NCBI RefSeq assembly: GCF_014635905.1
Contig: NZ_BMDS01000003.1
Location: 1-64,000, forward strand
From: Limosilactobacillus caviae
GTDB taxonomy: Bacteria; Bacillota; Bacilli; Lactobacillales; Lactobacillaceae
Length of the DNA: 64,000 nucleotides
Reading direction: 5' to 3'
In this document: piece by piece, positions 1 to 64,000 of the stretch
Numbering within the stretch: the stretch's first letter is position 1
How the letters are laid out: the number at the start of each line of letters is the position of its first letter
Notes under the pieces: generated by a model
Told to the model about the DNA's origin: nothing
What the model saw: the letters and a program-made list of their open reading frames with translations, nothing else
Databases searched by the model: none
Translations under genes and position numbers: made by a program

Positions 1-522
1 TGTGGATTTAACCGAACGAAATTCATCAAAGCACAGGTTGTGCGGCAGCTTAGCCATTCGATAATGCGGTTTGACGCGTTCTTTAATCGTACGGCGAACA
101 CTGCTTGGTGAGCAGTGACAGACGCGGGCAATTAGTTTACCGTTTAAGCCTTCTTTGGCAAATTCCATGATTTGGTTTTTCAATTGACCGGATAAGGTTT
201 GATTATTAGCAGTTAAATTGGTTGTAGCGCCAAAAGTAGTCTGACATTGGCGACAATAGTAACGCTGTTTCCACAATTCAAGTTCATAGTGAATACCATT
301 TAAACTTGGAAGGCGAACATAGGCTTTACGGAAGCCGTTTTTAACAACCGCCGCAAATCCACAATGTCTGCATTGCTTAATAGGATAAGAAAGCTGAGCT
401 TTAATCAACTTAGTATGTTCTTGATCTGCCGGACTAGAGGCTGGCAAGTCAATCACATCAATTATTCGAATATTAGGGCCTTTAATTTCAAGGAGACTTA
501 AGATAAAATTGTTTTGGGACAT
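1..522 (-). CDS. ISL3-family transposase, N-terminal part (cut by window edge)
   Basis: An open frame of 174 codons runs from an ATG at 520-522 off the left edge with no stop. The N-terminal third carries a paired-cysteine zinc motif (CRHCG, then about 30 residues later YYCRQCQ), followed by a helix-turn-helix-like stretch (GKLIARVCHCSPSSVRRTIKERV). This order is typical of ISL3-family transposases, which have a zinc-binding N-terminus, an HTH and then a DDE catalytic domain; the catalytic part lies outside the window. I could not find a convincing terminal inverted repeat between the start codon and position 700, so the IS end is not placed. Whether the element is intact cannot be judged. 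Confidence 0.75.
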   Translation of the reverse strand, partial: MSQNNFILSLLEIKGPNIRIIDVIDLPASSPADQEHTKLIKAQLSYPIKQCRHCGFAAVVKNGFRKAYVRLPSLNGIHYELELWKQRYYCRQCQTTFGATTNLTANNQTLSGQLKNQIMEFAKEGLNGKLIARVCHCSPSSVRRTIKERVKPHYRMAKLPHNLCFDEFRSVKST

Positions 523-873
523 CTACATAACCTTCTTTACATGATTTTTGTGGTGAATTGATTGTAAAACATAAGGGCAGCAGTTGTCCTTTTTGCGTAT
601 AGAAAAGCTGGCATTGATTTTATATTAATACTAGAAAGTGTATACCCATATTTTTAAAAGTTTAGATGGATAATTATACTTACTGTGACTATTTATTAAA
701 GAATAAATTAACAAAATGTATTGATTAGTGAATTACTGGCATGGCATAGTTAGAAAAAGAGCTTGACGTATTAACGAAAAAAGCAGAAAATACTAGTAAT
801 TGAAATAACACATCGGGGGATGTACTAACAGAGAATATTCTGTTAGTACATCCTTTTTGCGTGGGAGGAAAAA
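523..873. other. Non-coding stretch between IS transposase and TPM pseudogene
   Basis: No complete gene is visible. A short open tail at 750-803 (reading LEKELDVLTKKAENTSN then stop) follows an in-frame TAG and could be the 3' remnant of a gene lost when the IS arrived. The 12-mer TCCTTTTTGCGT occurs at 587-598 and again at 851-862. I do not recognise the remnant. LemA-type genes often sit next to TPM-domain genes, but the residues here are too few to claim that. Confidence 0.4.
818..858 (+). terminator. Rho-independent terminator
   Basis: A perfect 14-bp stem (818-831 with 840-853, arm GGATGTACTAACAG), an 8-base loop and a run of five T. It lies just upstream of the TPM pseudogene and probably ended the gene whose 3' remnant precedes it. 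Confidence 0.75.
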
Positions 874-1628
874 ATGAAAATATACCATTTAGTAAAGAAA
901 CTATTGTTAGCTACAGTAGTTTTAATAGTAGGTTGGGTAGCTTTTACTGCTAGTAGTACAGCAAGTGCTGCTATGTGAAATCAAGGCCAAAATGTTGATG
1001 ACCAGGCTGATGTTTTATCACAGAAAACGATTGATCGGATAAATAATAAAAATCACCATTTGAAGCAAGGCCGAATCTTTGTTTTGACGATTGATACGAC
1101 TGATGGCAAGTCGATCGGTTCGGTTGCTCACCGCTACTACGCTAACCATCGTTTTCGAACTAAAACAGTCTTGTTAGTAATTGCTGTTGATGATCGGAAG
1201 GTTCGGTTACAGACTGGCTCTAGTTTAAAAACTATCTTTCCCCGAGGATATTTAGATACAATTTTAACTACTGATGTTAAAAACAATTTCCGTGATGAGG
1301 ACTTTGATACTGGAGTCATGGCAATGGTATCGTCAATGAGTAATAAATTGAATAATAGTACAGGGCAAAAAAGCAAAGCACAAGATCGTATATCATATAT
1401 GCAATTATCGGTATAGTAATTGCCCTAATTTTAATTTTTATCAGCATTAGGATTGCACAAAATGATGAATCTAAAGCGCAAGCAGTTAAGCTTTTAAAGC
1501 GGACTGGTAAAATTTTATTAGGCATTCTATTTGCATTAGTTGCAATTTTAGCTTTCTTTGGCAATAACGATGATTCAGATGGTGACAGTTATGATGGTGG
1601 TGATAGCGGTGAAAACGGGAGCTGGTAA
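874..1628 (+). pseudogene. TPM-domain (YgcG-like) membrane-anchored protein, broken
   Basis: The frame opens at ATG 874 behind GGGAGG and encodes a signal peptide (KKLLLATVVLIVGWVAF, then a small-residue region ASSTASAA). Codon 35 is TGA (976-978). The same frame then continues to 1416 with a TPM domain (VDDQADVLS near the mature N-terminus, later VLLVIAVDDRKVRLQTG). A second lesion, a frameshift between about 1370 and 1398, moves the coding sense to another frame. That frame gives a transmembrane segment, a second hydrophobic stretch and a Gly/Ser/Asp-rich tail ending at 1628 (DGGDSGENGSW), as in intact family members. One nonsense codon plus one frameshift mean it is almost certainly inactive. 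Family members are surface proteins of uncertain function. Confidence 0.8.
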
Positions 1629-1644
1629 GCTAAATACATTGCGG

Positions 1645-1690
1645 GACGTATTGGCAGGGAATATCTGCTAATGCGTCTTTTTATTTTTAG
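1645..1690 (+). terminator. Terminator after TPM pseudogene
   Basis: A 13-bp stem with two G-U pairs (1645-1657 with 1665-1677, arm GACGTATTGGCAG) followed by a T-rich tract. Confidence 0.75.
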
Positions 1691-1769
1691 AATAGCAAAA
1701 TAAAAGCAAAAAGCAGTCATAACGTACCTAGTATGATAAGATGTAAGATGATTGAAAGGATTGATTGAA

Positions 1770-2495
1770 ATGAAGATACTTGCCATTGATACATCTAACC
1801 ACCCGATGAGCGTGGCGTTGGTTGAGGATAAGCAGTTACTGGCAACAACAACGCTAAACATGGTTCGAAATCACAGTATTTATTTGATGCCGGCAATTAG
1901 TAAGCTATTTAAATTAGTTCAATGGCAGCCAACGGATATTGACCGAGTAGTGGTCGCACAGGGGCCTGGTTCTTATACTGGAGTACGGATTGCAGTTACG
2001 ACTGCCAAGGTGTTGGCTGATACAGAAGAAATTGACTTAGTTGGGGTGTCGAGTTTAGCAGTGTTAGCACGTAATGTTGTTCCGACATCCACAGCTATTA
2101 TTGTTCCTTTCTTTGATGCACGGCGAGGAAATGTGTTTGCTGGTACTTACCAATGGGAGAATGGCAAGCTAGTAAATAAAATAGAAGATCAGCACTTGGG
2201 AATTGATGTTTTACTTGACCAACTTGCCCAGTTAAATCAGCAGATTGTTTTAGTTGGTCACATGACTGATAAAATTCGAGCAAAGTATGATCAATTACCG
2301 CCAAATGTGACTTTATTACCACGTCCTTATAGTATTCCATCAACTTACCAATTAGCTCTTGCAGGTCAACTAGAAGAACCGGTTAAAGAAATTGATCCGT
2401 TTGTTCCTCATTATTTGCGGATTACCGAAGCAGAAGCTAATTGGCAGAAACTTCATCCTGGAGAAACAAGAAAGAATTATGTTCGAGAAGTTTAA
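1770..2495 (+). CDS. tsaB: tRNA t6A37 threonylcarbamoyl transferase accessory protein TsaB
   Basis: The 241-residue protein opens with the ASKHA-type motif LAIDTSNHPMSVAL and contains the conserved GPGSYTGVRIAVTTAK segment of the TsaB (YeaZ) family. TsaB forms a heterodimer with TsaD and is needed for t6A modification of ANN-decoding tRNAs. The start at ATG 1770 is preferred over an in-frame TTG 18 bases upstream because AAAGGA sits 9 bases before it and the family motif starts directly. It overlaps rimI by 17 bases, so the two are translationally coupled, and tsaD follows in the same operon. Confidence 0.93.
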   Translation: MKILAIDTSNHPMSVALVEDKQLLATTTLNMVRNHSIYLMPAISKLFKLVQWQPTDIDRVVVAQGPGSYTGVRIAVTTAKVLADTEEIDLVGVSSLAVLARNVVPTSTAIIVPFFDARRGNVFAGTYQWENGKLVNKIEDQHLGIDVLLDQLAQLNQQIVLVGHMTDKIRAKYDQLPPNVTLLPRPYSIPSTYQLALAGQLEEPVKEIDPFVPHYLRITEAEANWQKLHPGETRKNYVREV

Positions 2496-3033
2496 AGAAT
2501 GGTTTGTCAATACGACGAACCCTAATAAGCGGCCAATCCTTGACTTTACACGCCGGGTTGTAATGGTATCTGGTCATCAGTATGTAGTGCGAATGGCATC
2601 GGAACCTGATATACAGTCCTTAGTGGAGATAGAGGAAAAAATATACGGCAAGGCTCCTTGGAGTTATGCTGCTTTTCGGATTGAGCTGCAACGTCCGTGT
2701 GATCGGCTTTATTTAGTAATTGAGGATGACCAGCGAATTGTTGGTTTTATTGGCACGGCCGTTGATTGGTATCATTATGACCTTCATATTACTAATATTG
2801 GTATCACACCGAGTTATCAAAATAAGGGGATCGGCACGTACCTTATTTTGACTGCAAAAAATTATGCCCGCCATCTAAAACTGCATTCGATGAGCCTTGA
2901 AGTGCGGGTAAATAATATCTCGGCTCGTCGTTTATATGAAAATTTAGGATTTTGCAACCAGCACATTAAACCGCGTTATTACCTGGATAACCATGAAGAT
3001 GCAGTTGATATGCAAGCAAATTTACTTAGGTAG
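2479..3033 (+). CDS. rimI: GNAT N-acetyltransferase, RimI family
   Basis: A GNAT fold is visible: VRMASEPDIQSLVEIEEKIYG at the start of the domain, the acetyl-CoA loop IGITPSYQNKGIGTYLI, and the family ending LEVRVNNISARRLYENLGF. RimI acetylates the N-terminal alanine of ribosomal protein S18 in E. coli; some relatives have broader substrates. The chosen ATG overlaps the end of tsaB and gives 184 residues, with about 40 residues before the GNAT core, an extension I believe is common in lactobacilli. It lies between tsaB and tsaD, a frequent arrangement. Confidence 0.88.
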   Translation: MFEKFKEWFVNTTNPNKRPILDFTRRVVMVSGHQYVVRMASEPDIQSLVEIEEKIYGKAPWSYAAFRIELQRPCDRLYLVIEDDQRIVGFIGTAVDWYHYDLHITNIGITPSYQNKGIGTYLILTAKNYARHLKLHSMSLEVRVNNISARRLYENLGFCNQHIKPRYYLDNHEDAVDMQANLLR

Positions 3034-3051
3034 AGGAGAAAGTAATTTATT

Positions 3052-4086
3052 ATGACTGAACGCACATTAATCTTAGCGTTTGAATCAAGCTGTGATGAAA
3101 CAAGTGTTGCAGTAATTGAAAACGGCACGAAAATTCTTTCAAATATTGTAGCAACGCAAATTGATAGCCACCAGCGTTTTGGCGGAGTAGTACCTGAAGT
3201 AGCTAGTCGCTATCATATTGAGCAGATTACCAAGTGTACAGATGAAGCCTTGGAACAGGCAGCTGTAGACTATGATGACTTAGACGCTGTTGCAGTAACG
3301 TATGGTCCGGGATTAGTCGGCTCATTGTTAATTGGTGTGACGGCAGCTAAGGTAATTGCGTGGGCTCATGACTTACCGTTAGTTCCGGTTAACCATATGG
3401 CAGGACATATTTATGCTGCTCGGTATGTTGGTGAATTTAAATATCCACAAATGGCCTTACTGGTTTCTGGTGGGCATACGGAACTAGTTTATATGCCAGC
3501 AGAACACGAATACCAAATCATTGGCGAGACGCGCGATGATGCGGCTGGTGAAGCTTATGATAAGATTGGCCGTGTACTAGGCGTCAATTATCCAGCAGGA
3601 AAAACAATTGACGAATGGGCAGCGAAAGGTGAGGACAGCTTCCATTTTCCACGTGCAATGGAAAAAGAGGAAAACTATGACTTTAGTTTTAGCGGGCTGA
3701 AAAGTGCTTTTATCAATACGGTTCATAATGCTGATCAACGCGGTGAAGAGTTAAATAAATATGATCTTGCTGCTAGTTTTCAACAAAGCGTAATCGATGT
3801 TCTTGCTGAAAAGACGATGCGGGCATTGGATGATTATCCAGTAAAACAACTGATTCTAGCGGGGGGAGTAGCCGCAAATCATGGACTGCGGGCCCGTTTA
3901 GACCATGATATGAAAAAGTATCATCCTGATGTAACGATGCTCCAAGCACCGCTAAAATTGTGTGGTGACAATGCGGCGATGATTGGGGCCGCTGGTTATG
4001 TTAACTATCAACATGGCGATCGCGCGGGATTAGACCTAAATGCAGTACCAGGTTTGATGTTTGAACGGATTAACGATAATAATTAA
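3052..4086 (+). CDS. tsaD: tRNA N6-adenosine threonylcarbamoyltransferase TsaD
   Basis: A 344-residue Kae1/TsaD (Gcp) protein. The N-terminal [12 protein letters not shown] phosphate motif, [14 protein letters not shown], the metal-binding HMAGH (His115 and His119), VSGGHTELV and the C-terminal [10 protein letters not shown] and CGDNAAMIG motifs are all present and at the usual spacing. It catalyses transfer of the threonylcarbamoyl group to A37 of tRNA. An AGGAGA ribosome site precedes the ATG, 18 bases after rimI. It is the last gene of the tsaB-rimI-tsaD operon. Confidence 0.96.
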
Positions 4087-4106
4087 ACAGTTTTTTTTAC
4101 AAAAAT

Positions 4107-4157
4107 AGGAGAGAAATAATAGGTCCCAAGTTGGCTTTTATTTCTCTCCTAAATTTT
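4107..4157. terminator. Bidirectional terminator between tsaD and proC
   Basis: A 13-bp perfect stem (4107-4119 with 4138-4150, arm AGGAGAGAAATAA) has T-rich sequence on the plus side and an A-rich run on the other, so it can serve both convergent operons. Confidence 0.8.
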
Positions 4158-4931
4158 TTATTTTTCACTGTTTGCTTTATTTACAGCATCCATAATGGCA
4201 TAACGGAAACCATGTTTTTCTAAGGCTTCGACACCCTTGATTGTTGTTCCTGCTGGTGATGTTACCTGGTCACGTAAGAGGGATGGGGCAATTTTACTAT
4301 CATAAGCAAGTGCTCCAGTTCCTTTTACCATACTAGCGATAACTTGATATGCCGTTTGGCGGTCAAGACCGTGCTTTACGGCCGCATCACTCATCGCATC
4401 CATCATGACATCAACAAATGCTGGGCCACAACCACCGACAACTCCGATTATATCTAGTTGCCGTTCTGGAACCTCAATTACATCGCCAAGGCTATCTAAA
4501 ACGGTCATAACCTTTGAAAGTGCCTCAGTTGGAATCTCGGCAGGCAAAGCAAGACCAATTGTTCCGGCATTAACTTCGACTGGCGTATTAGGGATGATAT
4601 TAGCAATTACTTTATTAGGAAGTGCCTTTGCTAGTGTTTCGTGAGTGATACCAGCCGCAGCAGAGATAAAGATAGTATCGTCATTAAGAACGGCTAAGTC
4701 TTTTGCGACGGCTGCTGTGACTGGCGCAGGCGTTGTTAGAATCACAACATCAGGTGAGAGGTTAACAACTTCACTACTCGTATTGACAAGTTTAAAATTA
4801 AGCGTTTCTGCAAGTCTAGTAACACGTGGGTTAACCGGATTCATTGCACTAAGAGTAAAACTTTGAGTGTGGGTTAATCCCTTAATAATTGCGCTTCCCA
4901 TGTTGCCAACGCCAATGATTGTAACTTTCAT
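4158..4931 (-). CDS. proC: Pyrroline-5-carboxylate reductase
   Basis: A 257-residue ProC with the N-terminal Rossmann motif VTIIGVGNMGSAI and the C-terminal signature region (VVGGCGPAFVDVMMDA, later LRDQVTSPAGTTIKGVEALE). It reduces pyrroline-5-carboxylate to proline with NAD(P)H. The start is the ATG just after GGAGGT, not the ATG five codons upstream. It lies 17 bases after proA, so proB, proA and proC form a complete proline-from-glutamate operon. Confidence 0.95.
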   Translation of the reverse strand: MKVTIIGVGNMGSAIIKGLTHTQSFTLSAMNPVNPRVTRLAETLNFKLVNTSSEVVNLSPDVVILTTPAPVTAAVAKDLAVLNDDTIFISAAAGITHETLAKALPNKVIANIIPNTPVEVNAGTIGLALPAEIPTEALSKVMTVLDSLGDVIEVPERQLDIIGVVGGCGPAFVDVMMDAMSDAAVKHGLDRQTAYQVIASMVKGTGALAYDSKIAPSLLRDQVTSPAGTTIKGVEALEKHGFRYAIMDAVNKANSEK

Positions 4932-4948
4932 TATAAAAACCTCCAAAA

Positions 4949-6193
4949 TTATTTGCGGACTTGACCGGTACCGGTAATCTCATATTTAATTGTTGTCAAT
5001 TGTTGCAGCCCCATTGGTCCCCGTGCATGAAGCTTTTGCGTGCTAATGCCAATTTCAGCGCCAAAGCCAAATTCACCACCATCAGTAAAACGAGTAGAAG
5101 CATTGACATAAACGCAGGCAGAGTTAATCGCTTGCTGGAAGTAACGTCCCCGAGTGATGTCATTGGTGATAATCGCCTCGGAATGGTGGGTACTATAGTG
5201 ATTAATATGGTTAATTGCATCGTTAAGCGAATCAACAATTTTAACCGTCATGATCAAGTCATTATATTCCGTTGCCCAATCCTCATCAGTTGCGGGATGA
5301 ATAGCCGGTACTAATTTGCAAGCGTCGGTATCTCCCCGTAATTGTACTCCGTGATCAATTAAAGCTTGGGCAATAGTAGGCAGAAATTTAGCTGCAACGT
5401 CGCGGTGAATGAGCAACTTTTCGGCGGCATTGCAAACAGAGGGACGCTGCACTTTTGCATTGACGGTAATATCGGTTGCCATTGTTAAATCAGCATCTTT
5501 ATCAATATAGATATGACAGTTACCCGCCCCGGTTTCGATAACTGGAACGGTCGCAGTTGTTACGACCCGTTGAATCAGATTACGACCACCCCGCGGAATT
5601 AAAACATCAATGTAGTCGGTAAGTTTCATCATCTCATCAGCAACCGCATGACTGGTATCGGTAATAAGCTGTACGGCATCAACCGGTAATGCTTGTTTTT
5701 GTAAAGACTCGCGAAGAATTTTTATTAAGGCCGTATTAGTCTGTAAAGCTTCTTTTCCGCCACGCAAAATAACAGCATTACCGCTTTTAAATGTTAATCC
5801 GGTGGAATCTACGGTTACATTTGGCCGTGCTTCAAAGATAATCCCGATTACACCTAATGGTACCCGGCGTTGAAGAATTTGTAAGCCATCCTTGGTAACC
5901 CAGCCCTTATCAATTTGTGCAGTTGGGTCGTTTAAGTCCGCAATTGAGCGAAGACCGTTAGCCATGTCTTCAATCCGCTTGGCATTGACCATTAAACGAT
6001 CGGTAAATTTAGCAGGCATTGTTGTAGCATTAGCTAGGTCCTGCTGGTTTGCGGCAATGACCGTATCCTTATTTTTGATTAAGTCATCAGCAAGTTGGAG
6101 CAATGCTTTATTCTTTGTCGCTGTGTCCATTAAAGCTAGTTTATTTGCTGCATTTTGGGCTTTTTTTCCAATAGTAATTAAATTCTGATTCAT
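4949..6193 (-). CDS. proA: Gamma-glutamyl phosphate reductase
   Basis: A 414-residue member of the aldehyde dehydrogenase superfamily of the usual ProA length. RRVPLGVIGIIFEARPNVTVD, KSGNAVILRGGKEA and the catalytic-cysteine region QRPSVCNAAEKLLIH are clear. It reduces gamma-glutamyl phosphate to glutamate semialdehyde. The ATG follows GGAGGT and lies 12 bases after proB, which fits the channelling of the labile intermediate between ProB and ProA. Confidence 0.96.
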   Translation of the reverse strand: MNQNLITIGKKAQNAANKLALMDTATKNKALLQLADDLIKNKDTVIAANQQDLANATTMPAKFTDRLMVNAKRIEDMANGLRSIADLNDPTAQIDKGWVTKDGLQILQRRVPLGVIGIIFEARPNVTVDSTGLTFKSGNAVILRGGKEALQTNTALIKILRESLQKQALPVDAVQLITDTSHAVADEMMKLTDYIDVLIPRGGRNLIQRVVTTATVPVIETGAGNCHIYIDKDADLTMATDITVNAKVQRPSVCNAAEKLLIHRDVAAKFLPTIAQALIDHGVQLRGDTDACKLVPAIHPATDEDWATEYNDLIMTVKIVDSLNDAINHINHYSTHHSEAIITNDITRGRYFQQAINSACVYVNASTRFTDGGEFGFGAEIGISTQKLHARGPMGLQQLTTIKYEITGTGQVRK

Positions 6194-6205
6194 TATAATG
6201 ACCTC

Positions 6206-6994
6206 CTATTTGCCAAAACAGGTTCCGATAGTCTGTCCGTCAAAGATATCAAAGAGAATTTTCGGGTCGCGACCGTTGCACAAAATCATTTGTTTGCCTG
6301 CTTTCATCATCGTCGCTGCTGCCCGTAATTTAGTTACCATTCCACCTGTGCCGAATCTGGTACTGCTTCCGCTTGCGGCACTTTTAATTTCTGGGGTTAG
6401 GATAGGAACCCTATTGATAATTTTAGCATCACTAAATTTATGTGGATCTTTATCATAGAGGGCGTCGATATCGGAAAGAACAATTAACCGGTCCGCGTCA
6501 ATTGCAACGGCTACCTGTGAAGAAAGCTCATCGTTATCACTAAAGGTAGTATGGTGGTCAAGCTCATCAACCGAAACGGGGTCGTTTTCATTGACGATTG
6601 GAATAACATTTTGCTTAAGCAGGGTAGTGATTGTATTAAGCGTATGTTGACGGCTAACAGGATAAGCAAGGACGTCGCGGGTAAGGAGAAGCTGTGCCAC
6701 ATGAGTTTGATAATCTAAAAATCGTTGTGAGTAGATTCTCATTAAAGCTGCTTGACCGATAGATGCTAGGGCCTGTTGTTCTTCTATTGCTGCAGGGCGT
6801 TCTTTTAATCCTAAACTGGCGAGACCGACCCCGATTGCCCCTGAAGAAACAAGGATAAGTTGGTAACCCTGGTTGTTGAGGGTCGCGAGGGTAAATGAAA
6901 GTTGATCAATCGTTCGAAGGTTAATTTTTCCGTTGGGAAGGACAAGGCTGCTGGTCCCAATTTTGACAACTACTTTTTGAATTTTATGAGTCAT
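6206..6994 (-). CDS. proB: Glutamate 5-kinase, short form without PUA domain
   Basis: The amino-acid kinase fold is recognisable from VVVKIGTSSL at the N-terminus, LVSSGAIGVGL, IPIVNENDPVSVDE, FSDNDELSSQVA and the late GTGGMVTKLRAA motif. It phosphorylates glutamate, the proline-feedback-controlled first step. At 262 residues it ends after the kinase domain; E. coli ProB has about 100 more residues forming a PUA domain. Kinase-only enzymes are known in some Firmicutes, so this is not a truncation. Transcription is controlled by the T-box upstream. Confidence 0.95.
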   Translation of the reverse strand: MTHKIQKVVVKIGTSSLVLPNGKINLRTIDQLSFTLATLNNQGYQLILVSSGAIGVGLASLGLKERPAAIEEQQALASIGQAALMRIYSQRFLDYQTHVAQLLLTRDVLAYPVSRQHTLNTITTLLKQNVIPIVNENDPVSVDELDHHTTFSDNDELSSQVAVAIDADRLIVLSDIDALYDKDPHKFSDAKIINRVPILTPEIKSAASGSSTRFGTGGMVTKLRAAATMMKAGKQMILCNGRDPKILFDIFDGQTIGTCFGK

Positions 6995-7011
6995 GGCAAA
7001 CTCCTTTCAGA

Positions 7012-7195
7012 AAACAAAAAGCGTCCTTAACCGAGACACCAATTATGGCGGTACCATTCTCGTTTAAAGACGCACTTTACACTTTTAAATTATTTTATTA
7101 TTAGAAATTATTAAAGTCGTAGCAGGGCTTCGGTACTGGCGATAGCTTGCAGTCGATGGCTATCGTTCCTGGACTGACCTACTTTTATCTACAAC
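7012..7195 (-). promoter_or_regulatory. T-box riboswitch of proBAC, proline-type specifier
   Basis: On the minus strand the leader starts with a basal stem GTTGTAG/CTACGAC (7189-7195 with 7116-7122). The 3' side of the specifier loop reads GAAGCCCTG, which offers CCC or CCU, both proline codons. The T-box core TGGTACCGCC (7047-7056) pairs in the antiterminator. It is followed by a 15-base terminator stem (7059-7073 with 7021-7035) and a T run before the proB ribosome site. Uncharged tRNA-Pro would stabilise the antiterminator. T-box control of proBA is established in Bacillus subtilis. Confidence 0.87.
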
Positions 7196-7200
7196 TAAAA

Positions 7201-7229
7201 TTTTAAGCGGGAGAATGAGCTTTTGTCAA
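7201..7229 (-). promoter_or_regulatory. Promoter of the proBAC T-box leader
   Basis: Minus strand: TTGACA (7224-7229), a 17-base spacer and TTAAAA (7201-7206). The predicted transcript start falls at the first base-paired nucleotides of the T-box stem I. Confidence 0.7.
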
Positions 7230-7263
7230 GTCCAATTAATTTTTATTGCTAATTAAAAAACGA

Positions 7264-7292
7264 TTGACAAATAATTAAAATTAAATTAGAAT
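7264..7292 (+). promoter_or_regulatory. Promoter of the methionine-type T-box operon
   Basis: A perfect TTGACA (7264-7269), a 17-base spacer and TAGAAT (7287-7292). It points away from the proBAC promoter about 40 bases to the left. Confidence 0.8.
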
Positions 7293-7298
7293 ACGAAC

Positions 7299-7570
7299 AA
7301 CAGTTAAATATAAATCGTTTAAGATGAGTAAAAGTAATGGCGTATTAAGAGAGTTTTCGGCTGGTGTGAGAAAATTACAAAATGCTTTGAAGATGGTCTT
7401 AAAAAATACAGTAATCGTGAGGGATAACTAAGCGGTTAGCGGCTGATATCCGTTATCAAGTATCGAAGTTTGACATGAACTTCCTGAGGCTATCCATGTG
7501 AGTGGGTAGTAAATTAAGGTGGCACCGCGAAAATACTCGTCCTTATTTTGTTAAGGATGGGTATTTTTTT
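7299..7570 (+). promoter_or_regulatory. T-box riboswitch, apparent methionine (AUG) specifier
   Basis: The basal stem I is TTTAAGAT (7318-7325) with GTCTTAAA (7396-7403). The 5' side of the specifier loop has GAGTAAAA. The 3' side reads GAAG followed by ATG (7393-7395) directly before the closing stem. The T-box consensus AGGTGGCACCGCG is at 7517-7529. A terminator stem (AATACTCGTCCTTA pairing with TAAGGATGGGTATT) and a run of T follow to 7570. The specifier is read by analogy with the neighbouring T-box and is less certain than the T-box itself. Confidence 0.87.
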
Positions 7571-7585
7571 ATGGAGGTGAAAGTG

Positions 7586-8371
7586 ATGAAGCGAAAAGTT
7601 GCGTTGGCGCAGATGGATATTCAATTAGGATTACCAGAAGCAAATTATCAAAAAACTGCGCGAGCGATTAAAGCAGCTGCTGATCACCACGCAGATATTA
7701 TTGTCTTACCGGAGATGTGGAATACCGGTTACGCATTAAATAAATTAAAAGATATTGCCGACAATAACGGTCAAAAGACGCAGCAGTTTCTTAGCAAGTT
7801 AGCGCTTGAGAATAAAATTAATATTGTTGGCGGGTCAGTAGCGATTAGGCGTGGAACTTCTTTTTATAATACGAGTTATATTTATGACCAAACCGGACAG
7901 TTAATCGGTACCTATGACAAGGTTCATTTATTTGGCTTAATGGATGAAAATCAATATTTGAAGGCAGGGGTAAAGGAAAGCCACTTTGCGTTAGCTGGAA
8001 TTCCTAGTGCGAGTTTTATTTGCTATGACCTGCGCTTTCCGGAATGGGTCCGCACGACTGCCCGTCACGGTGCTGATATTTTATATTTTCCAGCAGAATG
8101 GCCTAGCAGTCGGATTAAGCAATGGAAGATAATGCTTCAATCCCGTGCAATTGAGAACCAGGCCTTTGTTGTTGCGGTTAATCGGGTCGGCACAGATTTA
8201 GATAATGACTTTAATGGACACTCATTAGTTATCGATCCTCTTGGAAATATTATCAGTGATGCGGGAGAAGAAGAACGAGTAAGTTATGCTGAAGTTGACT
8301 TAGAAAAGCTGGCAGAAGTCCGCGGACCAATCCCGGTATTTAAAGATCGGCGTCCAGAACTTTATCATTAG
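7586..8371 (+). CDS. Carbon-nitrogen hydrolase, omega-amidase-like (MtnU/Nit2 type)
   Basis: A nitrilase-superfamily protein of 261 residues with the catalytic triad Glu43 (LPEMWNTGY), Lys112 (YDKVHLFG) and Cys146 (ICYDLRFPEW). Omega-amidases of this branch hydrolyse 2-oxoglutaramate or 2-oxosuccinamate, the by-products of glutamine or asparagine transaminases. In Bacillus a similar gene is linked to methionine salvage. The ATG at 7586 follows GGAGGTGA; the earlier in-frame GTG lies inside the T-box and is rejected. It is first in an operon with an aminotransferase, which supports the omega-amidase reading, but the substrate is inferred. Confidence 0.82.
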   Translation: MKRKVALAQMDIQLGLPEANYQKTARAIKAAADHHADIIVLPEMWNTGYALNKLKDIADNNGQKTQQFLSKLALENKINIVGGSVAIRRGTSFYNTSYIYDQTGQLIGTYDKVHLFGLMDENQYLKAGVKESHFALAGIPSASFICYDLRFPEWVRTTARHGADILYFPAEWPSSRIKQWKIMLQSRAIENQAFVVAVNRVGTDLDNDFNGHSLVIDPLGNIISDAGEEERVSYAEVDLEKLAEVRGPIPVFKDRRPELYH

Positions 8372-8387
8372 GAAGGAAATGAGAAAA

Positions 8388-9566
8388 ATGAATTTTGAAC
8401 AATCTAAATTACTAGATACACTGCCTAAACAATTTTTTGCAAATTTAGTTGCGAAGGTTAATAAAAAAGTATCAGAAGGCATGGATGTCATTAATCTTGG
8501 TCAGGGTAATCCCGATAAACCGACACCAGACTATATTGTCAAGAGTACGCAAAAATGGGTTGCCGATCCCCAGACACATAAGTATTCGCTCTTTCGTGGC
8601 CTGCCGGCTTTTAAGGAAGCAGCGGCTAAGTTTTATCATGAAAAGTATGGTGCTAGTTTTGACCCGGAAAAGGAAGTAGCAATCTTGGGCGGTTCAAAGA
8701 TCGGCTTAGTGGAGTTGCCATGGGCATTGATGAATCCTGGCGATACCCTGCTTCTTCCGGATCCGGGTTATCCAGATTATCTATCAGGAGCGGCTTTAGG
8801 AAAGGTTAAGTTTGCGACTGTCCCCTTGCTAGCAGAAAATAATTTTTTACCAGATTTGGATGCGATTCCGGACGAAGTTGCCCAACGAGCTAAGTTCTTT
8901 TACCTTAACTATCCTAATAATCCAACAGGGGCAGTTGCAACGCCTGCGTTTTACCAAAAGTTAGTGGCCTGGGCGAAAAAGTACCATGTGGGAATCATTA
9001 GTGATTTTGCATATGGTGCCATCGGGTTTGACGGTCAGACTCCTGTTAGTTTTATGGAAACACCGGGTGCTAAAGATGTGGGAATCGAATTTTATACCTT
9101 TTCTAAGACTTTTAACATGGCTGGCTGGCGGATTGCTTTTGCAGTCGGTAATGAGGATATTATTGAAGCATTAAATCTTATCCAAGATCATTTATTTGTT
9201 AGTCTTTTTCCCGCCTTACAAAAAGCGGCCATTGATGCCCTGACACTACCGGCACGAGATGCGGCAATTACAGAAATTGTTGCTCGCTATGAAGAGAGGC
9301 GGAATGCGTTCATTAATGCTGCAGAAAAAATTGGCTGGCATGCATTTGTTCCCCAAGGTACATTCTATGCTTGGATGCCGGTTCCAACCGGTTATACCAG
9401 CGAAAGCTTTGCAGATCTGTTATTAGATAAAGCCGGGGTTGCAGTGGCGCCAGGTAATGGCTTTGGAACACACGGTGAAGGCTACGTACGGATCGGACTG
9501 TTGATTGAACCAGAACGATTAGTTGAAGCTGTTGAGCGAATTGCTAAGTTGAATCTTTTTAATTAG
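8388..9566 (+). CDS. Class I/II PLP-dependent aminotransferase, possibly methionine/KMTB
   Basis: A 392-residue fold-type I aminotransferase. NLGQGNPDKPTP near the N-terminus, NYPNNPTGA (substrate and PLP contacts), SDFAYGAI and the PLP lysine in FSKTFNMAGWR (Lys240) are all intact. The protein resembles MtnE/YkrV-type enzymes, which aminate the methionine-salvage keto acid KMTB using glutamine. The substrate here is inferred from the preceding omega-amidase and the methionine-type T-box. The ATG at 8388 has a proper distance to GGAAGG; an ATG nine bases upstream is too close. Confidence 0.83.
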   Translation: MNFEQSKLLDTLPKQFFANLVAKVNKKVSEGMDVINLGQGNPDKPTPDYIVKSTQKWVADPQTHKYSLFRGLPAFKEAAAKFYHEKYGASFDPEKEVAILGGSKIGLVELPWALMNPGDTLLLPDPGYPDYLSGAALGKVKFATVPLLAENNFLPDLDAIPDEVAQRAKFFYLNYPNNPTGAVATPAFYQKLVAWAKKYHVGIISDFAYGAIGFDGQTPVSFMETPGAKDVGIEFYTFSKTFNMAGWRIAFAVGNEDIIEALNLIQDHLFVSLFPALQKAAIDALTLPARDAAITEIVARYEERRNAFINAAEKIGWHAFVPQGTFYAWMPVPTGYTSESFADLLLDKAGVAVAPGNGFGTHGEGYVRIGLLIEPERLVEAVERIAKLNLFN

Positions 9567-9580
9567 AAGGAGGAAAAATT

Positions 9581-10546
9581 ATGGCATTAAAATATACTGT
9601 TTTAGGTGCAGGTGCAATGGGATTGCGCTTTGGTGTGCTGCTTCAAGAACTTGCGGGTGCGAAGGTTGATTTTGTTGATAACTGGGCCCCGCAGGTTGAA
9701 ACGATTAAGGAACAAGGGGGCGTGTATGTTTCTCGCGATCATGAGAACCGTCACCTTGTACCGATTAGTATTTATTCACCTGAAGAGTACGATGGCGACC
9801 CAGATGTATTTATTGTCTTTGCAAAACAAATGACGCTTAGTGACCTGCTGAACCGCAGCGCACATTTCTTTCACCCTGACCATCAATATGTCTTTTCTGG
9901 AATGAATGGAATGGGGCATATTGAAAAGATTAACCAATACTTTCCTAAAGAACACGTAGTTGCCGGTACTTGTTTAATCGGAACGGTCCTCAATAAGGCA
10001 GGGGATGTTGATTTTATTGGGAAACCAGGTGCCGGTTCAATTAACTTAGCGCCCCAAGTTGGCGAACCTGATGCCCGTGTAAAGGAAATTGTCGCTGATT
10101 TTACAACAGCTAATATTAATCCGCATCTTAATGATAATTTTGCCGGCACTTTGCTGACAAAGGTAGTCTTCAATTCAGTTATTAATACTATTTGTACCCT
10201 TTTTGAAATTCAAATGGGGCAGTTCATTGATTATGATGGCGCAGAAAAACTTGGCAAACAATTAATTAATGAAGCATTTGATGTTGCAGAACGTGCAGGT
10301 GTTCAGCTATTAAGTACCCGTGAGGAAGAATGGCAAACAATTAAGTATGTCAGTGAAGTTACTAATCCGCTCCATTATCCATCAATGTATCAAGACATGA
10401 GTAAAAACCGCCCCACGGAAGTTGACTATATTAATGGATATATTTATGAATTAGGTAAAAAGTATAACTACGAGGCTTCAACTCATGATTTCTTACGTAA
10501 CCTTGTTCATTTGGCGGAAAATACCCGTAAGTTTAGACAAAAATAG
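9581..10546 (+). CDS. Ketopantoate reductase family (PanE-like) 2-keto acid reductase
   Basis: A 321-residue protein with an N-terminal Rossmann motif (YTVLGAGAMGLRFG), the FAKQMTL and FSGMNGMGH segments of the PanE family, and a C-terminal helical domain with the conserved KVVFNSVINTICTL lysine/asparagine motif. The family reduces 2-dehydropantoate with NADPH. In Lactococcus lactis a PanE-like enzyme has been reported to act as a D-2-hydroxyacid dehydrogenase on amino-acid-derived keto acids. It is third in the T-box operon behind an aminotransferase, so a role in keto-acid turnover is at least as likely as one in pantothenate synthesis. Confidence 0.78.
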   Translation: MALKYTVLGAGAMGLRFGVLLQELAGAKVDFVDNWAPQVETIKEQGGVYVSRDHENRHLVPISIYSPEEYDGDPDVFIVFAKQMTLSDLLNRSAHFFHPDHQYVFSGMNGMGHIEKINQYFPKEHVVAGTCLIGTVLNKAGDVDFIGKPGAGSINLAPQVGEPDARVKEIVADFTTANINPHLNDNFAGTLLTKVVFNSVINTICTLFEIQMGQFIDYDGAEKLGKQLINEAFDVAERAGVQLLSTREEEWQTIKYVSEVTNPLHYPSMYQDMSKNRPTEVDYINGYIYELGKKYNYEASTHDFLRNLVHLAENTRKFRQK

Positions 10547-10600
10547 AATAGAGATTGAAAATTAATTCGGCTTCTCTCAATACAATTCTTGCAGGAGTTT

Positions 10601-10644
10601 AAAAAAGACCAAAATCAGCTTTTTAGCCAATTTTGGTCTTTTTT
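10601..10644. terminator. Bidirectional terminator
   Basis: A perfect 15-base stem (10601-10615 with 10630-10644, AAAAAAGACCAAAAT) gives a U-tract in both directions, serving the PanE-like gene and the convergent ABC-F gene. Confidence 0.85.
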
Positions 10645-10654
10645 AGTCCTTATT

Positions 10655-12592
10655 TTAATTTTCTTTATCAAATTCCTCTAGCTTTTCTGCAGCTTCAGTC
10701 CATGCTAATTCTACTTCTTCTGATTTTGCTGATAACTCATCAAGCTGCTTTTGCAAGTCCGTTAATTTTCCGATATCAGTAGCAACTTCTGGCTGGCTCA
10801 TTTGTTCCTGAATAGTGGTTTGTTCCTCTTCTAATTTTGCCATCTGCTGTTCTAAATCATCAACCTGACGCTGGATCTTCCGTCGGGCACGCTGCTGCTC
10901 TTTGCTTTGCTGGTAAGATTGCTTGCCAGCTGGCGCCTTGCCGGTGTTGGCAGCGCTAGCAGGAGCGACATCATTTGCCCCTTCTTTTTCTTTGGCAATT
11001 AAGTAATCGTCATAGTTGCCCTCATAATGTTTAATACCATCATGCTCCATTGCCAAAATATCAGTTGCAACCTGGTTAATAAAGTAACGGTCATGTGAAA
11101 TAAATAGAACAGTGCCGCTAAATTCGTTAATTGCGTTTTCTAAGACTTCCCGACTGTCGATATCAAGGTGGTTAGTCGGTTCGTCAAGAATAAGAAAATT
11201 AATCGCTTTAAATGATAATTTGGTTAACTCTAGGCGCGCCTTTTCACCACCCGATAGGTCATGAACGACTTTGTAAACGTCATCCCCGACAAAGAGAAAA
11301 CTACCTAATAGGGAACGGATATCCTTTTCTGGTACCTCTGGGTGGTCATCCCATACTTCCTCAAGCACCGTTTTATTAGGGTGTAATTGCTGCTGCTCCT
11401 GATCGTAGTAACCAATATCAAGATTAGCACCAAGTTTAATGGTACCGCTAATTAAAGGAATCTTATGGAGAATTGACTTGAGTAAAGTCGATTTACCAAT
11501 ACCATTTGGACCAATGATACCAACTCGTTGCGGCTTCCGAACATTAAATGACAGTGGGCCGGCAAGCACTTGTTCATTGTAGCCGACTTTTGCCTGCTCT
11601 ACATCAAGAACTTCATTTCCGCTATCTTTTTCAGAATGGAATTGAAAGTGGATCGACTTATCATCAGTTTCGGGCCGGTCAAGCCGTTCCATCTTTTCTA
11701 ATTGCTTTCGCCGCGCCTGTGCCCGCTTGGTGGTGGAAGCACGGACGATATTTCGATTGACAAAGTCTTCTAGCTTAGCAATCTTTTTTTGTTGCTGATC
11801 ATAGTGTTTCCATTCTGCTTGCAATCTTTCCTGTTTATGCTTAACGAATTGCGTATAGTTACCGGTATAGTGCGTTAAGGTTTTATTATCGAGATCATAG
11901 ACATCGCTAACAACCCGATCTAAGAAATAACGGTCGTGAGAAACAATTAGCAATGCACCTTGATAACTCTTGAGATAATCCTCTAGCCATGAGAGGACAT
12001 TCATATCAAGGTGGTTAGTTGGTTCGTCCAAAATTAATAGCCCTGGTGCCTGTAAGAGAATTTTAGCAAGGGCTAGTTTAGTTTTTTGTCCTCCTGAAAG
12101 GGAATTGATCGGGGTGGTATAGCTATCTTCACCAAAGCCAAAGCCATGCAGGATTCCGCGCATTCGAGATTCATATTCAAACCCGCCTTGCTTTTTAAAG
12201 GTTGTTTGTAGATTATCATACGTAGAAAGAATTTGTTGATAATTACTATCGGAACTATCAAGGTCAGCGAGTTGCTGCTCTAAGTCATGAATCTGTTTTT
12301 CCATCTTATGTAAAGGGGCAAAAACAGTATCTAGTTCTGTCCAGATACTATTTTGACTATCCAGCCCTTGATCCTGGGCAAGGTAACCGATTGTCAGGTC
12401 TTTGACTTTAGTAATAGTTCCTTCATCCGGTTCTGTGATTCCGGCAATCATTTTTAATAAGGTTGTTTTACCGGCACCGTTACGACCAACAAGGGCAGTC
12501 CGGCCATGCTCTTGGATTTGCATGTTCATATTGTGAAATAAAACGTCCGCGCCAAACCGGCGTACAACGTCATTTGTCTGTAAAAGTAACAT
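10655..12592 (-). CDS. ABC-F family ribosome-associated ATPase (YdiF-like)
   Basis: A 645-residue soluble ATPase with two ABC domains and no membrane segments. Walker A motifs are GRNGAGKTTLL near residue 37 and GPNGIGKSTLL near residue 350. Both signature motifs (LSGGQKTKLALAK, LSGGEKARLELTK) and both LILDEPTNHLD Walker B motifs are intact. A charged linker lies between the domains, and a Lys/Glu-rich coiled coil follows residue 560. ABC-F proteins act on the ribosome E site in translation. The position next to rex matches Bacillus ydiF. No sign links it to antibiotic resistance. Confidence 0.9.
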   Translation of the reverse strand: MLLLQTNDVVRRFGADVLFHNMNMQIQEHGRTALVGRNGAGKTTLLKMIAGITEPDEGTITKVKDLTIGYLAQDQGLDSQNSIWTELDTVFAPLHKMEKQIHDLEQQLADLDSSDSNYQQILSTYDNLQTTFKKQGGFEYESRMRGILHGFGFGEDSYTTPINSLSGGQKTKLALAKILLQAPGLLILDEPTNHLDMNVLSWLEDYLKSYQGALLIVSHDRYFLDRVVSDVYDLDNKTLTHYTGNYTQFVKHKQERLQAEWKHYDQQQKKIAKLEDFVNRNIVRASTTKRAQARRKQLEKMERLDRPETDDKSIHFQFHSEKDSGNEVLDVEQAKVGYNEQVLAGPLSFNVRKPQRVGIIGPNGIGKSTLLKSILHKIPLISGTIKLGANLDIGYYDQEQQQLHPNKTVLEEVWDDHPEVPEKDIRSLLGSFLFVGDDVYKVVHDLSGGEKARLELTKLSFKAINFLILDEPTNHLDIDSREVLENAINEFSGTVLFISHDRYFINQVATDILAMEHDGIKHYEGNYDDYLIAKEKEGANDVAPASAANTGKAPAGKQSYQQSKEQQRARRKIQRQVDDLEQQMAKLEEEQTTIQEQMSQPEVATDIGKLTDLQKQLDELSAKSEEVELAWTEAAEKLEEFDKEN

Positions 12593-12757
12593 ATTGAAAC
12601 CTCATTTAATTACTTGAATTTGATACAGTTTTATTTTAGCAGATTTTAATTTTAAATAAAAAGTTGAAAATATTTTTGTATTTTAGTTCACAAAAAAAGG
12701 TTTAATTGCTAGAATATACTCAGACTTAAATTTCACAAAGTAAAGATTGGTAATGTC

Positions 12758-12806
12758 GTCCTTATTAAAGCCTGGTAGTTAGTTGGCAGCTTAGGCTATA
12801 AAGGAC
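12758..12806 (+). promoter_or_regulatory. Stem-loop in the rex 5' leader
   Basis: GTCCTT (12758) pairs with AAGGAC (12801), and AGCCT pairs with AGGCT inside, separated by an internal loop. No T run follows, so it is not a terminator. It ends about 10 bases before the AGGAGG of rex. Isolated TTCACAAA-type half-sites lie upstream, but there is no full Rex palindrome. Confidence 0.35.
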
Positions 12807-12830
12807 TAATTTAGGAGGAACAAAAGTAGA

Positions 12831-13475
12831 ATGGCAAATAAAAAGATTCCGCGCGCAACTGCGAAACGGTTGCCGATATATTTCCGTTATTTAAATGTAT
12901 TAAAGGATGCAAATAAGCAACGGGTATCATCAACCGAACTTTCAGAAGCGGTTCAAGTTGATTCAGCAACTATTCGTCGTGATTTTTCATATTTTGGTGA
13001 ATTAGGTAAGCGGGGATACGGCTATGATGTTGAGAGCTTATTAAAGTTTTTCAAGGGGATTTTACATCAAGACTCATTAGTTAGTGTTGCCTTAGTAGGG
13101 GTTGGTAGTTTGGGAAGTGCTTTGTTAAACTTTAACTTCCATCAAGATACTAATTTACGGATTAGTGCTGCTTTCGATACTAAGCCAGAATATGCAAATA
13201 CTGTTAAGAGCGGTATTCCTATCTACCCATCTGAGGATATGGTAAAGCAGTTAAAAGAACAGCAAATTGATGTTGTTATTTTAACGGTTCCTGGTATTAA
13301 AGCTCAGCATGTTGCCGACCAATTAGTTGAAGCCGGTGTAAAAGGTATCCTTAACTTTACGCCAGTTCGTTTATCTGTTCCAAAGAATGTTCAAGTTCAA
13401 AATATTGATTTAACAAACGAACTTCAAACGTTGATCTACTTTATTAAAAACTATACTGAAGACTCAGTTGAATAA
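12831..13475 (+). CDS. rex: Redox-sensing transcriptional repressor Rex
   Basis: A 214-residue Rex protein. The N-terminal winged helix has the family signature [26 protein letters not shown], and the C-terminal Rossmann domain starts at [17 protein letters not shown] domain-swap helix follows ([15 protein letters not shown]). Rex senses the NADH/NAD+ ratio and represses fermentation and alternative-electron-acceptor genes. AGGAGG precedes the ATG. Its place between the ABC-F gene and groESL is conserved with Bacillus. Confidence 0.95.
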
Positions 13476-13482
13476 AATTATC

Positions 13483-13520
13483 AAGCATTGGTTTACTAAA
13501 AGCGGTAAACTAATGCTTTT
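13483..13520 (+). terminator. Terminator after rex
   Basis: A stem AAGCATTGGTTTAC (13483-13496) with GTAAACTAATGCTT (13504-13517) and a short T run. Confidence 0.8.
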
Positions 13521-13583
13521 TATCTACTATTTTGTTAATAGTTATACATTTAAAAAACTTTTATCTTATTATTTTTAATAGAT

Positions 13584-13600
13584 GGTCAAAAAAAGTCAAA
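13584..13600 (+). promoter_or_regulatory. CtsR operator upstream of groESL
   Basis: The direct repeat GGTCAAA-AAA-AGTCAAA matches the CtsR consensus RGTCAAANANRGTCAAA at every fixed position. It lies 9 bases upstream of the -35 box. Confidence 0.85.
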
Positions 13601-13609
13601 GTGTTTCTG

Positions 13610-13637
13610 TTGCATTTTGGGGAGAACATGTTATATT
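13610..13637 (+). promoter_or_regulatory. groESL promoter
   Basis: TTGCAT (13610-13615), a 16-base spacer and TATATT (13632-13637). It sits between the CtsR site and the CIRCE element. Confidence 0.7.
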
Positions 13638-13648
13638 TAAACATGTGG

Positions 13649-13675
13649 TTAGCACTTAAGGGTTTTGAGTGCTAA
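13649..13675 (+). promoter_or_regulatory. CIRCE element (HrcA operator) of groESL
   Basis: The inverted repeat TTAGCACTT-N9-GAGTGCTAA differs from the consensus TTAGCACTC-N9-GAGTGCTAA at one position. It overlaps the expected transcript start and 5' UTR. Confidence 0.95.
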
Positions 13676-13708
13676 AAATAAAATTATTAACAAGATGGAG
13701 GGATTAAC

Positions 13709-13993
13709 GTGTTAAAGCCATTAGGAGATCGCGTTGTTCTAAAAGCTGAAACTGAAGAAGAAAAGACAGTTGGTGGAATTGTCCTTGCTTCCAATGTAAA
13801 GGAAAAGCCAACTACTGGAAAGGTTATTGCCGTTGGAGAAGGTCGTACTTTAGAAAACGGACAAAAGCTTGCTCCAGCTGTTAAGGAAGGCGACCGCGTA
13901 TTATTTGACAAGTACGCAGGTAACGAAGTCGAATATGATGGTGAAAAGTACTTAGTTGTTCATGCTAAGGACTTAGTAGCAATTGTTGAATAG
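13709..13993 (+). CDS. groES: Co-chaperonin GroES
   Basis: A 94-residue GroES of normal length, with the N-terminal [23 protein letters not shown] that includes the mobile loop, and the C-terminal [15 protein letters not shown]. It caps the GroEL folding chamber. The start codon is GTG, set by GGAGGG. Expression is controlled by the CtsR and CIRCE sites upstream. A weak hairpin (GAGAC with GTCTC, about 14016-14046) lies between groES and groEL and could be a processing site. Confidence 0.97.
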
Positions 13994-14085
13994 TTAAATA
14001 TACAAATTAAAAGTTTGAGACAAAAGGATATAGTTCTTTCATCGTCTCTTTTAAATAAATTGAATTTAATTTTGAGGTGACATAA

Positions 14086-15714
<1,629 letters not shown>

Positions 15715-15754
15715 TTCATCTCAGCTGGTTAAATTTTAATTTTGTGGGCAGAAA

Positions 15755-15800
15755 GGTTCTAACGTTTGAACTCATTCAGATGTTAGAATCTTTTTTTATT
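15755..15800 (+). terminator. Terminator after groEL
   Basis: Stem GGTTCTAACGTTTG (15755-15768) with CAGATGTTAGAATC, followed by seven T. Confidence 0.8.
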
Positions 15801-15812
15801 TTAGGAGGAAAA

Positions 15813-16301
15813 ATGAGCACACAGGCAACAACTATTTATACTTATTTGGATAATGAGGGAATCGATTATCAAACCATTAACCATCCGCCAGTTTATACAG
15901 CGAAAGAAGCTGATAAGTACGTGCAAAACTACCAATTTATTCGCACGAAAAACCTGTTCTTAAAAAATAAAACCGGGTACTATTTGGTGGCGCTGTTAGA
16001 AAATAAGCGTCTCGATATGAAAAAGTTAAAGCAGCGTTTGACAACTAGTCGTTTTTCGTTTGCCCGCCCAGAAGAATTAAAGGCTAAATTGCAAATTACT
16101 AGCGGGGCAGTTTCTCCATTCAACCTGATGAATGATGAAGAGCACCAGGTTACTTTTGTTGTTGACGCCGATATTCTTAGGCCTGGGCAGAAAATTGGCT
16201 GTCATCCAAATGATAATACCGCTACTGTAGTTCTTGCGGTAACAGATTTACTTCAAATAGTAAAGAAATATGGCAATCCGGTGAAAGTTATTGAACTATA
16301 A
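15813..16301 (+). CDS. YbaK/ProXp-type aminoacyl-tRNA editing deacylase
   Basis: A 162-residue single-domain protein of the YbaK/ProRS INS-domain superfamily. Recognisable segments are INHPPVYTAKEADKY, the catalytic-lysine region RTKNLFLKNKTGYYLVAL, and the late GCHPNDNTATVVL. Its form is closest to free-standing ProXp (PrdX-like) proteins, which hydrolyse Ala-tRNA(Pro) or related mischarged tRNAs. The exact tRNA substrate is inferred. AGGAGG precedes the ATG, and the gene stands alone after the groESL terminator. Confidence 0.8.
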   Translation: MSTQATTIYTYLDNEGIDYQTINHPPVYTAKEADKYVQNYQFIRTKNLFLKNKTGYYLVALLENKRLDMKKLKQRLTTSRFSFARPEELKAKLQITSGAVSPFNLMNDEEHQVTFVVDADILRPGQKIGCHPNDNTATVVLAVTDLLQIVKKYGNPVKVIEL

Positions 16302-16382
16302 AACTAATCTAAAAATCTTAAATTGTGGTAAAGTAAATGAGTATTAATTTTTAATAAAACTATAATTGAAAGGAACTAAAAA

Positions 16383-17990
16383 ATGGAAAAAATGAAATTC
16401 CAGAAGATAACGCTATTTTCTGGAGTAATGCTTGCTCTAAATTCCTTGATTGGTTCAGGATGGCTTTTTGGTGCAGGAACCGCTGCAAAGGTTGCGGGAC
16501 CAGCAGCAATCATTTCATGGATCCTAGGAGCAATAATTATTATCAGCATCGCTCTTACTTATGTTGAATTAGGGGCAATGTTTCCAGAAAGCGGGGGGAT
16601 GAGTCGTTACGCTCAGTATAGCCACGGTCCTTTATTAGGATTTGTTGCTGCGTGGGCGAATTGGATTTCATTAATAACTTTAGTCCCGATGGAAGCTGTG
16701 GCATCAGTCCAATACATGAGTTCTTGGCCGTGGACATGGGCAAATTGGACTCATCATTTTATGAAAAATGGTAATATCACGACACCAGGATTATTAGTGG
16801 TATTTATTTTTATGCTTGTGTTTACACTGATTAATTTTTGGTCAGTGAAGTTAATGACGCGTTTTACTAATTTAATTTCAATTTTTAAAGTCCTGTTGCC
16901 GACACTGACAGTTGCCATGCTAATCTTCGCTGGCTTTCATCCAGGAAATTTTGGTCATAGTGTAAATACATTTATGCCTTATGGTAGTCGTTCAATCTTT
17001 GAGGCAGCTGCTGTATCGGGAATTATCATGTCATATGATGCGTTTCAGACGATAATTAATATGGGAGGAGAAATGATTCATCCCCACAAAAATATCGTTC
17101 GCGGTGTTTTGATATCAATGATAATTACAGCAGTGATTTACGTTATGTTACAGGTTGCCTTTATTGGCGCAATTGATCCTAATTTGTTGGCACAAAAAGG
17201 ATGGCACGGGATTAATTACACTTCACCGTTTGCAGATATTGCCATTCTGCTTGGGATGAACTGGTTAGCTATTTTATTATATATGGATGCCTTTGTGTCC
17301 CCATTTGGAACCGGAGTCGCCTTTGTTGCTACTGCATCTCGGGCACTAGCTGCAATGACCCACACCGGCCACTTGCCACAGTGGTTAGGGCGATTAGAAC
17401 GGCGCTATATGATTCCTCGCTTTGCAATGGTTGTTGACTTAATTCTGGCGGTTATCATGGTGAGCTTGTTTAGAAATTGGAGCCTGCTAGCAACGGTAAT
17501 TACTGGTTCGACATTAATTGCCTATCTTACTGGCCCCGTAACCGTTATTTCATTGCGTAAAATGGATGCCAATTTAAAACGGCCATTTCATCCCCAATTT
17601 ATGACTTGGCTGGCCCCGTTCGCGTTTGTCTTGACGAGTCTTGCAATTTATTGGACAATGTGGCCAACTACCATTCAAGTGATTGGCGTAATTTTACTGG
17701 GATTGCCGATTTACCTCTATTATGAGATTAAATATCGTCACGCATCTGGGTTATGTGATCTTCGCAATAGCTACTGGATGCTTGCTTACCTTGTCTTTAT
17801 TTCAATTATCTCTTTCATTGGAAGCGAAGGTTTTGGCGGTAGAGATTGGCTAAAGTATCCATGGGATTTTGTTGTAATTATTATTTTTTCGTTGGCCTTT
17901 TATCGCTGGGCAGTTGCAAGTCGAATGAAAAAAGTCGATCCGGTTGCGGAAAAAGTAAATGCCAAAGTAAAAATGCCAGAGAAAGACTAA
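16383..17990 (+). CDS. APC-superfamily amino acid permease
   Basis: A 535-residue integral membrane protein with about 12-14 hydrophobic segments. It has the APC start motif ALNSLIGSGWLFGAGTAAKVAGPAA and the GGEMIHPHKNIVRGV loop typical of H+-coupled amino-acid permeases. It resembles the aspartate/glutamate transporter branch that includes Bacillus YveA, but the substrate cannot be read from sequence. A charged C-terminal tail rich in Lys, Glu and Val follows the last helix. GAAAGGAA precedes the ATG. Confidence 0.8.
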   Translation: MEKMKFQKITLFSGVMLALNSLIGSGWLFGAGTAAKVAGPAAIISWILGAIIIISIALTYVELGAMFPESGGMSRYAQYSHGPLLGFVAAWANWISLITLVPMEAVASVQYMSSWPWTWANWTHHFMKNGNITTPGLLVVFIFMLVFTLINFWSVKLMTRFTNLISIFKVLLPTLTVAMLIFAGFHPGNFGHSVNTFMPYGSRSIFEAAAVSGIIMSYDAFQTIINMGGEMIHPHKNIVRGVLISMIITAVIYVMLQVAFIGAIDPNLLAQKGWHGINYTSPFADIAILLGMNWLAILLYMDAFVSPFGTGVAFVATASRALAAMTHTGHLPQWLGRLERRYMIPRFAMVVDLILAVIMVSLFRNWSLLATVITGSTLIAYLTGPVTVISLRKMDANLKRPFHPQFMTWLAPFAFVLTSLAIYWTMWPTTIQVIGVILLGLPIYLYYEIKYRHASGLCDLRNSYWMLAYLVFISIISFIGSEGFGGRDWLKYPWDFVVIIIFSLAFYRWAVASRMKKVDPVAEKVNAKVKMPEKD

Positions 17991-18078
17991 TAAACAGATT
18001 TGTAGGTTGCAAATTCAGTTAATAAATTGTAGTATTGTCACCTATTTAAAAAGTGTAAAAAATTAAAGGAGAAATAGT

Positions 18079-19917
18079 ATGTGGCGCTATTTGAAACGTG
18101 TTTTAATCGGGAAACCGTTAAAGACCCTTGATGAAGGGCAGACACACTTAACCAAATTTAAGGCATTAGCAATGCTTTCATCTGACGCGATATCGTCAGT
18201 TGCATATGGGCCGGAACAAATTACGACTGTTCTGGTAACATTATCTGCAGCGGCAATTTGGTATTCGATTCCAATTGCGGCAATTGTGCTGATCCTCCTG
18301 TTAGCAATCACGTTATCATATCAGCAAATCATTCATGCTTATCCTAGTGGTGGAGGCGCCTATGTGGTTGCTACTCGTAACTGGGGAAGTAACGGGGGAT
18401 TATTTGCTGGTGGTTCATTATTAGTTGATTATATGCTGACGGTTGCCGTTTCAACGACATCAGGAGTTGAAGCTATTACTTCAGCAATTCCAGCATTATA
18501 CAAATTTTCGATTCCCCTTGGAATTATCATTGTCTTATTAATTATGTTTATGAACTTACGGGGAATGAGTGAGAGTGCAAACTTTTTAACTATTCCTGTT
18601 TACTTCTTCGTTATCATGATGATTATTATGGTAATTTGGGGTGGATACAATATTGTGACCGGTCATATTCATTATCGGGCAATTGTTGATTACGGTACCC
18701 CTGTTTCTGGAATGTCATTTGTCTTACTGATTCGGGCTTTTTCAGCGGGTTCTTCATCGTTGACTGGGGTTGAAGCAGTAAGTAATGCCGTTCCAAACTT
18801 TAATAAGCCAAAAGAGAAAAATGCGTCGACAACGTTAGCAATTATGAGTGCTATCTTAGCCTTCTTCTTTATCGCAGTTATCTTCTTTAGCTTTTATCTT
18901 GGTGTAGTACCAAACTCACGGACGACAATTCTCTCACAGATGGCTGCCCAGATTTTTGGTGGACATGGCTTAGGCTTTTATCTTTTACAGCTTTCAACAG
19001 CGATGATTTTAGCTGTGGCTGCTAATACTGGGTTCTCTGCTTTCCCAATTCTTGCTTTTAATATGGCGAAGGATAAGTACATGCCACATGCATTTATGGA
19101 TCGGGGAGACCGGTTAGGCTACTCTAATGGAATTATTTCATTAGCCGTTGGGGCAATTATCCTAATCTTGATTTTCCATGGTCAAACTAATATGTTAATC
19201 CCATTATATGCTGTTGGGGTATTTGTTCCATTTACGTTGTCACAATCAGGAATGATTATCCATTGGTTCCGAGAACGGGAAGGATTCTGGCTAGGAAAAG
19301 CATTCATTAACTTAGTTGGAGCATTGATTTCCTTTGTTCTTGTTGTTTGCCTTTTTTGGCAGCACTTTGCAAATGTTTGGCCATACCTAATTATCATGCC
19401 GCTTCTTCTTTGGATGTTCCATGCTGTTCACCGTCACTATGTAAAGGTGGCTGCGCAGTTACGAGTGGCTGAAAAGACAAAAGTTCAATTGCACGATTAT
19501 GATGGTGCAACGGTCATTGTGCTAGTTGGTAACGTGACGCGGGTAACGCGTGGTGCAATTAACTATGCACGGTCAATCGGTGATTATGTCATTGCAATGC
19601 ACGTTTCCTTTGATGAGAATCCGGGGAAGGAACATAAGACGGCAAATGAATTTAAGGCAGAATATCCAGATGTCCGTTTCGTAGATATTCATTCTTCATA
19701 TCGGTCAATTGCTAAACCAACATTACGGTTTGTGGATGTAATTGCTAAACGAGCCGAGGCAAGAAATTATTCTACCACTGTCCTCGTGCCGCAGTTTATC
19801 CCTAAGCACCCATGGCAGTTAGCATTGCATAACCAGACGAGTGTTCGTCTGCGCGCATTATTAAATTCCCGGGAAAATATTATTGTTGCCAGTTATAACT
19901 ACCATCTTCAAGAATAG
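18079..19917 (+). CDS. KimA-like potassium/APC transporter
   Basis: A 612-residue protein with an APC-type membrane domain followed by a soluble C-terminal domain from about residue 470. The segment FKALAMLSSDAISSVAYGPEQI and the later AYPSGGGAYVVATRNWG are the family hallmarks of KimA (YdaO), the K+/H+ symporter of Bacillus whose activity and expression respond to c-di-AMP. The cytosolic domain contains VIVLVGNVTRVTRGAINYARSIGD, as in universal-stress-like folds. Only 88 bases separate it from the previous gene, too few for a ydaO/c-di-AMP riboswitch, so RNA control is not expected. AAAGGAG precedes the ATG. Confidence 0.85.
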   Translation: MWRYLKRVLIGKPLKTLDEGQTHLTKFKALAMLSSDAISSVAYGPEQITTVLVTLSAAAIWYSIPIAAIVLILLLAITLSYQQIIHAYPSGGGAYVVATRNWGSNGGLFAGGSLLVDYMLTVAVSTTSGVEAITSAIPALYKFSIPLGIIIVLLIMFMNLRGMSESANFLTIPVYFFVIMMIIMVIWGGYNIVTGHIHYRAIVDYGTPVSGMSFVLLIRAFSAGSSSLTGVEAVSNAVPNFNKPKEKNASTTLAIMSAILAFFFIAVIFFSFYLGVVPNSRTTILSQMAAQIFGGHGLGFYLLQLSTAMILAVAANTGFSAFPILAFNMAKDKYMPHAFMDRGDRLGYSNGIISLAVGAIILILIFHGQTNMLIPLYAVGVFVPFTLSQSGMIIHWFREREGFWLGKAFINLVGALISFVLVVCLFWQHFANVWPYLIIMPLLLWMFHAVHRHYVKVAAQLRVAEKTKVQLHDYDGATVIVLVGNVTRVTRGAINYARSIGDYVIAMHVSFDENPGKEHKTANEFKAEYPDVRFVDIHSSYRSIAKPTLRFVDVIAKRAEARNYSTTVLVPQFIPKHPWQLALHNQTSVRLRALLNSRENIIVASYNYHLQE

Positions 19918-19944
19918 TGATTTGAAAGAGAAAGTACTGATTTA

Positions 19945-20205
19945 ATGAATAAGAAACAGATTTTATGGGGATTTCTATTTGCAGCCGGCCTTTTCATGGC
20001 AGCAAGCTACTCTATTGATAATCGTGGCTTTCACTCTGGAATATATGGCATTATTGGCTGTATCTTTATCTTAGTTGCATATACAGGGATGAATTGGCAA
20101 AAACTGCAAGCGCATGACCAGCATACGAGGAAGATCTTATTGCTTTTAAGCAGTATTCTTGGAATTATCGTTATCCTTGATATTGCTGAGATAATATTGG
20201 CATAA
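19945..20205 (+). CDS. Small membrane protein of unknown function
   Basis: Eighty-six residues with three hydrophobic segments (near residues 7-20, 33-48 and 65-84) and a polar loop (NWQKLQAHDQHTRK) between the last two. It begins 27 bases after the KimA-like gene and shares its downstream terminator, so the two are probably co-transcribed. I do not recognise the family. A role linked to the transporter is possible only by position. Confidence 0.65.
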   Translation: MNKKQILWGFLFAAGLFMAASYSIDNRGFHSGIYGIIGCIFILVAYTGMNWQKLQAHDQHTRKILLLLSSILGIIVILDIAEIILA

Positions 20206-20224
20206 CTAAATAGAATAGAATCAA

Positions 20225-20305
20225 CGTGGGGGCATGGCACTGTCCTCCACGAGTACAATTAGGCCTCTAAAGTTCGGTATTATCGGACTTCAGAGGCCAT
20301 TTTTG
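20225..20305 (+). terminator. Double-hairpin terminator element, copy 1
   Basis: The first hairpin pairs CGTGGGGG (20225-20232) with CCTCCACG (20244-20251). The second pairs GGCCTCT (20262) with AGAGGCC (ending 20298), with an inner AAGTTC/GGACTT stem, and is followed by ATTTTTG. The 5' arm of the second hairpin is nearly identical to that at 48121. Confidence 0.8.
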
Positions 20306-20326
20306 TGGTTGGGACCTTACTTGGTA

Positions 20327-20372
20327 TTGACCAGGGATTAGAAGTGCTTTACAATTTATGTTAGTCGACTAA
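20327..20372 (+). promoter_or_regulatory. marR-MFS promoter with palindromic operator
   Basis: TTGACC (20327-20332), a 17-base spacer and TACAAT (20350-20355). These are followed at once by the perfect 12-base palindrome TTAGTCGACTAA (20361-20372) at the expected transcript start. MarR proteins usually repress their own operon from such a site. Confidence 0.75.
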
Positions 20373-20397
20373 CAAGGCTGATAAGGAGCGAAAGAGT

Positions 20398-20814
20398 ATG
20401 TTAATGGGACGCTTAATAAAGCAAGCTAACAATACGATAAATCAACGAATGAACGCATTTGCACAACAGTATAGATTAACGGGTACACAAATGTCAGTTA
20501 TTAATTTTTTAGACCATTTCCCGGGAAATACTTGTGCTCAGCGGGAAATTGAAAGGGAATTTGACATCAAAAGATCGACAACTACTGTTCTGCTACAACG
20601 GATGGAGAAAAAAGGCCTAGTTACAAGACAAACTTCACCGACAAACCAGCAATCCAAGTTAGTTTCGTTAACCAGTAGCGGGGAAAAGCTGATCCCAATT
20701 GTAAATGATTATATTGAGCAAAGTGAAATACGTTTAATTGATGGTCTTGATGGAGACAGTATTAAGAAAATTAAGCAATTTTTACGGGAGGTTAGTGAGC
20801 GGTTAAATGGATGA
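20398..20814 (+). CDS. MarR-family transcriptional regulator
   Basis: A 138-residue winged-helix protein. The recognition region is REIEREFDIKRSTTTVLLQRMEKKGLVTRQTSPTNQQSKLVSLTSSGEKL, the classic MarR wing and helix pattern, flanked by dimerisation helices. AAGGAG precedes the ATG. It overlaps the following efflux gene by 8 bases, so it most likely controls that gene and itself through the palindrome upstream. The inducing ligand is unknown. Confidence 0.88.
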   Translation: MLMGRLIKQANNTINQRMNAFAQQYRLTGTQMSVINFLDHFPGNTCAQREIEREFDIKRSTTTVLLQRMEKKGLVTRQTSPTNQQSKLVSLTSSGEKLIPIVNDYIEQSEIRLIDGLDGDSIKKIKQFLREVSERLNG

Positions 20815-22183
20815 CGAAAAAATACCAACAAAAGTAGTTGCTGCGATTATTGCTACGGGGTTAATGTCATTTTGCGGGGTAATTGTTGAAACCGCGATGA
20901 ATATTACATTTCCGATTTTGATGCGGGAGTTTGCGATTACAACCAATACAGTCCAGTGGATGACTTCAATATACTTGTTATTGGTGGCAATTATTGTACC
21001 GTTATCGGCAATCTTAAAAAGTTCAGTTAGAACAAAAACATTGTTTACGACTGCAAATCTTTTATTTATTACTGGGGTTGTTATTGATGCCTTTGCACCG
21101 ACCTTTAGTCTGTTGCTATTGGGACGGGCAATTCAGGGAATTGGAACCGGAATTGCACTACCACTGATGTTTAATATTATTATGGAGCAGGTACCACAAA
21201 AGAAAGTTGGCCTTATGATGGGAATCGGTAACCTTATTACTGGGATTGCCCCTGCTATCGGACCAACATTTGGCGGAATTGTTGCCAGTCAGCTTAATTG
21301 GCGGTGGGTCTTTTATTTGTTACTCCCATTATTGTTCCTCTCGCTTATTTTAGGAGAATGGGGGGTTGTGCAAAAGTCAGTTATTAACCGACAGCGGGTG
21401 GACTTGTTTAGTATGCTAATGATTATTTGTTTATTCACCGGTTTGGTAACAGGATTTAGCAATCTTGGTAGTCAGAACTTTATTAGCATTAAGGTTGGTG
21501 GTGCGCTTTTAATTGGTGCATTAGGAATGATTGGCTTGAGCTGGCGTTCCCTCACGATTAGTCAGCCGATCTTACAATTACGGTTATTTACAAATCACTT
21601 ATTTACTGGACATGTGATCGGCTTCTTCTTAACTCAGATAATTTCGCTTGGCTTTGCATTTTTATTGCCTAATTATATTCAATTAGTAAATGGAAATACA
21701 GCGATGGTTGCAGGACTGGTTGTTTTACCCGCTGGATTTGCTGGGGCAGTATTTGCACCATTAGGCGGGCAGATTTTAGATCGTTTCGGTGCTCGCCGGC
21801 CGATTATATTTGGAATCACCCTATGCTTAATATCATTGGTAATTTTTACCCTAATGGCTCGTCATTTGAGCAATATTGTTATTGCCTGTATATATATCCT
21901 TTATATGGCTGGCATGGGAATGTGTATGGGGAGTGTAATGACCAATGCATTAACGGTAATTGGAAAAGAAAATGTACCACAAGGAAACGCAATTTTAAAT
22001 ACGTTGCAACAGTTTGCTGGTGCAATTGGTACTTCCGTTGTCGCGATGATTGTTGCAAGCAGTCAGGCTAACTTGCATGTTAACCGTAATATTGCAACAG
22101 CGATAGGAACACAACATGCATTTATCCTATTAACCGTTTTCGCAATAATTGTTTGGGTAAGCTATTATCGATCAGTTAAATAA
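20807..22183 (+). CDS. MFS drug:H+ antiporter, DHA2 (EmrB/QacA-like)
   Basis: A 458-residue protein with about 14 hydrophobic segments. Motif C-like ETAMNITFPIL in the first helix, WMTSIYLL, GRAIQGIGTGIALPL, and the antiporter stretch GIGNLITGIAPAIGPTFGGIVAS match DHA2 exporters. LPAGFAGAVFAPLGGQILDRFGAR is the repeated inter-domain motif. Such pumps export cationic or amphiphilic compounds; the substrate is not predictable. It is translationally coupled to the marR gene. Confidence 0.88.
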   Translation: MDDEKIPTKVVAAIIATGLMSFCGVIVETAMNITFPILMREFAITTNTVQWMTSIYLLLVAIIVPLSAILKSSVRTKTLFTTANLLFITGVVIDAFAPTFSLLLLGRAIQGIGTGIALPLMFNIIMEQVPQKKVGLMMGIGNLITGIAPAIGPTFGGIVASQLNWRWVFYLLLPLLFLSLILGEWGVVQKSVINRQRVDLFSMLMIICLFTGLVTGFSNLGSQNFISIKVGGALLIGALGMIGLSWRSLTISQPILQLRLFTNHLFTGHVIGFFLTQIISLGFAFLLPNYIQLVNGNTAMVAGLVVLPAGFAGAVFAPLGGQILDRFGARRPIIFGITLCLISLVIFTLMARHLSNIVIACIYILYMAGMGMCMGSVMTNALTVIGKENVPQGNAILNTLQQFAGAIGTSVVAMIVASSQANLHVNRNIATAIGTQHAFILLTVFAIIVWVSYYRSVK

Positions 22184-22193
22184 TTAAAAATAA

Positions 22194-22245
22194 AAGGTTC
22201 ATTAGAACTCAAGAGTAAATTGCTTGAGCGTAATGACCTTCTATT
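22194..22245. terminator. Bidirectional terminator between MFS gene and yigZ
   Basis: An outer stem AAGGTTCATTA/TAATGACCTT (22194-22204 with 22231-22240) and an inner stem CTCAAG/CTTGAG. A-rich and T-rich flanks lie on the two sides. Confidence 0.75.
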
Positions 22246-22879
22246 TTGTATATGGAATTTCATTAAAGCGGTGCGGTCCTTCGGTAATTTGTAATTGGTC
22301 ATTAAAACGATCAGTCAGACTTTTCTTGACCATTGTTAGCTCGTCTTCGTTAACATAAATGCTGGTAACAACATTTACGCCATATTCTTCACCAGCTACT
22401 TCAAGTTGGTTTTCTTTTAAGTAGTATAAAAGGGGATCGTGCTGGGAATAAGATACTGTTATTTTGAGAGTTGCCTGTTTGACCCGTTGAATAAGGCCGG
22501 CTTGATGGATTGCTCCAGTAGTAGTGTTGCTATAAGCCCGAATTAGGCCGCCAGCACCGAGTTTAATCCCACCAAAATAGCGCGTAACGACTGCTACAAC
22601 GTCATGAATTTTGGCTAGCTTAAGGGATTCGAGCATTGGTACACCAGCAGTACCGCTTGGCTCACCATTATCACTTTCGCGTTGAATTTGGTCATTATCA
22701 CCGAGCATGTAGGCATAACAATTATGATTTGCCTTTTTATTTGCTGCTTGAACGCTAGCGATGATAGCTTGAGCGTCTTCTTCCGATGAGATACGAGCGA
22801 TAGTACATATAAACCTAGATTTTTTGATTACCTGTTCATATGAAGTGTTTTTAGCAATTGTAAGGTATGGTTCTGTCAT
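22241..22879 (-). CDS. yigZ: YigZ/YvyE family (IMPACT) protein
   Basis: A 212-residue protein with the UPF0029 N-terminal domain (KKSRFICTIARISSEEDAQAII, HNCYAYMLGD, RESDNGEPSGTAGVPMLESL, VTRYFGGIKLGAGGLIRAY) and a C-terminal ferredoxin-like domain. These proteins resemble the regulator IMPACT and are thought to act in translation or RNA biology; a firm biochemical role is lacking. It is divergent from comFA, as Bacillus yvyE is near the comF operon. Confidence 0.9.
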   Translation of the reverse strand: MTEPYLTIAKNTSYEQVIKKSRFICTIARISSEEDAQAIIASVQAANKKANHNCYAYMLGDNDQIQRESDNGEPSGTAGVPMLESLKLAKIHDVVAVVTRYFGGIKLGAGGLIRAYSNTTTGAIHQAGLIQRVKQATLKITVSYSQHDPLLYYLKENQLEVAGEEYGVNVVTSIYVNEDELTMVKKSLTDRFNDQLQITEGPHRFNEIPYTK

Positions 22880-22911
22880 TTTAAACTTCCTTCATGTTAT
22901 TTTGAATTTTT

Positions 22912-22919
22912 TACGTATA
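22912..22919 (+). promoter_or_regulatory. Candidate competence (cin-box-like) promoter element of comFA
   Basis: TTTTTTACGTATA ends 22 bases before the comFA start codon. The octamer TACGTATA differs from the streptococcal ComX-box TACGAATA at one position and has the usual upstream T run. No clear sigma-A -35/-10 pair is visible in the 62-base gap. Confidence 0.4.
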
Positions 22920-22941
22920 TATAACTATAGGGAGGGATTAG

Positions 22942-24273
22942 ATGGATTTAAGCGATTATTATGGCCGCCGTATTTTAGAACGTCGAGTAGGACAAGTGCC
23001 GGCTGGAGTACAGACGTTTCCTACTATTGAGATCGGGGCCAATACCATTAGATGTTACCGTTGCAATCATATAACACCTAAAATGAAGGCAGCGTTACCA
23101 GAGAATGAGTATTATTGTCCGCATTGTATTAACCTCGGCCGTGTTTCAACATTAACTAGATTTTATCATGTTCCAGAGCCAAATCAATTTAAGATAAACT
23201 ATCCGGTTTTAACATGGAGCGGGAAACTATCGGCCTTACAACAAAGGGTTTCCGAAAAAGTTTGTCGAGGAATGACCGCCCATTTGCACCAGCTACTATG
23301 GGCGGTAACGGGAGCAGGTAAAACAGAAATGATGTTTGCGGGGATTGCAGCTGCTATTGAACGAGGTGAGCGGATTGGGATTGCGTCACCACGGGTAGAT
23401 GTGTGCCTAGAATTATTTCCGCGGTTGAAAGCTGCTTTTGCTAATTGTGATATTGCCCTTTTGCATGGTCGTCAAGAATTGCCATATCATTATGCCCAGG
23501 TAACAGTTTGTACAACGCATCAATTGCTGAAGTTTTACCATGCGTTTGATAATTTAATTATTGATGAAGTTGATGCCTTTCCCTATGCGGCAAACGATGC
23601 ATTACTATATGCAACAAGGCAATCATTAAAAGAAAATGGTGGTTGTCTTTACCTGACTGCAACGCCGGGTGATGTTTTATTGCGGGAGATTAAACGGCAG
23701 CGGCTTACAGTCAGCTACCTGCCTCTACGATACCATGGATACTTGTTGCCCCGAATAATTGTCAGGTTAATGTTTGAATGGCGTAAGTACTTGAAAAAGG
23801 ATTGCCTTCCTCCTGCGGTTATTCGTCAATTGCAAAGGTCATTAGAAAGTCACCACCGCTTTTTGCTTTTTATTCCGCACGTCACCGATTTAAAAAGTGT
23901 TGAATTAGCAATTCGACATTCATTCGCGGAGCAACGGTTTGCAACTGTCCATGCTAATGATTCGGAAAGATTACTTAAAGTACAAAAAATGAGGGATGGT
24001 GAATATGATTTTTTGATTACAACTTCTATCCTTGAACGCGGCGTAACCTTCCCGGAAATTGATGTATATGTATTAGGGGCAGATGATCCGGTTTTTTCCT
24101 CATCTGCATTGGTCCAGATTGCTGGACGTGCCGGTCGAGCAAAAAGCCGCCCAGATGGAACCGTTATTTTTTGGGTTAATAGTAATAGTCACCGTGTCAA
24201 ACAGGCGGTCCGCCAAGTAAATTACTTAAATAAAAAGGGACAAAAGTTGAAAAATGAGCTGTCTTTTGTGTAG
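22942..24273 (+). CDS. comFA: DNA-uptake ATP-dependent helicase ComFA
   Basis: A 443-residue DEAD-like helicase with an N-terminal four-cysteine zinc motif (Cys38, Cys41, Cys59 and Cys62), Walker A GAGKTE (residues 124-129), DEVD (208-211), the SAT-like TATPGD motif, and motif VI QIAGRAGRAKSRPDG. ComFA drives single-stranded DNA import during transformation in naturally competent Firmicutes. GGAGGG precedes the ATG. It overlaps comFC by 20 bases. Nothing in the sequence is broken. Confidence 0.93.
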   Translation: MDLSDYYGRRILERRVGQVPAGVQTFPTIEIGANTIRCYRCNHITPKMKAALPENEYYCPHCINLGRVSTLTRFYHVPEPNQFKINYPVLTWSGKLSALQQRVSEKVCRGMTAHLHQLLWAVTGAGKTEMMFAGIAAAIERGERIGIASPRVDVCLELFPRLKAAFANCDIALLHGRQELPYHYAQVTVCTTHQLLKFYHAFDNLIIDEVDAFPYAANDALLYATRQSLKENGGCLYLTATPGDVLLREIKRQRLTVSYLPLRYHGYLLPRIIVRLMFEWRKYLKKDCLPPAVIRQLQRSLESHHRFLLFIPHVTDLKSVELAIRHSFAEQRFATVHANDSERLLKVQKMRDGEYDFLITTSILERGVTFPEIDVYVLGADDPVFSSSALVQIAGRAGRAKSRPDGTVIFWVNSNSHRVKQAVRQVNYLNKKGQKLKNELSFV

Positions 24274-24937
24274 TAGAGAAATACCGTATCAGATAACGCT
24301 GAAAGATATTTTTAGCTTTGACGAGATTCCCACACCTGTAATTTGTGATTCTTGTAAAAACACTTTTACTCATTGGGATAGTGATAATCAATGTAAGGGA
24401 TGCGGTAATGGGAAAGCAGAAGGCCGGCCGCAGTTGTGTAAAGAATGCCAGCGTTGGCAACAACTCTATGGCTGGCATTTATGTCATCGCGGACTTTATC
24501 ACTATAATGATGCGATGAAAAATTATATGCAGCGGTATAAATTTAATGGTGATTATCGTTTGCGGTTAGTATTTCAACGAGAATTTAGCAGGGTGGTTAA
24601 CCAAAGCAAAGCAGATATTATTGTGCCGATCCCAGTAGCGACTGCAACAATGCAAACACGGGGCTTTAATCAGGTAGTTGGTCTATTGCGAGAAGTTCAG
24701 TATCAGACCGTTTTACAAGTTATCGTAGAAGATAAGGACACCCAATCCAGCAAAAGCAGAAAAGAGCGTTTAAAAACAGCACAACCATTTGGCTTGATTT
24801 CACCAGAAAAAGTTGTTAATAAAAGAGTGTTGTTGGTTGATGATGTTTACACGACCGGACGGACTTTGTACCATGCGGCAAGCCTCCTTAAGCAAGCGGG
24901 CAGCCAATGGATTGGTAGCGTTTCATTAGCACGTTAA
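24254..24937 (+). CDS. comFC: ComFC phosphoribosyltransferase-like competence protein
   Basis: A 227-residue ComF protein. Two CxxC pairs and a CKGCG/CKEC pair at the N-terminus form a zinc site. The phosphoribosyltransferase motif VLLVDDVYTTGRTL (PRPP loop) is near the C-terminus, with the family segment KSRKERL before it. Its role in transformation is known genetically in Bacillus and Helicobacter, but the reaction is not established. The ATG lies inside comFA, giving translational coupling. Confidence 0.92.
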   Translation: MSCLLCSREIPYQITLKDIFSFDEIPTPVICDSCKNTFTHWDSDNQCKGCGNGKAEGRPQLCKECQRWQQLYGWHLCHRGLYHYNDAMKNYMQRYKFNGDYRLRLVFQREFSRVVNQSKADIIVPIPVATATMQTRGFNQVVGLLREVQYQTVLQVIVEDKDTQSSKSRKERLKTAQPFGLISPEKVVNKRVLLVDDVYTTGRTLYHAASLLKQAGSQWIGSVSLAR

Positions 24938-24964
24938 ATTCTTTTTAAGATATATTAATAAAGT

Positions 24965-24993
24965 TTGTTAATTAACAAGAACTAATCTATAAT
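24965..24993 (+). promoter_or_regulatory. hpf promoter
   Basis: TTGTTA (24965-24970), a 17-base spacer and TATAAT (24988-24993). They leave a leader of about 70 bases that contains a small CAAGC/GCTTG hairpin just before the ribosome site. Confidence 0.65.
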
Positions 24994-25068
24994 AAAGATA
25001 GGATATGAGAAGAGTGGTCCTTCTGATATCAGATCAAGCAGATGCTTGGCTGAAAGGAGAGAAGTACA

Positions 25069-25617
25069 ATGTTAAAGTTCAATATTCGTGGTGAAAATGT
25101 CGAAGTTACTGAGTCAATTCGTGATTATGTGGTAAAACGAATCAGTAAGCTTCAAAAGTTCTTTGAAGATAGCGTTGAAGCTACCGCCCACGTGAACTTA
25201 AAAGTTTATCCAAACCGGACGTACAAAGTGGAAGTTACTATTCCGCTTCCATACTTAACGTTACGGGCAGAAGAGACTTCTAATGATATGTACGGAAGCA
25301 TTGATTTAGTTACAGATAAGCTTGAACGGCAAATTCGGAAGTACAAGACAAAGGTTAACCGTAAGTCACGTGAAAAGGGCTTAAAGAACCTTGAATTTAT
25401 TCCATCTGATAATGACAGTGCAGAAAGTCATGATGATGAATTAAAGATTGTACGGACAAAGCAAGTTTCATTGAAGCCAATGGATCCTGAAGAAGCTGTA
25501 CTTCAAATGGATATGCTTGGACATGATTTCTTTATCTTCCAAGATGCTGAAACAAATGGCACAAGCATTGTTTACCGTCGTAACGATGGTCGCTATGGCT
25601 TAATTGAAGCGGAATAG
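25069..25617 (+). CDS. hpf: Long-form ribosome hibernation promoting factor
   Basis: At 182 residues this is the long HPF: an N-terminal S30AE domain (FNIRGENVEVTESIRDYVVKRISKLQKFF), a charged linker (around residues 105-125) and the C-terminal dimerisation domain (VRTKQVSLKPMDPEEAVLQMDMLGHDFFIFQDAET). Long HPF joins two 70S ribosomes into 100S dimers in stationary phase or starvation. GAAAGGAG precedes the ATG. Location before secA is conserved across Firmicutes. Confidence 0.95.
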   Translation: MLKFNIRGENVEVTESIRDYVVKRISKLQKFFEDSVEATAHVNLKVYPNRTYKVEVTIPLPYLTLRAEETSNDMYGSIDLVTDKLERQIRKYKTKVNRKSREKGLKNLEFIPSDNDSAESHDDELKIVRTKQVSLKPMDPEEAVLQMDMLGHDFFIFQDAETNGTSIVYRRNDGRYGLIEAE

Positions 25618-25639
25618 TCAATGCCAAATACTTACTAGG

Positions 25640-25671
25640 AGCGCGGATGAGAAATCATTGGCGCTTTTTAT
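25640..25671 (+). terminator. Terminator after hpf
   Basis: AGCGCGGATGA pairs with TCATTGGCGCT with two weak positions, followed by TTTTTAT. Confidence 0.6.
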
Positions 25672-25776
25672 ATCGCAGAAAAGGACCGCTATCTTAATCT
25701 TAAACATTTATGCCAATAATTTTTATTTATGTGTTGAACGTGGTAAAATATTATGGTTAGAATAAAAAATATAATT

Positions 25777-25816
25777 GGCTTGAGTAGTACTTTTTTATTA
25801 ATTTTGGACTTAAGCC
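25777..25816 (+). promoter_or_regulatory. Leader hairpin upstream of secA
   Basis: GGCTTGAGT (25777-25785) pairs with ACTTAAGCC (25808-25816), 8 Watson-Crick pairs and one G-U. The loop is AT-rich, with a T run inside rather than after the stem. It ends 22 bases before the secA start codon. Confidence 0.4.
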
Positions 25817-25838
25817 AGAAAGTAGGAAGGACGCTTTT

Positions 25839-28202
25839 ATGGCCAATATTCTAAAAAAATGGATTGAAAGCGATCGTCGAGAATTACGGCGAATTAATAA
25901 AATAGCAAATAAAGTAGAGAGTTATGCTAAACAGATATCTGAATTGACTGATGAGCAGCTTCAAGCAAAAACTGACGAATTTCGGGAACGTTATAAAAAG
26001 GGTGAATCCCTAGATCATATGTTGCCAGAAGCATTTGCAGTTTCTCGGGAAGGAGCCAAGCGGGTTCTTGGTTTATACCCATTCCACGTTCAAATTATGG
26101 GTGGGATTGTTCTTCACGAAGGTAACATTGCCGAAATGCGGACTGGTGAAGGTAAGACTTTAACCGCCACAATGCCGGTATATCTTAATGCCATTTCCGG
26201 TAAGGGTGTGCATGTTATTACGGTTAATGAATACTTATCTAAACGGGACGCTACCGAAATGGGACAGCTTTACAATTGGCTTGGTTGTTCTGTTGGTGTT
26301 AATAATTCTGAAATGAGTCCTGACCAAAAGCGGGAAGCATACAAAGCGGATATTATGTACTCGACCAACAGTGAGATTGGTTTTGACTACCTTCGTGATA
26401 ATATGGCCGTTTATAAAGAGGACCAGGTTCAACGTGGTCTAAACTATGCCCTAGTTGATGAGGTGGATTCAATCTTGATTGATGAAGCACGGACACCATT
26501 GATCATTTCAGGACCCGGAACCGGAACTTCAAAATTGTATAAGCAAACGGATCGTTTTGTTAAGCAATTAAAGAAAGACGTTGATTATAAAGTCGATCTT
26601 GAATCAAAGACAGTTTCGTTAACTGATGAAGGAATTAAAAAGGCTGAGAAATACTTCAACTTAAGAAACCTTTATGATCCTGAAAATACAGCACTGACTC
26701 ACCACTTAGATCAGGCTTTACGAGCCAACTACATTATGTTCTTGGATAAGGATTATGTTGTTCAAGATGGTGAAGTATTGATTGTTGATTCCTTTACTGG
26801 CCGGGTAATGGAAGGTCGGCGTTTCTCAGATGGTCTTCACCAGGCTATTGAAGCTAAGGAAGGCGTAGAGATTCAAGAAGAAAATAAGACAATGGCTAAC
26901 ATCACGTATCAGAACCTATTCCGGATGTACAACAAACTCTCGGGGATGACTGGTACTGCTAAGACTGAGCAAGAAGAATTCCGTGAAATTTACAACATGG
27001 AAACAATCACAATTCCAACAAACCGACCAGTTCAACGAAAAGATGAACCGGATTTACTTTACCCAACACTCCAAAGTAAGTTTGCAGCGGTTGTTGATCG
27101 GATTAAGAAGCTTCATGCCAAGGGGCAGCCAATCTTGGTCGGAACAGTTGCTGTTGAGACTTCTGAATATCTATCACACCTTTTAGATAAGGAAAACATT
27201 CCGCACGTTGTTTTAAATGCCAAGAACCACGCTAAAGAAGCTGAAATCGTTAAAAATGCCGGTCAAAAAGGTGCCGTAACTATCGCCACCAACATGGCTG
27301 GACGGGGAACCGATATTAAATTAGGCCCTGGTGTCCGTGAGATTGGCGGACTTGCAGTTATTGGGACTGAACGACATGAGTCACGACGGATTGATAATCA
27401 GCTTCGTGGACGTTCTGGACGTCAAGGGGATCCAGGTTTATCACAGTTCTACTTATCCCTAGAAGATGACTTGATGAAGCGATTCGGTGGTGACCGGATT
27501 AAGGCCTTCTTGGAACGAATGAAGGTTAATGATGACGACGCTGTTATTAAGAGTCGTTTCTTAACTCACCAGGTTGAATCAGCGCAAAAACGGGTTGAAG
27601 GTAACAACTATGACTCACGGAAAAACGTTTTGCAATATGATGATGTAATGCGTGAACAGCGTGAAATCATCTATAAAGAGCGTCAACAAATTATTACAGA
27701 AGATAAGTCATTGAAGTGGGTCTTGATGCCGATATTTAAGCGGACGATTCAGCGTGAAGTTGATCAACATACTCTTGGTGACAAAAAAGATTGGGACTTG
27801 CAAGGAATAGTTGACTTTGCTGAAGAAGTCTTAATCAAGCCGGATACTATTACTGTAAAGGACCTTGAAGGCAAATCACCTGCAGAAATGGTTGATTACT
27901 TGATGACATTTGCAGAAGGAGTCTATAAAGAAAAGCAAAAGCAGCTTTATGATCCAGCACAAATGCTTGAATTTGAAAAGGTTGTTATCTTACGGGTTGT
28001 TGACTCTCATTGGACTGATCACATTGATGTAATGGATCAATTCCGGCAATCTGTTGGGTTGCGGGGCTATGGACAATTAAATCCGTTGGTTGAATACCAG
28101 ACAGCTGGATACCATATGTTTGAGCAGATGATTGCTGATATTGAATACGAGACAACACGGCTCTTCATGAAGTCTGAAATTCGACAAAATGTAACACGAT
28201 AA
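25839..28202 (+). CDS. secA: Protein translocase ATPase SecA
   Basis: A 787-residue motor with NBD1 ([40 protein letters not shown]), the cross-linking and NBD2 regions ([29 protein letters not shown]) and the helical scaffold ([29 protein letters not shown]). It drives preproteins through SecYEG. The protein ends right after the scaffold: the zinc-binding C-tail of E. coli SecA is absent, as is common in lactobacilli. GGAAGGA precedes the ATG. Confidence 0.97.
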
Positions 28203-28222
28203 TTATTTAAATTACTACTAGG

Positions 28223-28265
28223 TACGGCAGTAAGGTAACCCATGGCGGTACCGCTGCCGTATTGT
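28223..28265 (+). terminator. Hairpin between secA and prfB
   Basis: TACGGCAG (28223-28230) pairs with CTGCCGTA, and GGTAACC/GGTACC sequences lie in the loop. The following tract is only TTGTTGT, so termination is probably partial and prfB may receive read-through from secA. Confidence 0.5.
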
Positions 28266-28285
28266 TGTATAACGGAGGTTTGATT

Positions 28286-29402
28286 GTGGAATTAAGTGAA
28301 GCAAAAAAACAAGTAGAATCAATGCAAAAAGAAGTTACGCACTTCGGGAGGTCTCTTTGACCTTGACGCGTTAGATGAACGCATTGCTGAAATTGAACAG
28401 GAAATGGCTCAGCCTGATTTCTGGAACGATAACGAAAAGGCCCAAAAAGTTATTGCTGAAAATAATTCTTTAAAAGATAAGCGGGATACTTTTATTAACC
28501 TGCGTGATCAAATTAGTGATTTAGAAACATCAATTGAATTATTAACAGTTGAACCAGATGCTGATTTACAAGCTGAGTTTGAATCATCCTTTGCAAAAAC
28601 GCAAAAATCGTTAGAACAGTATCGTTTAACCCAGTTACTTGATGGTGAATATGATGCCAAAAATGCTATTCTTGAAATTCATCCTGGTGCAGGAGGAACA
28701 GAAGCGCAAGACTGGGGTGAAATGCTTTTACGGATGTATGTCCGCTGGGGTGAGCAGCATGGCTTTACAGTTGAGACGGCAAGTTATGAAGCGGGCGATG
28801 AGGCTGGAATTAAAAGTGTCACGCTTTTAGTGAAAGGACACAATGCTTTTGGTTACCTTCGTAGTGAAAAGGGGGTCCACCGTCTTGTTCGTATCTCACC
28901 GTTTGATGCAGCCGGCCGTCGTCATACCTCATTCGCATCTGTGGACGTAATGCCAGAACTGGATGATAGTGTTGAAGTTGATATTGATCCATCTGACTTA
29001 CGAGTTGATACATTCCGGTCAAGCGGGGCTGGAGGACAGCATATCAATAAGACAGAATCTGCCGTCCGAATTACCCATATTCCAACTGGGATTGTAACCT
29101 CTTCACAAGCTGAGCGGTCACAATTACAGAACCGTGTAACAGCGATGAACATGTTAAAATCAAAATTATACGAGTTGGAAGAGGAAAAGAAGGCAAAGAA
29201 ACGGGCTGAAATTGAAGGTGAACAGCTTGATATTGGTTGGGGATCACAAATACGTTCGTACGTTTTTCATCCGTATACTTTAGTTAAAGATAATCGTAGC
29301 GGATATGAGACCCATAATGGACAAGCGGTAATGGACGGTGACCTCGATCCGTTTATCGATGCTTTCTTGCAATGGAAACTTAGTCAAAAGAATCCACAGT
29401 AG
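28286..29402 (+). CDS. prfB: Peptide chain release factor 2 (programmed +1 frameshift)
   Basis: The gene starts at GTG behind GGAGG, runs 24 codons to an in-frame TGA (28358-28360), and continues in the +1 frame to give 371 residues. The recoding signal is complete. The downstream protein has the RF2 anticodon-like SPF (VRISPFDAAGRRHT) and the catalytic GGQ loop (SSGAGGQHINKTESAVRI). RF2 terminates at UGA and UAA and autoregulates through the internal UGA. It follows secA, as in Bacillus. Confidence 0.97.
28346..28361 (+). other. RF2 programmed frameshift site
   Basis: An internal Shine-Dalgarno GGGAGG (28346-28351) lies three bases before the slippery CTT (28355-28357), followed by TGA and C. 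Slippage by one base makes the ribosome read GAC next. This is the classic prfB CUU-UGA-C arrangement. Confidence 0.95.
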
Positions 29403-29435
29403 GTACAACGTCCTGCTAGAAGGGAAGTGAGTGAA

Positions 29436-29771
29436 ATGCGTGAAAGTCAACATAAAAGATTAACGCGCTCAGGATCAGATCGGATGGTCGCTGGTGTATT
29501 TGGAGGAATCGGTAAATACTTTAGGATTCAACCGAATATTTTAAGAATTTTATATGTTTTACTAACTATCTTTACCGGTTTTGTTCCTGGAATTATCATT
29601 TATCTAATTTTAGTGATAATTATGCCCGCTGATCCGCAGAACCCGGATTTGCTAAGTTTTATAAAGTCATTTAGCGAATCACAAGGGAAATCTCAGCAGT
29701 CACAACAACGTTCTCGACGGACATTAACAGACGTTGAGGAAAAAGACATTAAAAGAAACGGAAGATCATAA
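29436..29771 (+). CDS. PspC-domain membrane protein (YvlC-like)
   Basis: One hundred and eleven residues. The PspC domain covers the first two thirds: RLTRSGSDRMVAGVFGGIGKYFRIQPNILRILYVLL, then a second hydrophobic stretch GFVPGIIIYLILVIIM, followed by a Ser/Gln-rich cytoplasmic tail. ATG 29436 is chosen over GTG 29427 for its 8-base spacing to AAGGGAAG. PspC proteins respond to envelope stress in other bacteria. The stop codon overlaps the next start, so it forms a pair with the following holin-like gene. Confidence 0.85.
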   Translation: MRESQHKRLTRSGSDRMVAGVFGGIGKYFRIQPNILRILYVLLTIFTGFVPGIIIYLILVIIMPADPQNPDLLSFIKSFSESQGKSQQSQQRSRRTLTDVEEKDIKRNGRS

Positions 29772-30127
29772 TGAAATTTTGGAAACGAGTATTGATTGAT
29801 ACAATTCTTTTTATTGCCCTTGCCGGTTTATTTGCTGGAACAGGGATGTTTTATATCACAAGTGCTTGGATTGCACCTTTAGCAAGTTTTATTTTGGCGA
29901 TATTAAATGTCTCAATAAAGCCGATCCTTGTGATATTATCGTTGCCGATCAATATTTTGACCCTCGGCCTTTTTAGTGTTGTAATTAATGGAATAATGTT
30001 GCAGCTGACATCATTACTTGTCGGACCAGCAAACTTTCATTTTTCGTCATTCGGTGCTGCAATGCTGATTGCAATTATTATGGCAATCTTTAATACAGTT
30101 ATTACGAGTCACGAGGAAAGATTGTAA
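29771..30127 (+). CDS. Phage-holin-superfamily 4 membrane protein (YvlD-like)
   Basis: One hundred and eighteen residues with four hydrophobic segments. The family pattern is IAPLASFILAILNVSIKPILVILSLPINILTLGLFSVVINGIMLQL. Despite its family name it is chromosomal housekeeping: in Bacillus the yvlC-yvlD pair also precedes hprK. It overlaps the PspC gene by one base (TAATG). Function is unknown beyond a link to envelope stress. Confidence 0.85.
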   Translation: MKFWKRVLIDTILFIALAGLFAGTGMFYITSAWIAPLASFILAILNVSIKPILVILSLPINILTLGLFSVVINGIMLQLTSLLVGPANFHFSSFGAAMLIAIIMAIFNTVITSHEERL

Positions 30128-30141
30128 AGGAGTGGAGAAAA

Positions 30142-31104
30142 ATGCCAAACAGCGTGACGGTTCAAGAATTAGTTGACAAAGTTCGATTAAAAGTTTTACA
30201 GGGTGAAGATTACCTGCAACGAAAAATAACAACTAGTGATATTTCACGACCAGCTCTGGAATTTGCCGGATATTTTAAGCACTATCCAGCAGTGCGTATT
30301 CAGTTATTAGGAATTACGGAAACTTCATTTGCTAAGGACTTAACTCATGAGCAGCGTGAAGAATATATGACAAAGATGTGTATGCCGCAAACGCCATGTT
30401 TTGTCATATCAACTAATTTGCCAATTCCCAAAGAGCTAAAGAAGGCGGCTGAAGATGCAAAAATTCCTATTTTAGGAACGCACTTAACTTCTTCACAGAT
30501 CTTAAGTAACATGACCTCCTATTTATTGGAGCGGTTGGCACCACGAAAATCACTCCATGGTGTGTTAGTTGATATTAGCGGGGTTGGTGTGCTCATTACA
30601 GGTGATTCCGGTGTGGGAAAGAGTGAAACCGCACTTGAACTTGTTCGGCGTGGACACCGGTTGATTGCCGATGACCGGGTTGAGGTTTATGCTCGTGATG
30701 AACAGACATTAGTCGGTACTGCTCCGCAAATCTTAAAACATTTAATGGAAATCCGTGGAATTGGAATCATTGATGTTTCGACTCTTTATGGAACAGGGGC
30801 AATTATGCCTTCAGACCAAATTAGTTTAATTGTTCATCTTGAGACTTGGACGCCCGATGTACAATTTGACCGGCTTGGTGACCGGGGTGATACGCAAACA
30901 ATTCAAGGAGTTATTGTCCCCAAGGTTTCTGTGCCGGTTAAGACTGGTCGTAATTTGGCAATTATTATCGAATCCGCGGCAATGAATTATCGGGCTGAGA
31001 CGATGGGCTACGATGCTACCGAAACGTTTGATCGTAATCTCAACCAGCTAATTAAACAAAATTCAGAGCGTGATAGTAAGAATAATAAGGGGTCGGCAAA
31101 CTAG
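30142..31104 (+). CDS. hprK: HPr kinase/phosphorylase
   Basis: A 320-residue HprK with an N-terminal regulatory domain, Walker A GDSGVGKS (residues 154-161), the HprK signature LMEIRGIGIIDVSTLYG, and the C-terminal IIIESAAMNYRAETMGY. It phosphorylates HPr at Ser46 in response to fructose-1,6-bisphosphate and ATP and dephosphorylates it with phosphate, which controls CcpA-dependent catabolite repression. AAGGAG precedes the ATG. It is followed with no gap by lgt. Confidence 0.97.
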   Translation: MPNSVTVQELVDKVRLKVLQGEDYLQRKITTSDISRPALEFAGYFKHYPAVRIQLLGITETSFAKDLTHEQREEYMTKMCMPQTPCFVISTNLPIPKELKKAAEDAKIPILGTHLTSSQILSNMTSYLLERLAPRKSLHGVLVDISGVGVLITGDSGVGKSETALELVRRGHRLIADDRVEVYARDEQTLVGTAPQILKHLMEIRGIGIIDVSTLYGTGAIMPSDQISLIVHLETWTPDVQFDRLGDRGDTQTIQGVIVPKVSVPVKTGRNLAIIIESAAMNYRAETMGYDATETFDRNLNQLIKQNSERDSKNNKGSAN

Positions 31105-31935
31105 ATGATTAACCTAGGAATTAAAGCGGCCTTAAATCCGATTGCCTTTCAAGGAGGACCGTTTACTATTCATTGGTACGGGGTCATTATCGCTACTGGG
31201 GTTGTCCTTGCTCTCTTGTTAGCTGTTCGTGAAGGAAAACGGCAGGGAATCCCAGAAGACGATTTTTATGACTACCTCTTATGGGCGCTCCCGGTTGCAA
31301 TAATCTGTGCGCGAATATATTATGTGGTATTCCAGTGGGGATATTACTCTCAGCACCCAAGTGAAATTGTTGCAATTTGGGATGGCGGAATTGCCATCTA
31401 TGGTGCAATCCTTGGTGGCTTTGGGGTATTACTTGCTTTTTGTTATTACCGTCACCTTTCATGCTGGCTGATGATGGACATAATTGCACCGCCTCTTATC
31501 ATGGCTCAAGGAATTGGGCGTTGGGGTAATTTTATGAATCAGGAAGCATTTGGTGCGGTTACTACGTATGCTCATTTGGTTAGTCAGCATCTTCCAAATT
31601 GGATAATAAATCAGATGTATATTGGTGGTCACTATCGGATGCCAACATTTCTGTACGAGTCATTGTGGGATTTGACAGGCTTTGTACTATTAATGCTATT
31701 TCGTCATCGAAAACATTTATTTCGGCGTGGTGAGGTTTTCTTGGCTTATGTAATGTGGTACGCATTTGGACGCTTCATCATTGAAGGAATGCGGACGGAT
31801 AGCTTAATGCTTGGTAATATTCGTATCTCACAATTGCTTTCGGTAGTGTTTTTCATCAGTGCAGTAGTAATATTGATAATTCGTCGTCGCCAACAAAATA
31901 TTCCATGGTATGATAGCGGCATAAGTAAAGACTAA
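31105..31935 (+). CDS. lgt: Prolipoprotein diacylglyceryl transferase
   Basis: A 276-residue membrane enzyme with seven hydrophobic segments. The family signatures IHWYGVIIATGVVLAL, GGIAIYGAILGG, GRWGNFMNQEAFG (catalytic-region Arg and Asn) and PTFLYESLWDL are complete. It transfers diacylglycerol from phosphatidylglycerol to the lipobox cysteine of prolipoproteins. The ATG directly follows the hprK stop, so translation is coupled. Confidence 0.97.
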   Translation: MINLGIKAALNPIAFQGGPFTIHWYGVIIATGVVLALLLAVREGKRQGIPEDDFYDYLLWALPVAIICARIYYVVFQWGYYSQHPSEIVAIWDGGIAIYGAILGGFGVLLAFCYYRHLSCWLMMDIIAPPLIMAQGIGRWGNFMNQEAFGAVTTYAHLVSQHLPNWIINQMYIGGHYRMPTFLYESLWDLTGFVLLMLFRHRKHLFRRGEVFLAYVMWYAFGRFIIEGMRTDSLMLGNIRISQLLSVVFFISAVVILIIRRRQQNIPWYDSGISKD

Positions 31936-31959
31936 GTGATTGAATTAAGGAGAAAAATT

Positions 31960-32976
31960 ATGGCAGAAAAAATCGCTGTTTTAGGCGCAGGTTCGTGGGG
32001 TAGCGTTTTAGCAAATATGCTTACAGAAAATGGGCATAATGTTATATTATGGTCAAGAAATAAGGGACAAGTTGAACAACTGAACAACGAACATCTAAAT
32101 CCACGCTACATGAAGGATTTTGTATATTCGGCAAAGTTAAAAGCAACAACTGATATGAAGGCGGCTGTTGAAGGGGCCAATGTAGTATTAATTGTGATTC
32201 CTACTAAGGGGTTGCGAGAAGTTGCTAAGAAGTTAAACACGATTTTAACGGAATTACATCAAAAGCCATTAATTATTCACGCAACAAAAGGCCTCGAACA
32301 AAATACCTATAAGCGTCCTTCTGAAATGTTGAGTGAAGATATTTCTCCAGAAAATAGGCAGGCAATTGTTGTCCTTTCTGGGCCAAGTCATGCTGAAGAC
32401 GTGGCAATTAAAGATATGACTGCCGTAACAGCGGCTTGTGAAGATATTAATAGTGCTAAACAGGCTCAAAAACTGTTTAGTAATTCTTATTTCCGGGTCT
32501 ATACTAACGATGATGTTATTGGCGCTGAATTTGGCGCAGCTTTGAAAAATATTATCGCAATTGGCGCCGGTGCTATTCAGGGCCTTGGCTACCATGATAA
32601 TGCACGAGCTGCTCTTATCACCCGAGGACTTGCTGAAATTCGCCGGTTAGGGGTTGCGTTTGGTGCTAATCCGATGACTTTTATTGGTCTATCTGGAGTT
32701 GGTGACCTTGTTGTTACTGCGACAAGTAAAAATTCACGAAACTGGCGGGCAGGTTACCAATTAGGCCAGGGCAAAAACCTTCAAGATGTCATTGCAAATA
32801 TGGGAATGGTTATTGAAGGAGTTTATACTACTAAGGCTGCCTATGAATTGAGTCGTAAACGACAGGTTCAAATGCCAATTACAGAGGCTCTTTACCACGT
32901 TTTGTATGAGGGTGAAGACATTAAAACAGCAATTTCTCAATTAATGGATCGAGATCTTACGTCAGAAAACGAATAA
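31960..32976 (+). CDS. gpsA: Glycerol-3-phosphate dehydrogenase [NAD(P)+]
   Basis: A 338-residue protein: Rossmann motif IAVLGAGSWGSVLANML at the N-terminus, HATKGLE, VLSGPSHAEDVA, the catalytic-lysine region GAALKNIIAIGAGAIQGLG, and the C-terminal GLSGVGDLVVTATS. It makes sn-glycerol-3-phosphate for phospholipids. The start is the ATG eight codons into the longest frame, set by AAGGAG. It is in the hprK-lgt-gpsA-galU run. Confidence 0.96.
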   Translation: MAEKIAVLGAGSWGSVLANMLTENGHNVILWSRNKGQVEQLNNEHLNPRYMKDFVYSAKLKATTDMKAAVEGANVVLIVIPTKGLREVAKKLNTILTELHQKPLIIHATKGLEQNTYKRPSEMLSEDISPENRQAIVVLSGPSHAEDVAIKDMTAVTAACEDINSAKQAQKLFSNSYFRVYTNDDVIGAEFGAALKNIIAIGAGAIQGLGYHDNARAALITRGLAEIRRLGVAFGANPMTFIGLSGVGDLVVTATSKNSRNWRAGYQLGQGKNLQDVIANMGMVIEGVYTTKAAYELSRKRQVQMPITEALYHVLYEGEDIKTAISQLMDRDLTSENE

Positions 32977-33041
32977 GTATGGTAAAATGCTAAAGGATGG
33001 ATATTGAGAGAAATTGAAAACATGGAAAGGGTTTTACAATT

Positions 33042-33956
33042 ATGAAACGTGTTAGAAAAGCCATTATTCCTGCGGCGGGGTTAGGAACTCGTTTTCTTCC
33101 TGCAACAAAGGCTTTGGCAAAAGAAATGTTACCAATTGTTGATAAGCCAACAATTCAATTTATTGTTGAAGAAGCTCGGAAATCAGGAATTGAAGATATT
33201 GTTGTTGTTGACGGAAAGAACAAGCGCTCAATCGAAGACCACTTTGATTCCAACCCAGAATTGGAAGACAACCTTCGTTCAAAGCACAAGGACGAAATGT
33301 TAAAGATGGTTGAAGAAACGACTGATGTTAACATCTACTTTATCCGGCAATCACACCCACGCGGTTTAGGGGATGCAGTTTTAACTGCCCGTGATTTCAT
33401 TGGTGATGAACCATTTGTTGTTATGCTTGGTGATGACCTTAATAACATTAATAATAAAAATGAAGCTTTAACCAAGCAATTAATTGAAAGTTATAATCAA
33501 ACCGGGGCATCAACACTTGCCGTTATGCGGGTACCTCACGAAGACACTGCCAAGTACGGTGTGATTAACCCAAGCAAGGAAGTTACTCCTGGTTTATACA
33601 ATGTAACAAGCTTTGTTGAAAAGCCTGCGCCTAAAGATGCTCCTAGTGACCTTGCTATTATTGGCCGGTATGTCTTTACTCCAGAAATCTTTGATGTATT
33701 GGCAAAGACTAAGCCTGGCAAGGGTGGCGAAATTCAATTAACTGATGCTATTGATACTTTAAACCAAACACAACGGGTCTTTGCTCGTGAGTACAAGGGC
33801 GATCGCTATGATGTTGGTAATAAGTTTGGCTGGGTTAAGACCAACATTGAATATGGATTAGAACATCCACAAGTTAAAGAAGAATTACGTGAATACATTA
33901 AAGAATTAGGCGCAAAGTTAGCTGCAGAAGATAAGCAAAAAGGCGCTAAAAAATAA
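33042..33956 (+). CDS. galU: UTP-glucose-1-phosphate uridylyltransferase
   Basis: A 304-residue nucleotidyltransferase. [30 protein letters not shown] is the nucleotide-binding start, FVVMLGDD the metal-binding site, and [10 protein letters not shown] a later active-site motif. It makes UDP-glucose for cell-wall glycans, teichoic acid decoration, exopolysaccharide and the Leloir pathway. GGAAAGGG precedes the ATG. It is separated from gpsA by 65 bases and ends at a strong terminator. Confidence 0.96.
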
Positions 33957-33976
33957 TATGATTTGTCTCTGAAAAC

Positions 33977-34009
33977 AAAAAAGCGATTGGATTTTCCAAC
34001 CGCTTTTTT
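33977..34009. terminator. Bidirectional terminator between galU and lutC
   Basis: The arm AAAAAAGCGATTGG pairs with CCAACCGCTTTTTT around a 5-base loop. It ends galU and, on the other strand, the lut operon. Confidence 0.85.
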
Positions 34010-34011
34010 GT

Positions 34012-34746
34012 TTACATATCTTCAACAACTACATATTCCATATCAAGAGGACCATGGACACCAACAATCAAGACCATTTCAATATCACCAGAGTTTGATG
34101 GTCCGGTAATAAAGTTAATATTAGATGTCTTTAAGCTTCCTTCTTGAATTGCCTTTTGGTAGTAATCCATTGCCTGTCGTGACCGTGGTAAGATTTTACT
34201 CTTAGGAATAATTGCTAGATAGTGAGTAGGCAGGAAGTGGAACATCCGCCCTTGTTGGGGGTAGGTAGCAATAGTAATCGTACCGGATTCAGCTAATAAG
34301 AAATCAGCAAATCCAATTGCAGCATCACTAGCGTTGGCATTAACAATGTTTTGACGGCCTTGGCTAGGTTCCCAGTAGTAAATAGGGTCTAATTGAAGGC
34401 TTTCCTGCCATTTTCCAAGTGAATAATCATTCCACTTTTGTTCGTCAAATGATGGAAGCATTAAACTCTTTACTTCTTTTTCAGCAATAAAGTTATTAAG
34501 AGTAATTCCGAGATCAGCAGCTTTTACTACTTGAAAATTAACATGGACATTTTCGCTATTCTTTTTTGCGATTGTAAGCAGCTCATCTTGTGTCTTTCCG
34601 GCAAGAGTTGTTTCTGGCAGGTCATTAACCGGTACTAATGGATCATCCTTGAGGGTATGACGAGGACGGTCAGCAGCTGCAGCGATTCGGTTTAAGAAGT
34701 CTTCTTGATTTTGCGGGTTATTTGCTTCTTTTAGGTAATCAGTCAT
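34012..34746 (-). CDS. lutC: Lactate utilization protein LutC (LUD domain)
   Basis: A 244-residue LUD-domain protein. Recognisable segments are AAIGFADFLLAESGTITIAT and the C-terminal FITGPSNSGDIEMVLIVGVHGP. LutA, LutB and LutC form an iron-sulfur complex that oxidises L-lactate to pyruvate in Bacillus. The ATG behind GAGGAGG overlaps the end of lutB by 8 bases. An upstream frame opening inside lutB is rejected. Confidence 0.93.
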   Translation of the reverse strand: MTDYLKEANNPQNQEDFLNRIAAAADRPRHTLKDDPLVPVNDLPETTLAGKTQDELLTIAKKNSENVHVNFQVVKAADLGITLNNFIAEKEVKSLMLPSFDEQKWNDYSLGKWQESLQLDPIYYWEPSQGRQNIVNANASDAAIGFADFLLAESGTITIATYPQQGRMFHFLPTHYLAIIPKSKILPRSRQAMDYYQKAIQEGSLKTSNINFITGPSNSGDIEMVLIVGVHGPLDMEYVVVEDM

Positions 34747-36226
34747 TGTTGTGTTCCTCCTCTTCTGCATAGTGATGGTACCAGTGACGGAAGTTCTGAT
34801 GGTACTTTGGCGGAACAGCAAGATCACGGACATCTACCCACCCATGAGCAAGCTTTGGTGCCACTGCTGGCAAGTGATTGATTTTGCCTTCAGGGTAGAG
34901 GTTTTTAATATCTTCAGGGGTCGTCTTTTTGCCAAATGGTTCAAGGGCGACATGTGCAAACCGCATTGCATCGTTAAATAATAATGGTGATGCAGTACCT
35001 TTACCGACTGCCTTAAGCATAGTGTTTGTCATACTATGGTCAAGGTGGAGTTTATCCATTTCCACATACCGGTGTTTCCGAATTAGCTGTTGAAGCGGAA
35101 TCTTAACTGGGCAGGTTTCGGTGCAGGCGTCACAAAGACTACATGCATATGGTAAATCCTGGAATTCTTTGTAGCCGCCTAAAATTGGTGAAAGGACAGC
35201 GCCCATTGGTCCAGGATAGATTGAACCATATCCTTTTCCGCCAACTTGCCGGTAAACAGGACAAACATTTAAGCAAGACCCACAACGAATACATTGCAGC
35301 ATTGGCTCAAAGTCGGTATTAAGCATTTGCCAACGCCCGTTATCAACGACTACAACATAAAAATCATCAGGACCGTCTGCTTCATCCGCTTCTTTACCCT
35401 TTGAGAATGAGCAATAACTAGTCAGTTTTTGCCCAACCGCGCTACGGCAAAGCACATTATCAAGAGTTTCCGCTTCTTTTAGGCTTGGTACGATTCGTTC
35501 CATTCCCATGACAACAACCTGTGTTTTGGGAATCGCCATTGTGATATCGGCATTTCCTTCGTTTGTAACAAGATTAATCATTCCGTTGTTGGCAATCGCA
35601 AAGTTACATCCAGTAATTCCAAAGTCTGTTTTCATAAAGTAGTTACGGAGGTAGTGACGAACAAATTTAGCCATGTGTTCTGGAACATTGTCGCCTTTAT
35701 AACCAATTTTTTCAAAAACCTTTTGAATCTGGTTACGGTTTTTATGGAGAGTAGGGAAAACAATATGTGTTGGCTCGTCCCAATCGTCTTCTTGGAGGAT
35801 AAATTCCGCAAGGTCGGTCTCCATTAATGATAAGCCAGGGATAGTCAACAGTTCTTTATCTAGACCGATTTCAGTTGTTACCATTGACTTAGACTTAACA
35901 ACGTTTTTAGCCTTTTTCTTGATTGCCAATTGTTTAATAAATGCACTGGCCTCGTCACCATCTTTAGCAAAGAAAATGTGTCCACCGTTTTTTTGGACAT
36001 TTTCACTAAACTCTTCAAGGTAGTCTGGAAGGTGCTTAATAACATGCTGCCGAATTTGTGCAGAAAGATCACGCCAGCCTTCCCAATTTCCTAATTGACG
36101 TCGAGCCTCAGTTCGCTTAGTAAATTGCGCATCCTGAGCTTTAGCAACGGATGCCCGCATAAATTTATCGGCTTCAGCTTCTTTTACCCGGTCAAGAAAT
36201 GGCTTATCACTTGTTGCTATTCCCAT
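34739..36226 (-). CDS. lutB: Lactate utilization iron-sulfur protein LutB
   Basis: A 495-residue protein with an N-terminal LUD domain (KKKAKNVVKSKSMVTTEIGL, GITGCNFAIANNGMINLVTNEGN) and two ferredoxin-type 4Fe-4S motifs in the C-terminal third (CIRCGSCLNVCP and CSLCDACTETCP). These carry electrons from lactate oxidation. The ATG touches the lutA stop codon (TAGATG), so the operon is tightly coupled. Confidence 0.94.
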   Translation of the reverse strand: MGIATSDKPFLDRVKEAEADKFMRASVAKAQDAQFTKRTEARRQLGNWEGWRDLSAQIRQHVIKHLPDYLEEFSENVQKNGGHIFFAKDGDEASAFIKQLAIKKKAKNVVKSKSMVTTEIGLDKELLTIPGLSLMETDLAEFILQEDDWDEPTHIVFPTLHKNRNQIQKVFEKIGYKGDNVPEHMAKFVRHYLRNYFMKTDFGITGCNFAIANNGMINLVTNEGNADITMAIPKTQVVVMGMERIVPSLKEAETLDNVLCRSAVGQKLTSYCSFSKGKEADEADGPDDFYVVVVDNGRWQMLNTDFEPMLQCIRCGSCLNVCPVYRQVGGKGYGSIYPGPMGAVLSPILGGYKEFQDLPYACSLCDACTETCPVKIPLQQLIRKHRYVEMDKLHLDHSMTNTMLKAVGKGTASPLLFNDAMRFAHVALEPFGKKTTPEDIKNLYPEGKINHLPAVAPKLAHGWVDVRDLAVPPKYHQNFRHWYHHYAEEEEHNND

Positions 36227-37030
36227 CTAAAACACCCCGTTTCCGTTTGCTGGAACCATTACGTGGTCGGTATCTTTAACATAGGTAATCCGACTAGTAT
36301 CAACATTATGGTTTAGTACTTCTGCAATATGCATAATTTTGATGTGCTGGCCTTCTTTACGACGGTTAATGCGGCCACCGATATTCATTAAACAGGTCTG
36401 CTCACAACCAATTAAAATATGTGCTTTTGTCTTAAGCACATTATTAGCCTTATCATCAACCATTGCTTCTGACAGTAATGGTTCCTTTGCTGAGAAAGTT
36501 CCCCCAAAGCCACAGCATAATTGGATATTATGAAGCGGGATAAGGTTTAACCCCTTAACATGTTCGAGGAGTACGAGGGGAGCAGTTCGTTCACCGAGCA
36601 GCCGGGTCATATGACATGAACGGTGGAATGTAGCCGTATCATCTAGTTCAGCTCCACAATCAAGGATACCAAGAACCCGGTAGATGAATTGGGTGAGTTC
36701 AAATGATTTATCATAAAGAACCTGCGCCTTTTTAGCATATTCAGGGTCATCTTTAAGGATATCCTTATATTCATGGAGCATGGCAACACAAGAACCGGTT
36801 GGACCAACGATATAATCAGCGTCAATACTTAGAAGTGCGTCAAGTTGATTCTTAAAGGTCGCAATTGTTTCTTTGTCATAGCCACTGTTATATGTTGGCT
36901 GCCCACAACAAATTTGCTTTTCAGGGAAAACAGTTTCACAGCCAAACCGATGTAATAATTCAACCATTGCTTTACCAACATCTGGATAAAGCAGGTCGAC
37001 TATACAGGAAGAAAAAATACAGACTTTCAT
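36227..37030 (-). CDS. lutA: Lactate utilization protein LutA (CCG domain)
   Basis: Two cysteine-rich CCG domains are seen: CCGQP at residues 41-45 and CCGFGGTF at 172-179, each with its upstream partner (SSCIVDLLYPDVG, HRSCHMTRLLG). These bind non-canonical iron-sulfur clusters. The start is uncertain: ATG 37028-37030 (267 residues) begins at the family motif, and ATG 37040-37042 is the alternative (271 residues). The GGAGG lies 29 bases before the first, with a 19-base palindrome in between. Confidence 0.92.
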   Translation of the reverse strand: MKVCIFSSCIVDLLYPDVGKAMVELLHRFGCETVFPEKQICCGQPTYNSGYDKETIATFKNQLDALLSIDADYIVGPTGSCVAMLHEYKDILKDDPEYAKKAQVLYDKSFELTQFIYRVLGILDCGAELDDTATFHRSCHMTRLLGERTAPLVLLEHVKGLNLIPLHNIQLCCGFGGTFSAKEPLLSEAMVDDKANNVLKTKAHILIGCEQTCLMNIGGRINRRKEGQHIKIMHIAEVLNHNVDTSRITYVKDTDHVMVPANGNGVF

Positions 37031-37099
37031 ATAAGTGTGCATTAATTGAATGCACTTCGCCTCCTTTAAATTTAGCAAAATAAAATAGTGACCTTAATT

Positions 37100-37115
37100 A
37101 CTTATCAATATAAGT
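37100..37115. promoter_or_regulatory. Inverted repeat upstream of lutA, possible operator
   Basis: ACTTAT-CAAT-ATAAGT is a perfect 6-base inverted repeat about 70 bases before the lutA start, within an AT-rich promoter region. No regulator gene is adjacent, so any protein partner is unknown. Confidence 0.4.
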
Positions 37116-37236
37116 ATAACTCAAATGCTGGTATTATAGTGTTGAAATCGTTTTAATTATTATTTTCACATATATAATATAATAATATTCTTTATAGTCC
37201 GATAATAATATTACTTTTAAAAAGTAAGCTAAATGA

Positions 37237-37265
37237 TAGACAAACGGATTTAAAGTAGGTATCAT
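37237..37265 (+). promoter_or_regulatory. trxB promoter
   Basis: TAGACA (37237-37242), a 17-base spacer and TATCAT (37260-37265), 34 bases before the start codon. Confidence 0.55.
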
Positions 37266-37299
37266 ATTGTGTAAGAAATTATTTGAGGAGGTCAATGTA

Positions 37300-38232
37300 A
37301 TGGCTGATATTAAACAATATGACGTTATTGTGATTGGGGCAGGTCCCGGTGGAATGACTGCTGCTATGTATGCTTCACGGGCGAACCTATCAGTTCTAAT
37401 GCTTGATCGCGGTATTTATGGTGGAAATTTAAATAATACGGCAGAAATTGCCAACTATACTGGATTTAAGAGTATTAAAGGGCCAGAACTTGCCCAACAA
37501 ATGTATGATGGGGCGACACAGTTTGGTGCTGAATATGCATACGGTACTGTAACAAAAGTAGAATTAGTTGATAATATGAAGAAAATCACAACCGATATGG
37601 ACGAGACCTATCTCGCTAAGGCAGTCGTGATTGCAACTGGTTCTGATCAGCGGCACCTAAATGTTCCGGGAGAAGAAGAGTTCGGCGGACGAGGTGTATC
37701 CTACTGTGCAGTATGTGACGGTGCCTTTTTCAAGAACAAGCACTTAATTGTAGTTGGTGGTGGTGATGCGGCTGTTGAAGAGGGTGTCTACCTTACCCAA
37801 CTGGCTTCTAAGGTAACAGTTCTTGTTCGCCGTGATGAACTTCGCGCTGAGCCAATCATTCAAGCAGAGGCAATGAACAATGATAAGCTAGAATTTGTTT
37901 TTAATACTAGTGTAACTGAAATTGTTGGGGATGATGTTAAAGTAACCGGTGTTAAAACTCATAATAATAAGACTGGTGAAGATGGTGAAATGGCTGCTGA
38001 CGGTGTATTCATCTATGTCGGGAACTTCCCGATGACATCTGCTTTTAAGAATTTAAGTATTCTTGATGATCAAGGATGGGTAAAAACAGATGAGCGGATG
38101 CGCACTTCTGAACCTGGTATTTTTGCAATCGGTGATGTACGTGATACGCCGTTGCGGCAAGTAGCGACAGCGGTAGGTGATGGTGCAATTGCTGGGCAGC
38201 AGGTTTACCAATATATTAAGTCAATGGATTAA
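37300..38232 (+). CDS. trxB: Thioredoxin reductase
   Basis: A 310-residue FAD/NADPH enzyme. The FAD motif VIGAGPGGMTAAMYASRA opens the protein, the redox pair CAVC is Cys136 and Cys139, and the NADPH motif VVGGGDAAVEEG follows. The C-terminal FAD motif is GIFAIGDVRDTPLRQVATAVGDGAIAG. It reduces thioredoxin and protects against disulfide stress. The ATG behind GAGGAGG is chosen over a GTG eleven codons upstream. Confidence 0.96.
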   Translation: MADIKQYDVIVIGAGPGGMTAAMYASRANLSVLMLDRGIYGGNLNNTAEIANYTGFKSIKGPELAQQMYDGATQFGAEYAYGTVTKVELVDNMKKITTDMDETYLAKAVVIATGSDQRHLNVPGEEEFGGRGVSYCAVCDGAFFKNKHLIVVGGGDAAVEEGVYLTQLASKVTVLVRRDELRAEPIIQAEAMNNDKLEFVFNTSVTEIVGDDVKVTGVKTHNNKTGEDGEMAADGVFIYVGNFPMTSAFKNLSILDDQGWVKTDERMRTSEPGIFAIGDVRDTPLRQVATAVGDGAIAGQQVYQYIKSMD

Positions 38233-38314
38233 AACGGTGAAAATACCGAGTTATCAGCATTTGAACTGCAAGTCAGCTACTGCGCTGTTGCATTACTATC
38301 TTTAAAATAGTTAA

Positions 38315-38346
38315 GAGGTTGAGTTAATTCTCAGCCTCGCTTTTTT
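38315..38346 (+). terminator. Terminator after trxB
   Basis: GAGGTTGAG pairs with CTCAGCCTC around TTAATT, followed by GC and six T. Confidence 0.8.
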
Positions 38347-38497
38347 GAATAAGAGATATTTTGCTGAATATTTCAATTATAAAATCGGGATAAGATTTTC
38401 TTTGGTAAAACTTTAGTAAAAATTTAAGTAAAAAGCGACAGATAACATTTTATGCGGTATACTAAACAACAGAGTATGACGTAAAGGAGACATTATT

Positions 38498-40225
38498 GTG
38501 AGCTGGAAAGATACTTATAAGGTTTGGCAAGAACGGACAGATCTTGAACCAGACTTAAAGCAAGAATTAGCTGCAATGAACGATGATAAAGAAATTGAGG
38601 ATGCCTTTTATGGCCCATTGTCATTTGGAACTGCTGGAATGCGGGGATTAATGGGTCCAGGAATTAACCGGATGAATGTTTACACGGTTCGTCAAGCAAC
38701 TGAAGGATTGGCAACCTTAATGGATTCATTAGGGGACGATATCAAAAAGCGCGGAGTTGCTATTGGTTACGATTCTCGTCACAACTCCCGCAAATTTGCT
38801 CATGATGCCGCACGTGTTTTAGGTGCACATGGGATTAAAGTTTATATCTATGATAATTTACGACCAACACCTGAATTATCATTTGCGGTTCGTCACATGG
38901 GAACTTATGCCGGGATTATGATCACTGCTAGTCATAATCCTAAAGAATATAATGGTTACAAGATCTACGGTGAAGATGGCGGACAGATGCCGCCTAAGGA
39001 ATCGGACATGATGACCGGTTATATTCGGAAGATTGATGATATTTTTGATATTGCTTTAGCTGACGAACAAGAAATGCTTGATAATGGCTTAGAAACAATC
39101 ATGGGTGAAGATGTTGATGCCGCCTACCTTGCAAATGCCAAGAGCGTAACTGTAAACCCAGAATTGGCTAAAGAATACGGTAAAGATATGAAATTCGTCT
39201 TTACGCCACTATGCGGAACTGGGAAAATGCTTGGCGAACGGGCATTGCGGCAAGCAGGTTTTACTAACTATGAGATGGAACCAACTGAGGCGCAGCCAAA
39301 TGGTGACTTCCCTGGCTTGGAACACCCTAATCCAGAATTCCCAGAGGCGTTTGTTCGTTCGATTGCCCTTGGAAAGAAAGTCGGAGCAGATGTATTAATT
39401 GCTACAGACCCAGATGCTGACCGTCTTGGTTGTGCTGTTCGACAACCTGATGGCGAGTATCAATTGCTTACTGGAAATCAGATTGCTTCAATTATGCTTG
39501 CTTATATTTTAGAAGCTCACAAACAAGCTGGGACTTTGCCAGATAATGCTGCCGCTGTAAAATCAATTGTTTCTACTAACTTTGCTGCTAAGATTGCAGA
39601 GAGTTACGGTGTTGATATGATTAATGTTTTAACTGGTTTTAAGTGGATTGCTGATCAAATCCATCAATATGAAACTGGCAAAGTTGATCATACATTCATG
39701 TTTGGTTTTGAAGAAAGTTATGGTTATCTTATTAAGCCATTTGTCCGTGACAAGGATGCTATCCAATCTTTAACCTTGCTTGCTGAAGTTGCAGCTTATT
39801 ACCGTAGTCGTAATATGACGCTTTATGATGGCTTGCAAGAATTATTTAAGAAGTATGGATACTTCCGTGAAAAGACTATTTCTAATACTTATGCTGGTGT
39901 TGATGGTCCGGATAAGATTAAGGGCTTAATGAAGAAATTCCGTGAAGAGGCGCCAACTCATTTTGCGGGGCACCAAGTAGCAGTTACCGAAGACTTTTCT
40001 AAGGGCACTAAGACAACTGCTGATGGCAAAGTAAGTGAACTAGGTATTCCTGAGTCAAATGTATTACGTTACGTGCTTGATGATGATACTTGGATTGCTA
40101 TTCGCCCATCAGGAACGGAACCAAAGCTTAAGTTCTACATTGGTACAAGTGATGATACTTTAGAAAAAGCAAATGCTAAGTTAGCCGATTTTGAAAAAGC
40201 CTTACAAGAATTTGCTGAAGAATAA
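38498..40225 (+). CDS. Phosphoglucomutase/phosphomannomutase (PgcA-like)
   Basis: A 575-residue alpha-D-phosphohexomutase. GTAGMRGLMGPG (substrate contact), GYDSRHN, the active phosphoserine in ITASHNPKEYNGYK, the metal loop ATDPDADRLG, the sugar-binding GFEESYGYL, and IRPSGTEPKLKFY are all present. Length and motifs fit Bacillus PgcA, which interconverts glucose-6-P and glucose-1-P and so supplies GalU. The start is GTG behind AAAGGAG. The likely promoter is GCGACA-N17-TATACT just upstream. Confidence 0.92.
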   Translation: MSWKDTYKVWQERTDLEPDLKQELAAMNDDKEIEDAFYGPLSFGTAGMRGLMGPGINRMNVYTVRQATEGLATLMDSLGDDIKKRGVAIGYDSRHNSRKFAHDAARVLGAHGIKVYIYDNLRPTPELSFAVRHMGTYAGIMITASHNPKEYNGYKIYGEDGGQMPPKESDMMTGYIRKIDDIFDIALADEQEMLDNGLETIMGEDVDAAYLANAKSVTVNPELAKEYGKDMKFVFTPLCGTGKMLGERALRQAGFTNYEMEPTEAQPNGDFPGLEHPNPEFPEAFVRSIALGKKVGADVLIATDPDADRLGCAVRQPDGEYQLLTGNQIASIMLAYILEAHKQAGTLPDNAAAVKSIVSTNFAAKIAESYGVDMINVLTGFKWIADQIHQYETGKVDHTFMFGFEESYGYLIKPFVRDKDAIQSLTLLAEVAAYYRSRNMTLYDGLQELFKKYGYFREKTISNTYAGVDGPDKIKGLMKKFREEAPTHFAGHQVAVTEDFSKGTKTTADGKVSELGIPESNVLRYVLDDDTWIAIRPSGTEPKLKFYIGTSDDTLEKANAKLADFEKALQEFAEE

Positions 40226-40239
40226 TTAAGTAGTTGAAG

Positions 40240-40272
40240 AAGACTGGGGAAATTATTTCTCGGTCTTTTTTC
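40240..40272 (+). terminator. Terminator after phosphoglucomutase gene
   Basis: AAGACTGGGGAAAT pairs with ATTTCTCGGTCTT with small mismatches, then a T run. Confidence 0.75.
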
Positions 40273-40341
40273 AATATTTCTTGAATTTTTGGCAAAAAAA
40301 TGTATGATTGTAAAAATTAATTATTTTGGGAGGAATTCGTC

Positions 40342-40980
40342 ATGGGAATGCATGAATATTTAAAAAGTTTAAGTGACCTTGAAATGATCAATCGGGCTCC
40401 TGGATATTTTAAGTTTGAGGAACATAACGTGGCTGCTCATTCATTTAAGGTGACTCAAGCAGCACAAATGCTTGGTGATATTGAAGAACAAGCAGGAAAT
40501 GAAATTGATTGGCGTTCCCTATATGAAAAAGCCCTTAATCATGACTACACAGAACGTTTTATTGGCGATATTAAGACACCGGTAAAATATGCGACTCCAG
40601 AATTGCGGTCAATGCTTGCACGTGTTGATAAATCTTTAACAGAAAACTTTATTCAATCTGAAATACCAGCAGAATTCCGTGAGGCTTATGAACGACGATT
40701 TGCAGAGGGAAAAGATGATACGTTAGAAGGGAAAATTTTAGCGGTTGCCGATAAAATTGATTTAATGTACGAGTCATTTGGTGAAATTCAAAAGGGAAAT
40801 CCAGAGCCGGTTTACATGGATATTTACAAATCAAGTTTGACCGCAATCATGGACTTTCGGGATATGGCAAGCGTGCAATATTTTCTTAAAAAGATTTTGC
40901 CTGAGTTATTGAAAGATAATGCTGATGGTAACGCTAAGAACCAGTTAGCAATTGTGACTACCCAAATTATTCAGCAATAA
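40342..40980 (+). CDS. YfbR-like HD-domain phosphohydrolase
   Basis: A 212-residue HD-domain protein: the first histidine is in EEHNVAAHSFKV, the HD pair in ALNHDYTERFIGD, and the last aspartate in AVADKIDLMYE. YfbR-type enzymes are 5'-deoxynucleotidases; other members of this HD group act on different phosphate esters, so the substrate is open. The ATG follows GGGAGG. The gene stands alone between a terminator and the next promoter. Confidence 0.83.
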   Translation: MGMHEYLKSLSDLEMINRAPGYFKFEEHNVAAHSFKVTQAAQMLGDIEEQAGNEIDWRSLYEKALNHDYTERFIGDIKTPVKYATPELRSMLARVDKSLTENFIQSEIPAEFREAYERRFAEGKDDTLEGKILAVADKIDLMYESFGEIQKGNPEPVYMDIYKSSLTAIMDFRDMASVQYFLKKILPELLKDNADGNAKNQLAIVTTQIIQQ

Positions 40981-41011
40981 GTGATTAAAACTGCCTGTTT
41001 TTGCTTACTAG

Positions 41012-41039
41012 TTGATTTTTGCAAACGCTTTCTTATAAT
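41012..41039 (+). promoter_or_regulatory. Promoter overlapped by a cre-like site
   Basis: TTGATT (41012-41017), a 16-base spacer and TATAAT (41034-41039). The spacer contains TTGCAAACGCTTTCTT (41019-41034), which matches the CcpA cre consensus WTGNAARCGNWWWCAW at all but one fixed base. Confidence 0.6.
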
Positions 41040-41084
41040 AGAAGTAGAAGGTAAAAGTTATCAAAGTAAAAGGAGGCGGCAAAA

Positions 41085-41357
41085 ATGACACCTAGTATGT
41101 TTACGGGTACGTTTGCAATCTTGGTATTATGGTTAGTAGTCGATATTTTTTGGGAATTAAGTCGGCCAAGGGATATTGTAATGCGGCGAATCTGTGCTTG
41201 GTTGAACCTAATTGCAATTATTGGCGGATTTACCGTATTTTATGGTGTAACTCATTTTGGGAATGACGGCATTGTCCCGTGGTTCATTTGCTTAAATTGG
41301 ATTAACGTCATTGCCGCAGGTTTACAATTCTACTTTGGATATGCTCGTCGCGGATAA
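41085..41357 (+). CDS. Small membrane protein of unknown function
   Basis: Ninety residues with three hydrophobic segments (about 6-22, 39-55 and 66-84). A short cytoplasmic Arg-rich loop (RPRDIVMRRICAW) lies between the first two, and the protein ends in ARRG. AAAGGAGG precedes the ATG. It has its own promoter, a cre-like site and a terminator, so it is a monocistronic gene possibly under catabolite control. I do not recognise its family. Confidence 0.7.
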   Translation: MTPSMFTGTFAILVLWLVVDIFWELSRPRDIVMRRICAWLNLIAIIGGFTVFYGVTHFGNDGIVPWFICLNWINVIAAGLQFYFGYARRG

Positions 41358-41376
41358 ATATAAAATTGATCTATTT

Positions 41377-41426
41377 AAGTGGGAAATAATCGCTTTACGG
41401 AGAAGGTTATTTTCCACTTTCTTTTT
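41377..41426 (+). terminator. Terminator after small membrane protein gene
   Basis: AAGTGGGAAATAA pairs with TTATTTTCCACTT, then TCTTTTTTG. A related hairpin recurs at 41498. Confidence 0.8.
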
Positions 41427-41442
41427 TGTAGTAATTTATAGA

Positions 41443-41456
41443 CGAATACATGTTTG
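41443..41456 (+). promoter_or_regulatory. SOS (LexA/DinR) box upstream of uvrB
   Basis: CGAATACATGTTTG matches the Gram-positive LexA consensus CGAACRNRYGTTYG at all but one fixed base. It lies about 120 bases before uvrB, a classic SOS gene. Confidence 0.7.
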
Positions 41457-41497
41457 GGTGATAAACTAATATCAGTAAATAATAGATAAATAACTAT

Positions 41498-41545
41498 AAG
41501 TGGGACGCGGTGACTTTAAGGCTCGTGATTCCACTTTCTTTTGCT
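41498..41545 (+). promoter_or_regulatory. Second terminator-like hairpin in the uvrB leader
   Basis: AAGTGG (41498-41503) pairs with CCACTT (41531-41536), followed by TCTTTTGC. The same outer arms are used by the terminator 120 bases upstream. It lies between the SOS box and uvrB, so it could dampen uvrB transcription. Confidence 0.5.
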
Positions 41546-41574
41546 TAAGTCTAGTGTAAGGGAGGAACTTTTTT

Positions 41575-43590
41575 GTGATTTACCGGCAACCAGATAAAAA
41601 ATTTGAATTAGTATCAGACTATCAGCCAACTGGTGACCAACCCCAAGCGATTAGCCAGCTGACAAAGGGAATAGAGGATGGCGAAAAAGCTCAAATTTTG
41701 TTAGGAGCGACTGGAACAGGGAAAACATTTACGATTTCAAATGTTATTGCTAATGTTAATAAACCCACGCTGATCCTTTCACATAACAAGACGCTAGCGG
41801 GACAGCTTTATGGAGAAATGAAAAAGTTCTTCCCCCATAATGCGGTTGAATATTTTGTTTCATATTATGACTATTATCAGCCAGAAGCATATGTTCCTTC
41901 GAGTGATACATATATTGAAAAGGATGCTTCAATTAATGACGAAATTGATAAACTGCGGCACTCTGCTACTACATCTTTACTAGAACGTAATGATGTGATT
42001 GTTGTTGCTTCGGTTTCAAGCATCTTTGGTTTGGGTGATCCGCGAGAATATCAAAATAGTGTTCTTTCGTTACGGGTTGGTCAGGAAATTGAACGTGACC
42101 GACTTTTAACGGACCTTGTTAATATTCAGTTTGACCGTAATGATATTGATTTCCAGCGGGGAAGGTTTCGTGTTCGCGGGGATGTTGTGGAGATTTTCCC
42201 AGCATCACGTGATGAGCGGGCACTGAGAATCGAATTTTTTGGTGATGAAATTGATCGGATTCGTGAAGTAGATGCCCTTACCGGAGAGGTAATTGGAGAT
42301 CGTGACCATGTTTCTATCTTCCCAGCAACACACTTTATGACCAATGAAGAAGTAATGGACAGGGCATTGCCGCAAATTGAAGCCGACATGAAAAAACAGG
42401 TTAAAATGTTTACGGATAAAGGAAAACTACTGGAAGCAGAGCGGATTCAACAACGGACAACTTATGACATTGAAATGATGCGCGAAATGGGCTACACCAA
42501 TGGAATTGAAAACTATTCCCGATATATGGACGGTCGTAAGCCAGGAGAACCGCCTTATACCTTACTAGATTTCTTTCCCAAAGATTTCTTGCTAGTGGTC
42601 GACGAGTCTCACCAAACAATGCCCCAAGTGCGCGGAATGTATAATGGGGACCGTGCACGAAAACAAATGTTAATTGATTATGGGTTCCGTCTACCAAGTG
42701 CCCTTGATAATCGGCCTTTAAAATTACCGGAGTTTGAAAAGCATGTTAATCAAGTTGTATATATGTCGGCAACCCCCGGTCCATATGAAATGGAACAGAC
42801 TGATCATGTTGCTCAACAGATTATTCGACCGACAGGCTTGCTTGACCCGACTGTAGAGGTACGGCCGGTTATGGGACAAATCGATGACTTAGTTGGTGAA
42901 ATTAATAAACGGATTGAGAAGAATGAACGGGTCTTTGTAACAACATTAACCAAGAAGATGTCAGAAGATTTGACAGATTATTTGAAAGATATGGGCTTGA
43001 AAGTTAAATACCTTCATAGTGATATTAAGACCCTTGAGCGGACCCAAATAATTCGTGATCTTCGTCTTGGTAAATTTGACGTGCTTGTTGGAATTAATCT
43101 TTTGCGGGAAGGGCTAGATGTACCTGAAGTATCGTTAGTTGCAATTCTTGATGCGGATAAGGAAGGGTTCTTGCGAAATGAACGCTCACTTATTCAGACG
43201 ATAGGTCGGGCGGCTCGTAACGAAAATGGGGCCGTAATTATGTATGCCGATACTGTCACTGATTCGATGCAAAAAGCGATTGATGAGACTAAACGGCGGC
43301 GGACGATCCAGATGAAATATAATGAAGAGCATCATGTTACACCGCGGACGATTATTAAGCCAATTCAAGAAGCGATTACGGTTACTAAGAAAGCAACTGA
43401 TGAAACGGAAACAGATAATAGCGCTGAATTTACCGATAAGGATTTTGCAAAGCTAGACAAAGAAGCGCAAAGTAAGATGTTGGATGAATTAACCGAACAA
43501 ATGCGGTCTGCGGCTAAACGGCTTGACTTTGAGCAAGCGGCAACATTGCGGGATACGATTATGGAGTTAAAAACGAAATTAAAGAAATAA
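41575..43590 (+). CDS. uvrB: Excinuclease ABC subunit B
   Basis: A 671-residue UvrB with Walker [11 protein letters not shown], the beta-hairpin region ([15 protein letters not shown]), DEVD-like [11 protein letters not shown], helicase motifs up to [13 protein letters not shown], and the C-terminal UVR motif ([24 protein letters not shown]) that binds UvrC. It verifies DNA damage in nucleotide excision repair. The start is GTG behind GGAGG. It is followed 14 bases later by uvrA in one SOS-controlled operon. Confidence 0.97.
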
Positions 43591-43604
43591 GGAGGGATTA
43601 ATTC

Positions 43605-46469
43605 GTGGCAAATGATAAGATTGTAATTCATGGCGCACGGGCACATAACCTAAAAAATATTGATATAACGATTCCAAAAAATAAATTAGTAATTGTTACT
43701 GGGCTGTCTGGATCAGGTAAAAGCTCCCTAGCTTTTGATACTTTATATGCTGAAGGACAGCGGCGCTATGTTGAGAGTTTGTCCGCATATGCCCGCCAGT
43801 TTTTGGGACAGATGGATAAACCGGATGTTGATTCGATTGATGGACTATCGCCGGCTATTTCGATTGACCAAAAAACAACGTCGCATAACCCGCGTTCAAC
43901 TGTCGGAACAGTGACCGAAATTAATGACTTTTTACGGTTATTGTGGGCACGAGTAGGAACGCCGATTTGTCCCAATGATAATATTCCCATTACTAGTCAG
44001 TCACCAGAACAGATGGTGGATAGGGTGCTTAAGTTGCCTGAACGAACTCGTTTACAGATTCTTTCGCCTGTTGTGCGGGATAAAAAAGGAACACAGAAGA
44101 AAGTCTTTGAGACGATTAAACGAGAAGGATTTGTTCGTGTCCAAGTTGATGGCGAAACCTACGACCTTGATTCAGTCCCAGAACTTGATAAAAATAAAAA
44201 GCACACAATTAATGTGGTGATTGATCGGATTATTATCAAGGAAGGTATTCGTTCGCGGTTATTTGATTCGTTTGAAGCAGCATTGCGGTTAAGTAACGGG
44301 TATGCGATTGCTGACGTAATTGGCGGTGACCCCATCCCATTTTCTGAACAATATGCATGTCCAATCTGTGGTTTTACGGTTGGTGAATTGGAACCCCGGT
44401 TGTTTTCGTTCAATGCCCCAACTGGCGCTTGCCCGGAATGTGAGGGATTAGGGTTAAAGTTAGAAGTAGATATCGACTTAGTAGTACCTGATCCAACAAA
44501 GACCTTAAAAGACGGGGCGATTGTGCCGTGGAACCCAATTTCTTCTCAATACTACCCGCAATTGCTTGAACAATTCTGCAAATCGGTTGGTATTGATATG
44601 GATACGCCATTCAATAAGCTGCCTAGAAAACAACAGCAGCAAGTCCTGTATGGCAACGGTGACACGCCATTCCACTTCCATTATGAAAATGACTTTGGCG
44701 GGATTAGGGATGTCGACGTTCCGTTTGAAGGGGTTATTAACAACATTAGCCGTCGTTACCGAGAAACTAATTCTGACTTCACAAGAGAACAGATGAGAAA
44801 ATACATGACAGAACTGCCTTGTCCGGTTTGTCATGGTTATCGGTTAAATCAGCGGGCACTAGCAGTTAAGATCGATGGTCAAAATATTGGAGAAGTTTCT
44901 GACTTGCCGATTAGTGAATCACTTGAATTCTTTAAGAATGTTAAGCTTTCCGATCAAAACGCTAAGATTGCCCAGCCAATTCTGAAAGAAATTATTGACC
45001 GTCTTACGTTCATGAAGAATGTGGGAGTTGAATACCTGACGCTTAGCCGCTCTGCAAGAACCCTTTCTGGTGGGGAGGCTCAGCGGATTCGGCTAGCTAC
45101 TCAAATCGGTTCAAATTTATCTGGGGTAATGTATGTTTTAGATGAGCCATCAATCGGTCTTCATCAACGTGACAATGACCGACTTATTGCATCCCTAAAA
45201 TCGATGCGGGATCTTGGAAATACACTGATTGTGGTTGAACACGATGAAGATACAATGCGGGCAGCTGACTATATTATTGATATTGGACCAGGGGCCGGCG
45301 AAAATGGCGGGCAGGTAATGGCAGCTGGAACTCCTAAGCAAATTATGCGTTCACGGAAATCCTTGACTGGCCAATATTTATCTGGCAAAAAGTTTATTCC
45401 AGTACCGCAAGAACGCCGAACTGGTAATGGTAAAAAAATTACTATAAAGGGAGCAGCTGCAAATAATCTAAAGAATATTACAGTTGATTTCCCGCTTGGC
45501 GAATTTATTTGTGTGACGGGAGTTTCTGGATCTGGAAAATCAACGTTAGTAAACATGATTTTAAAACGAGTGTTAGCCCAGAAATTAAATAATAATTCTG
45601 CAAAGCCCGGTAAGTATAAGTCAATCAGCGGGGTTGAGAATATTGAAAAGGTTATTAATATTGACCAATCCCCAATCGGACGGACTCCACGAAGTAATCC
45701 GGCTACTTATACCGGCGTATTTGATGATATACGCGAATTATTTGCGCAAACTAACCAGGCCAAAATGCGCGGCTATACAAAGGGAAGATTCAGTTTTAAC
45801 GTAAAGGGTGGTCGCTGTGAGGCGTGTCATGGTGATGGAATCCTTAAGATTGAGATGAACTTCTTACCAGACGTATATGTACCGTGTGAAGTTTGTCATG
45901 GCACGCGGTACAATTCAGAAACCCTTGAAGTGGAATACAAGGGTAAGAATATTGCAGAAGTCCTTAATATGACTGTCTCCGAGGCGCTTGAATTTTTTAA
46001 CGCGATTCCTAAAATTAAGCGCAAGTTACAAACCATTGAAGATGTCGGCCTTGGTTATGTTCATCTTGGGCAACCAGCAACAACGCTTTCGGGTGGTGAA
46101 GCGCAGCGAATGAAATTAGCCGCTGAGCTTCATCGTCAGTCTCATGGTAAGAGCTTCTATATTTTAGATGAGCCGACAACAGGATTGCACATGGATGACA
46201 TTAAACGACTATTAGCTGTCCTCCAGCGGTTAGTTGATGCTGGAAATACTGTTTTAGTGATTGAACACGATTTAGATGTTGTAAAGTCAGCAGACTGGTT
46301 AATTGACCTTGGTCCTGAGGGAGGGGCTAACGGTGGTAATATTGTGGCGACCGGAACTCCTGAAAAGGTAGCTGAAGTAAAGGGCAGCTATACTGGTAAA
46401 TACCTAAAAGAGATGTTGGACCGTGATCAAAAATGGGCAGAAGAACGAGCAACTAAAAAGAAAAAATAA
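43605..46469 (+). CDS. uvrA: Excinuclease ABC subunit A
   Basis: A 954-residue UvrA with two ABC ATPase modules ([23 protein letters not shown] and [12 protein letters not shown]), two signature motifs ([31 protein letters not shown]), and zinc fingers (CPICGF...[14 protein letters not shown]...CEVCHG). It loads UvrB at lesions. The start is GTG behind GGAGGG. The C-terminus is Lys-rich, as usual. Confidence 0.98.
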
Positions 46470-46477
46470 AAAAGTAG

Positions 46478-46506
46478 TTGCAATCAAAAAGTTCTAATGG
46501 TATTCT
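46478..46506 (+). promoter_or_regulatory. Promoter of the serine-leader attenuator
   Basis: TTGCAA (46478-46483), a 17-base spacer and TATTCT (46501-46506), placed right after uvrA and about 37 bases before the leader-peptide start. Confidence 0.6.
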
Positions 46507-46542
46507 AATAAAAATCAAAGTACACGAAATGAGGGAAATATA

Positions 46543-46614
46543 ATGTTACGATTTAATAAACAAAATCAACAACTTTCTTCCTCCTCAGCCTCTAACTCTA
46601 TTAAGGCTGAGTGA
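46543..46614 (+). CDS. Serine-rich leader peptide (23 codons)
   Basis: An ATG behind GAGGGA opens a 23-codon frame ending in TGA. Codons 12-19 read Ser-Ser-Ser-Ser-Ala-Ser-Asn-Ser: six serine codons in eight, all of the UCN type. Right over these codons and the following ones lies a perfect 8-base hairpin (46584-46591 with 46604-46611) that ends one base before the stop codon, and a terminator follows. This is the layout of a ribosome-sensing attenuator peptide. The next gene encodes a SteT-like serine/threonine transporter. The peptide itself probably has no other function. Confidence 0.75.
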   Translation: MLRFNKQNQQLSSSSASNSIKAE

Positions 46615-46719
46615 TTTTGGTGTACCCAATCAATAGGTGTTAAACAAACTCGGGTTCTCTATTAATCATTTGGCATGTCCGAAGTGTATTAATAGTTGAA
46701 ATTCCGGGTTTTTTATTTT
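46584..46719 (+). promoter_or_regulatory. Attenuator: pause hairpin, antiterminator option and terminator
   Basis: Hairpin A is CTCAGCCT/AGGCTGAG. The terminator is a long stem: AAACTCGGG (46646-46654) with CCGGGTTTT region (46704-46711 and next), then CTATTAAT (46659-46666) with ATTAATAG (46688-46695), ending in a T run (46709-46719, one A inside). CTGAGT (46607-46612) can instead pair with ACTCGG (46648-46653), which would break the terminator's 5' arm. A ribosome stalled on the Ser codons would block hairpin A and free CTGAGT. The pairings are by eye; no energies were calculated. Confidence 0.7.
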
Positions 46720-46747
46720 GCCTAATATTAAGAATGGAGGAATGATG

Positions 46748-48079
46748 ATGAATCAACAACCAGCGGATGAATTAAAAAGGGCGCTTGGATTTTGGTCTGC
46801 CATTTCAATTGTGGTGGGGACCATTATTGGGTCGGGAATATTCTTTAAGCAAGGCTCTGTTCTTGATAGTGCTGGAACATCGACTCTTGCAATCGCTGCT
46901 TGGGTTTTCGGGGGAATTATTACCCTGACTGGTGGGCTAACAGTTGCCGAAATCGGAGCTCAGATGCCATATACCGGTGGGCTTTACGTATATATTGAAA
47001 ATATTTATGGCCGGATTCTCGGCTTCCTGGCTGGGTGGATGCAGGTAATTGTATACGGTCCCGCGATTATTGCTTCGGTTGCCGGTTTTATGAGTATTTT
47101 AATGGCTAACTTTTTTGGCCTGGGAGCACAATGGCGAATACCATTGGCAGTAATTACAGTTGTTGCAATCGGAATAATGAATTTATTTGAAAATAAAGTC
47201 GGTGCAATTTTTTCAATTATCACAACAGCAGGTAAAATGATTCCGATTGCTGCTATTATCATTTTTGGCCTTTTCTGGGGTCAGCAAGACGCTTTTGGAC
47301 AAACTGTTACAGAAATTCATCAATCAACTGGTGGCTTTGGGGTAGCGGTTTTAGCAACATTATTTGGTTATGATGGCTGGATTTTAATTGCTAACCTTGG
47401 TGGTGAAATGAAGAATCCGCAAAAGCTGCTTCCTCGCGCTATTATCTTAGGAATTACTGCGGTATTAATTATCTATACCTTAATTACTATTGGAATCCTT
47501 AAATTTCTTCCTGTTAATACAATTCATCGATTAGGTGAAAATGCAACAGCCTATCTAGCTGTTAAAGCCTTTGGGGCAATCGGCGGTAAGTTATTATCAG
47601 CTGGTATTATTATTTCGATGATGGGGACATTAAACGGGAAAATGATTACGTTCCCGCGGATTGTCTATGCCATGGCTCGTCGACGCGACTTACCATTCTC
47701 ACGATATCTCTCGTACATTACACCTAAAGGAAAGTCACCGGTTGTTGCAACAATGTTTATTATTGTGTTAGCAACAATCATGATGTGCTTCTTTGATCCT
47801 GATCATTTATCAGATTTATGTGTGTTTACTGTATATTGTTTCTATTTACTAGCATTTTTTGGTATCTTCATTTTAAGACGAAAGAATAAGGAACCGCGAC
47901 CATTTAGCACGCCGCTTTACCCCCTTGTCCCGATTATTGCGATTGCGGGTGGGATTTTTATCCTCGTAAGTGAAGTTATGAATGATCCGGCTGGTGTAAT
48001 TCTTTTTATAGGGATTGTTATTGTCGGATTGCCAATTCTATACATTGTTAAGCGGATGGATCAACGGCGGATGCATTAG
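46748..48079 (+). CDS. SteT-like L-type amino acid (serine/threonine) transporter
   Basis: A 443-residue APC protein with 12 hydrophobic segments. WSAISIVVGTIIGSGIFFKQGSVL is the substrate-binding start of helix 1, and FGYDGWILIANLGGEMKNPQKLLPRAI is typical of the LAT branch that includes Bacillus SteT (YkbA), an L-serine/L-threonine exchanger. Three ATGs occur in a row; the third (46748) has the best spacing to GGAGG. The serine-codon leader upstream supports a serine-related substrate. It is a single-gene unit. Confidence 0.85.
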   Translation: MNQQPADELKRALGFWSAISIVVGTIIGSGIFFKQGSVLDSAGTSTLAIAAWVFGGIITLTGGLTVAEIGAQMPYTGGLYVYIENIYGRILGFLAGWMQVIVYGPAIIASVAGFMSILMANFFGLGAQWRIPLAVITVVAIGIMNLFENKVGAIFSIITTAGKMIPIAAIIIFGLFWGQQDAFGQTVTEIHQSTGGFGVAVLATLFGYDGWILIANLGGEMKNPQKLLPRAIILGITAVLIIYTLITIGILKFLPVNTIHRLGENATAYLAVKAFGAIGGKLLSAGIIISMMGTLNGKMITFPRIVYAMARRRDLPFSRYLSYITPKGKSPVVATMFIIVLATIMMCFFDPDHLSDLCVFTVYCFYLLAFFGIFILRRKNKEPRPFSTPLYPLVPIIAIAGGIFILVSEVMNDPAGVILFIGIVIVGLPILYIVKRMDQRRMH

Positions 48080-48086
48080 TATTCGA

Positions 48087-48166
48087 GGAGGGAGCTTGAC
48101 CGAAATATCCCCTCCGCAATAGGCTTCTAGAGTTCGGTAAAACTGAACGCTAGAGGCCTTTTTATG
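48087..48166 (+). terminator. Double-hairpin terminator element, copy 2
   Basis: The first hairpin pairs GGAGGG (48087-48092) with CCCTCC (48110-48115). The second pairs AGGCTTCTAG (48121-48130) with CTAGAGGCCT (48150-48159), with an inner GTTCGGT/ACTGAAC stem, followed by a T run. The arm and the GTTCGGTA motif match the element at 20262. Confidence 0.8.
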
Positions 48167-48291
48167 TATCGTATGTTCATTTTTGATACCAATTAATAGT
48201 GGCTCCGTAGCTTTTTCTTGCTCGAATAAGACACGCCCGGCTTGATGTGATAAAATGGGTGAGTAGCTGTAAGGAAGAAAGGAAACTATTA

Positions 48292-49164
48292 ATGGCAGAT
48301 GAAAAACTAAAAGTAGTAATAATCACAGGGATGAGCGGGGCAGGTAAAACTGTTGCCGTTCATAGCTTAGAAGATTTAGGATACTTTGTAATTGATAATA
48401 TGCTTCCGGGATTAGCAGAACGGTTTGTAGATGTAATTGAAGAGTCCGATGAATTCAATAAAATCGCTATGGTGATGGATATGCGTTCGCGGGGCTTTTA
48501 CGATGAAGTCTTACCGAACTTTGAAAAGCTAAAGCAACGTTCTGATTTAGATGTTAAGTTATTGTTTCTTGATGCAAATGATGTTACGTTAATTTCCCGT
48601 TATAAGGAAACTCGTCGGTCACATCCATTGTCACCACATGGTCGAATTTTAGATGGGGTTGAATTAGAACGAAAGCTATCTGCTGATCTCAAGAGTCAAG
48701 CTGATATTGTAATTGATACGACGAATATAACGCCTCGTAACTTGAAATTACGGTTAAATAAGCTTTTTGGACATGGTGAAGGCAGTGACTTTTACGTTGA
48801 GGTAATGTCATTTGGCTTTAAGTACGGGTTACCGCTTGATGCTGATATTGTAATGGATGTCCGCTTTTTGCCTAACCCATTTTATATTCCAGAATTAAAG
48901 CACCTAACCGGGAATGATAAGGCGGTTCAAGAATATGTAATGCAGAGTCCGCTTGCTAAAGAATTTTATCAACACTTGCGATCACTTTTAGAAATATCTC
49001 TACCGGGGTATATTCGTGAAGGTAAGAGTAGTTTAACAATTGCAATTGGGTGTACTGGTGGTCAACATCGATCAGTAACAATTGCTAATAAAATATCTGC
49101 TGATTTAAAAACCGATGGGTATAAGGTTAATACTTACCATCGGGATGTTGAAAAGGCAAAGTAA
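48292..49164 (+). CDS. rapZ: RNase adapter/nucleotide-binding protein RapZ (YvcJ)
   Basis: A 290-residue RapZ/YvcJ protein. Walker A GMSGAGKTVAVHSLEDLGYFVIDN opens it, and the C-terminal domain has SFGFKYGLPLDADIVMDVRFLPNP and GCTGGQHRSVTIANKI. In E. coli RapZ guides decay of a small RNA controlling glmS; in Bacillus YvcJ binds GTP/ATP and affects competence gene expression. The ATG after GGAAAC is chosen, fifteen codons inside the longest frame. It heads the conserved rapZ-yvcK-whiA operon. Confidence 0.93.
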   Translation: MADEKLKVVIITGMSGAGKTVAVHSLEDLGYFVIDNMLPGLAERFVDVIEESDEFNKIAMVMDMRSRGFYDEVLPNFEKLKQRSDLDVKLLFLDANDVTLISRYKETRRSHPLSPHGRILDGVELERKLSADLKSQADIVIDTTNITPRNLKLRLNKLFGHGEGSDFYVEVMSFGFKYGLPLDADIVMDVRFLPNPFYIPELKHLTGNDKAVQEYVMQSPLAKEFYQHLRSLLEISLPGYIREGKSSLTIAIGCTGGQHRSVTIANKISADLKTDGYKVNTYHRDVEKAK

Positions 49165-49179
49165 AGAGGAGTTTTGATT

Positions 49180-50166
49180 ATGTTGCATAAACCAAAGATT
49201 GTAGTAATCGGTGGTGGAACTGGGCTCCCAGTCGTTTTGCGCGGATTACGAGATCAAGACGCTGATGTTACAGCGGTTGTGACCGTTGCTGACGATGGTG
49301 GTTCATCAGGAATATTACGTAATTATATTAATGTTGTGCCACCTGGTGATATTCGGAATGTTTTAGTTGCACTATCGGAATTACCGGATCTTGAACTTGA
49401 TATTTTCCAATACCGCTTTAAGAGTAGTGATCAATTTTTTGCCGGCCATGCAATTGGTAATTTGATTATTTCAGCTTTATCTGAAATGAAAGGCGGTATT
49501 TTTACAGCAGTTCAAGAACTATCTGAAATGATGAAAATTAATGGTCACATTTATCCAGTCGCTAATGAACCGTTAACGTTAAATGCTGAATTTACGGATG
49601 GAACAAAACTAAGCGGCGAGTCAGAGATAACGGCAGCTCATAAACAGATTAAACGAGTATGGGTAACCCCTTCTGCTGATAATGATGGTCATCCGGCACG
49701 ACCGGTCTCTGAGGTTTTGACTGCAATTAAAAATGCTGACCAAATTGTTATCGGTCCTGGTAGTTTATTTACAAGCATTCTTCCCAACCTTATGATTTCT
49801 GAGGTAGGGCAAGCGGTTTGTGAGAGCAAGGCTGAAGTAATATATATTTGTAATATTATGACGCAGAAAGGTGAAACTGATAATTTTACTGATGCTGATC
49901 ATGTCCGTGTTCTGAATCAACATCTTGGGAAAAACTTCATTGATACGGTCTTAGTCAATATTCAACCAGTTCCCGCTAACTATCTTGACTTCCAAGAATG
50001 GAACGAAATTTCTCAACCGGTTAAGCATGATTTTCGCGGATTACGTGCACAAGGCTGCCGGGTAATTAGTTCTAATTTCTTACGGCTTAAAGATAATGGG
50101 GCATTTCATGATCGGGATAAGGTAGTAGCAGAATTAATGAACCGACTTCATCAAGTCCATGATTAA
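49180..50166 (+). CDS. yvcK: Gluconeogenesis/cell-wall factor YvcK (GlmR)
   Basis: A 328-residue UPF0052 protein related to CofD. Key motifs are [43 protein letters not shown] and [15 protein letters not shown]. In Bacillus, YvcK (GlmR) binds UDP-GlcNAc and stimulates GlmS, directing carbon into the cell wall. ATG 49180 is eight bases after AGGAG; the TTG six bases upstream is too close. Confidence 0.93.
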
Positions 50167-50184
50167 TAAGGAGGCAGATGCTAA

Positions 50185-51123
50185 GTGTCATACGCGAGCG
50201 AAGTAAAAAAAGAATTAACAGGAATAAAAGTTCATCGTGACAATGCGAAAGCTGAGCTAATGGCGCTTATTCGGATGAATGGGTCAATTGGGATTGCTGA
50301 TCGGCAATTGATACTTAACGTGCAGACTGAAAATCCTGCTATTGCACGTCGAATCTATTCGCTACTAAAACAGTTTTACGGGGTAGAAAGTGAAATTGTA
50401 GTACGGCGAAAGATGAAATTAAAGAAAAATAATCAGTATATTGTCCGTTTGCGTTACCATGCCCAGCATGTTTTAGATGATTTAGGAATTCTACAAAACT
50501 TCCAGATTAAAGAACAGGTGCCAGTCGAGCTGCTTAAAGATGAATGGATGGTGCGGTCTTATTTGCGGGGGGCTTTTCTCGCGGGAGGTTCGGTTAATAA
50601 TCCTGAAACTTCACGTTACCATTTGGAAATCTATTCTTTATATGAAGAACACAACGAAATGATTGCCCAAATGATAAATAAATTTGGCTTAAATGCGCAG
50701 ACAACGGCACGACGAAGCGGGTTCATTGTTTATCTGAAAGAAGCAGAAAAAATTGCAAATTTTATGTCACTAATTGGTGCAACAAATTCCATGCTGCAAT
50801 TTGAAAATGTGCGAATTGTACGCGATATGCGAAACTCTGTTAATCGATTAGTGAACTGTGAAAATGCTAACCTAAATAAAATTGCCAATGCTTCTACCCG
50901 GCAGATTGAAAATATTGAATTTATTGATTCACGTGTCGGACTTAGCAGTTTGCCTGATAAATTACGAGAAATAGCTGAAACGCGACTTGCCCATCAAGAA
51001 GTAAGCTTAAAAGAACTAGGCGAATTAGTACCAGGAGGGCCAATTTCAAAATCGGGGGTTAATCATCGTTTACGCAAATTAAATGCATATGCTGATGAAT
51101 TGCGTGCCTCACAAGTAAAATAA
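50185..51123 (+). CDS. whiA: WhiA-family DNA-binding protein
   Basis: A 312-residue WhiA: an N-terminal LAGLIDADG-like domain ([38 protein letters not shown]) and a C-terminal HTH ([33 protein letters not shown]). In Streptomyces WhiA is a sporulation regulator; in Firmicutes it affects division and chromosome segregation. The start is GTG behind AAGGAGG. It ends the rapZ-yvcK-whiA operon at a strong terminator. Confidence 0.95.
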
Positions 51124-51128
51124 TAAAA

Positions 51129-51180
51129 GCCTTTAGCATATCTTCGTCCTTGATCGACAGGGTATGCTAAAGGCCTTTTT
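51129..51180. terminator. Terminator after whiA, also facing the small minus-strand gene
   Basis: GCCTTTAGCATA (51129) pairs with TATGCTAAAGGC (ending 51174), then TTTTT. On the other strand a T-rich tract follows the small gene's stop before this stem. Confidence 0.85.
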
Positions 51181-51195
51181 GTAAAAAAAGAAAAC

Positions 51196-51309
51196 CTATT
51201 TTTTATTAATGCTTTCGCTAATCAATGCTAATTCTGTAGCGGCACATTCTTGATCTAATTCATTCCAATTTGTAGTAACGTTAAAAATGTTTAAGGTATT
51301 TACTGACAT
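51196..51309 (-). CDS. Small acidic protein, 37 residues, unknown
   Basis: An ATG six bases after GAGGAGG opens a 37-codon frame. The peptide is acidic in its second half (NELDQECAATELALISESINKK), has one cysteine and a hydrophobic stretch near the N-terminus (NTLNIFNV). A good promoter lies upstream and a T-rich tract with the whiA terminator downstream. I do not recognise it. The complete set of signals makes it more convincing than its length suggests. Confidence 0.6.
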   Translation of the reverse strand: MSVNTLNIFNVTTNWNELDQECAATELALISESINKK

Positions 51310-51365
51310 AGTTATATCCTCCTCGGTCTTACACCATTACTTTATTTCTCATGTCTATACTCTGT

Positions 51366-51394
51366 ATCATACTCTAATTGGTCTAAAATGTAAA
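51366..51394 (-). promoter_or_regulatory. Promoter of the 37-residue gene
   Basis: Minus strand: TTTACA (51389-51394), a 17-base spacer and TATGAT (51366-51371). Confidence 0.65.
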
Positions 51395-51551
51395 TCTTTT
51401 AGTTGTAACGTTTGATGGACGCTTGATAAAATTGGTATAGTTAAATCAGCTAAAAAGCTAAGGTAATAGTAAAGATAATCGTTTAACAATTTCAAGAAAA
51501 TATTTCTTAATTTTTTCTTGGGAGGATTTATTTTTTGAAATTTAGAGAGAC

Positions 51552-51580
51552 TTGCTTTTTAAAACGATGCCCGGTATAAT
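51552..51580 (+). promoter_or_regulatory. Promoter of the 43-residue basic protein
   Basis: TTGCTT (51552-51557), a 17-base spacer and a perfect TATAAT (51575-51580). Confidence 0.7.
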
Positions 51581-51627
51581 TGGAACGTTAATTAATTTAC
51601 GTTTAATATAAAAGGAGGCAAATACAC

Positions 51628-51759
51628 ATGCGTAAAGCACACCCATACGGCGTACAAGGCCGTCGCCCAATCGCTTCAAAGTACAAGCGAGCATTAAAAG
51701 AAAAGAAGATTGAAGCTATTCGTAAGTGGGCTAAGGAAAAGCCAGCTGAAGAAAAGTAA
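51628..51759 (+). CDS. Small basic protein, 43 residues, unknown
   Basis: A strong AAAGGAGG lies 9 bases before the ATG. The peptide is highly basic, begins MRKAHPYGVQGRRPIASKY and continues as a Lys/Glu-rich amphipathic helix ending KPAEEK. Codon use is that of highly expressed genes in this window. It has its own promoter and terminator. The composition suggests RNA or ribosome binding, but that is inference; I do not recognise a named family. Confidence 0.75.
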   Translation: MRKAHPYGVQGRRPIASKYKRALKEKKIEAIRKWAKEKPAEEK

Positions 51760-51767
51760 TTCATAAA

Positions 51768-51802
51768 AAAGATCATGCAGCTTAATGCATGGTCTTTATT
51801 TT
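51768..51802 (+). terminator. Terminator after the 43-residue gene
   Basis: AAAGATCATGCA pairs with TGCATGGTCTTT, then ATTTTT. Confidence 0.85.
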
Positions 51803-51831
51803 TACAAAAATATTAAATAAAGGTTAAAACA

Positions 51832-51861
51832 TTTGACCTTTTTTGACCAATCGAGTATAGT
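51832..51861 (+). promoter_or_regulatory. clpP promoter with overlapping CtsR operator
   Basis: On the minus strand the CtsR direct repeat GGTCAAA-AAA-GGTCAAA (51832-51848) is a full consensus match. On the plus strand it contains the -35 box TTGACC (51833-51838), 17 bases before TATAGT (51856-51861). Confidence 0.88.
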
Positions 51862-51872
51862 ATTATTATCCG

Positions 51873-51899
51873 TTAGCATACAAGACTAACGAGTGCTAA
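51873..51899 (+). promoter_or_regulatory. CIRCE-like inverted repeat in the clpP leader
   Basis: TTAGCATAC-N9-GAGTGCTAA keeps the exact CIRCE geometry with a perfect right arm; the left arm differs from TTAGCACTC at two positions. It lies 12 bases after the -10 box, the same place as CIRCE in groESL. Confidence 0.65.
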
Positions 51900-51920
51900 T
51901 TAACTTAAGGAGGCCATATT

Positions 51921-52514
51921 ATGAATTTAGTTCCTACTGTCATTGAGCAATCATCACGTGGTGAACGTGCTTATGACATTTACTCACGGCTTCTGAAGGA
52001 CCGCATTATTATGCTTTCCGGTCCAATTGAAGACGAAATGGCAAATTCAATTGTTGCGCAGCTTCTATTCCTTGATGCGCAAGATTCAACTAAAGACATT
52101 TATTTATACATTAATTCACCTGGTGGAGTTGTTACCTCAGGAATGGCAATTTACGACACCATGAACTTTATTAAGGCTGATGTTCAAACTATCGTCATCG
52201 GAATGGCTGCTTCTATGGCCAGTGTGTTAGTATCATCTGGTGCTAAGGGGAAGCGTTTTGGGTTACCGCACTCACAAGTTCTGATTCACCAGCCATCTGG
52301 TGGAGCACAAGGTCAGCAAACTGAAATTGAAATTGCTGCTACTGAAATTTTGAAGACTAGAAAGATGCTTAATGGCATTTTAGCTAAGAATTCTGGTCAG
52401 CCGATTGAAAAGATTCAGGCTGATACTGAACGTGACCATTATTTAACAGCGCAGGAAGCGGTAGATTACGGCTTGCTTGATGGCGTAATGGAAAATAATT
52501 CAAAATTAAAGTAA
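51921..52514 (+). CDS. clpP: ATP-dependent Clp protease proteolytic subunit
   Basis: A 197-residue ClpP with catalytic triad Ser98 (GMAASMAS), His123 (LIHQPSGG) and Asp172 ([11 protein letters not shown]), and the N-terminal loop [10 protein letters not shown] that docks ClpC, ClpE or ClpX. It degrades misfolded and regulatory proteins. AAGGAGG precedes the ATG. The CtsR site and the CIRCE-like repeat upstream indicate heat-shock control. Confidence 0.98.
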
Positions 52515-52540
52515 TACTTAATAAGTTTAATTAAACATAA

Positions 52541-52584
52541 ATCCCTATATTTAGGCTTTTTCCTAGATATAGGGATTATTTTTA
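52541..52584 (+). terminator. Terminator after clpP
   Basis: AATCCCTATAT...TAGG pairs with CCTA...ATATAGGGATT, then ATTTTT. Confidence 0.85.
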
Positions 52585-52602
52585 TATATAAAAATTTAAA
52601 AT

Positions 52603-52626
52603 AAAAAAAGAGGCTATAGTAGCCTC
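52603..52626 (-). terminator. Terminator after tRNA-Arg
   Basis: Minus strand: GAGGCTA-CTA-TAGCCTC followed by a run of T, seven bases after the tRNA 3' end. Confidence 0.85.
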
Positions 52627-52632
52627 ACAGGA

Positions 52633-52704
52633 TGCGCCCCCCGAGAGTCGAACTCGGATCTCGAGAACCGGAATCTCACGTGCGATCCATTACACTAAGG
52701 GCGC
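52633..52704 (-). tRNA. tRNA-Arg (anticodon CCG)
   Basis: A 72-base cloverleaf: acceptor GCGCCCT/GGGGCGC, D stem GTGT/GCAC with loop AATGGATC, and anticodon stem TGAGA/TCTCG enclosing TTCCGGT, so the anticodon is CCG reading CGG. The T loop is TTCGACT. The CCA end is not encoded. CGG arginine codons are frequent in the genes around it, so this tRNA should matter for translation here. Confidence 0.93.
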
Positions 52705-52854
52705 GTCAACAAATATTATACTATCTTAAATTATAATGGATTGCAAGGATTATTTGAAAAATTTAATCAAAATAACGCTTACATCAGAAAAATGTTGTGA
52801 TTGAATAGACAATTTTTTTGAAGATGGTATGATAAGTATCGTAGGAGTTGTATA

Positions 52855-52930
52855 TTGCTTAGACCTTACCACTGCGTCACTTACAATGGTTGACAGTTGC
52901 GATGCTGATGTAATGTGATAAACTAAGCAA
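52855..52930 (+). promoter_or_regulatory. Long structured leader of the gap operon
   Basis: TTGCTTAG (52855-52862) pairs perfectly with CTAAGCAA (52923-52930). Inside, TCACTTACA (52877-52885) pairs with TGTAATGTGA (52909-52918) with one bulge. It is followed by about 40 unpaired bases and the gap ribosome site. There is no T run after the stem, so it is not a terminator. A promoter with TATGAT (52828-52833) precedes it. Confidence 0.55.
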
Positions 52931-52971
52931 GTACACTAATTTATGTTTTTCCTAAAGGAGGAATTTGCAGT

Positions 52972-53979
52972 ATGACTGTAAAAATTGGTATTAACGGTTT
53001 TGGCCGTATTGGTCGTTTAGCATTTCGTCGGATTCACGAACTCAACACAGATGATATTGAAGTTGTTGCAATCAACGATTTGACTACTCCTTCCATGTTG
53101 GCATACTTACTTAAGTATGACTCAACTCATGGTAAGTTCCCTGGTGAAGTTTCAGCTACTGATACTGGTATTGTTGTTGATGGTAAGGAATACCCTGTAT
53201 ATGCTGAACGTGATGCTCGTAACATTCCTTGGGTAAAGAACGATGGCGTTGACTTTGTCCTTGAATGTACTGGTTTCTACACTTCTGCTGAAAAGTCACA
53301 AGCACACATCGATGCTGGTGCAAAGCGTGTATTGATTTCAGCACCTGCTGGTAACATCCCAACTGTTGTTCCTGGTGTTAACCTTGACACCTTGACTAAG
53401 GATGATGTTATCGTTTCAGCTGGTTCATGTACTACTAGCTGTTTAGCACCAATGGCTAAGGTTTTGAATGACGAATTTGGTGTTAAGGTTGGTACTATGA
53501 CTACTATTCACGCATTCACTTCAACTCAAGCTATCCTTGACGGCCCTCGTGGTAAGAAGATGCGTAACAACCGTACTGCAAGTGTTAACACTATTCCTCA
53601 CTCAAGTGGTGCTGCTAAGGCTATCGGCTTAGTTATCCCTGAATTAAACGGTAAGCTTTCAGGTCACGCACAACGTGTTGGTGTTGTTGATGGTTCATTA
53701 ACTGAACTTGTTTCAATCTTGAACAAGAAGGTTACTGTTGACCAAATCAACGATGCTATGAAGAAGGCTACTAGTCCAGCATTTGGTTACACTGAAGACG
53801 AAATTGTTTCAACTGATATTATCGGTTCAACATATGGTTCAGTATTTGATCCTTCCCAAACTGAAATTATGGAAGGTGACGATGGTTCACAATTAGTTAA
53901 GACTGTTGCTTGGTACGACAACGAATACGGTTTCACTAGCAACATGATCCGTACTTTACTTCACTTTGCTACTCTTTAA
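52972..53979 (+). CDS. gap: Glyceraldehyde-3-phosphate dehydrogenase (NAD)
   Basis: A 335-residue [23 protein letters not shown]-binding start, catalytic Cys in [17 protein letters not shown], and the S-loop and C-terminal [16 protein letters not shown]. An Asp near position 35 (INDLTT) indicates NAD preference. It converts glyceraldehyde-3-P to 1,3-bisphosphoglycerate, a step used by the phosphoketolase pathway as well as glycolysis. Codon use is extremely biased. It starts the gap-pgk-tpiA-eno cluster. Confidence 0.98.
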
Positions 53980-54006
53980 TTTGAAGTAAAATTAAACTAA
54001 TTGATT

Positions 54007-54041
54007 AAGGTGGGAGGAGGAGAACTCCGCTCACCTTTTTT
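54007..54041 (+). terminator. Internal terminator between gap and pgk
   Basis: AAGGTGGGAGGAG pairs with CTCCGCTCACCTT, then a T run. It lies just before the pgk ribosome site, so pgk is transcribed by read-through or by a weak promoter. Confidence 0.8.
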
Positions 54042-54065
54042 GATAAAAGAGGAGGAAAAATATAC

Positions 54066-55271
54066 ATGGCTAAATTAACTGTTGAAGACCTTCCTTTAGA
54101 AGGTAAAAAAGTATTAATGCGTGTCGACTTTAATGTGCCAATTAAAGACGGCGTAGTTGGTGATGACAACCGAATCGTTGCCGCTTTACCAACTATTAAG
54201 TATGTAATTGATAATGGTGGCCGGGCAATCTTATTCTCACACCTTGGCCGGATTAAGAAAGAAGAAGATAAGCCAGGTCTTTCTCTTCGTCCAGTTGCTG
54301 AACGCCTTTCAAACTTGCTTAATAAGCCAGTAACATTTGTTCCGGTTACTGAAGGCAAGCAATTAGAAGATGCCATTGATAACATGAAGAACGGTGATGT
54401 TTTGCTTGTTCAAAACACTCGTTACGAAGATGTTAAGGATGGCGAATATGTAAAGCGTGAATCTGGTAATGATCCAGAGTTAGGCAAGTACTGGGCATCA
54501 CTCGGCGATGTATTCGTAAATGATGCTTTTGGTACTGCACACCGTAAACATGCATCAAATGTTGGAATTGCTACAAACATGCCAGGTAAGGCTGCTGCTG
54601 GTTACTTAATGGAAAAGGAAATTAAGTTCTTAGGTGACGCTGTGGATAACCCTGAACGACCATTTGTTGCTATCCTTGGTGGTGCTAAAGTTTCTGACAA
54701 GATTGGTGTTATTGACAACCTTCTTGATAAGGCAGATAAGATTATCATTGGTGGTGGAATGGCTTATACATTCTACGCTGCTAAAGGAATCAAAGTTGGT
54801 AACTCTCTTGTTGAAAAAGACAAGATTGATGTTGCTAAGCAAATCCTAGACAAGGCTGGCGACAAGTTAGTATTGCCAATTGATAACGTAGTGGCTGATA
54901 AGTTTAACAACGATGCTGACACTAAGGTAGTTGAAGGCGACATTGACGATGGCTGGATGGCTCTTGATATCGGTCCTAAGTCTGTAAAGGAATTTGCGAA
55001 CGTATTAAAAGATGCTAAGACTGTTGTTTGGAATGGACCAATGGGTGTATTTGAAATGCCTAACTTTGCTAAGGGTACGCTTGAAATTGGTAAGTTCCTT
55101 GGTACTTTAACAGATGCTACAACAATTGTCGGTGGTGGTGACTCAACTGCTGCTGTTAAGGAATTGGGTGTTGCTGATAAGCTTACTCATATCTCAACTG
55201 GTGGTGGAGCATCATTAACATACCTTGAAGGTAAAGAATTACCTGGAATTGCTGCAATTTCTGATAAGTAA
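54066..55271 (+). CDS. pgk: Phosphoglycerate kinase
   Basis: A 401-residue PGK with the signature [16 protein letters not shown] near the N-terminus, [27 protein letters not shown], and the C-terminal nucleotide motif [15 protein letters not shown] plus [20 protein letters not shown]. It forms ATP from 1,3-bisphosphoglycerate. GAGGAGG precedes the ATG. Confidence 0.98.
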
Positions 55272-55293
55272 TTCGTTACTATTCATGATTAGG

Positions 55294-55330
55294 GGGCTGA
55301 GAAAAATTCATGTTTTTCTCAGCCCTTTTA
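55294..55330 (+). terminator. Internal terminator between pgk and tpiA
   Basis: GGGCTGAGAAAAA pairs with TTTTTCTCAGCCC, then TTTT. Like the one after gap, it splits the cluster. Confidence 0.85.
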
Positions 55331-55352
55331 TCCTTTATTGGGGGTGCACGAA

Positions 55353-56102
55353 ATGAGAGTACCAATTATTGCAGGAAACTGGAAAATGAATAAGGATGTT
55401 CAAGAGGCAGTTTCTTTTGTGAAACAAGTAAAAGATGAGCTGCCACCAGCTAACCAGCTTGAAACGGCGATTGCGGGACCAACGCTTTGTTTAGTGCCAA
55501 TGGTAAAAGAGGCTGGCAAGTCGCCCTTAAAAATAATGGCTGAAAACTGTTACTATAAGGATGATGGTGCATATACCGGTGAAACAAGCCCATATGCCTT
55601 ATATCAAGCAGGAATTCACCATGTAATCTTAGGACATTCTGAGCGGCGAACATACTTTAATGAAAGTGACGACATGATTAATAAAAAAGTTAAAGCTGCT
55701 TTGAAAAACGGATTGTGTCCAATTGTTTGTTGTGATGATACAATGGGTCGCCGTGTTACAGGGAAAAAGGTTCATTGGGTCGTAAGCAGGATTCTAGCTG
55801 ATGTGCATGGCCTTACTGATGACGAAATCTGTCATGTTACTATTGCTTATGAACCAAGTTGGGCAATTGGAACTGGTGAAAGTGCCGATCCAGATCAAGC
55901 GGCAGAGGGGTGTTACTTGATCCGTCAAACAATTAGTGATATGTACGGTGATAATGTTGCTAATGATGTTCGTATTCTCTATGGCGGAAGTGTTACGACC
56001 GCTAATATTAATGCGTTGATGGAGAAACAAGACATTGACGGAGTGTTGGTTGGTGCTGCTAGTTTAAATCCCGCAACATTTTTACAATTAGTTCACCATT
56101 AA
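55353..56102 (+). CDS. tpiA: Triosephosphate isomerase
   Basis: A 249-residue TIM barrel. RVPIIAGNWKMNK (active Lys), the catalytic-His region VILGHSERRTYFNE, and YEPSWAIGTG (catalytic Glu) are intact. The 130-170 segment is divergent (CCDDTMGRRVTGKKVHWVVS) and unusually Cys-rich compared with typical TpiA. Codon bias is clearly weaker than in gap, pgk and eno. The ATG after a GGGGG tract is used, five codons into the longest frame. Confidence 0.95.
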   Translation: MRVPIIAGNWKMNKDVQEAVSFVKQVKDELPPANQLETAIAGPTLCLVPMVKEAGKSPLKIMAENCYYKDDGAYTGETSPYALYQAGIHHVILGHSERRTYFNESDDMINKKVKAALKNGLCPIVCCDDTMGRRVTGKKVHWVVSRILADVHGLTDDEICHVTIAYEPSWAIGTGESADPDQAAEGCYLIRQTISDMYGDNVANDVRILYGGSVTTANINALMEKQDIDGVLVGAASLNPATFLQLVHH

Positions 56103-56132
56103 CCTGTTAAATGCTTGTTTTTAATTGTGTAA

Positions 56133-57515
<1,383 letters not shown>

Positions 57516-57762
57516 TTTGCGGGATTAATAAAAACGGAAGATGAGCGTGACATAAGCTGTTTATAGTTTTATCATTATGCTTCATCGGCCTAATAAAAAT
57601 ATAAGTAGGGTTCCAAGGTTCGATTTTTACCGAGCATTGGAACCCTATTTGTGTACTGTACAGTTTGTCTTTTATCTAGGCAAGATCCTTTATTGAAAAT
57701 CTATTTAACTAGGCTTGAAAATGGTTATATTGATTCTATTAAAAAATAATGAGAAAGAAATA
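57516..57762 (+). terminator. Intergenic region after eno with terminator at 57606-57650
   Basis: TAGGGTTCCAA (57606-57616) pairs with TTGGAACCCTA (57637-57647), followed by TTTG. Its loop carries a GTTCG...CCGAGC motif like the other double-hairpin elements. A weaker first hairpin (GATGAGCGTGACATAA with TTATCATTATGCTTCATC) precedes it. Nothing else is seen up to the next promoter. Confidence 0.7.
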
Positions 57763-57791
57763 TTGGAATTTTTTGTGAAATATAATATAAT
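57763..57791 (+). promoter_or_regulatory. Promoter of the AAT permease gene
   Basis: TTGGAA (57763-57768), a 17-base spacer and TATAAT (57786-57791). Confidence 0.6.
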
Positions 57792-57829
57792 TTTTAAGAG
57801 TTAAATTCAATGAAAGGATAATGATACAA

Positions 57830-59215
57830 ATGAAAAAATCAGCACCGGAGCTTAACCGTTCGATGACTGCTGGTCAGATGGAAATGATCTCTCTTGGTGG
57901 AGCAATTGGGGTCGGTCTGTTTATGGGATCGACGTCAACCATTAAGTGGACGGGTCCATCGGTAATTCTTGCATATGCATTTGTTGGTTTAATTTTATAT
58001 ATTGTAATGAGGGCCTTGGGAGAGATGATCTATATTAATCCCGGCACCGGTTCTTTCGCAGATTATGCAACAGAATATGTTCATCCAGTAGCCGGATACC
58101 TTGCTAAATGGGCTAACGTATTTGAATATATCGTTGTTGGGATGTCTGAAGTGGTTGCTGCCACTGAATATCTTAAATATTGGTGGCCGCATATGCATAC
58201 GTGGGTGGCTGGAATTGTAATTATAATTTTCCTAGTATTAGCCAATTTAGCGAGTGCGAAGGCATATGGGTCACTTGAATTTTGGTTTGCGATGATTAAA
58301 GTCATTACTATTATTTTCATGATCCTACTTGGATTTATGATTATCTTCTTTGGATTTGGTAATGGTGGTCACCCAACCGGCTTTAACAATCTGTGGTCCC
58401 ATGGTGGATTCTTCACTGGCGGTTGGAGCGGTTTCTTCTTCTCAATGTCAATTATCGTTGGTTCTTATGAGGGAATTGAATTGCTAGGGATTTCCGCTGG
58501 TGAAGTTGCAAATCCGCAAAAAGCAATTGTTAAATCAGTTAAGTCCGTCCTATTCCGGATTTTGATCTTCTATGTTGGAGCAATTTTTGTAATTGTAACG
58601 ATTTATCCTTGGAATGAATTAAGTAGTGTCGGTTCGCCGTTTGTTTCTACATTTGCTAAGGTTGGAATTACGGCAGCAGCGTCAATTATTAACTTTGTTG
58701 TTTTGACGGCAGCATTATCAGGCGCTAATTCTGGTATTTATAGTTCAAGCCGAATGCTATTTAAGTTATCTCATGAGGGGGATGCGCCTAAGATTTTTGG
58801 ACGCCTCTCAAAACGAATTGTTCCCGATGCAGCGATTCTTGGTATCTCTGGTGGTATTTTAATTGGCTTCATTATTGATATGATTTCCACAATTTATAGC
58901 CACTCGACAGCCGATATGTTTGTGGTTGTCTTTAGTTCATCGGTTCTACCCGGAATGATTCCATGGTTTGTAATTTTATTAGCAGAATTGCGATTCCGTC
59001 GTAACAATAAAGATTTAATGACTGACCATCCCTTTAAGCTGCCGCTGTACCCATTCTCAAATTACTTCGCATTCATTATGCTGATTGTGATCGTCATCTT
59101 CATGTTTATTAATCCTGATACGCGAATTTCGGTCATTGTTGGTGCAGCAGTATTAATTCTGGCAGTTGTTATATACATTATTCGTCATGGCCTTAGTAAA
59201 GAAAAAGCATCGTAA
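57830..59215 (+). CDS. AAT-family amino acid permease (CycA/AnsP-like group)
   Basis: A 461-residue APC transporter with 12 hydrophobic segments. MEMISLGGAIGVGLFMGSTSTIKWTGPS is the helix-1 motif, FWFAMIKVITII and FFFSMSIIVGSYEGIELLGISAGEVANPQKAI are AAT-family loops, and ALSGANSGIYSSSRML follows. The nearest well-known relatives by eye are CycA-type D-alanine/D-serine/glycine permeases, but the substrate is open. ATG 57830 is preferred over 57821, which is too close to AAAGGA. Confidence 0.85.
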   Translation: MKKSAPELNRSMTAGQMEMISLGGAIGVGLFMGSTSTIKWTGPSVILAYAFVGLILYIVMRALGEMIYINPGTGSFADYATEYVHPVAGYLAKWANVFEYIVVGMSEVVAATEYLKYWWPHMHTWVAGIVIIIFLVLANLASAKAYGSLEFWFAMIKVITIIFMILLGFMIIFFGFGNGGHPTGFNNLWSHGGFFTGGWSGFFFSMSIIVGSYEGIELLGISAGEVANPQKAIVKSVKSVLFRILIFYVGAIFVIVTIYPWNELSSVGSPFVSTFAKVGITAAASIINFVVLTAALSGANSGIYSSSRMLFKLSHEGDAPKIFGRLSKRIVPDAAILGISGGILIGFIIDMISTIYSHSTADMFVVVFSSSVLPGMIPWFVILLAELRFRRNNKDLMTDHPFKLPLYPFSNYFAFIMLIVIVIFMFINPDTRISVIVGAAVLILAVVIYIIRHGLSKEKAS

Positions 59216-59225
59216 TCTTTTTGCG

Positions 59226-59274
59226 GGAGTTGGCAGAGCTAGATAAGCTAGTTCTGGTTAACTCCTATTTTTAT
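59226..59274 (+). terminator. Terminator after the AAT permease gene
   Basis: GGAGTT pairs with AACTCC, with an inner CTAG-containing stem, then TATTTTTATTTT. Confidence 0.75.
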
Positions 59275-59350
59275 TTTAAAATTAATTTCGCCTTGCTAAA
59301 CTCATGTAGTAAAATGGCATGTAGACTTTTAATAAATTGGAGAATAGATA

Positions 59351-60901
59351 ATGGAAAGCAGAAAAGAGGCATTTCACCGATATAATCAGCTTAATCAAAT
59401 AGTTCGCGCGATTATTATCGGAATATTAACCGGGCTGGTAGTAAGTTTATTTCGCCTTATCATTCAGTGCTTTTTACAACTAGTAACAACATGCTTTGGA
59501 TACTTTCACTCCCATCCATTGTGGTTAGTACCGTGGACGATTGGATCAATCATCTTGGCGTTATTATTAGGGTGGCTGGCTCAGACCTATCCAGATATAA
59601 AAGGATCAGGAATTCCGCAGGTTGAGGGGCAATTGACTAACCAGTTTGATGAAAAGTGGTGGCCGGTATTATGGCGGAAGTTTCTCGGTGGAATATTTGC
59701 AATTGGTTCGGGGTTATATTTAGGACGAGAAGGACCATCAATTCAACTTGGTGCGACAATCGGTCAAGGGGTTGAAGAAACGGCAAAATTAGGTCAGCTT
59801 AACCGACAAATCGGAATTGCGAGTGGTGCGGCCGCTGGGTTAGCCGCTGCCTTTAATGCACCAATTGCTGCTACTATTTTTATTTTGGAAGAAGTGTATC
59901 ATAATTTCTCGCCGGTAATTTGGTTAGCGACGTTTGTCAGTTCGCTATGTTCTAATATGGTATCGATGCAATTTTTTGGATTACGGCCGGTATTAAACGT
60001 TCCGTACAATCATATGCTGCCTAATAACCTTTATTGGCATTTAATTGCGTTGGGAATTTTATTAGGTGTTTTAGGTCGGTTTTATCAGGTTATTATTTTA
60101 CGCTTGAATGGTTGGACAGCAAGACTTCCTAAGTTATCCCCAATTGCTTATCCGATTATTCCGTTTTTACTAGTGATCCCGATTGCTTGGTATTTTCCAA
60201 TTACACTTGGGGGCGGGAATGAGCTAATTATTGTTTTGCGTTCCTTGCCGGTTTCTTTAGCGTTATTTATAGGTCTCTTTGTTCTTCGCTTTGTATTTTC
60301 GATGATCAGCTATGGTTCGCAATTACCAGGGGGAATTTTTTTACCGATCTTAACTCTTGGTGCTATCCTAGGCGCAGTTTATTGTGCTTTAATGGTTAGA
60401 TTAGGACTGATGCCGGTTCGTTATCTGCCTAATTTTATTATTTATGGAATGGCGGGTTATTTTGCATGTATCAGTAAGGCACCTTTTACTGCTATCTTGT
60501 TAATTACGGAAATGGTTGGATCGCTTGCTCATTTAATGCCTCTAGCGTTAGTGGCAGTGGTTGCCTACCTAGTTGTAGATGCATTACATGGTGAGCCGGT
60601 ATATACGGCAATGTTTAATGCTTTTATTGGCAATAATCCACAATCCGCCCGGCGTAAAGAAGACGTTACGATGTCGATTACTATTTACGCTGGAGCACGA
60701 TTAGCTGGTTGTAAGGTAAAAGATTATCCGTGGCCGACTGATTGTATTGTAATGGTTATTTATAGGGGAGAAGAAAAAATTATCCCGAATGGTCAAACAG
60801 AGTTACAAGCAGGTGATACATTGATTTTACGTGCTAACTCCGCTACGACGCGGCAAGCGTATCATGAGATAAGTCGAGCAGCTCATTATGCGCAAGGATA
60901 G
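59351..60901 (+). CDS. CLC-family Cl-/H+ exchanger with TrkA-C domain
   Basis: A 516-residue CLC protein. The three anion-pathway motifs are GSGIPQ (residues 85-90), GREGPS (125-130, gating Glu127) and LPGGIFLPIL. An internal glutamate at FILEEVYHNF (Glu180/181) matches the proton glutamate of E. coli ClcA, so coupled exchange is likely. GAAAGLAAAFNAPIAA is the family linker. Residues after about 440 form a TrkA-C/RCK-type ligand domain (GCKVKDYPWPTDCIVMVIYRGEEKIIPNGQ). Such exchangers can help acid resistance; the anion is not provable from sequence. Confidence 0.9.
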   Translation: MESRKEAFHRYNQLNQIVRAIIIGILTGLVVSLFRLIIQCFLQLVTTCFGYFHSHPLWLVPWTIGSIILALLLGWLAQTYPDIKGSGIPQVEGQLTNQFDEKWWPVLWRKFLGGIFAIGSGLYLGREGPSIQLGATIGQGVEETAKLGQLNRQIGIASGAAAGLAAAFNAPIAATIFILEEVYHNFSPVIWLATFVSSLCSNMVSMQFFGLRPVLNVPYNHMLPNNLYWHLIALGILLGVLGRFYQVIILRLNGWTARLPKLSPIAYPIIPFLLVIPIAWYFPITLGGGNELIIVLRSLPVSLALFIGLFVLRFVFSMISYGSQLPGGIFLPILTLGAILGAVYCALMVRLGLMPVRYLPNFIIYGMAGYFACISKAPFTAILLITEMVGSLAHLMPLALVAVVAYLVVDALHGEPVYTAMFNAFIGNNPQSARRKEDVTMSITIYAGARLAGCKVKDYPWPTDCIVMVIYRGEEKIIPNGQTELQAGDTLILRANSATTRQAYHEISRAAHYAQG

Positions 60902-60967
60902 CAATAGAATAATAAATATGATATGATAGTTAAGATAAAAGCGTGAAAGTATTAGGAGGAAAATTCC

Positions 60968-61207
60968 TTGTATAACACATTAATGACTTTATTCTTAATT
61001 GATTGCGTTGTATTAATTGCTTGTGTAATGATGCAGCCAGCAAAAAATGATAATGATGCGATGTCAGCTTTAACTGGTGGTGCTGGCGACTTATTCTCAC
61101 GTCGTAAATCGCGGGGATTTGAAGCTGTTATGCAGATTGTTACAACAATTTGTGGAGCACTCTTCTTTATTCTGGCATTAGCTATGATTTATGTTTCGTC
61201 ACATTAA
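60968..61207 (+). CDS. secG: Preprotein translocase subunit SecG
   Basis: A 79-residue protein with two transmembrane segments (about 3-20 and 55-75) and the conserved cytoplasmic loop ALTGGAGDLFSRRKSRGFEAVMQI. It associates with SecYE to aid export. The start is TTG, behind TAGGAGGA, giving the expected MYNTL N-terminus. It is followed by an internal terminator and then the esterase and rnr genes, the usual Firmicute order. Confidence 0.93.
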   Translation: MYNTLMTLFLIDCVVLIACVMMQPAKNDNDAMSALTGGAGDLFSRRKSRGFEAVMQIVTTICGALFFILALAMIYVSSH

Positions 61208-61216
61208 ATTTAAAGT

Positions 61217-61253
61217 GCCTCCTGAAATTATTGTGGTTCCAGGAGGCTTTTTT
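61217..61253 (+). terminator. Terminator after secG
   Basis: GCCTCCTG pairs with CAGGAGGC, then TTTTTTG. Genes downstream probably depend on partial read-through. Confidence 0.85.
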
Positions 61254-61285
61254 GTCACTACTGTTAAAGTGTAGGGGATGATTTA

Positions 61286-62053
61286 GTGAAAACGTATACT
61301 GGTGACTCTTTTTTCTTTCCCCATAGTGGACGGCGTGGAGTTATCTTACTCCATGCATACACAGGAAATACAAATGATGTTCGAATGTTGGGACGCCAGC
61401 TTAATTGGCAGGGATATACGGTTTTCGCTCCGCTCTTAAGTGGTCATGGCGGCGATCCGAAAAAAGTGTTAGAAAGCAATGGACCAGATGATTGGTGGGA
61501 TGATACGCGGATGGCGATTTTTCGTTTGCGAGACGCTGGAATTGATCAGATTGCTATTTTTGGCTTGTCGTTAGGAGGCTTATTAGCAACAAGGGCTCTT
61601 GAAAATGACCCGCGATTATTAGGCGGTGGTGTTTTTGCATCCCCGATTACTACTTGGGGGCAGTCCAATGTTCCAGAATACTTCCCTAAAATTGCTGCAA
61701 AATATTATCGTCAGCAGAAGTTGAATCCATTAATCACTAAAGAAAAAGTAGCTAAGTTAACAGAACGGCTCCCTAAGCAATTGACCCAAATTCAAAATAT
61801 GGCGCACCAGCTTTGTGACCACTTAGACCAGATTCACCAACCTTTTTTCATTGCCCAAGGTGGTGCTGATGAAATGATTGATCCTGCTTCAGGTCTTCAA
61901 TTAGAAAAACGGTTACAAGAAAATGGGGTCGCAGTTGATTATCATTATTACCCTACTGCTACACATCTTCTAACAGTTAATACCGCCCATCGACAATTAT
62001 TTACTGATGTAGGAAAATATCTACAAATTTTATTCGAGGTGTCTTCTAAATGA
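61286..62053 (+). CDS. Carboxylesterase (Est family, alpha/beta hydrolase)
   Basis: A 255-residue alpha/beta hydrolase. The oxyanion region is GVILLHAYTGNTNDVRML, the nucleophile is Ser95 in FGLSLGGLL, and the acid and histidine lie in QGGADEMIDPAS and YPTATHLLTVN. It resembles the monoglyceride-lipase-like carboxylesterases (Est30 type) found next to rnr in Firmicutes. The start is GTG. It overlaps rnr by four bases (ATGA), so they are coupled. Confidence 0.9.
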   Translation: MKTYTGDSFFFPHSGRRGVILLHAYTGNTNDVRMLGRQLNWQGYTVFAPLLSGHGGDPKKVLESNGPDDWWDDTRMAIFRLRDAGIDQIAIFGLSLGGLLATRALENDPRLLGGGVFASPITTWGQSNVPEYFPKIAAKYYRQQKLNPLITKEKVAKLTERLPKQLTQIQNMAHQLCDHLDQIHQPFFIAQGGADEMIDPASGLQLEKRLQENGVAVDYHYYPTATHLLTVNTAHRQLFTDVGKYLQILFEVSSK

Positions 62054-64000
62054 CAACAAATGATTTAAAAGAAAAAATATTAACACATTTAACTGATAAT
62101 GCAGGTATTAGTTATTCTGCAGAAAAACTTGCCCACCAATTAGGGATGGATGATGCTAATCAATTTACACCGATCGTTCAGTCACTTGCCCAGTTGGAAC
62201 GTGAGAAAAAAGTTCAGGTAACTGATCGTGGCGAATTTGAAGCGGTTATTAAGCAGCAACCACTTATTGGTACATTCCATGGTAATGATAAAGGATTCGG
62301 GTTTGTCGACTATGATCCGGACCTTCCAGATATGTATATCAATCCTGACCATACCCGCTATGCGCTAAACGGGGACCAAGTAGAGGTTAAAGTGTTGCGG
62401 CCTGCAAAACCAGGTAGCGATCAAGGTCCAGAAGGGCAAGTAACGCGAATTGTTGAACACAAATATGAACAAGTAGTTGGCGAATTTAAGCAAGAAACTG
62501 TTGGTAATTATATTGGTGAAATCTTACTTAAAGATAAAAAATTATCGCGGTATCATTTTTACGTAACTGATAAGGGCTTAAAACCGCTTGATGGTCAAGT
62601 CGTAACGGCCACCGTTGAAACTTATCCGAGTGATGAGGCACCGGAAGTATTAACAGGAGCAGTTACTGAAGTTATTGGTGACAAAGATGAACCGGGCATT
62701 GATATTATGTCAGTAATTTATGCCCACGATGTTCCTCATGAATTTCCTAAAGAAGTGATGGAACAGGCTAATAAGATTCCGCTTAAGGTTCTTCCTGAAG
62801 AAAAAAAGGGTCGTAAAGATATTACAGACCAACCACTTGTTACAATCGATGCAATTGAATCAAAAGACTTAGATGATGCGGTTGTAGCATGGAAAATGGA
62901 TAACGGTCACTACCACCTGGGGGTTCACATTGCTGATGTTTCTCACTATGTAAAACCAGGAACGCCTCTTGATCAGGAAGCATTTAAGCGCGGAACATCT
63001 GTCTACTTAACAGACCGAGTAGTGCCAATGCTTCCTAAACGCCTTTCTAATGGGATTTGTTCCTTGAATCCAGGTGAAGAACGGCTAGCAATGAGTTGTG
63101 AAATGGAAATTGATGAACAGGGGAAAATCGTTAACCACCGCATCTTCCAAAGTGTAATGAAATCTCATGCTCGGATGACTTATAAGGCGGTTAATAAAAT
63201 TCTTGAGTCTCATGACGCCAAAACGATAAAGCAATACGAAGACTTAGTTCCAATGTTTGAAACAATGAGTGAAATTCACAAATTATTGCTTAAAAACCGG
63301 AAGAAACGTGGAGCAATTGACTTTGAAGCGCCTGAAGCAAAGATTATTGTGGATGAAAAGGGACATCCGACAGACATTCAGTTACGGGATCGGGGCCTTT
63401 CTGAGCGAATGATTGAATCGTTTATGCTGGCAGCAAATGAAACAGTTGCTGAACATTACTTTAAGGAGCATGTGCCATTTCTTTATCGGATCCACGAAAC
63501 ACCGGATAGTGACCGAATTAAAGCTTTTGCGGAGTTCTTAAGCGTATTCGGTATTGATGTTCATGGCGATATTAAAAATGTTAAGCCGCGGATGCTTCAA
63601 CAAGTATTAAAAGATGTTGCCGGTACTCCAGAAGAGCAGATGGTTCAAGTTATGATGTTGCGTAGTATGCAACAAGCCAAATATTCAGATGAAGAACTTG
63701 GCCATTTTGGCTTGGGTGCAAAATACTATACTCACTTTACTTCACCAATTCGTCGATACCCTGATGATACAGTGCACCGTTTAATCAAATGGTATGAAAA
63801 GCACGGAAAGAATGAACCAGCTAAGGACCATTGGCGTGATAAGCTTCCAGAAATTGCCGAGCATACGTCTGTTACAGAACGGCGCGGAATTGATACAGAA
63901 CGTGATGTTGACAGCATGAAGAAGGCGGAATACATGGAAGACCATGTTGGGGAAACTTTCGATGCAGTTGTTAGTTCAGTAATGAAGTTTGGTTTATTTG
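62050..64000 (+). CDS. rnr: Ribonuclease R (3' end beyond window)
   Basis: The frame is open for 650 codons to the right edge. An N-terminal winged helix (ISYSAEKLAHQLGMDD) leads to cold-shock domains (GTFHGNDKGFGFVDYDPDLPDMYI). The RNB catalytic domain has TIDAIESKDLDDAVVAW (metal aspartates), HIADVSHYVKPGT and FTSPIRRYPDDTVHRLI. The start of the S1 domain (VGETFDAVVSSVMKFGLF) is just visible. It degrades structured RNA and takes part in trans-translation quality control. In most Firmicutes smpB follows, which would lie outside the window. Confidence 0.96.
   Translation, partial: MTTNDLKEKILTHLTDNAGISYSAEKLAHQLGMDDANQFTPIVQSLAQLEREKKVQVTDRGEFEAVIKQQPLIGTFHGNDKGFGFVDYDPDLPDMYINPDHTRYALNGDQVEVKVLRPAKPGSDQGPEGQVTRIVEHKYEQVVGEFKQETVGNYIGEILLKDKKLSRYHFYVTDKGLKPLDGQVVTATVETYPSDEAPEVLTGAVTEVIGDKDEPGIDIMSVIYAHDVPHEFPKEVMEQANKIPLKVLPEEKKGRKDITDQPLVTIDAIESKDLDDAVVAWKMDNGHYHLGVHIADVSHYVKPGTPLDQEAFKRGTSVYLTDRVVPMLPKRLSNGICSLNPGEERLAMSCEMEIDEQGKIVNHRIFQSVMKSHARMTYKAVNKILESHDAKTIKQYEDLVPMFETMSEIHKLLLKNRKKRGAIDFEAPEAKIIVDEKGHPTDIQLRDRGLSERMIESFMLAANETVAEHYFKEHVPFLYRIHETPDSDRIKAFAEFLSVFGIDVHGDIKNVKPRMLQQVLKDVAGTPEEQMVQVMMLRSMQQAKYSDEELGHFGLGAKYYTHFTSPIRRYPDDTVHRLIKWYEKHGKNEPAKDHWRDKLPEIAEHTSVTERRGIDTERDVDSMKKAEYMEDHVGETFDAVVSSVMKFGLF

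Follow-up and report, generated by a model that had tools for sequence, protein, structure and literature searches.

Between the end (position 46469) of a gene that we take to be uvrA, judging its ORF sequence by eye, and a downstream exchanger gene, the window (the whole 64,000-nucleotide stretch of Limosilactobacillus caviae DNA analysed here) contains a short ORF rich in serine codons and a putative switch RNA. The question raised by this locus is whether translation of the leader ORF decides if transcription reaches the exchanger gene. In our best reading, the region is very probably a ribosome-mediated transcription attenuator; the signal it senses would be charged tRNA-Ser, and its target a serine (Ala-Ser-Cys type) exchanger. 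Three other explanations are weighed below against the evidence that bears on them.

Organization of the leader region and the exchanger gene

The features of the locus are listed in Table 1. The candidate promoter matches the consensus at 4 + 4 = 8 of 12 bases, which is plausible but weak, and is absent from a simple promoter scan that demands 9 of 12 consensus bases; the block TTCTAATGGTATTCTAAT of the promoter region is visible in many relatives among the rows listed. The leader peptide is MLRFNKQNQQLSSSSASNSIKAE. Its codons 12–19 (TCT TCC TCC TCA GCC TCT AAC TCT) include six UCN serine codons in eight, and the final base of the leader hairpin directly precedes the TGA stop codon (46612–46614). 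A comparable serine-run ORF with a Shine-Dalgarno (SD) sequence appeared in 7 of 2,000 dinucleotide shuffles of the upstream region, and an NCBIfam scan of the leader peptide found no family.

Table 1. Sequence features of the leader region and the exchanger gene (window coordinates)
Feature	Coordinates	Strand	Description
Promoter-like element	46478..46506	+	TTGCAA 46478-46483, 17 bp, TATTCT 46501-46506, TG upstream
Shine-Dalgarno of leader ORF	46531..46535	+	GAGGG, read directly
Leader peptide ORF, 23 codons	46543..46614	+	Ser run at codons 12-19
Leader hairpin (1:2), 8 pairs	46584..46611	+	46584-46591 with 46604-46611
Antiterminator helix (2:3)	46606..46674	+	46606-46616 with 46664-46674
Antiterminator inner extension	46624..46655	+	ACCC 46624-46627 with GGGT 46652-46655 in this sequence
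Intrinsic terminator (3:4)	about 46646..46719	+	T-rich tract 46709-46719; single-sequence folds
Transporter Shine-Dalgarno	46736..46741	+	GGAGGA, read directly; conserved in alignment A1
LAT-family exchanger (BasC-like), presumed regulated gene	46745..48079	+	Pfam and PDB matches

The terminator is interrupted, has a fold z-score of -2.54 and is absent from a simple terminator scan. About 25 bases lie between its end and the ATG at 46745, one of three in-frame ATGs (46742, 46745, and 46748) that are possible starts of the exchanger. When 40 relatives were folded singly, hairpins were found ahead of T-rich stretches, while RNAalifold returned no structure for the terminator part of alignment A1 (defined below), probably because gaps shift the 3' arms out of register. 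Direct reading bears out the promoter-like element, the 23-codon ORF with its ribosome site and the serine codons described in the initial annotation, as well as the perfect 8-base hairpin that it placed over these codons up to the stop; the long terminator that it drew before the transporter agrees with the fold.

The exchanger matches Pfam AA_permease_2 (E 1.6e-57), and its closest solved relative is BasC (PDB 6f2g; E 1.4e-83 over residues 18–437), a relation that places it in the LAT class. At NCBIfam, 23 models match the protein, none at its cut-off. BasC is described, in the accessible part of the source, as an alanine-serine-cysteine exchanger (PMC6472337); the likeness of the window protein to it is one of protein sequence only, from which we infer a serine (Ala-Ser-Cys type) substrate.

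Conservation of the leader and its serine codons

A DNA search matched 53 of 95 genomes; the same genus, with 50 genomes searched, accounts for 47 of the 53. Leaders were counted when a short ORF with an SD-like string had at least four serines in eight codons and ended 80–160 bases before the gene; one place whose gene start is missing (L073) was dropped. Serine-run leaders were present upstream of the transporter in 35 of the 47 same-genus genomes, in line with the retention of the serine codons and the start codon that the initial annotation had named in advance as a test. Among 78 distinct upstream sequences, the leader was found in 44 of 59 at >=70% protein identity and in 1 of 19 below that level. 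The 12 genomes of the genus in which the leader is missing comprise ten with other upstream DNA and no leader seen, and two special cases. In the first (L007, genome G042), one T in the first half of the leader shifts its frame by +1, the DNA immediately upstream is different, and the downstream RNA still matches the covariance model with 92.1 bits. In the second (L019, genome G017), the entire leader, promoter, and terminator have been deleted cleanly such that the uvrA TAG abuts the transporter ATG, and the exchanger should therefore be tied to uvrA transcription.

In the genus of Lactobacillus johnsonii, a close homologue (E <=1e-140) is present in 18 of 61 genomes, and serine-run leaders, e.g. 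MFILHTMQFSSSSSSSSS, precede it at 19 of 22 places. The three leaderless places (L146, L147, and L148), each in a different Lactobacillus genome, are tandem second copies located directly upstream of a copy with a serine leader. A similar scan of 50 regions from other genera (L189–L238), used as a base rate, yielded no serine or asparagine run and one isoleucine-rich match (L224). With strict filters, covariance model R1 (built from 17 sequences) detected the RNA in 14 of 301 Lactobacillaceae genomes, in two of 38 genera, but this model is insensitive and missed three genomes (G013, G031, and G040) whose serine leaders the ORF scan finds. In the window's own genome, the next match, taken as chance (20.7 bits, E 0.355), gave no second RNA copy. 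One record titled Bacteroides sp. MAG (L056) contains a Lactobacillus-like exchanger with a serine leader, and its nearest neighbour in the tree is G362 of the Lactobacillus genus; this record is probably mislabelled or a mixed bin.

The codon usage of the run was compared among 58 distinct leaders. These leaders were picked by their serine run, so the serine excess is itself no test; position, SD sequence, frame, and codon mixing serve as tests instead. Within windows of up to eight codons, TCC occurs 126 times, TCT 110, TCA 86, AGT 22, and AGC 15, and UCN and AGY codons are mixed inside the run in 28 of the 58 leaders. Since no single base change joins the two codon sets with serine kept, it is serine, and not a base string, that is conserved. 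Before the run, only 7 of 509 residues are serine. In 53 of the 58 leaders, a GTGATT-like motif (loose pattern) lies 24–38 nt downstream of the first serine codon; two leaders are outliers and three have no such motif. Given the usual size of a ribosome footprint, a ribosome on the first serine codons should at this distance free the antiterminator strand, and a ribosome at the stop codon should cover it.

The same run could act through its peptide rather than its codons. Antibiotic-resistance leaders are known to arrest ribosomes through their peptide and to use the same RNA logic, and a poly-serine nascent peptide might cause stalling when a small molecule or a stress, instead of tRNA-Ser charging, is the signal; the run is indeed compact and often holds four consecutive serines. 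However, the rest of the leader peptide differs in length and sequence among lineages, the composition of the run drifts (SSSSASNS, SSSTTTTS, and SSSSSSSSS), with SSSTTTTS and SSSTTTS in two leaders of the same genus (L102 and L109), and asparagine or serine/threonine occupies the same place in the Weissella copies described below. We regard arrest by the peptide as improbable.

The sequence UUCCUCC at the start of the serine run (46578–46584) is complementary to GGAGGAA at the transporter SD (46736–46742), and the RNAalifold consensus of A1 pairs the two, with no pair doubly changed. A second, translational layer of control through this pairing is possible.

Alternative helices and the proposed switch

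Of the 45 distinct leaders used in a single-sequence duplex test, 25 were placed in alignment A1 (24 distinct sequences), 15 others in A2, and nine of those 15 in A4; the frameshifted and deleted loci L007 and L019 were left out. In A1, the leader hairpin is paired in 99.5% of 192 cells with one pair changed on both sides, and its covariation score, reached by 6 of 500 shuffles, is modest. In nine clade B sequences, all 63 cells of the hairpin are paired, and two of its pairs are doubly changed (5 of 500 shuffles).

The antiterminator, in which GCTGAGTGATT pairs with AATCATTTGGC, is paired in 264 of 264 cells across the 24 distinct sequences, in comparison with 19–50% for slid versions of the same helix in A1. 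Two of its pairs are changed on both sides (A-U replaces G-C in three sequences and C-G replaces U-A in one), a number reached by 22 of 500 shuffles, and its covariation score was reached by none of 500. Seven of the 11 pairs are invariant and uninformative either way; this covariation rests on few changes (four cells). The inner extension, taken as an 8-pair helix, is paired in 77.6% of cells and has three doubly changed pairs, including A-U to G-C in six sequences. RNAalifold, unaided, found a four-pair core of this extension together with part of the main antiterminator helix. The nine clade B sequences carry an antiterminator in a shifted register, e.g. TGGTTGAGTGATTTGG with CCGGATTCACTTAACCA in L057, in which 87.2% of 141 cells are paired; its covariation is weak (19 of 500 shuffles), with more doubly changed pairs in the versions slid by +1 and +3. 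A further group (L052, L097, and L103) has another sequence in the same arrangement.

Most duplexes fail to outdo shuffled targets when tested one sequence at a time; the case for the antiterminator is comparative. In 15 of the 45 leaders, at most 10 of 200 shuffled targets were as good, and only two of these 15 are among the 25 rows of A1; the values were 39 of 200 for L001 and 135 of 200 for L020. L068 and L071 formed their best duplex with the 3' arm, and L020 formed its best one elsewhere.

Two pairings put forward in the initial annotation did not hold up as conserved elements. CTGAGT can pair with ACTCGG in this sequence, as had been claimed, but among relatives this helix is paired in 74.3% of 144 cells with no double change, and it was rejected as the conserved switch in favour of GCTGAGTGATT with AATCATTTGGC plus ACCC with GGGT. 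The nonamer CTCTATTAA does occur twice, at 46596 and 46657, but only two of the 25 A1 rows carry it twice, and the alternative pairing proposed for them was set aside. Serine-dependent ribosome stalling, as originally suggested, remains the best-supported reading.

Folding energies were calculated for several stages. With a ribosome covering the RNA up to 46600 and the polymerase at 46690, the minimum-energy structure (-18.3) contains the whole antiterminator and its extension. Without a ribosome, the leader hairpin and a shortened antiterminator coexist until the 3' arm is made, and the switch is therefore not clean in a static fold. For the full leader with a stalled ribosome, the terminator (-31.6) is favoured over the forced antiterminator (-21.0). 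As the terminator wins at equilibrium even in this state, the switch must act during transcription, by kinetic trapping; the trp attenuator is likewise held to act while its RNA is being made.

In the proposed mechanism, transcription would start near 46513 and a ribosome would translate the leader. When seryl-tRNA is sufficient, the ribosome would proceed to the stop codon at 46612 and either cover GGCTGAGTGATT or leave its first part in the leader hairpin, the terminator would form, and no exchanger would be made. When seryl-tRNA is short, the ribosome is expected to stall on the serine run and to mask the 5' arm of the leader hairpin, freeing GCTGAGTGATT, which could then pair with AATCATTTGGC in the 5' arm of the terminator, aided by ACCC with GGGT, before the 3' arm exists. 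Once the antiterminator has formed, transcription would run on into the exchanger gene.

The equilibrium dominance of the terminator also fits another explanation, in which the hairpin is constitutive and serves only to set a basal level of expression or to end transcripts of uvrA, and the ORF is incidental, the serine run being a by-product of a pyrimidine-rich pairing strand. The serine codons do overlap the CTCAGCC arm of the hairpin, the UUCCUCC noted above pairs with the transporter SD in the consensus fold, and TCC makes up 126 of 359 serine codons in the leader runs vs. 8 of 103 in three neighbouring genes. Against this, AGY codons and codon-length changes preserve both serine and the frame among the leaders, the ORF and its SD sequence are maintained in 35 of 47 genomes, and complete pairing of the antiterminator is unexpected for a constitutive terminator; an incidental ORF appears slightly less probable still than peptide arrest. 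A T-box or another direct RNA sensor at the locus can be dismissed almost entirely because, although T-boxes are common in lactobacilli and the window has one (RF00230), it is the sole T-box match within the window and lies at 7312–7547, no Rfam family reaches its gathering score at the locus, and a search of 46470–46800 at E up to 10 gave only six unrelated, chance-level matches and no T-box.

The distant T-box leader (98.8 bits) overlaps the listed start of ORF 7502–8371, which is presumably nitrilase/amidase-like and is followed by ORF 8379–9566, presumably aminotransferase-like; both names were judged from sequence.

To return to attenuation by charged tRNA-Ser, the locus shows the features of this class: a conserved codon run for one amino acid in an ORF with a ribosome site, a hairpin overlapping these codons, a terminator before the gene, and an antiterminator competing with both the terminator 5' arm and the leader hairpin, the single-sequence duplex being weak for most rows. 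The ORF, the serine codons, the three alternative helices, the terminator, and the gene order are established by sequence comparison, and by all tests that compare sequences of relatives the attenuator is real, conserved, and serine-coded.

Re-coded leaders in Weissella and relation to known attenuators

When model R1 was run on 52 loci, it gave a borderline match in Weissella (L087, E 0.0095), which led to the leaders of the Weissella exchangers (about 50% identity), e.g. MIWNVNNNNNNNDNLHSNANCDWVV (L090), MIYIYVTSIDDNNDDRSYSFTS (L087), and MIFEYAILVDTNDDNRSYSFTC (L089). Identity to L090 and L089 assigns the genus concerned (g40) to Weissella. Of its 14 first-copy places, seven have a run of five to six asparagines, one has DTNDDN, and six have no run. 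Eight of the 10 second copies have Ser/Thr-rich leaders (TSSDST, TSRSTS, STTSTSS, and similar; four of the eight were judged by eye) and two have none. An Asn(/Asp) leader at one copy and a Ser/Thr leader at the other were found together in 6 of 10 two-copy genomes (G215, G274, G290, G320, G333, and G345). The AAT repeats of the Weissella leaders could be a microsatellite; yet AAC interrupts several of them, and L087 and L089 mix in aspartate. In the Weissella duplex test, at most 10 of 200 shuffles were as good in 6 of 18 leaders (191 of 200 in L185), and the test is not clean since some rows (L149, L150, and L156) gave the terminator's own stem as their best duplex.

In a tree of 93 of the 96 proteins (L152, L246, and L258, labelled as having no leader, were left out), the two Weissella copies fall into sister clades (SH-aLRT 97 for each and 98 for the node uniting them) that are separate from the serine clade of Limosilactobacillus and Lactobacillus. 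The leader labels require 7 changes on this tree vs. a mean of 41.0 for shuffled labels, where rows were chosen, labels were set by hand, the tree was made by a quick method with long branches flagged, and near-copies on their own make labels cluster. At a level of 90% within each clade, ten columns tell the two Weissella clades apart. Four of these (213, 214, 218, and 219) are located beside the FxYDGW motif, where residues 213–219 (window protein numbering) include AT and LG in proteins with Ser/Thr leaders vs. IL and IA in those with Asn leaders; these residues are possible specificity determinants of the Weissella paralogues. We lean slightly towards the view that the leader codons label the substrate, i.e. 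that the Weissella copies are switched by shortage of Asn(/Asp) and Ser/Thr, respectively, and the Limosilactobacillus and Lactobacillus orthologues by shortage of serine.

As far as we know, the leader-peptide attenuators described to date mostly control biosynthetic operons. The trp, his, leu, and ilv attenuators of Escherichia coli (see PMC1183508) have the same ORF with regulatory codons, hairpin over the codons, and mutually exclusive antiterminator and terminator, whereas the codons here specify serine and the gene encodes an exchanger rather than a biosynthetic operon. According to the available portion of PMC5794164, the leucine-rich attenuator peptide of Staphylococcus aureus ilv-leu likewise provides a Firmicute example of ribosome-mediated attenuation, backed in that case by terminator mutants and by mutation of a Leu codon; it differs in its Leu codons and its biosynthetic operon from the Ser codons and exchanger found here. 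For branched-chain amino acid genes, the part of PMC6123439 at hand reports experimental evidence for ribosome-mediated attenuation in S. aureus and Listeria monocytogenes and predictions for Lactococcus lactis, Corynebacterium glutamicum, and Streptococcus. In Bacillus subtilis sinR (PMC3862929, accessible part), UCN serine codons likewise make translation answer to the state of the cell, but they are located in the repressor gene, whereas those here belong to a leader peptide followed by a terminator. Full-text searches of open-access papers showed no leader attenuator coded for serine or asparagine ahead of a transporter, which is not proof that none is in print.

The attenuator described here would guard serine uptake or exchange in gut lactobacilli. 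If the leader codons name the substrate, leaders would predict the physiological substrates of exchangers that are indistinguishable by sequence, and such exchangers might be assigned from a peptide of ~20 residues. The pair of Asn and Ser/Thr leaders inside one Weissella cell would provide a ready-made internal control.
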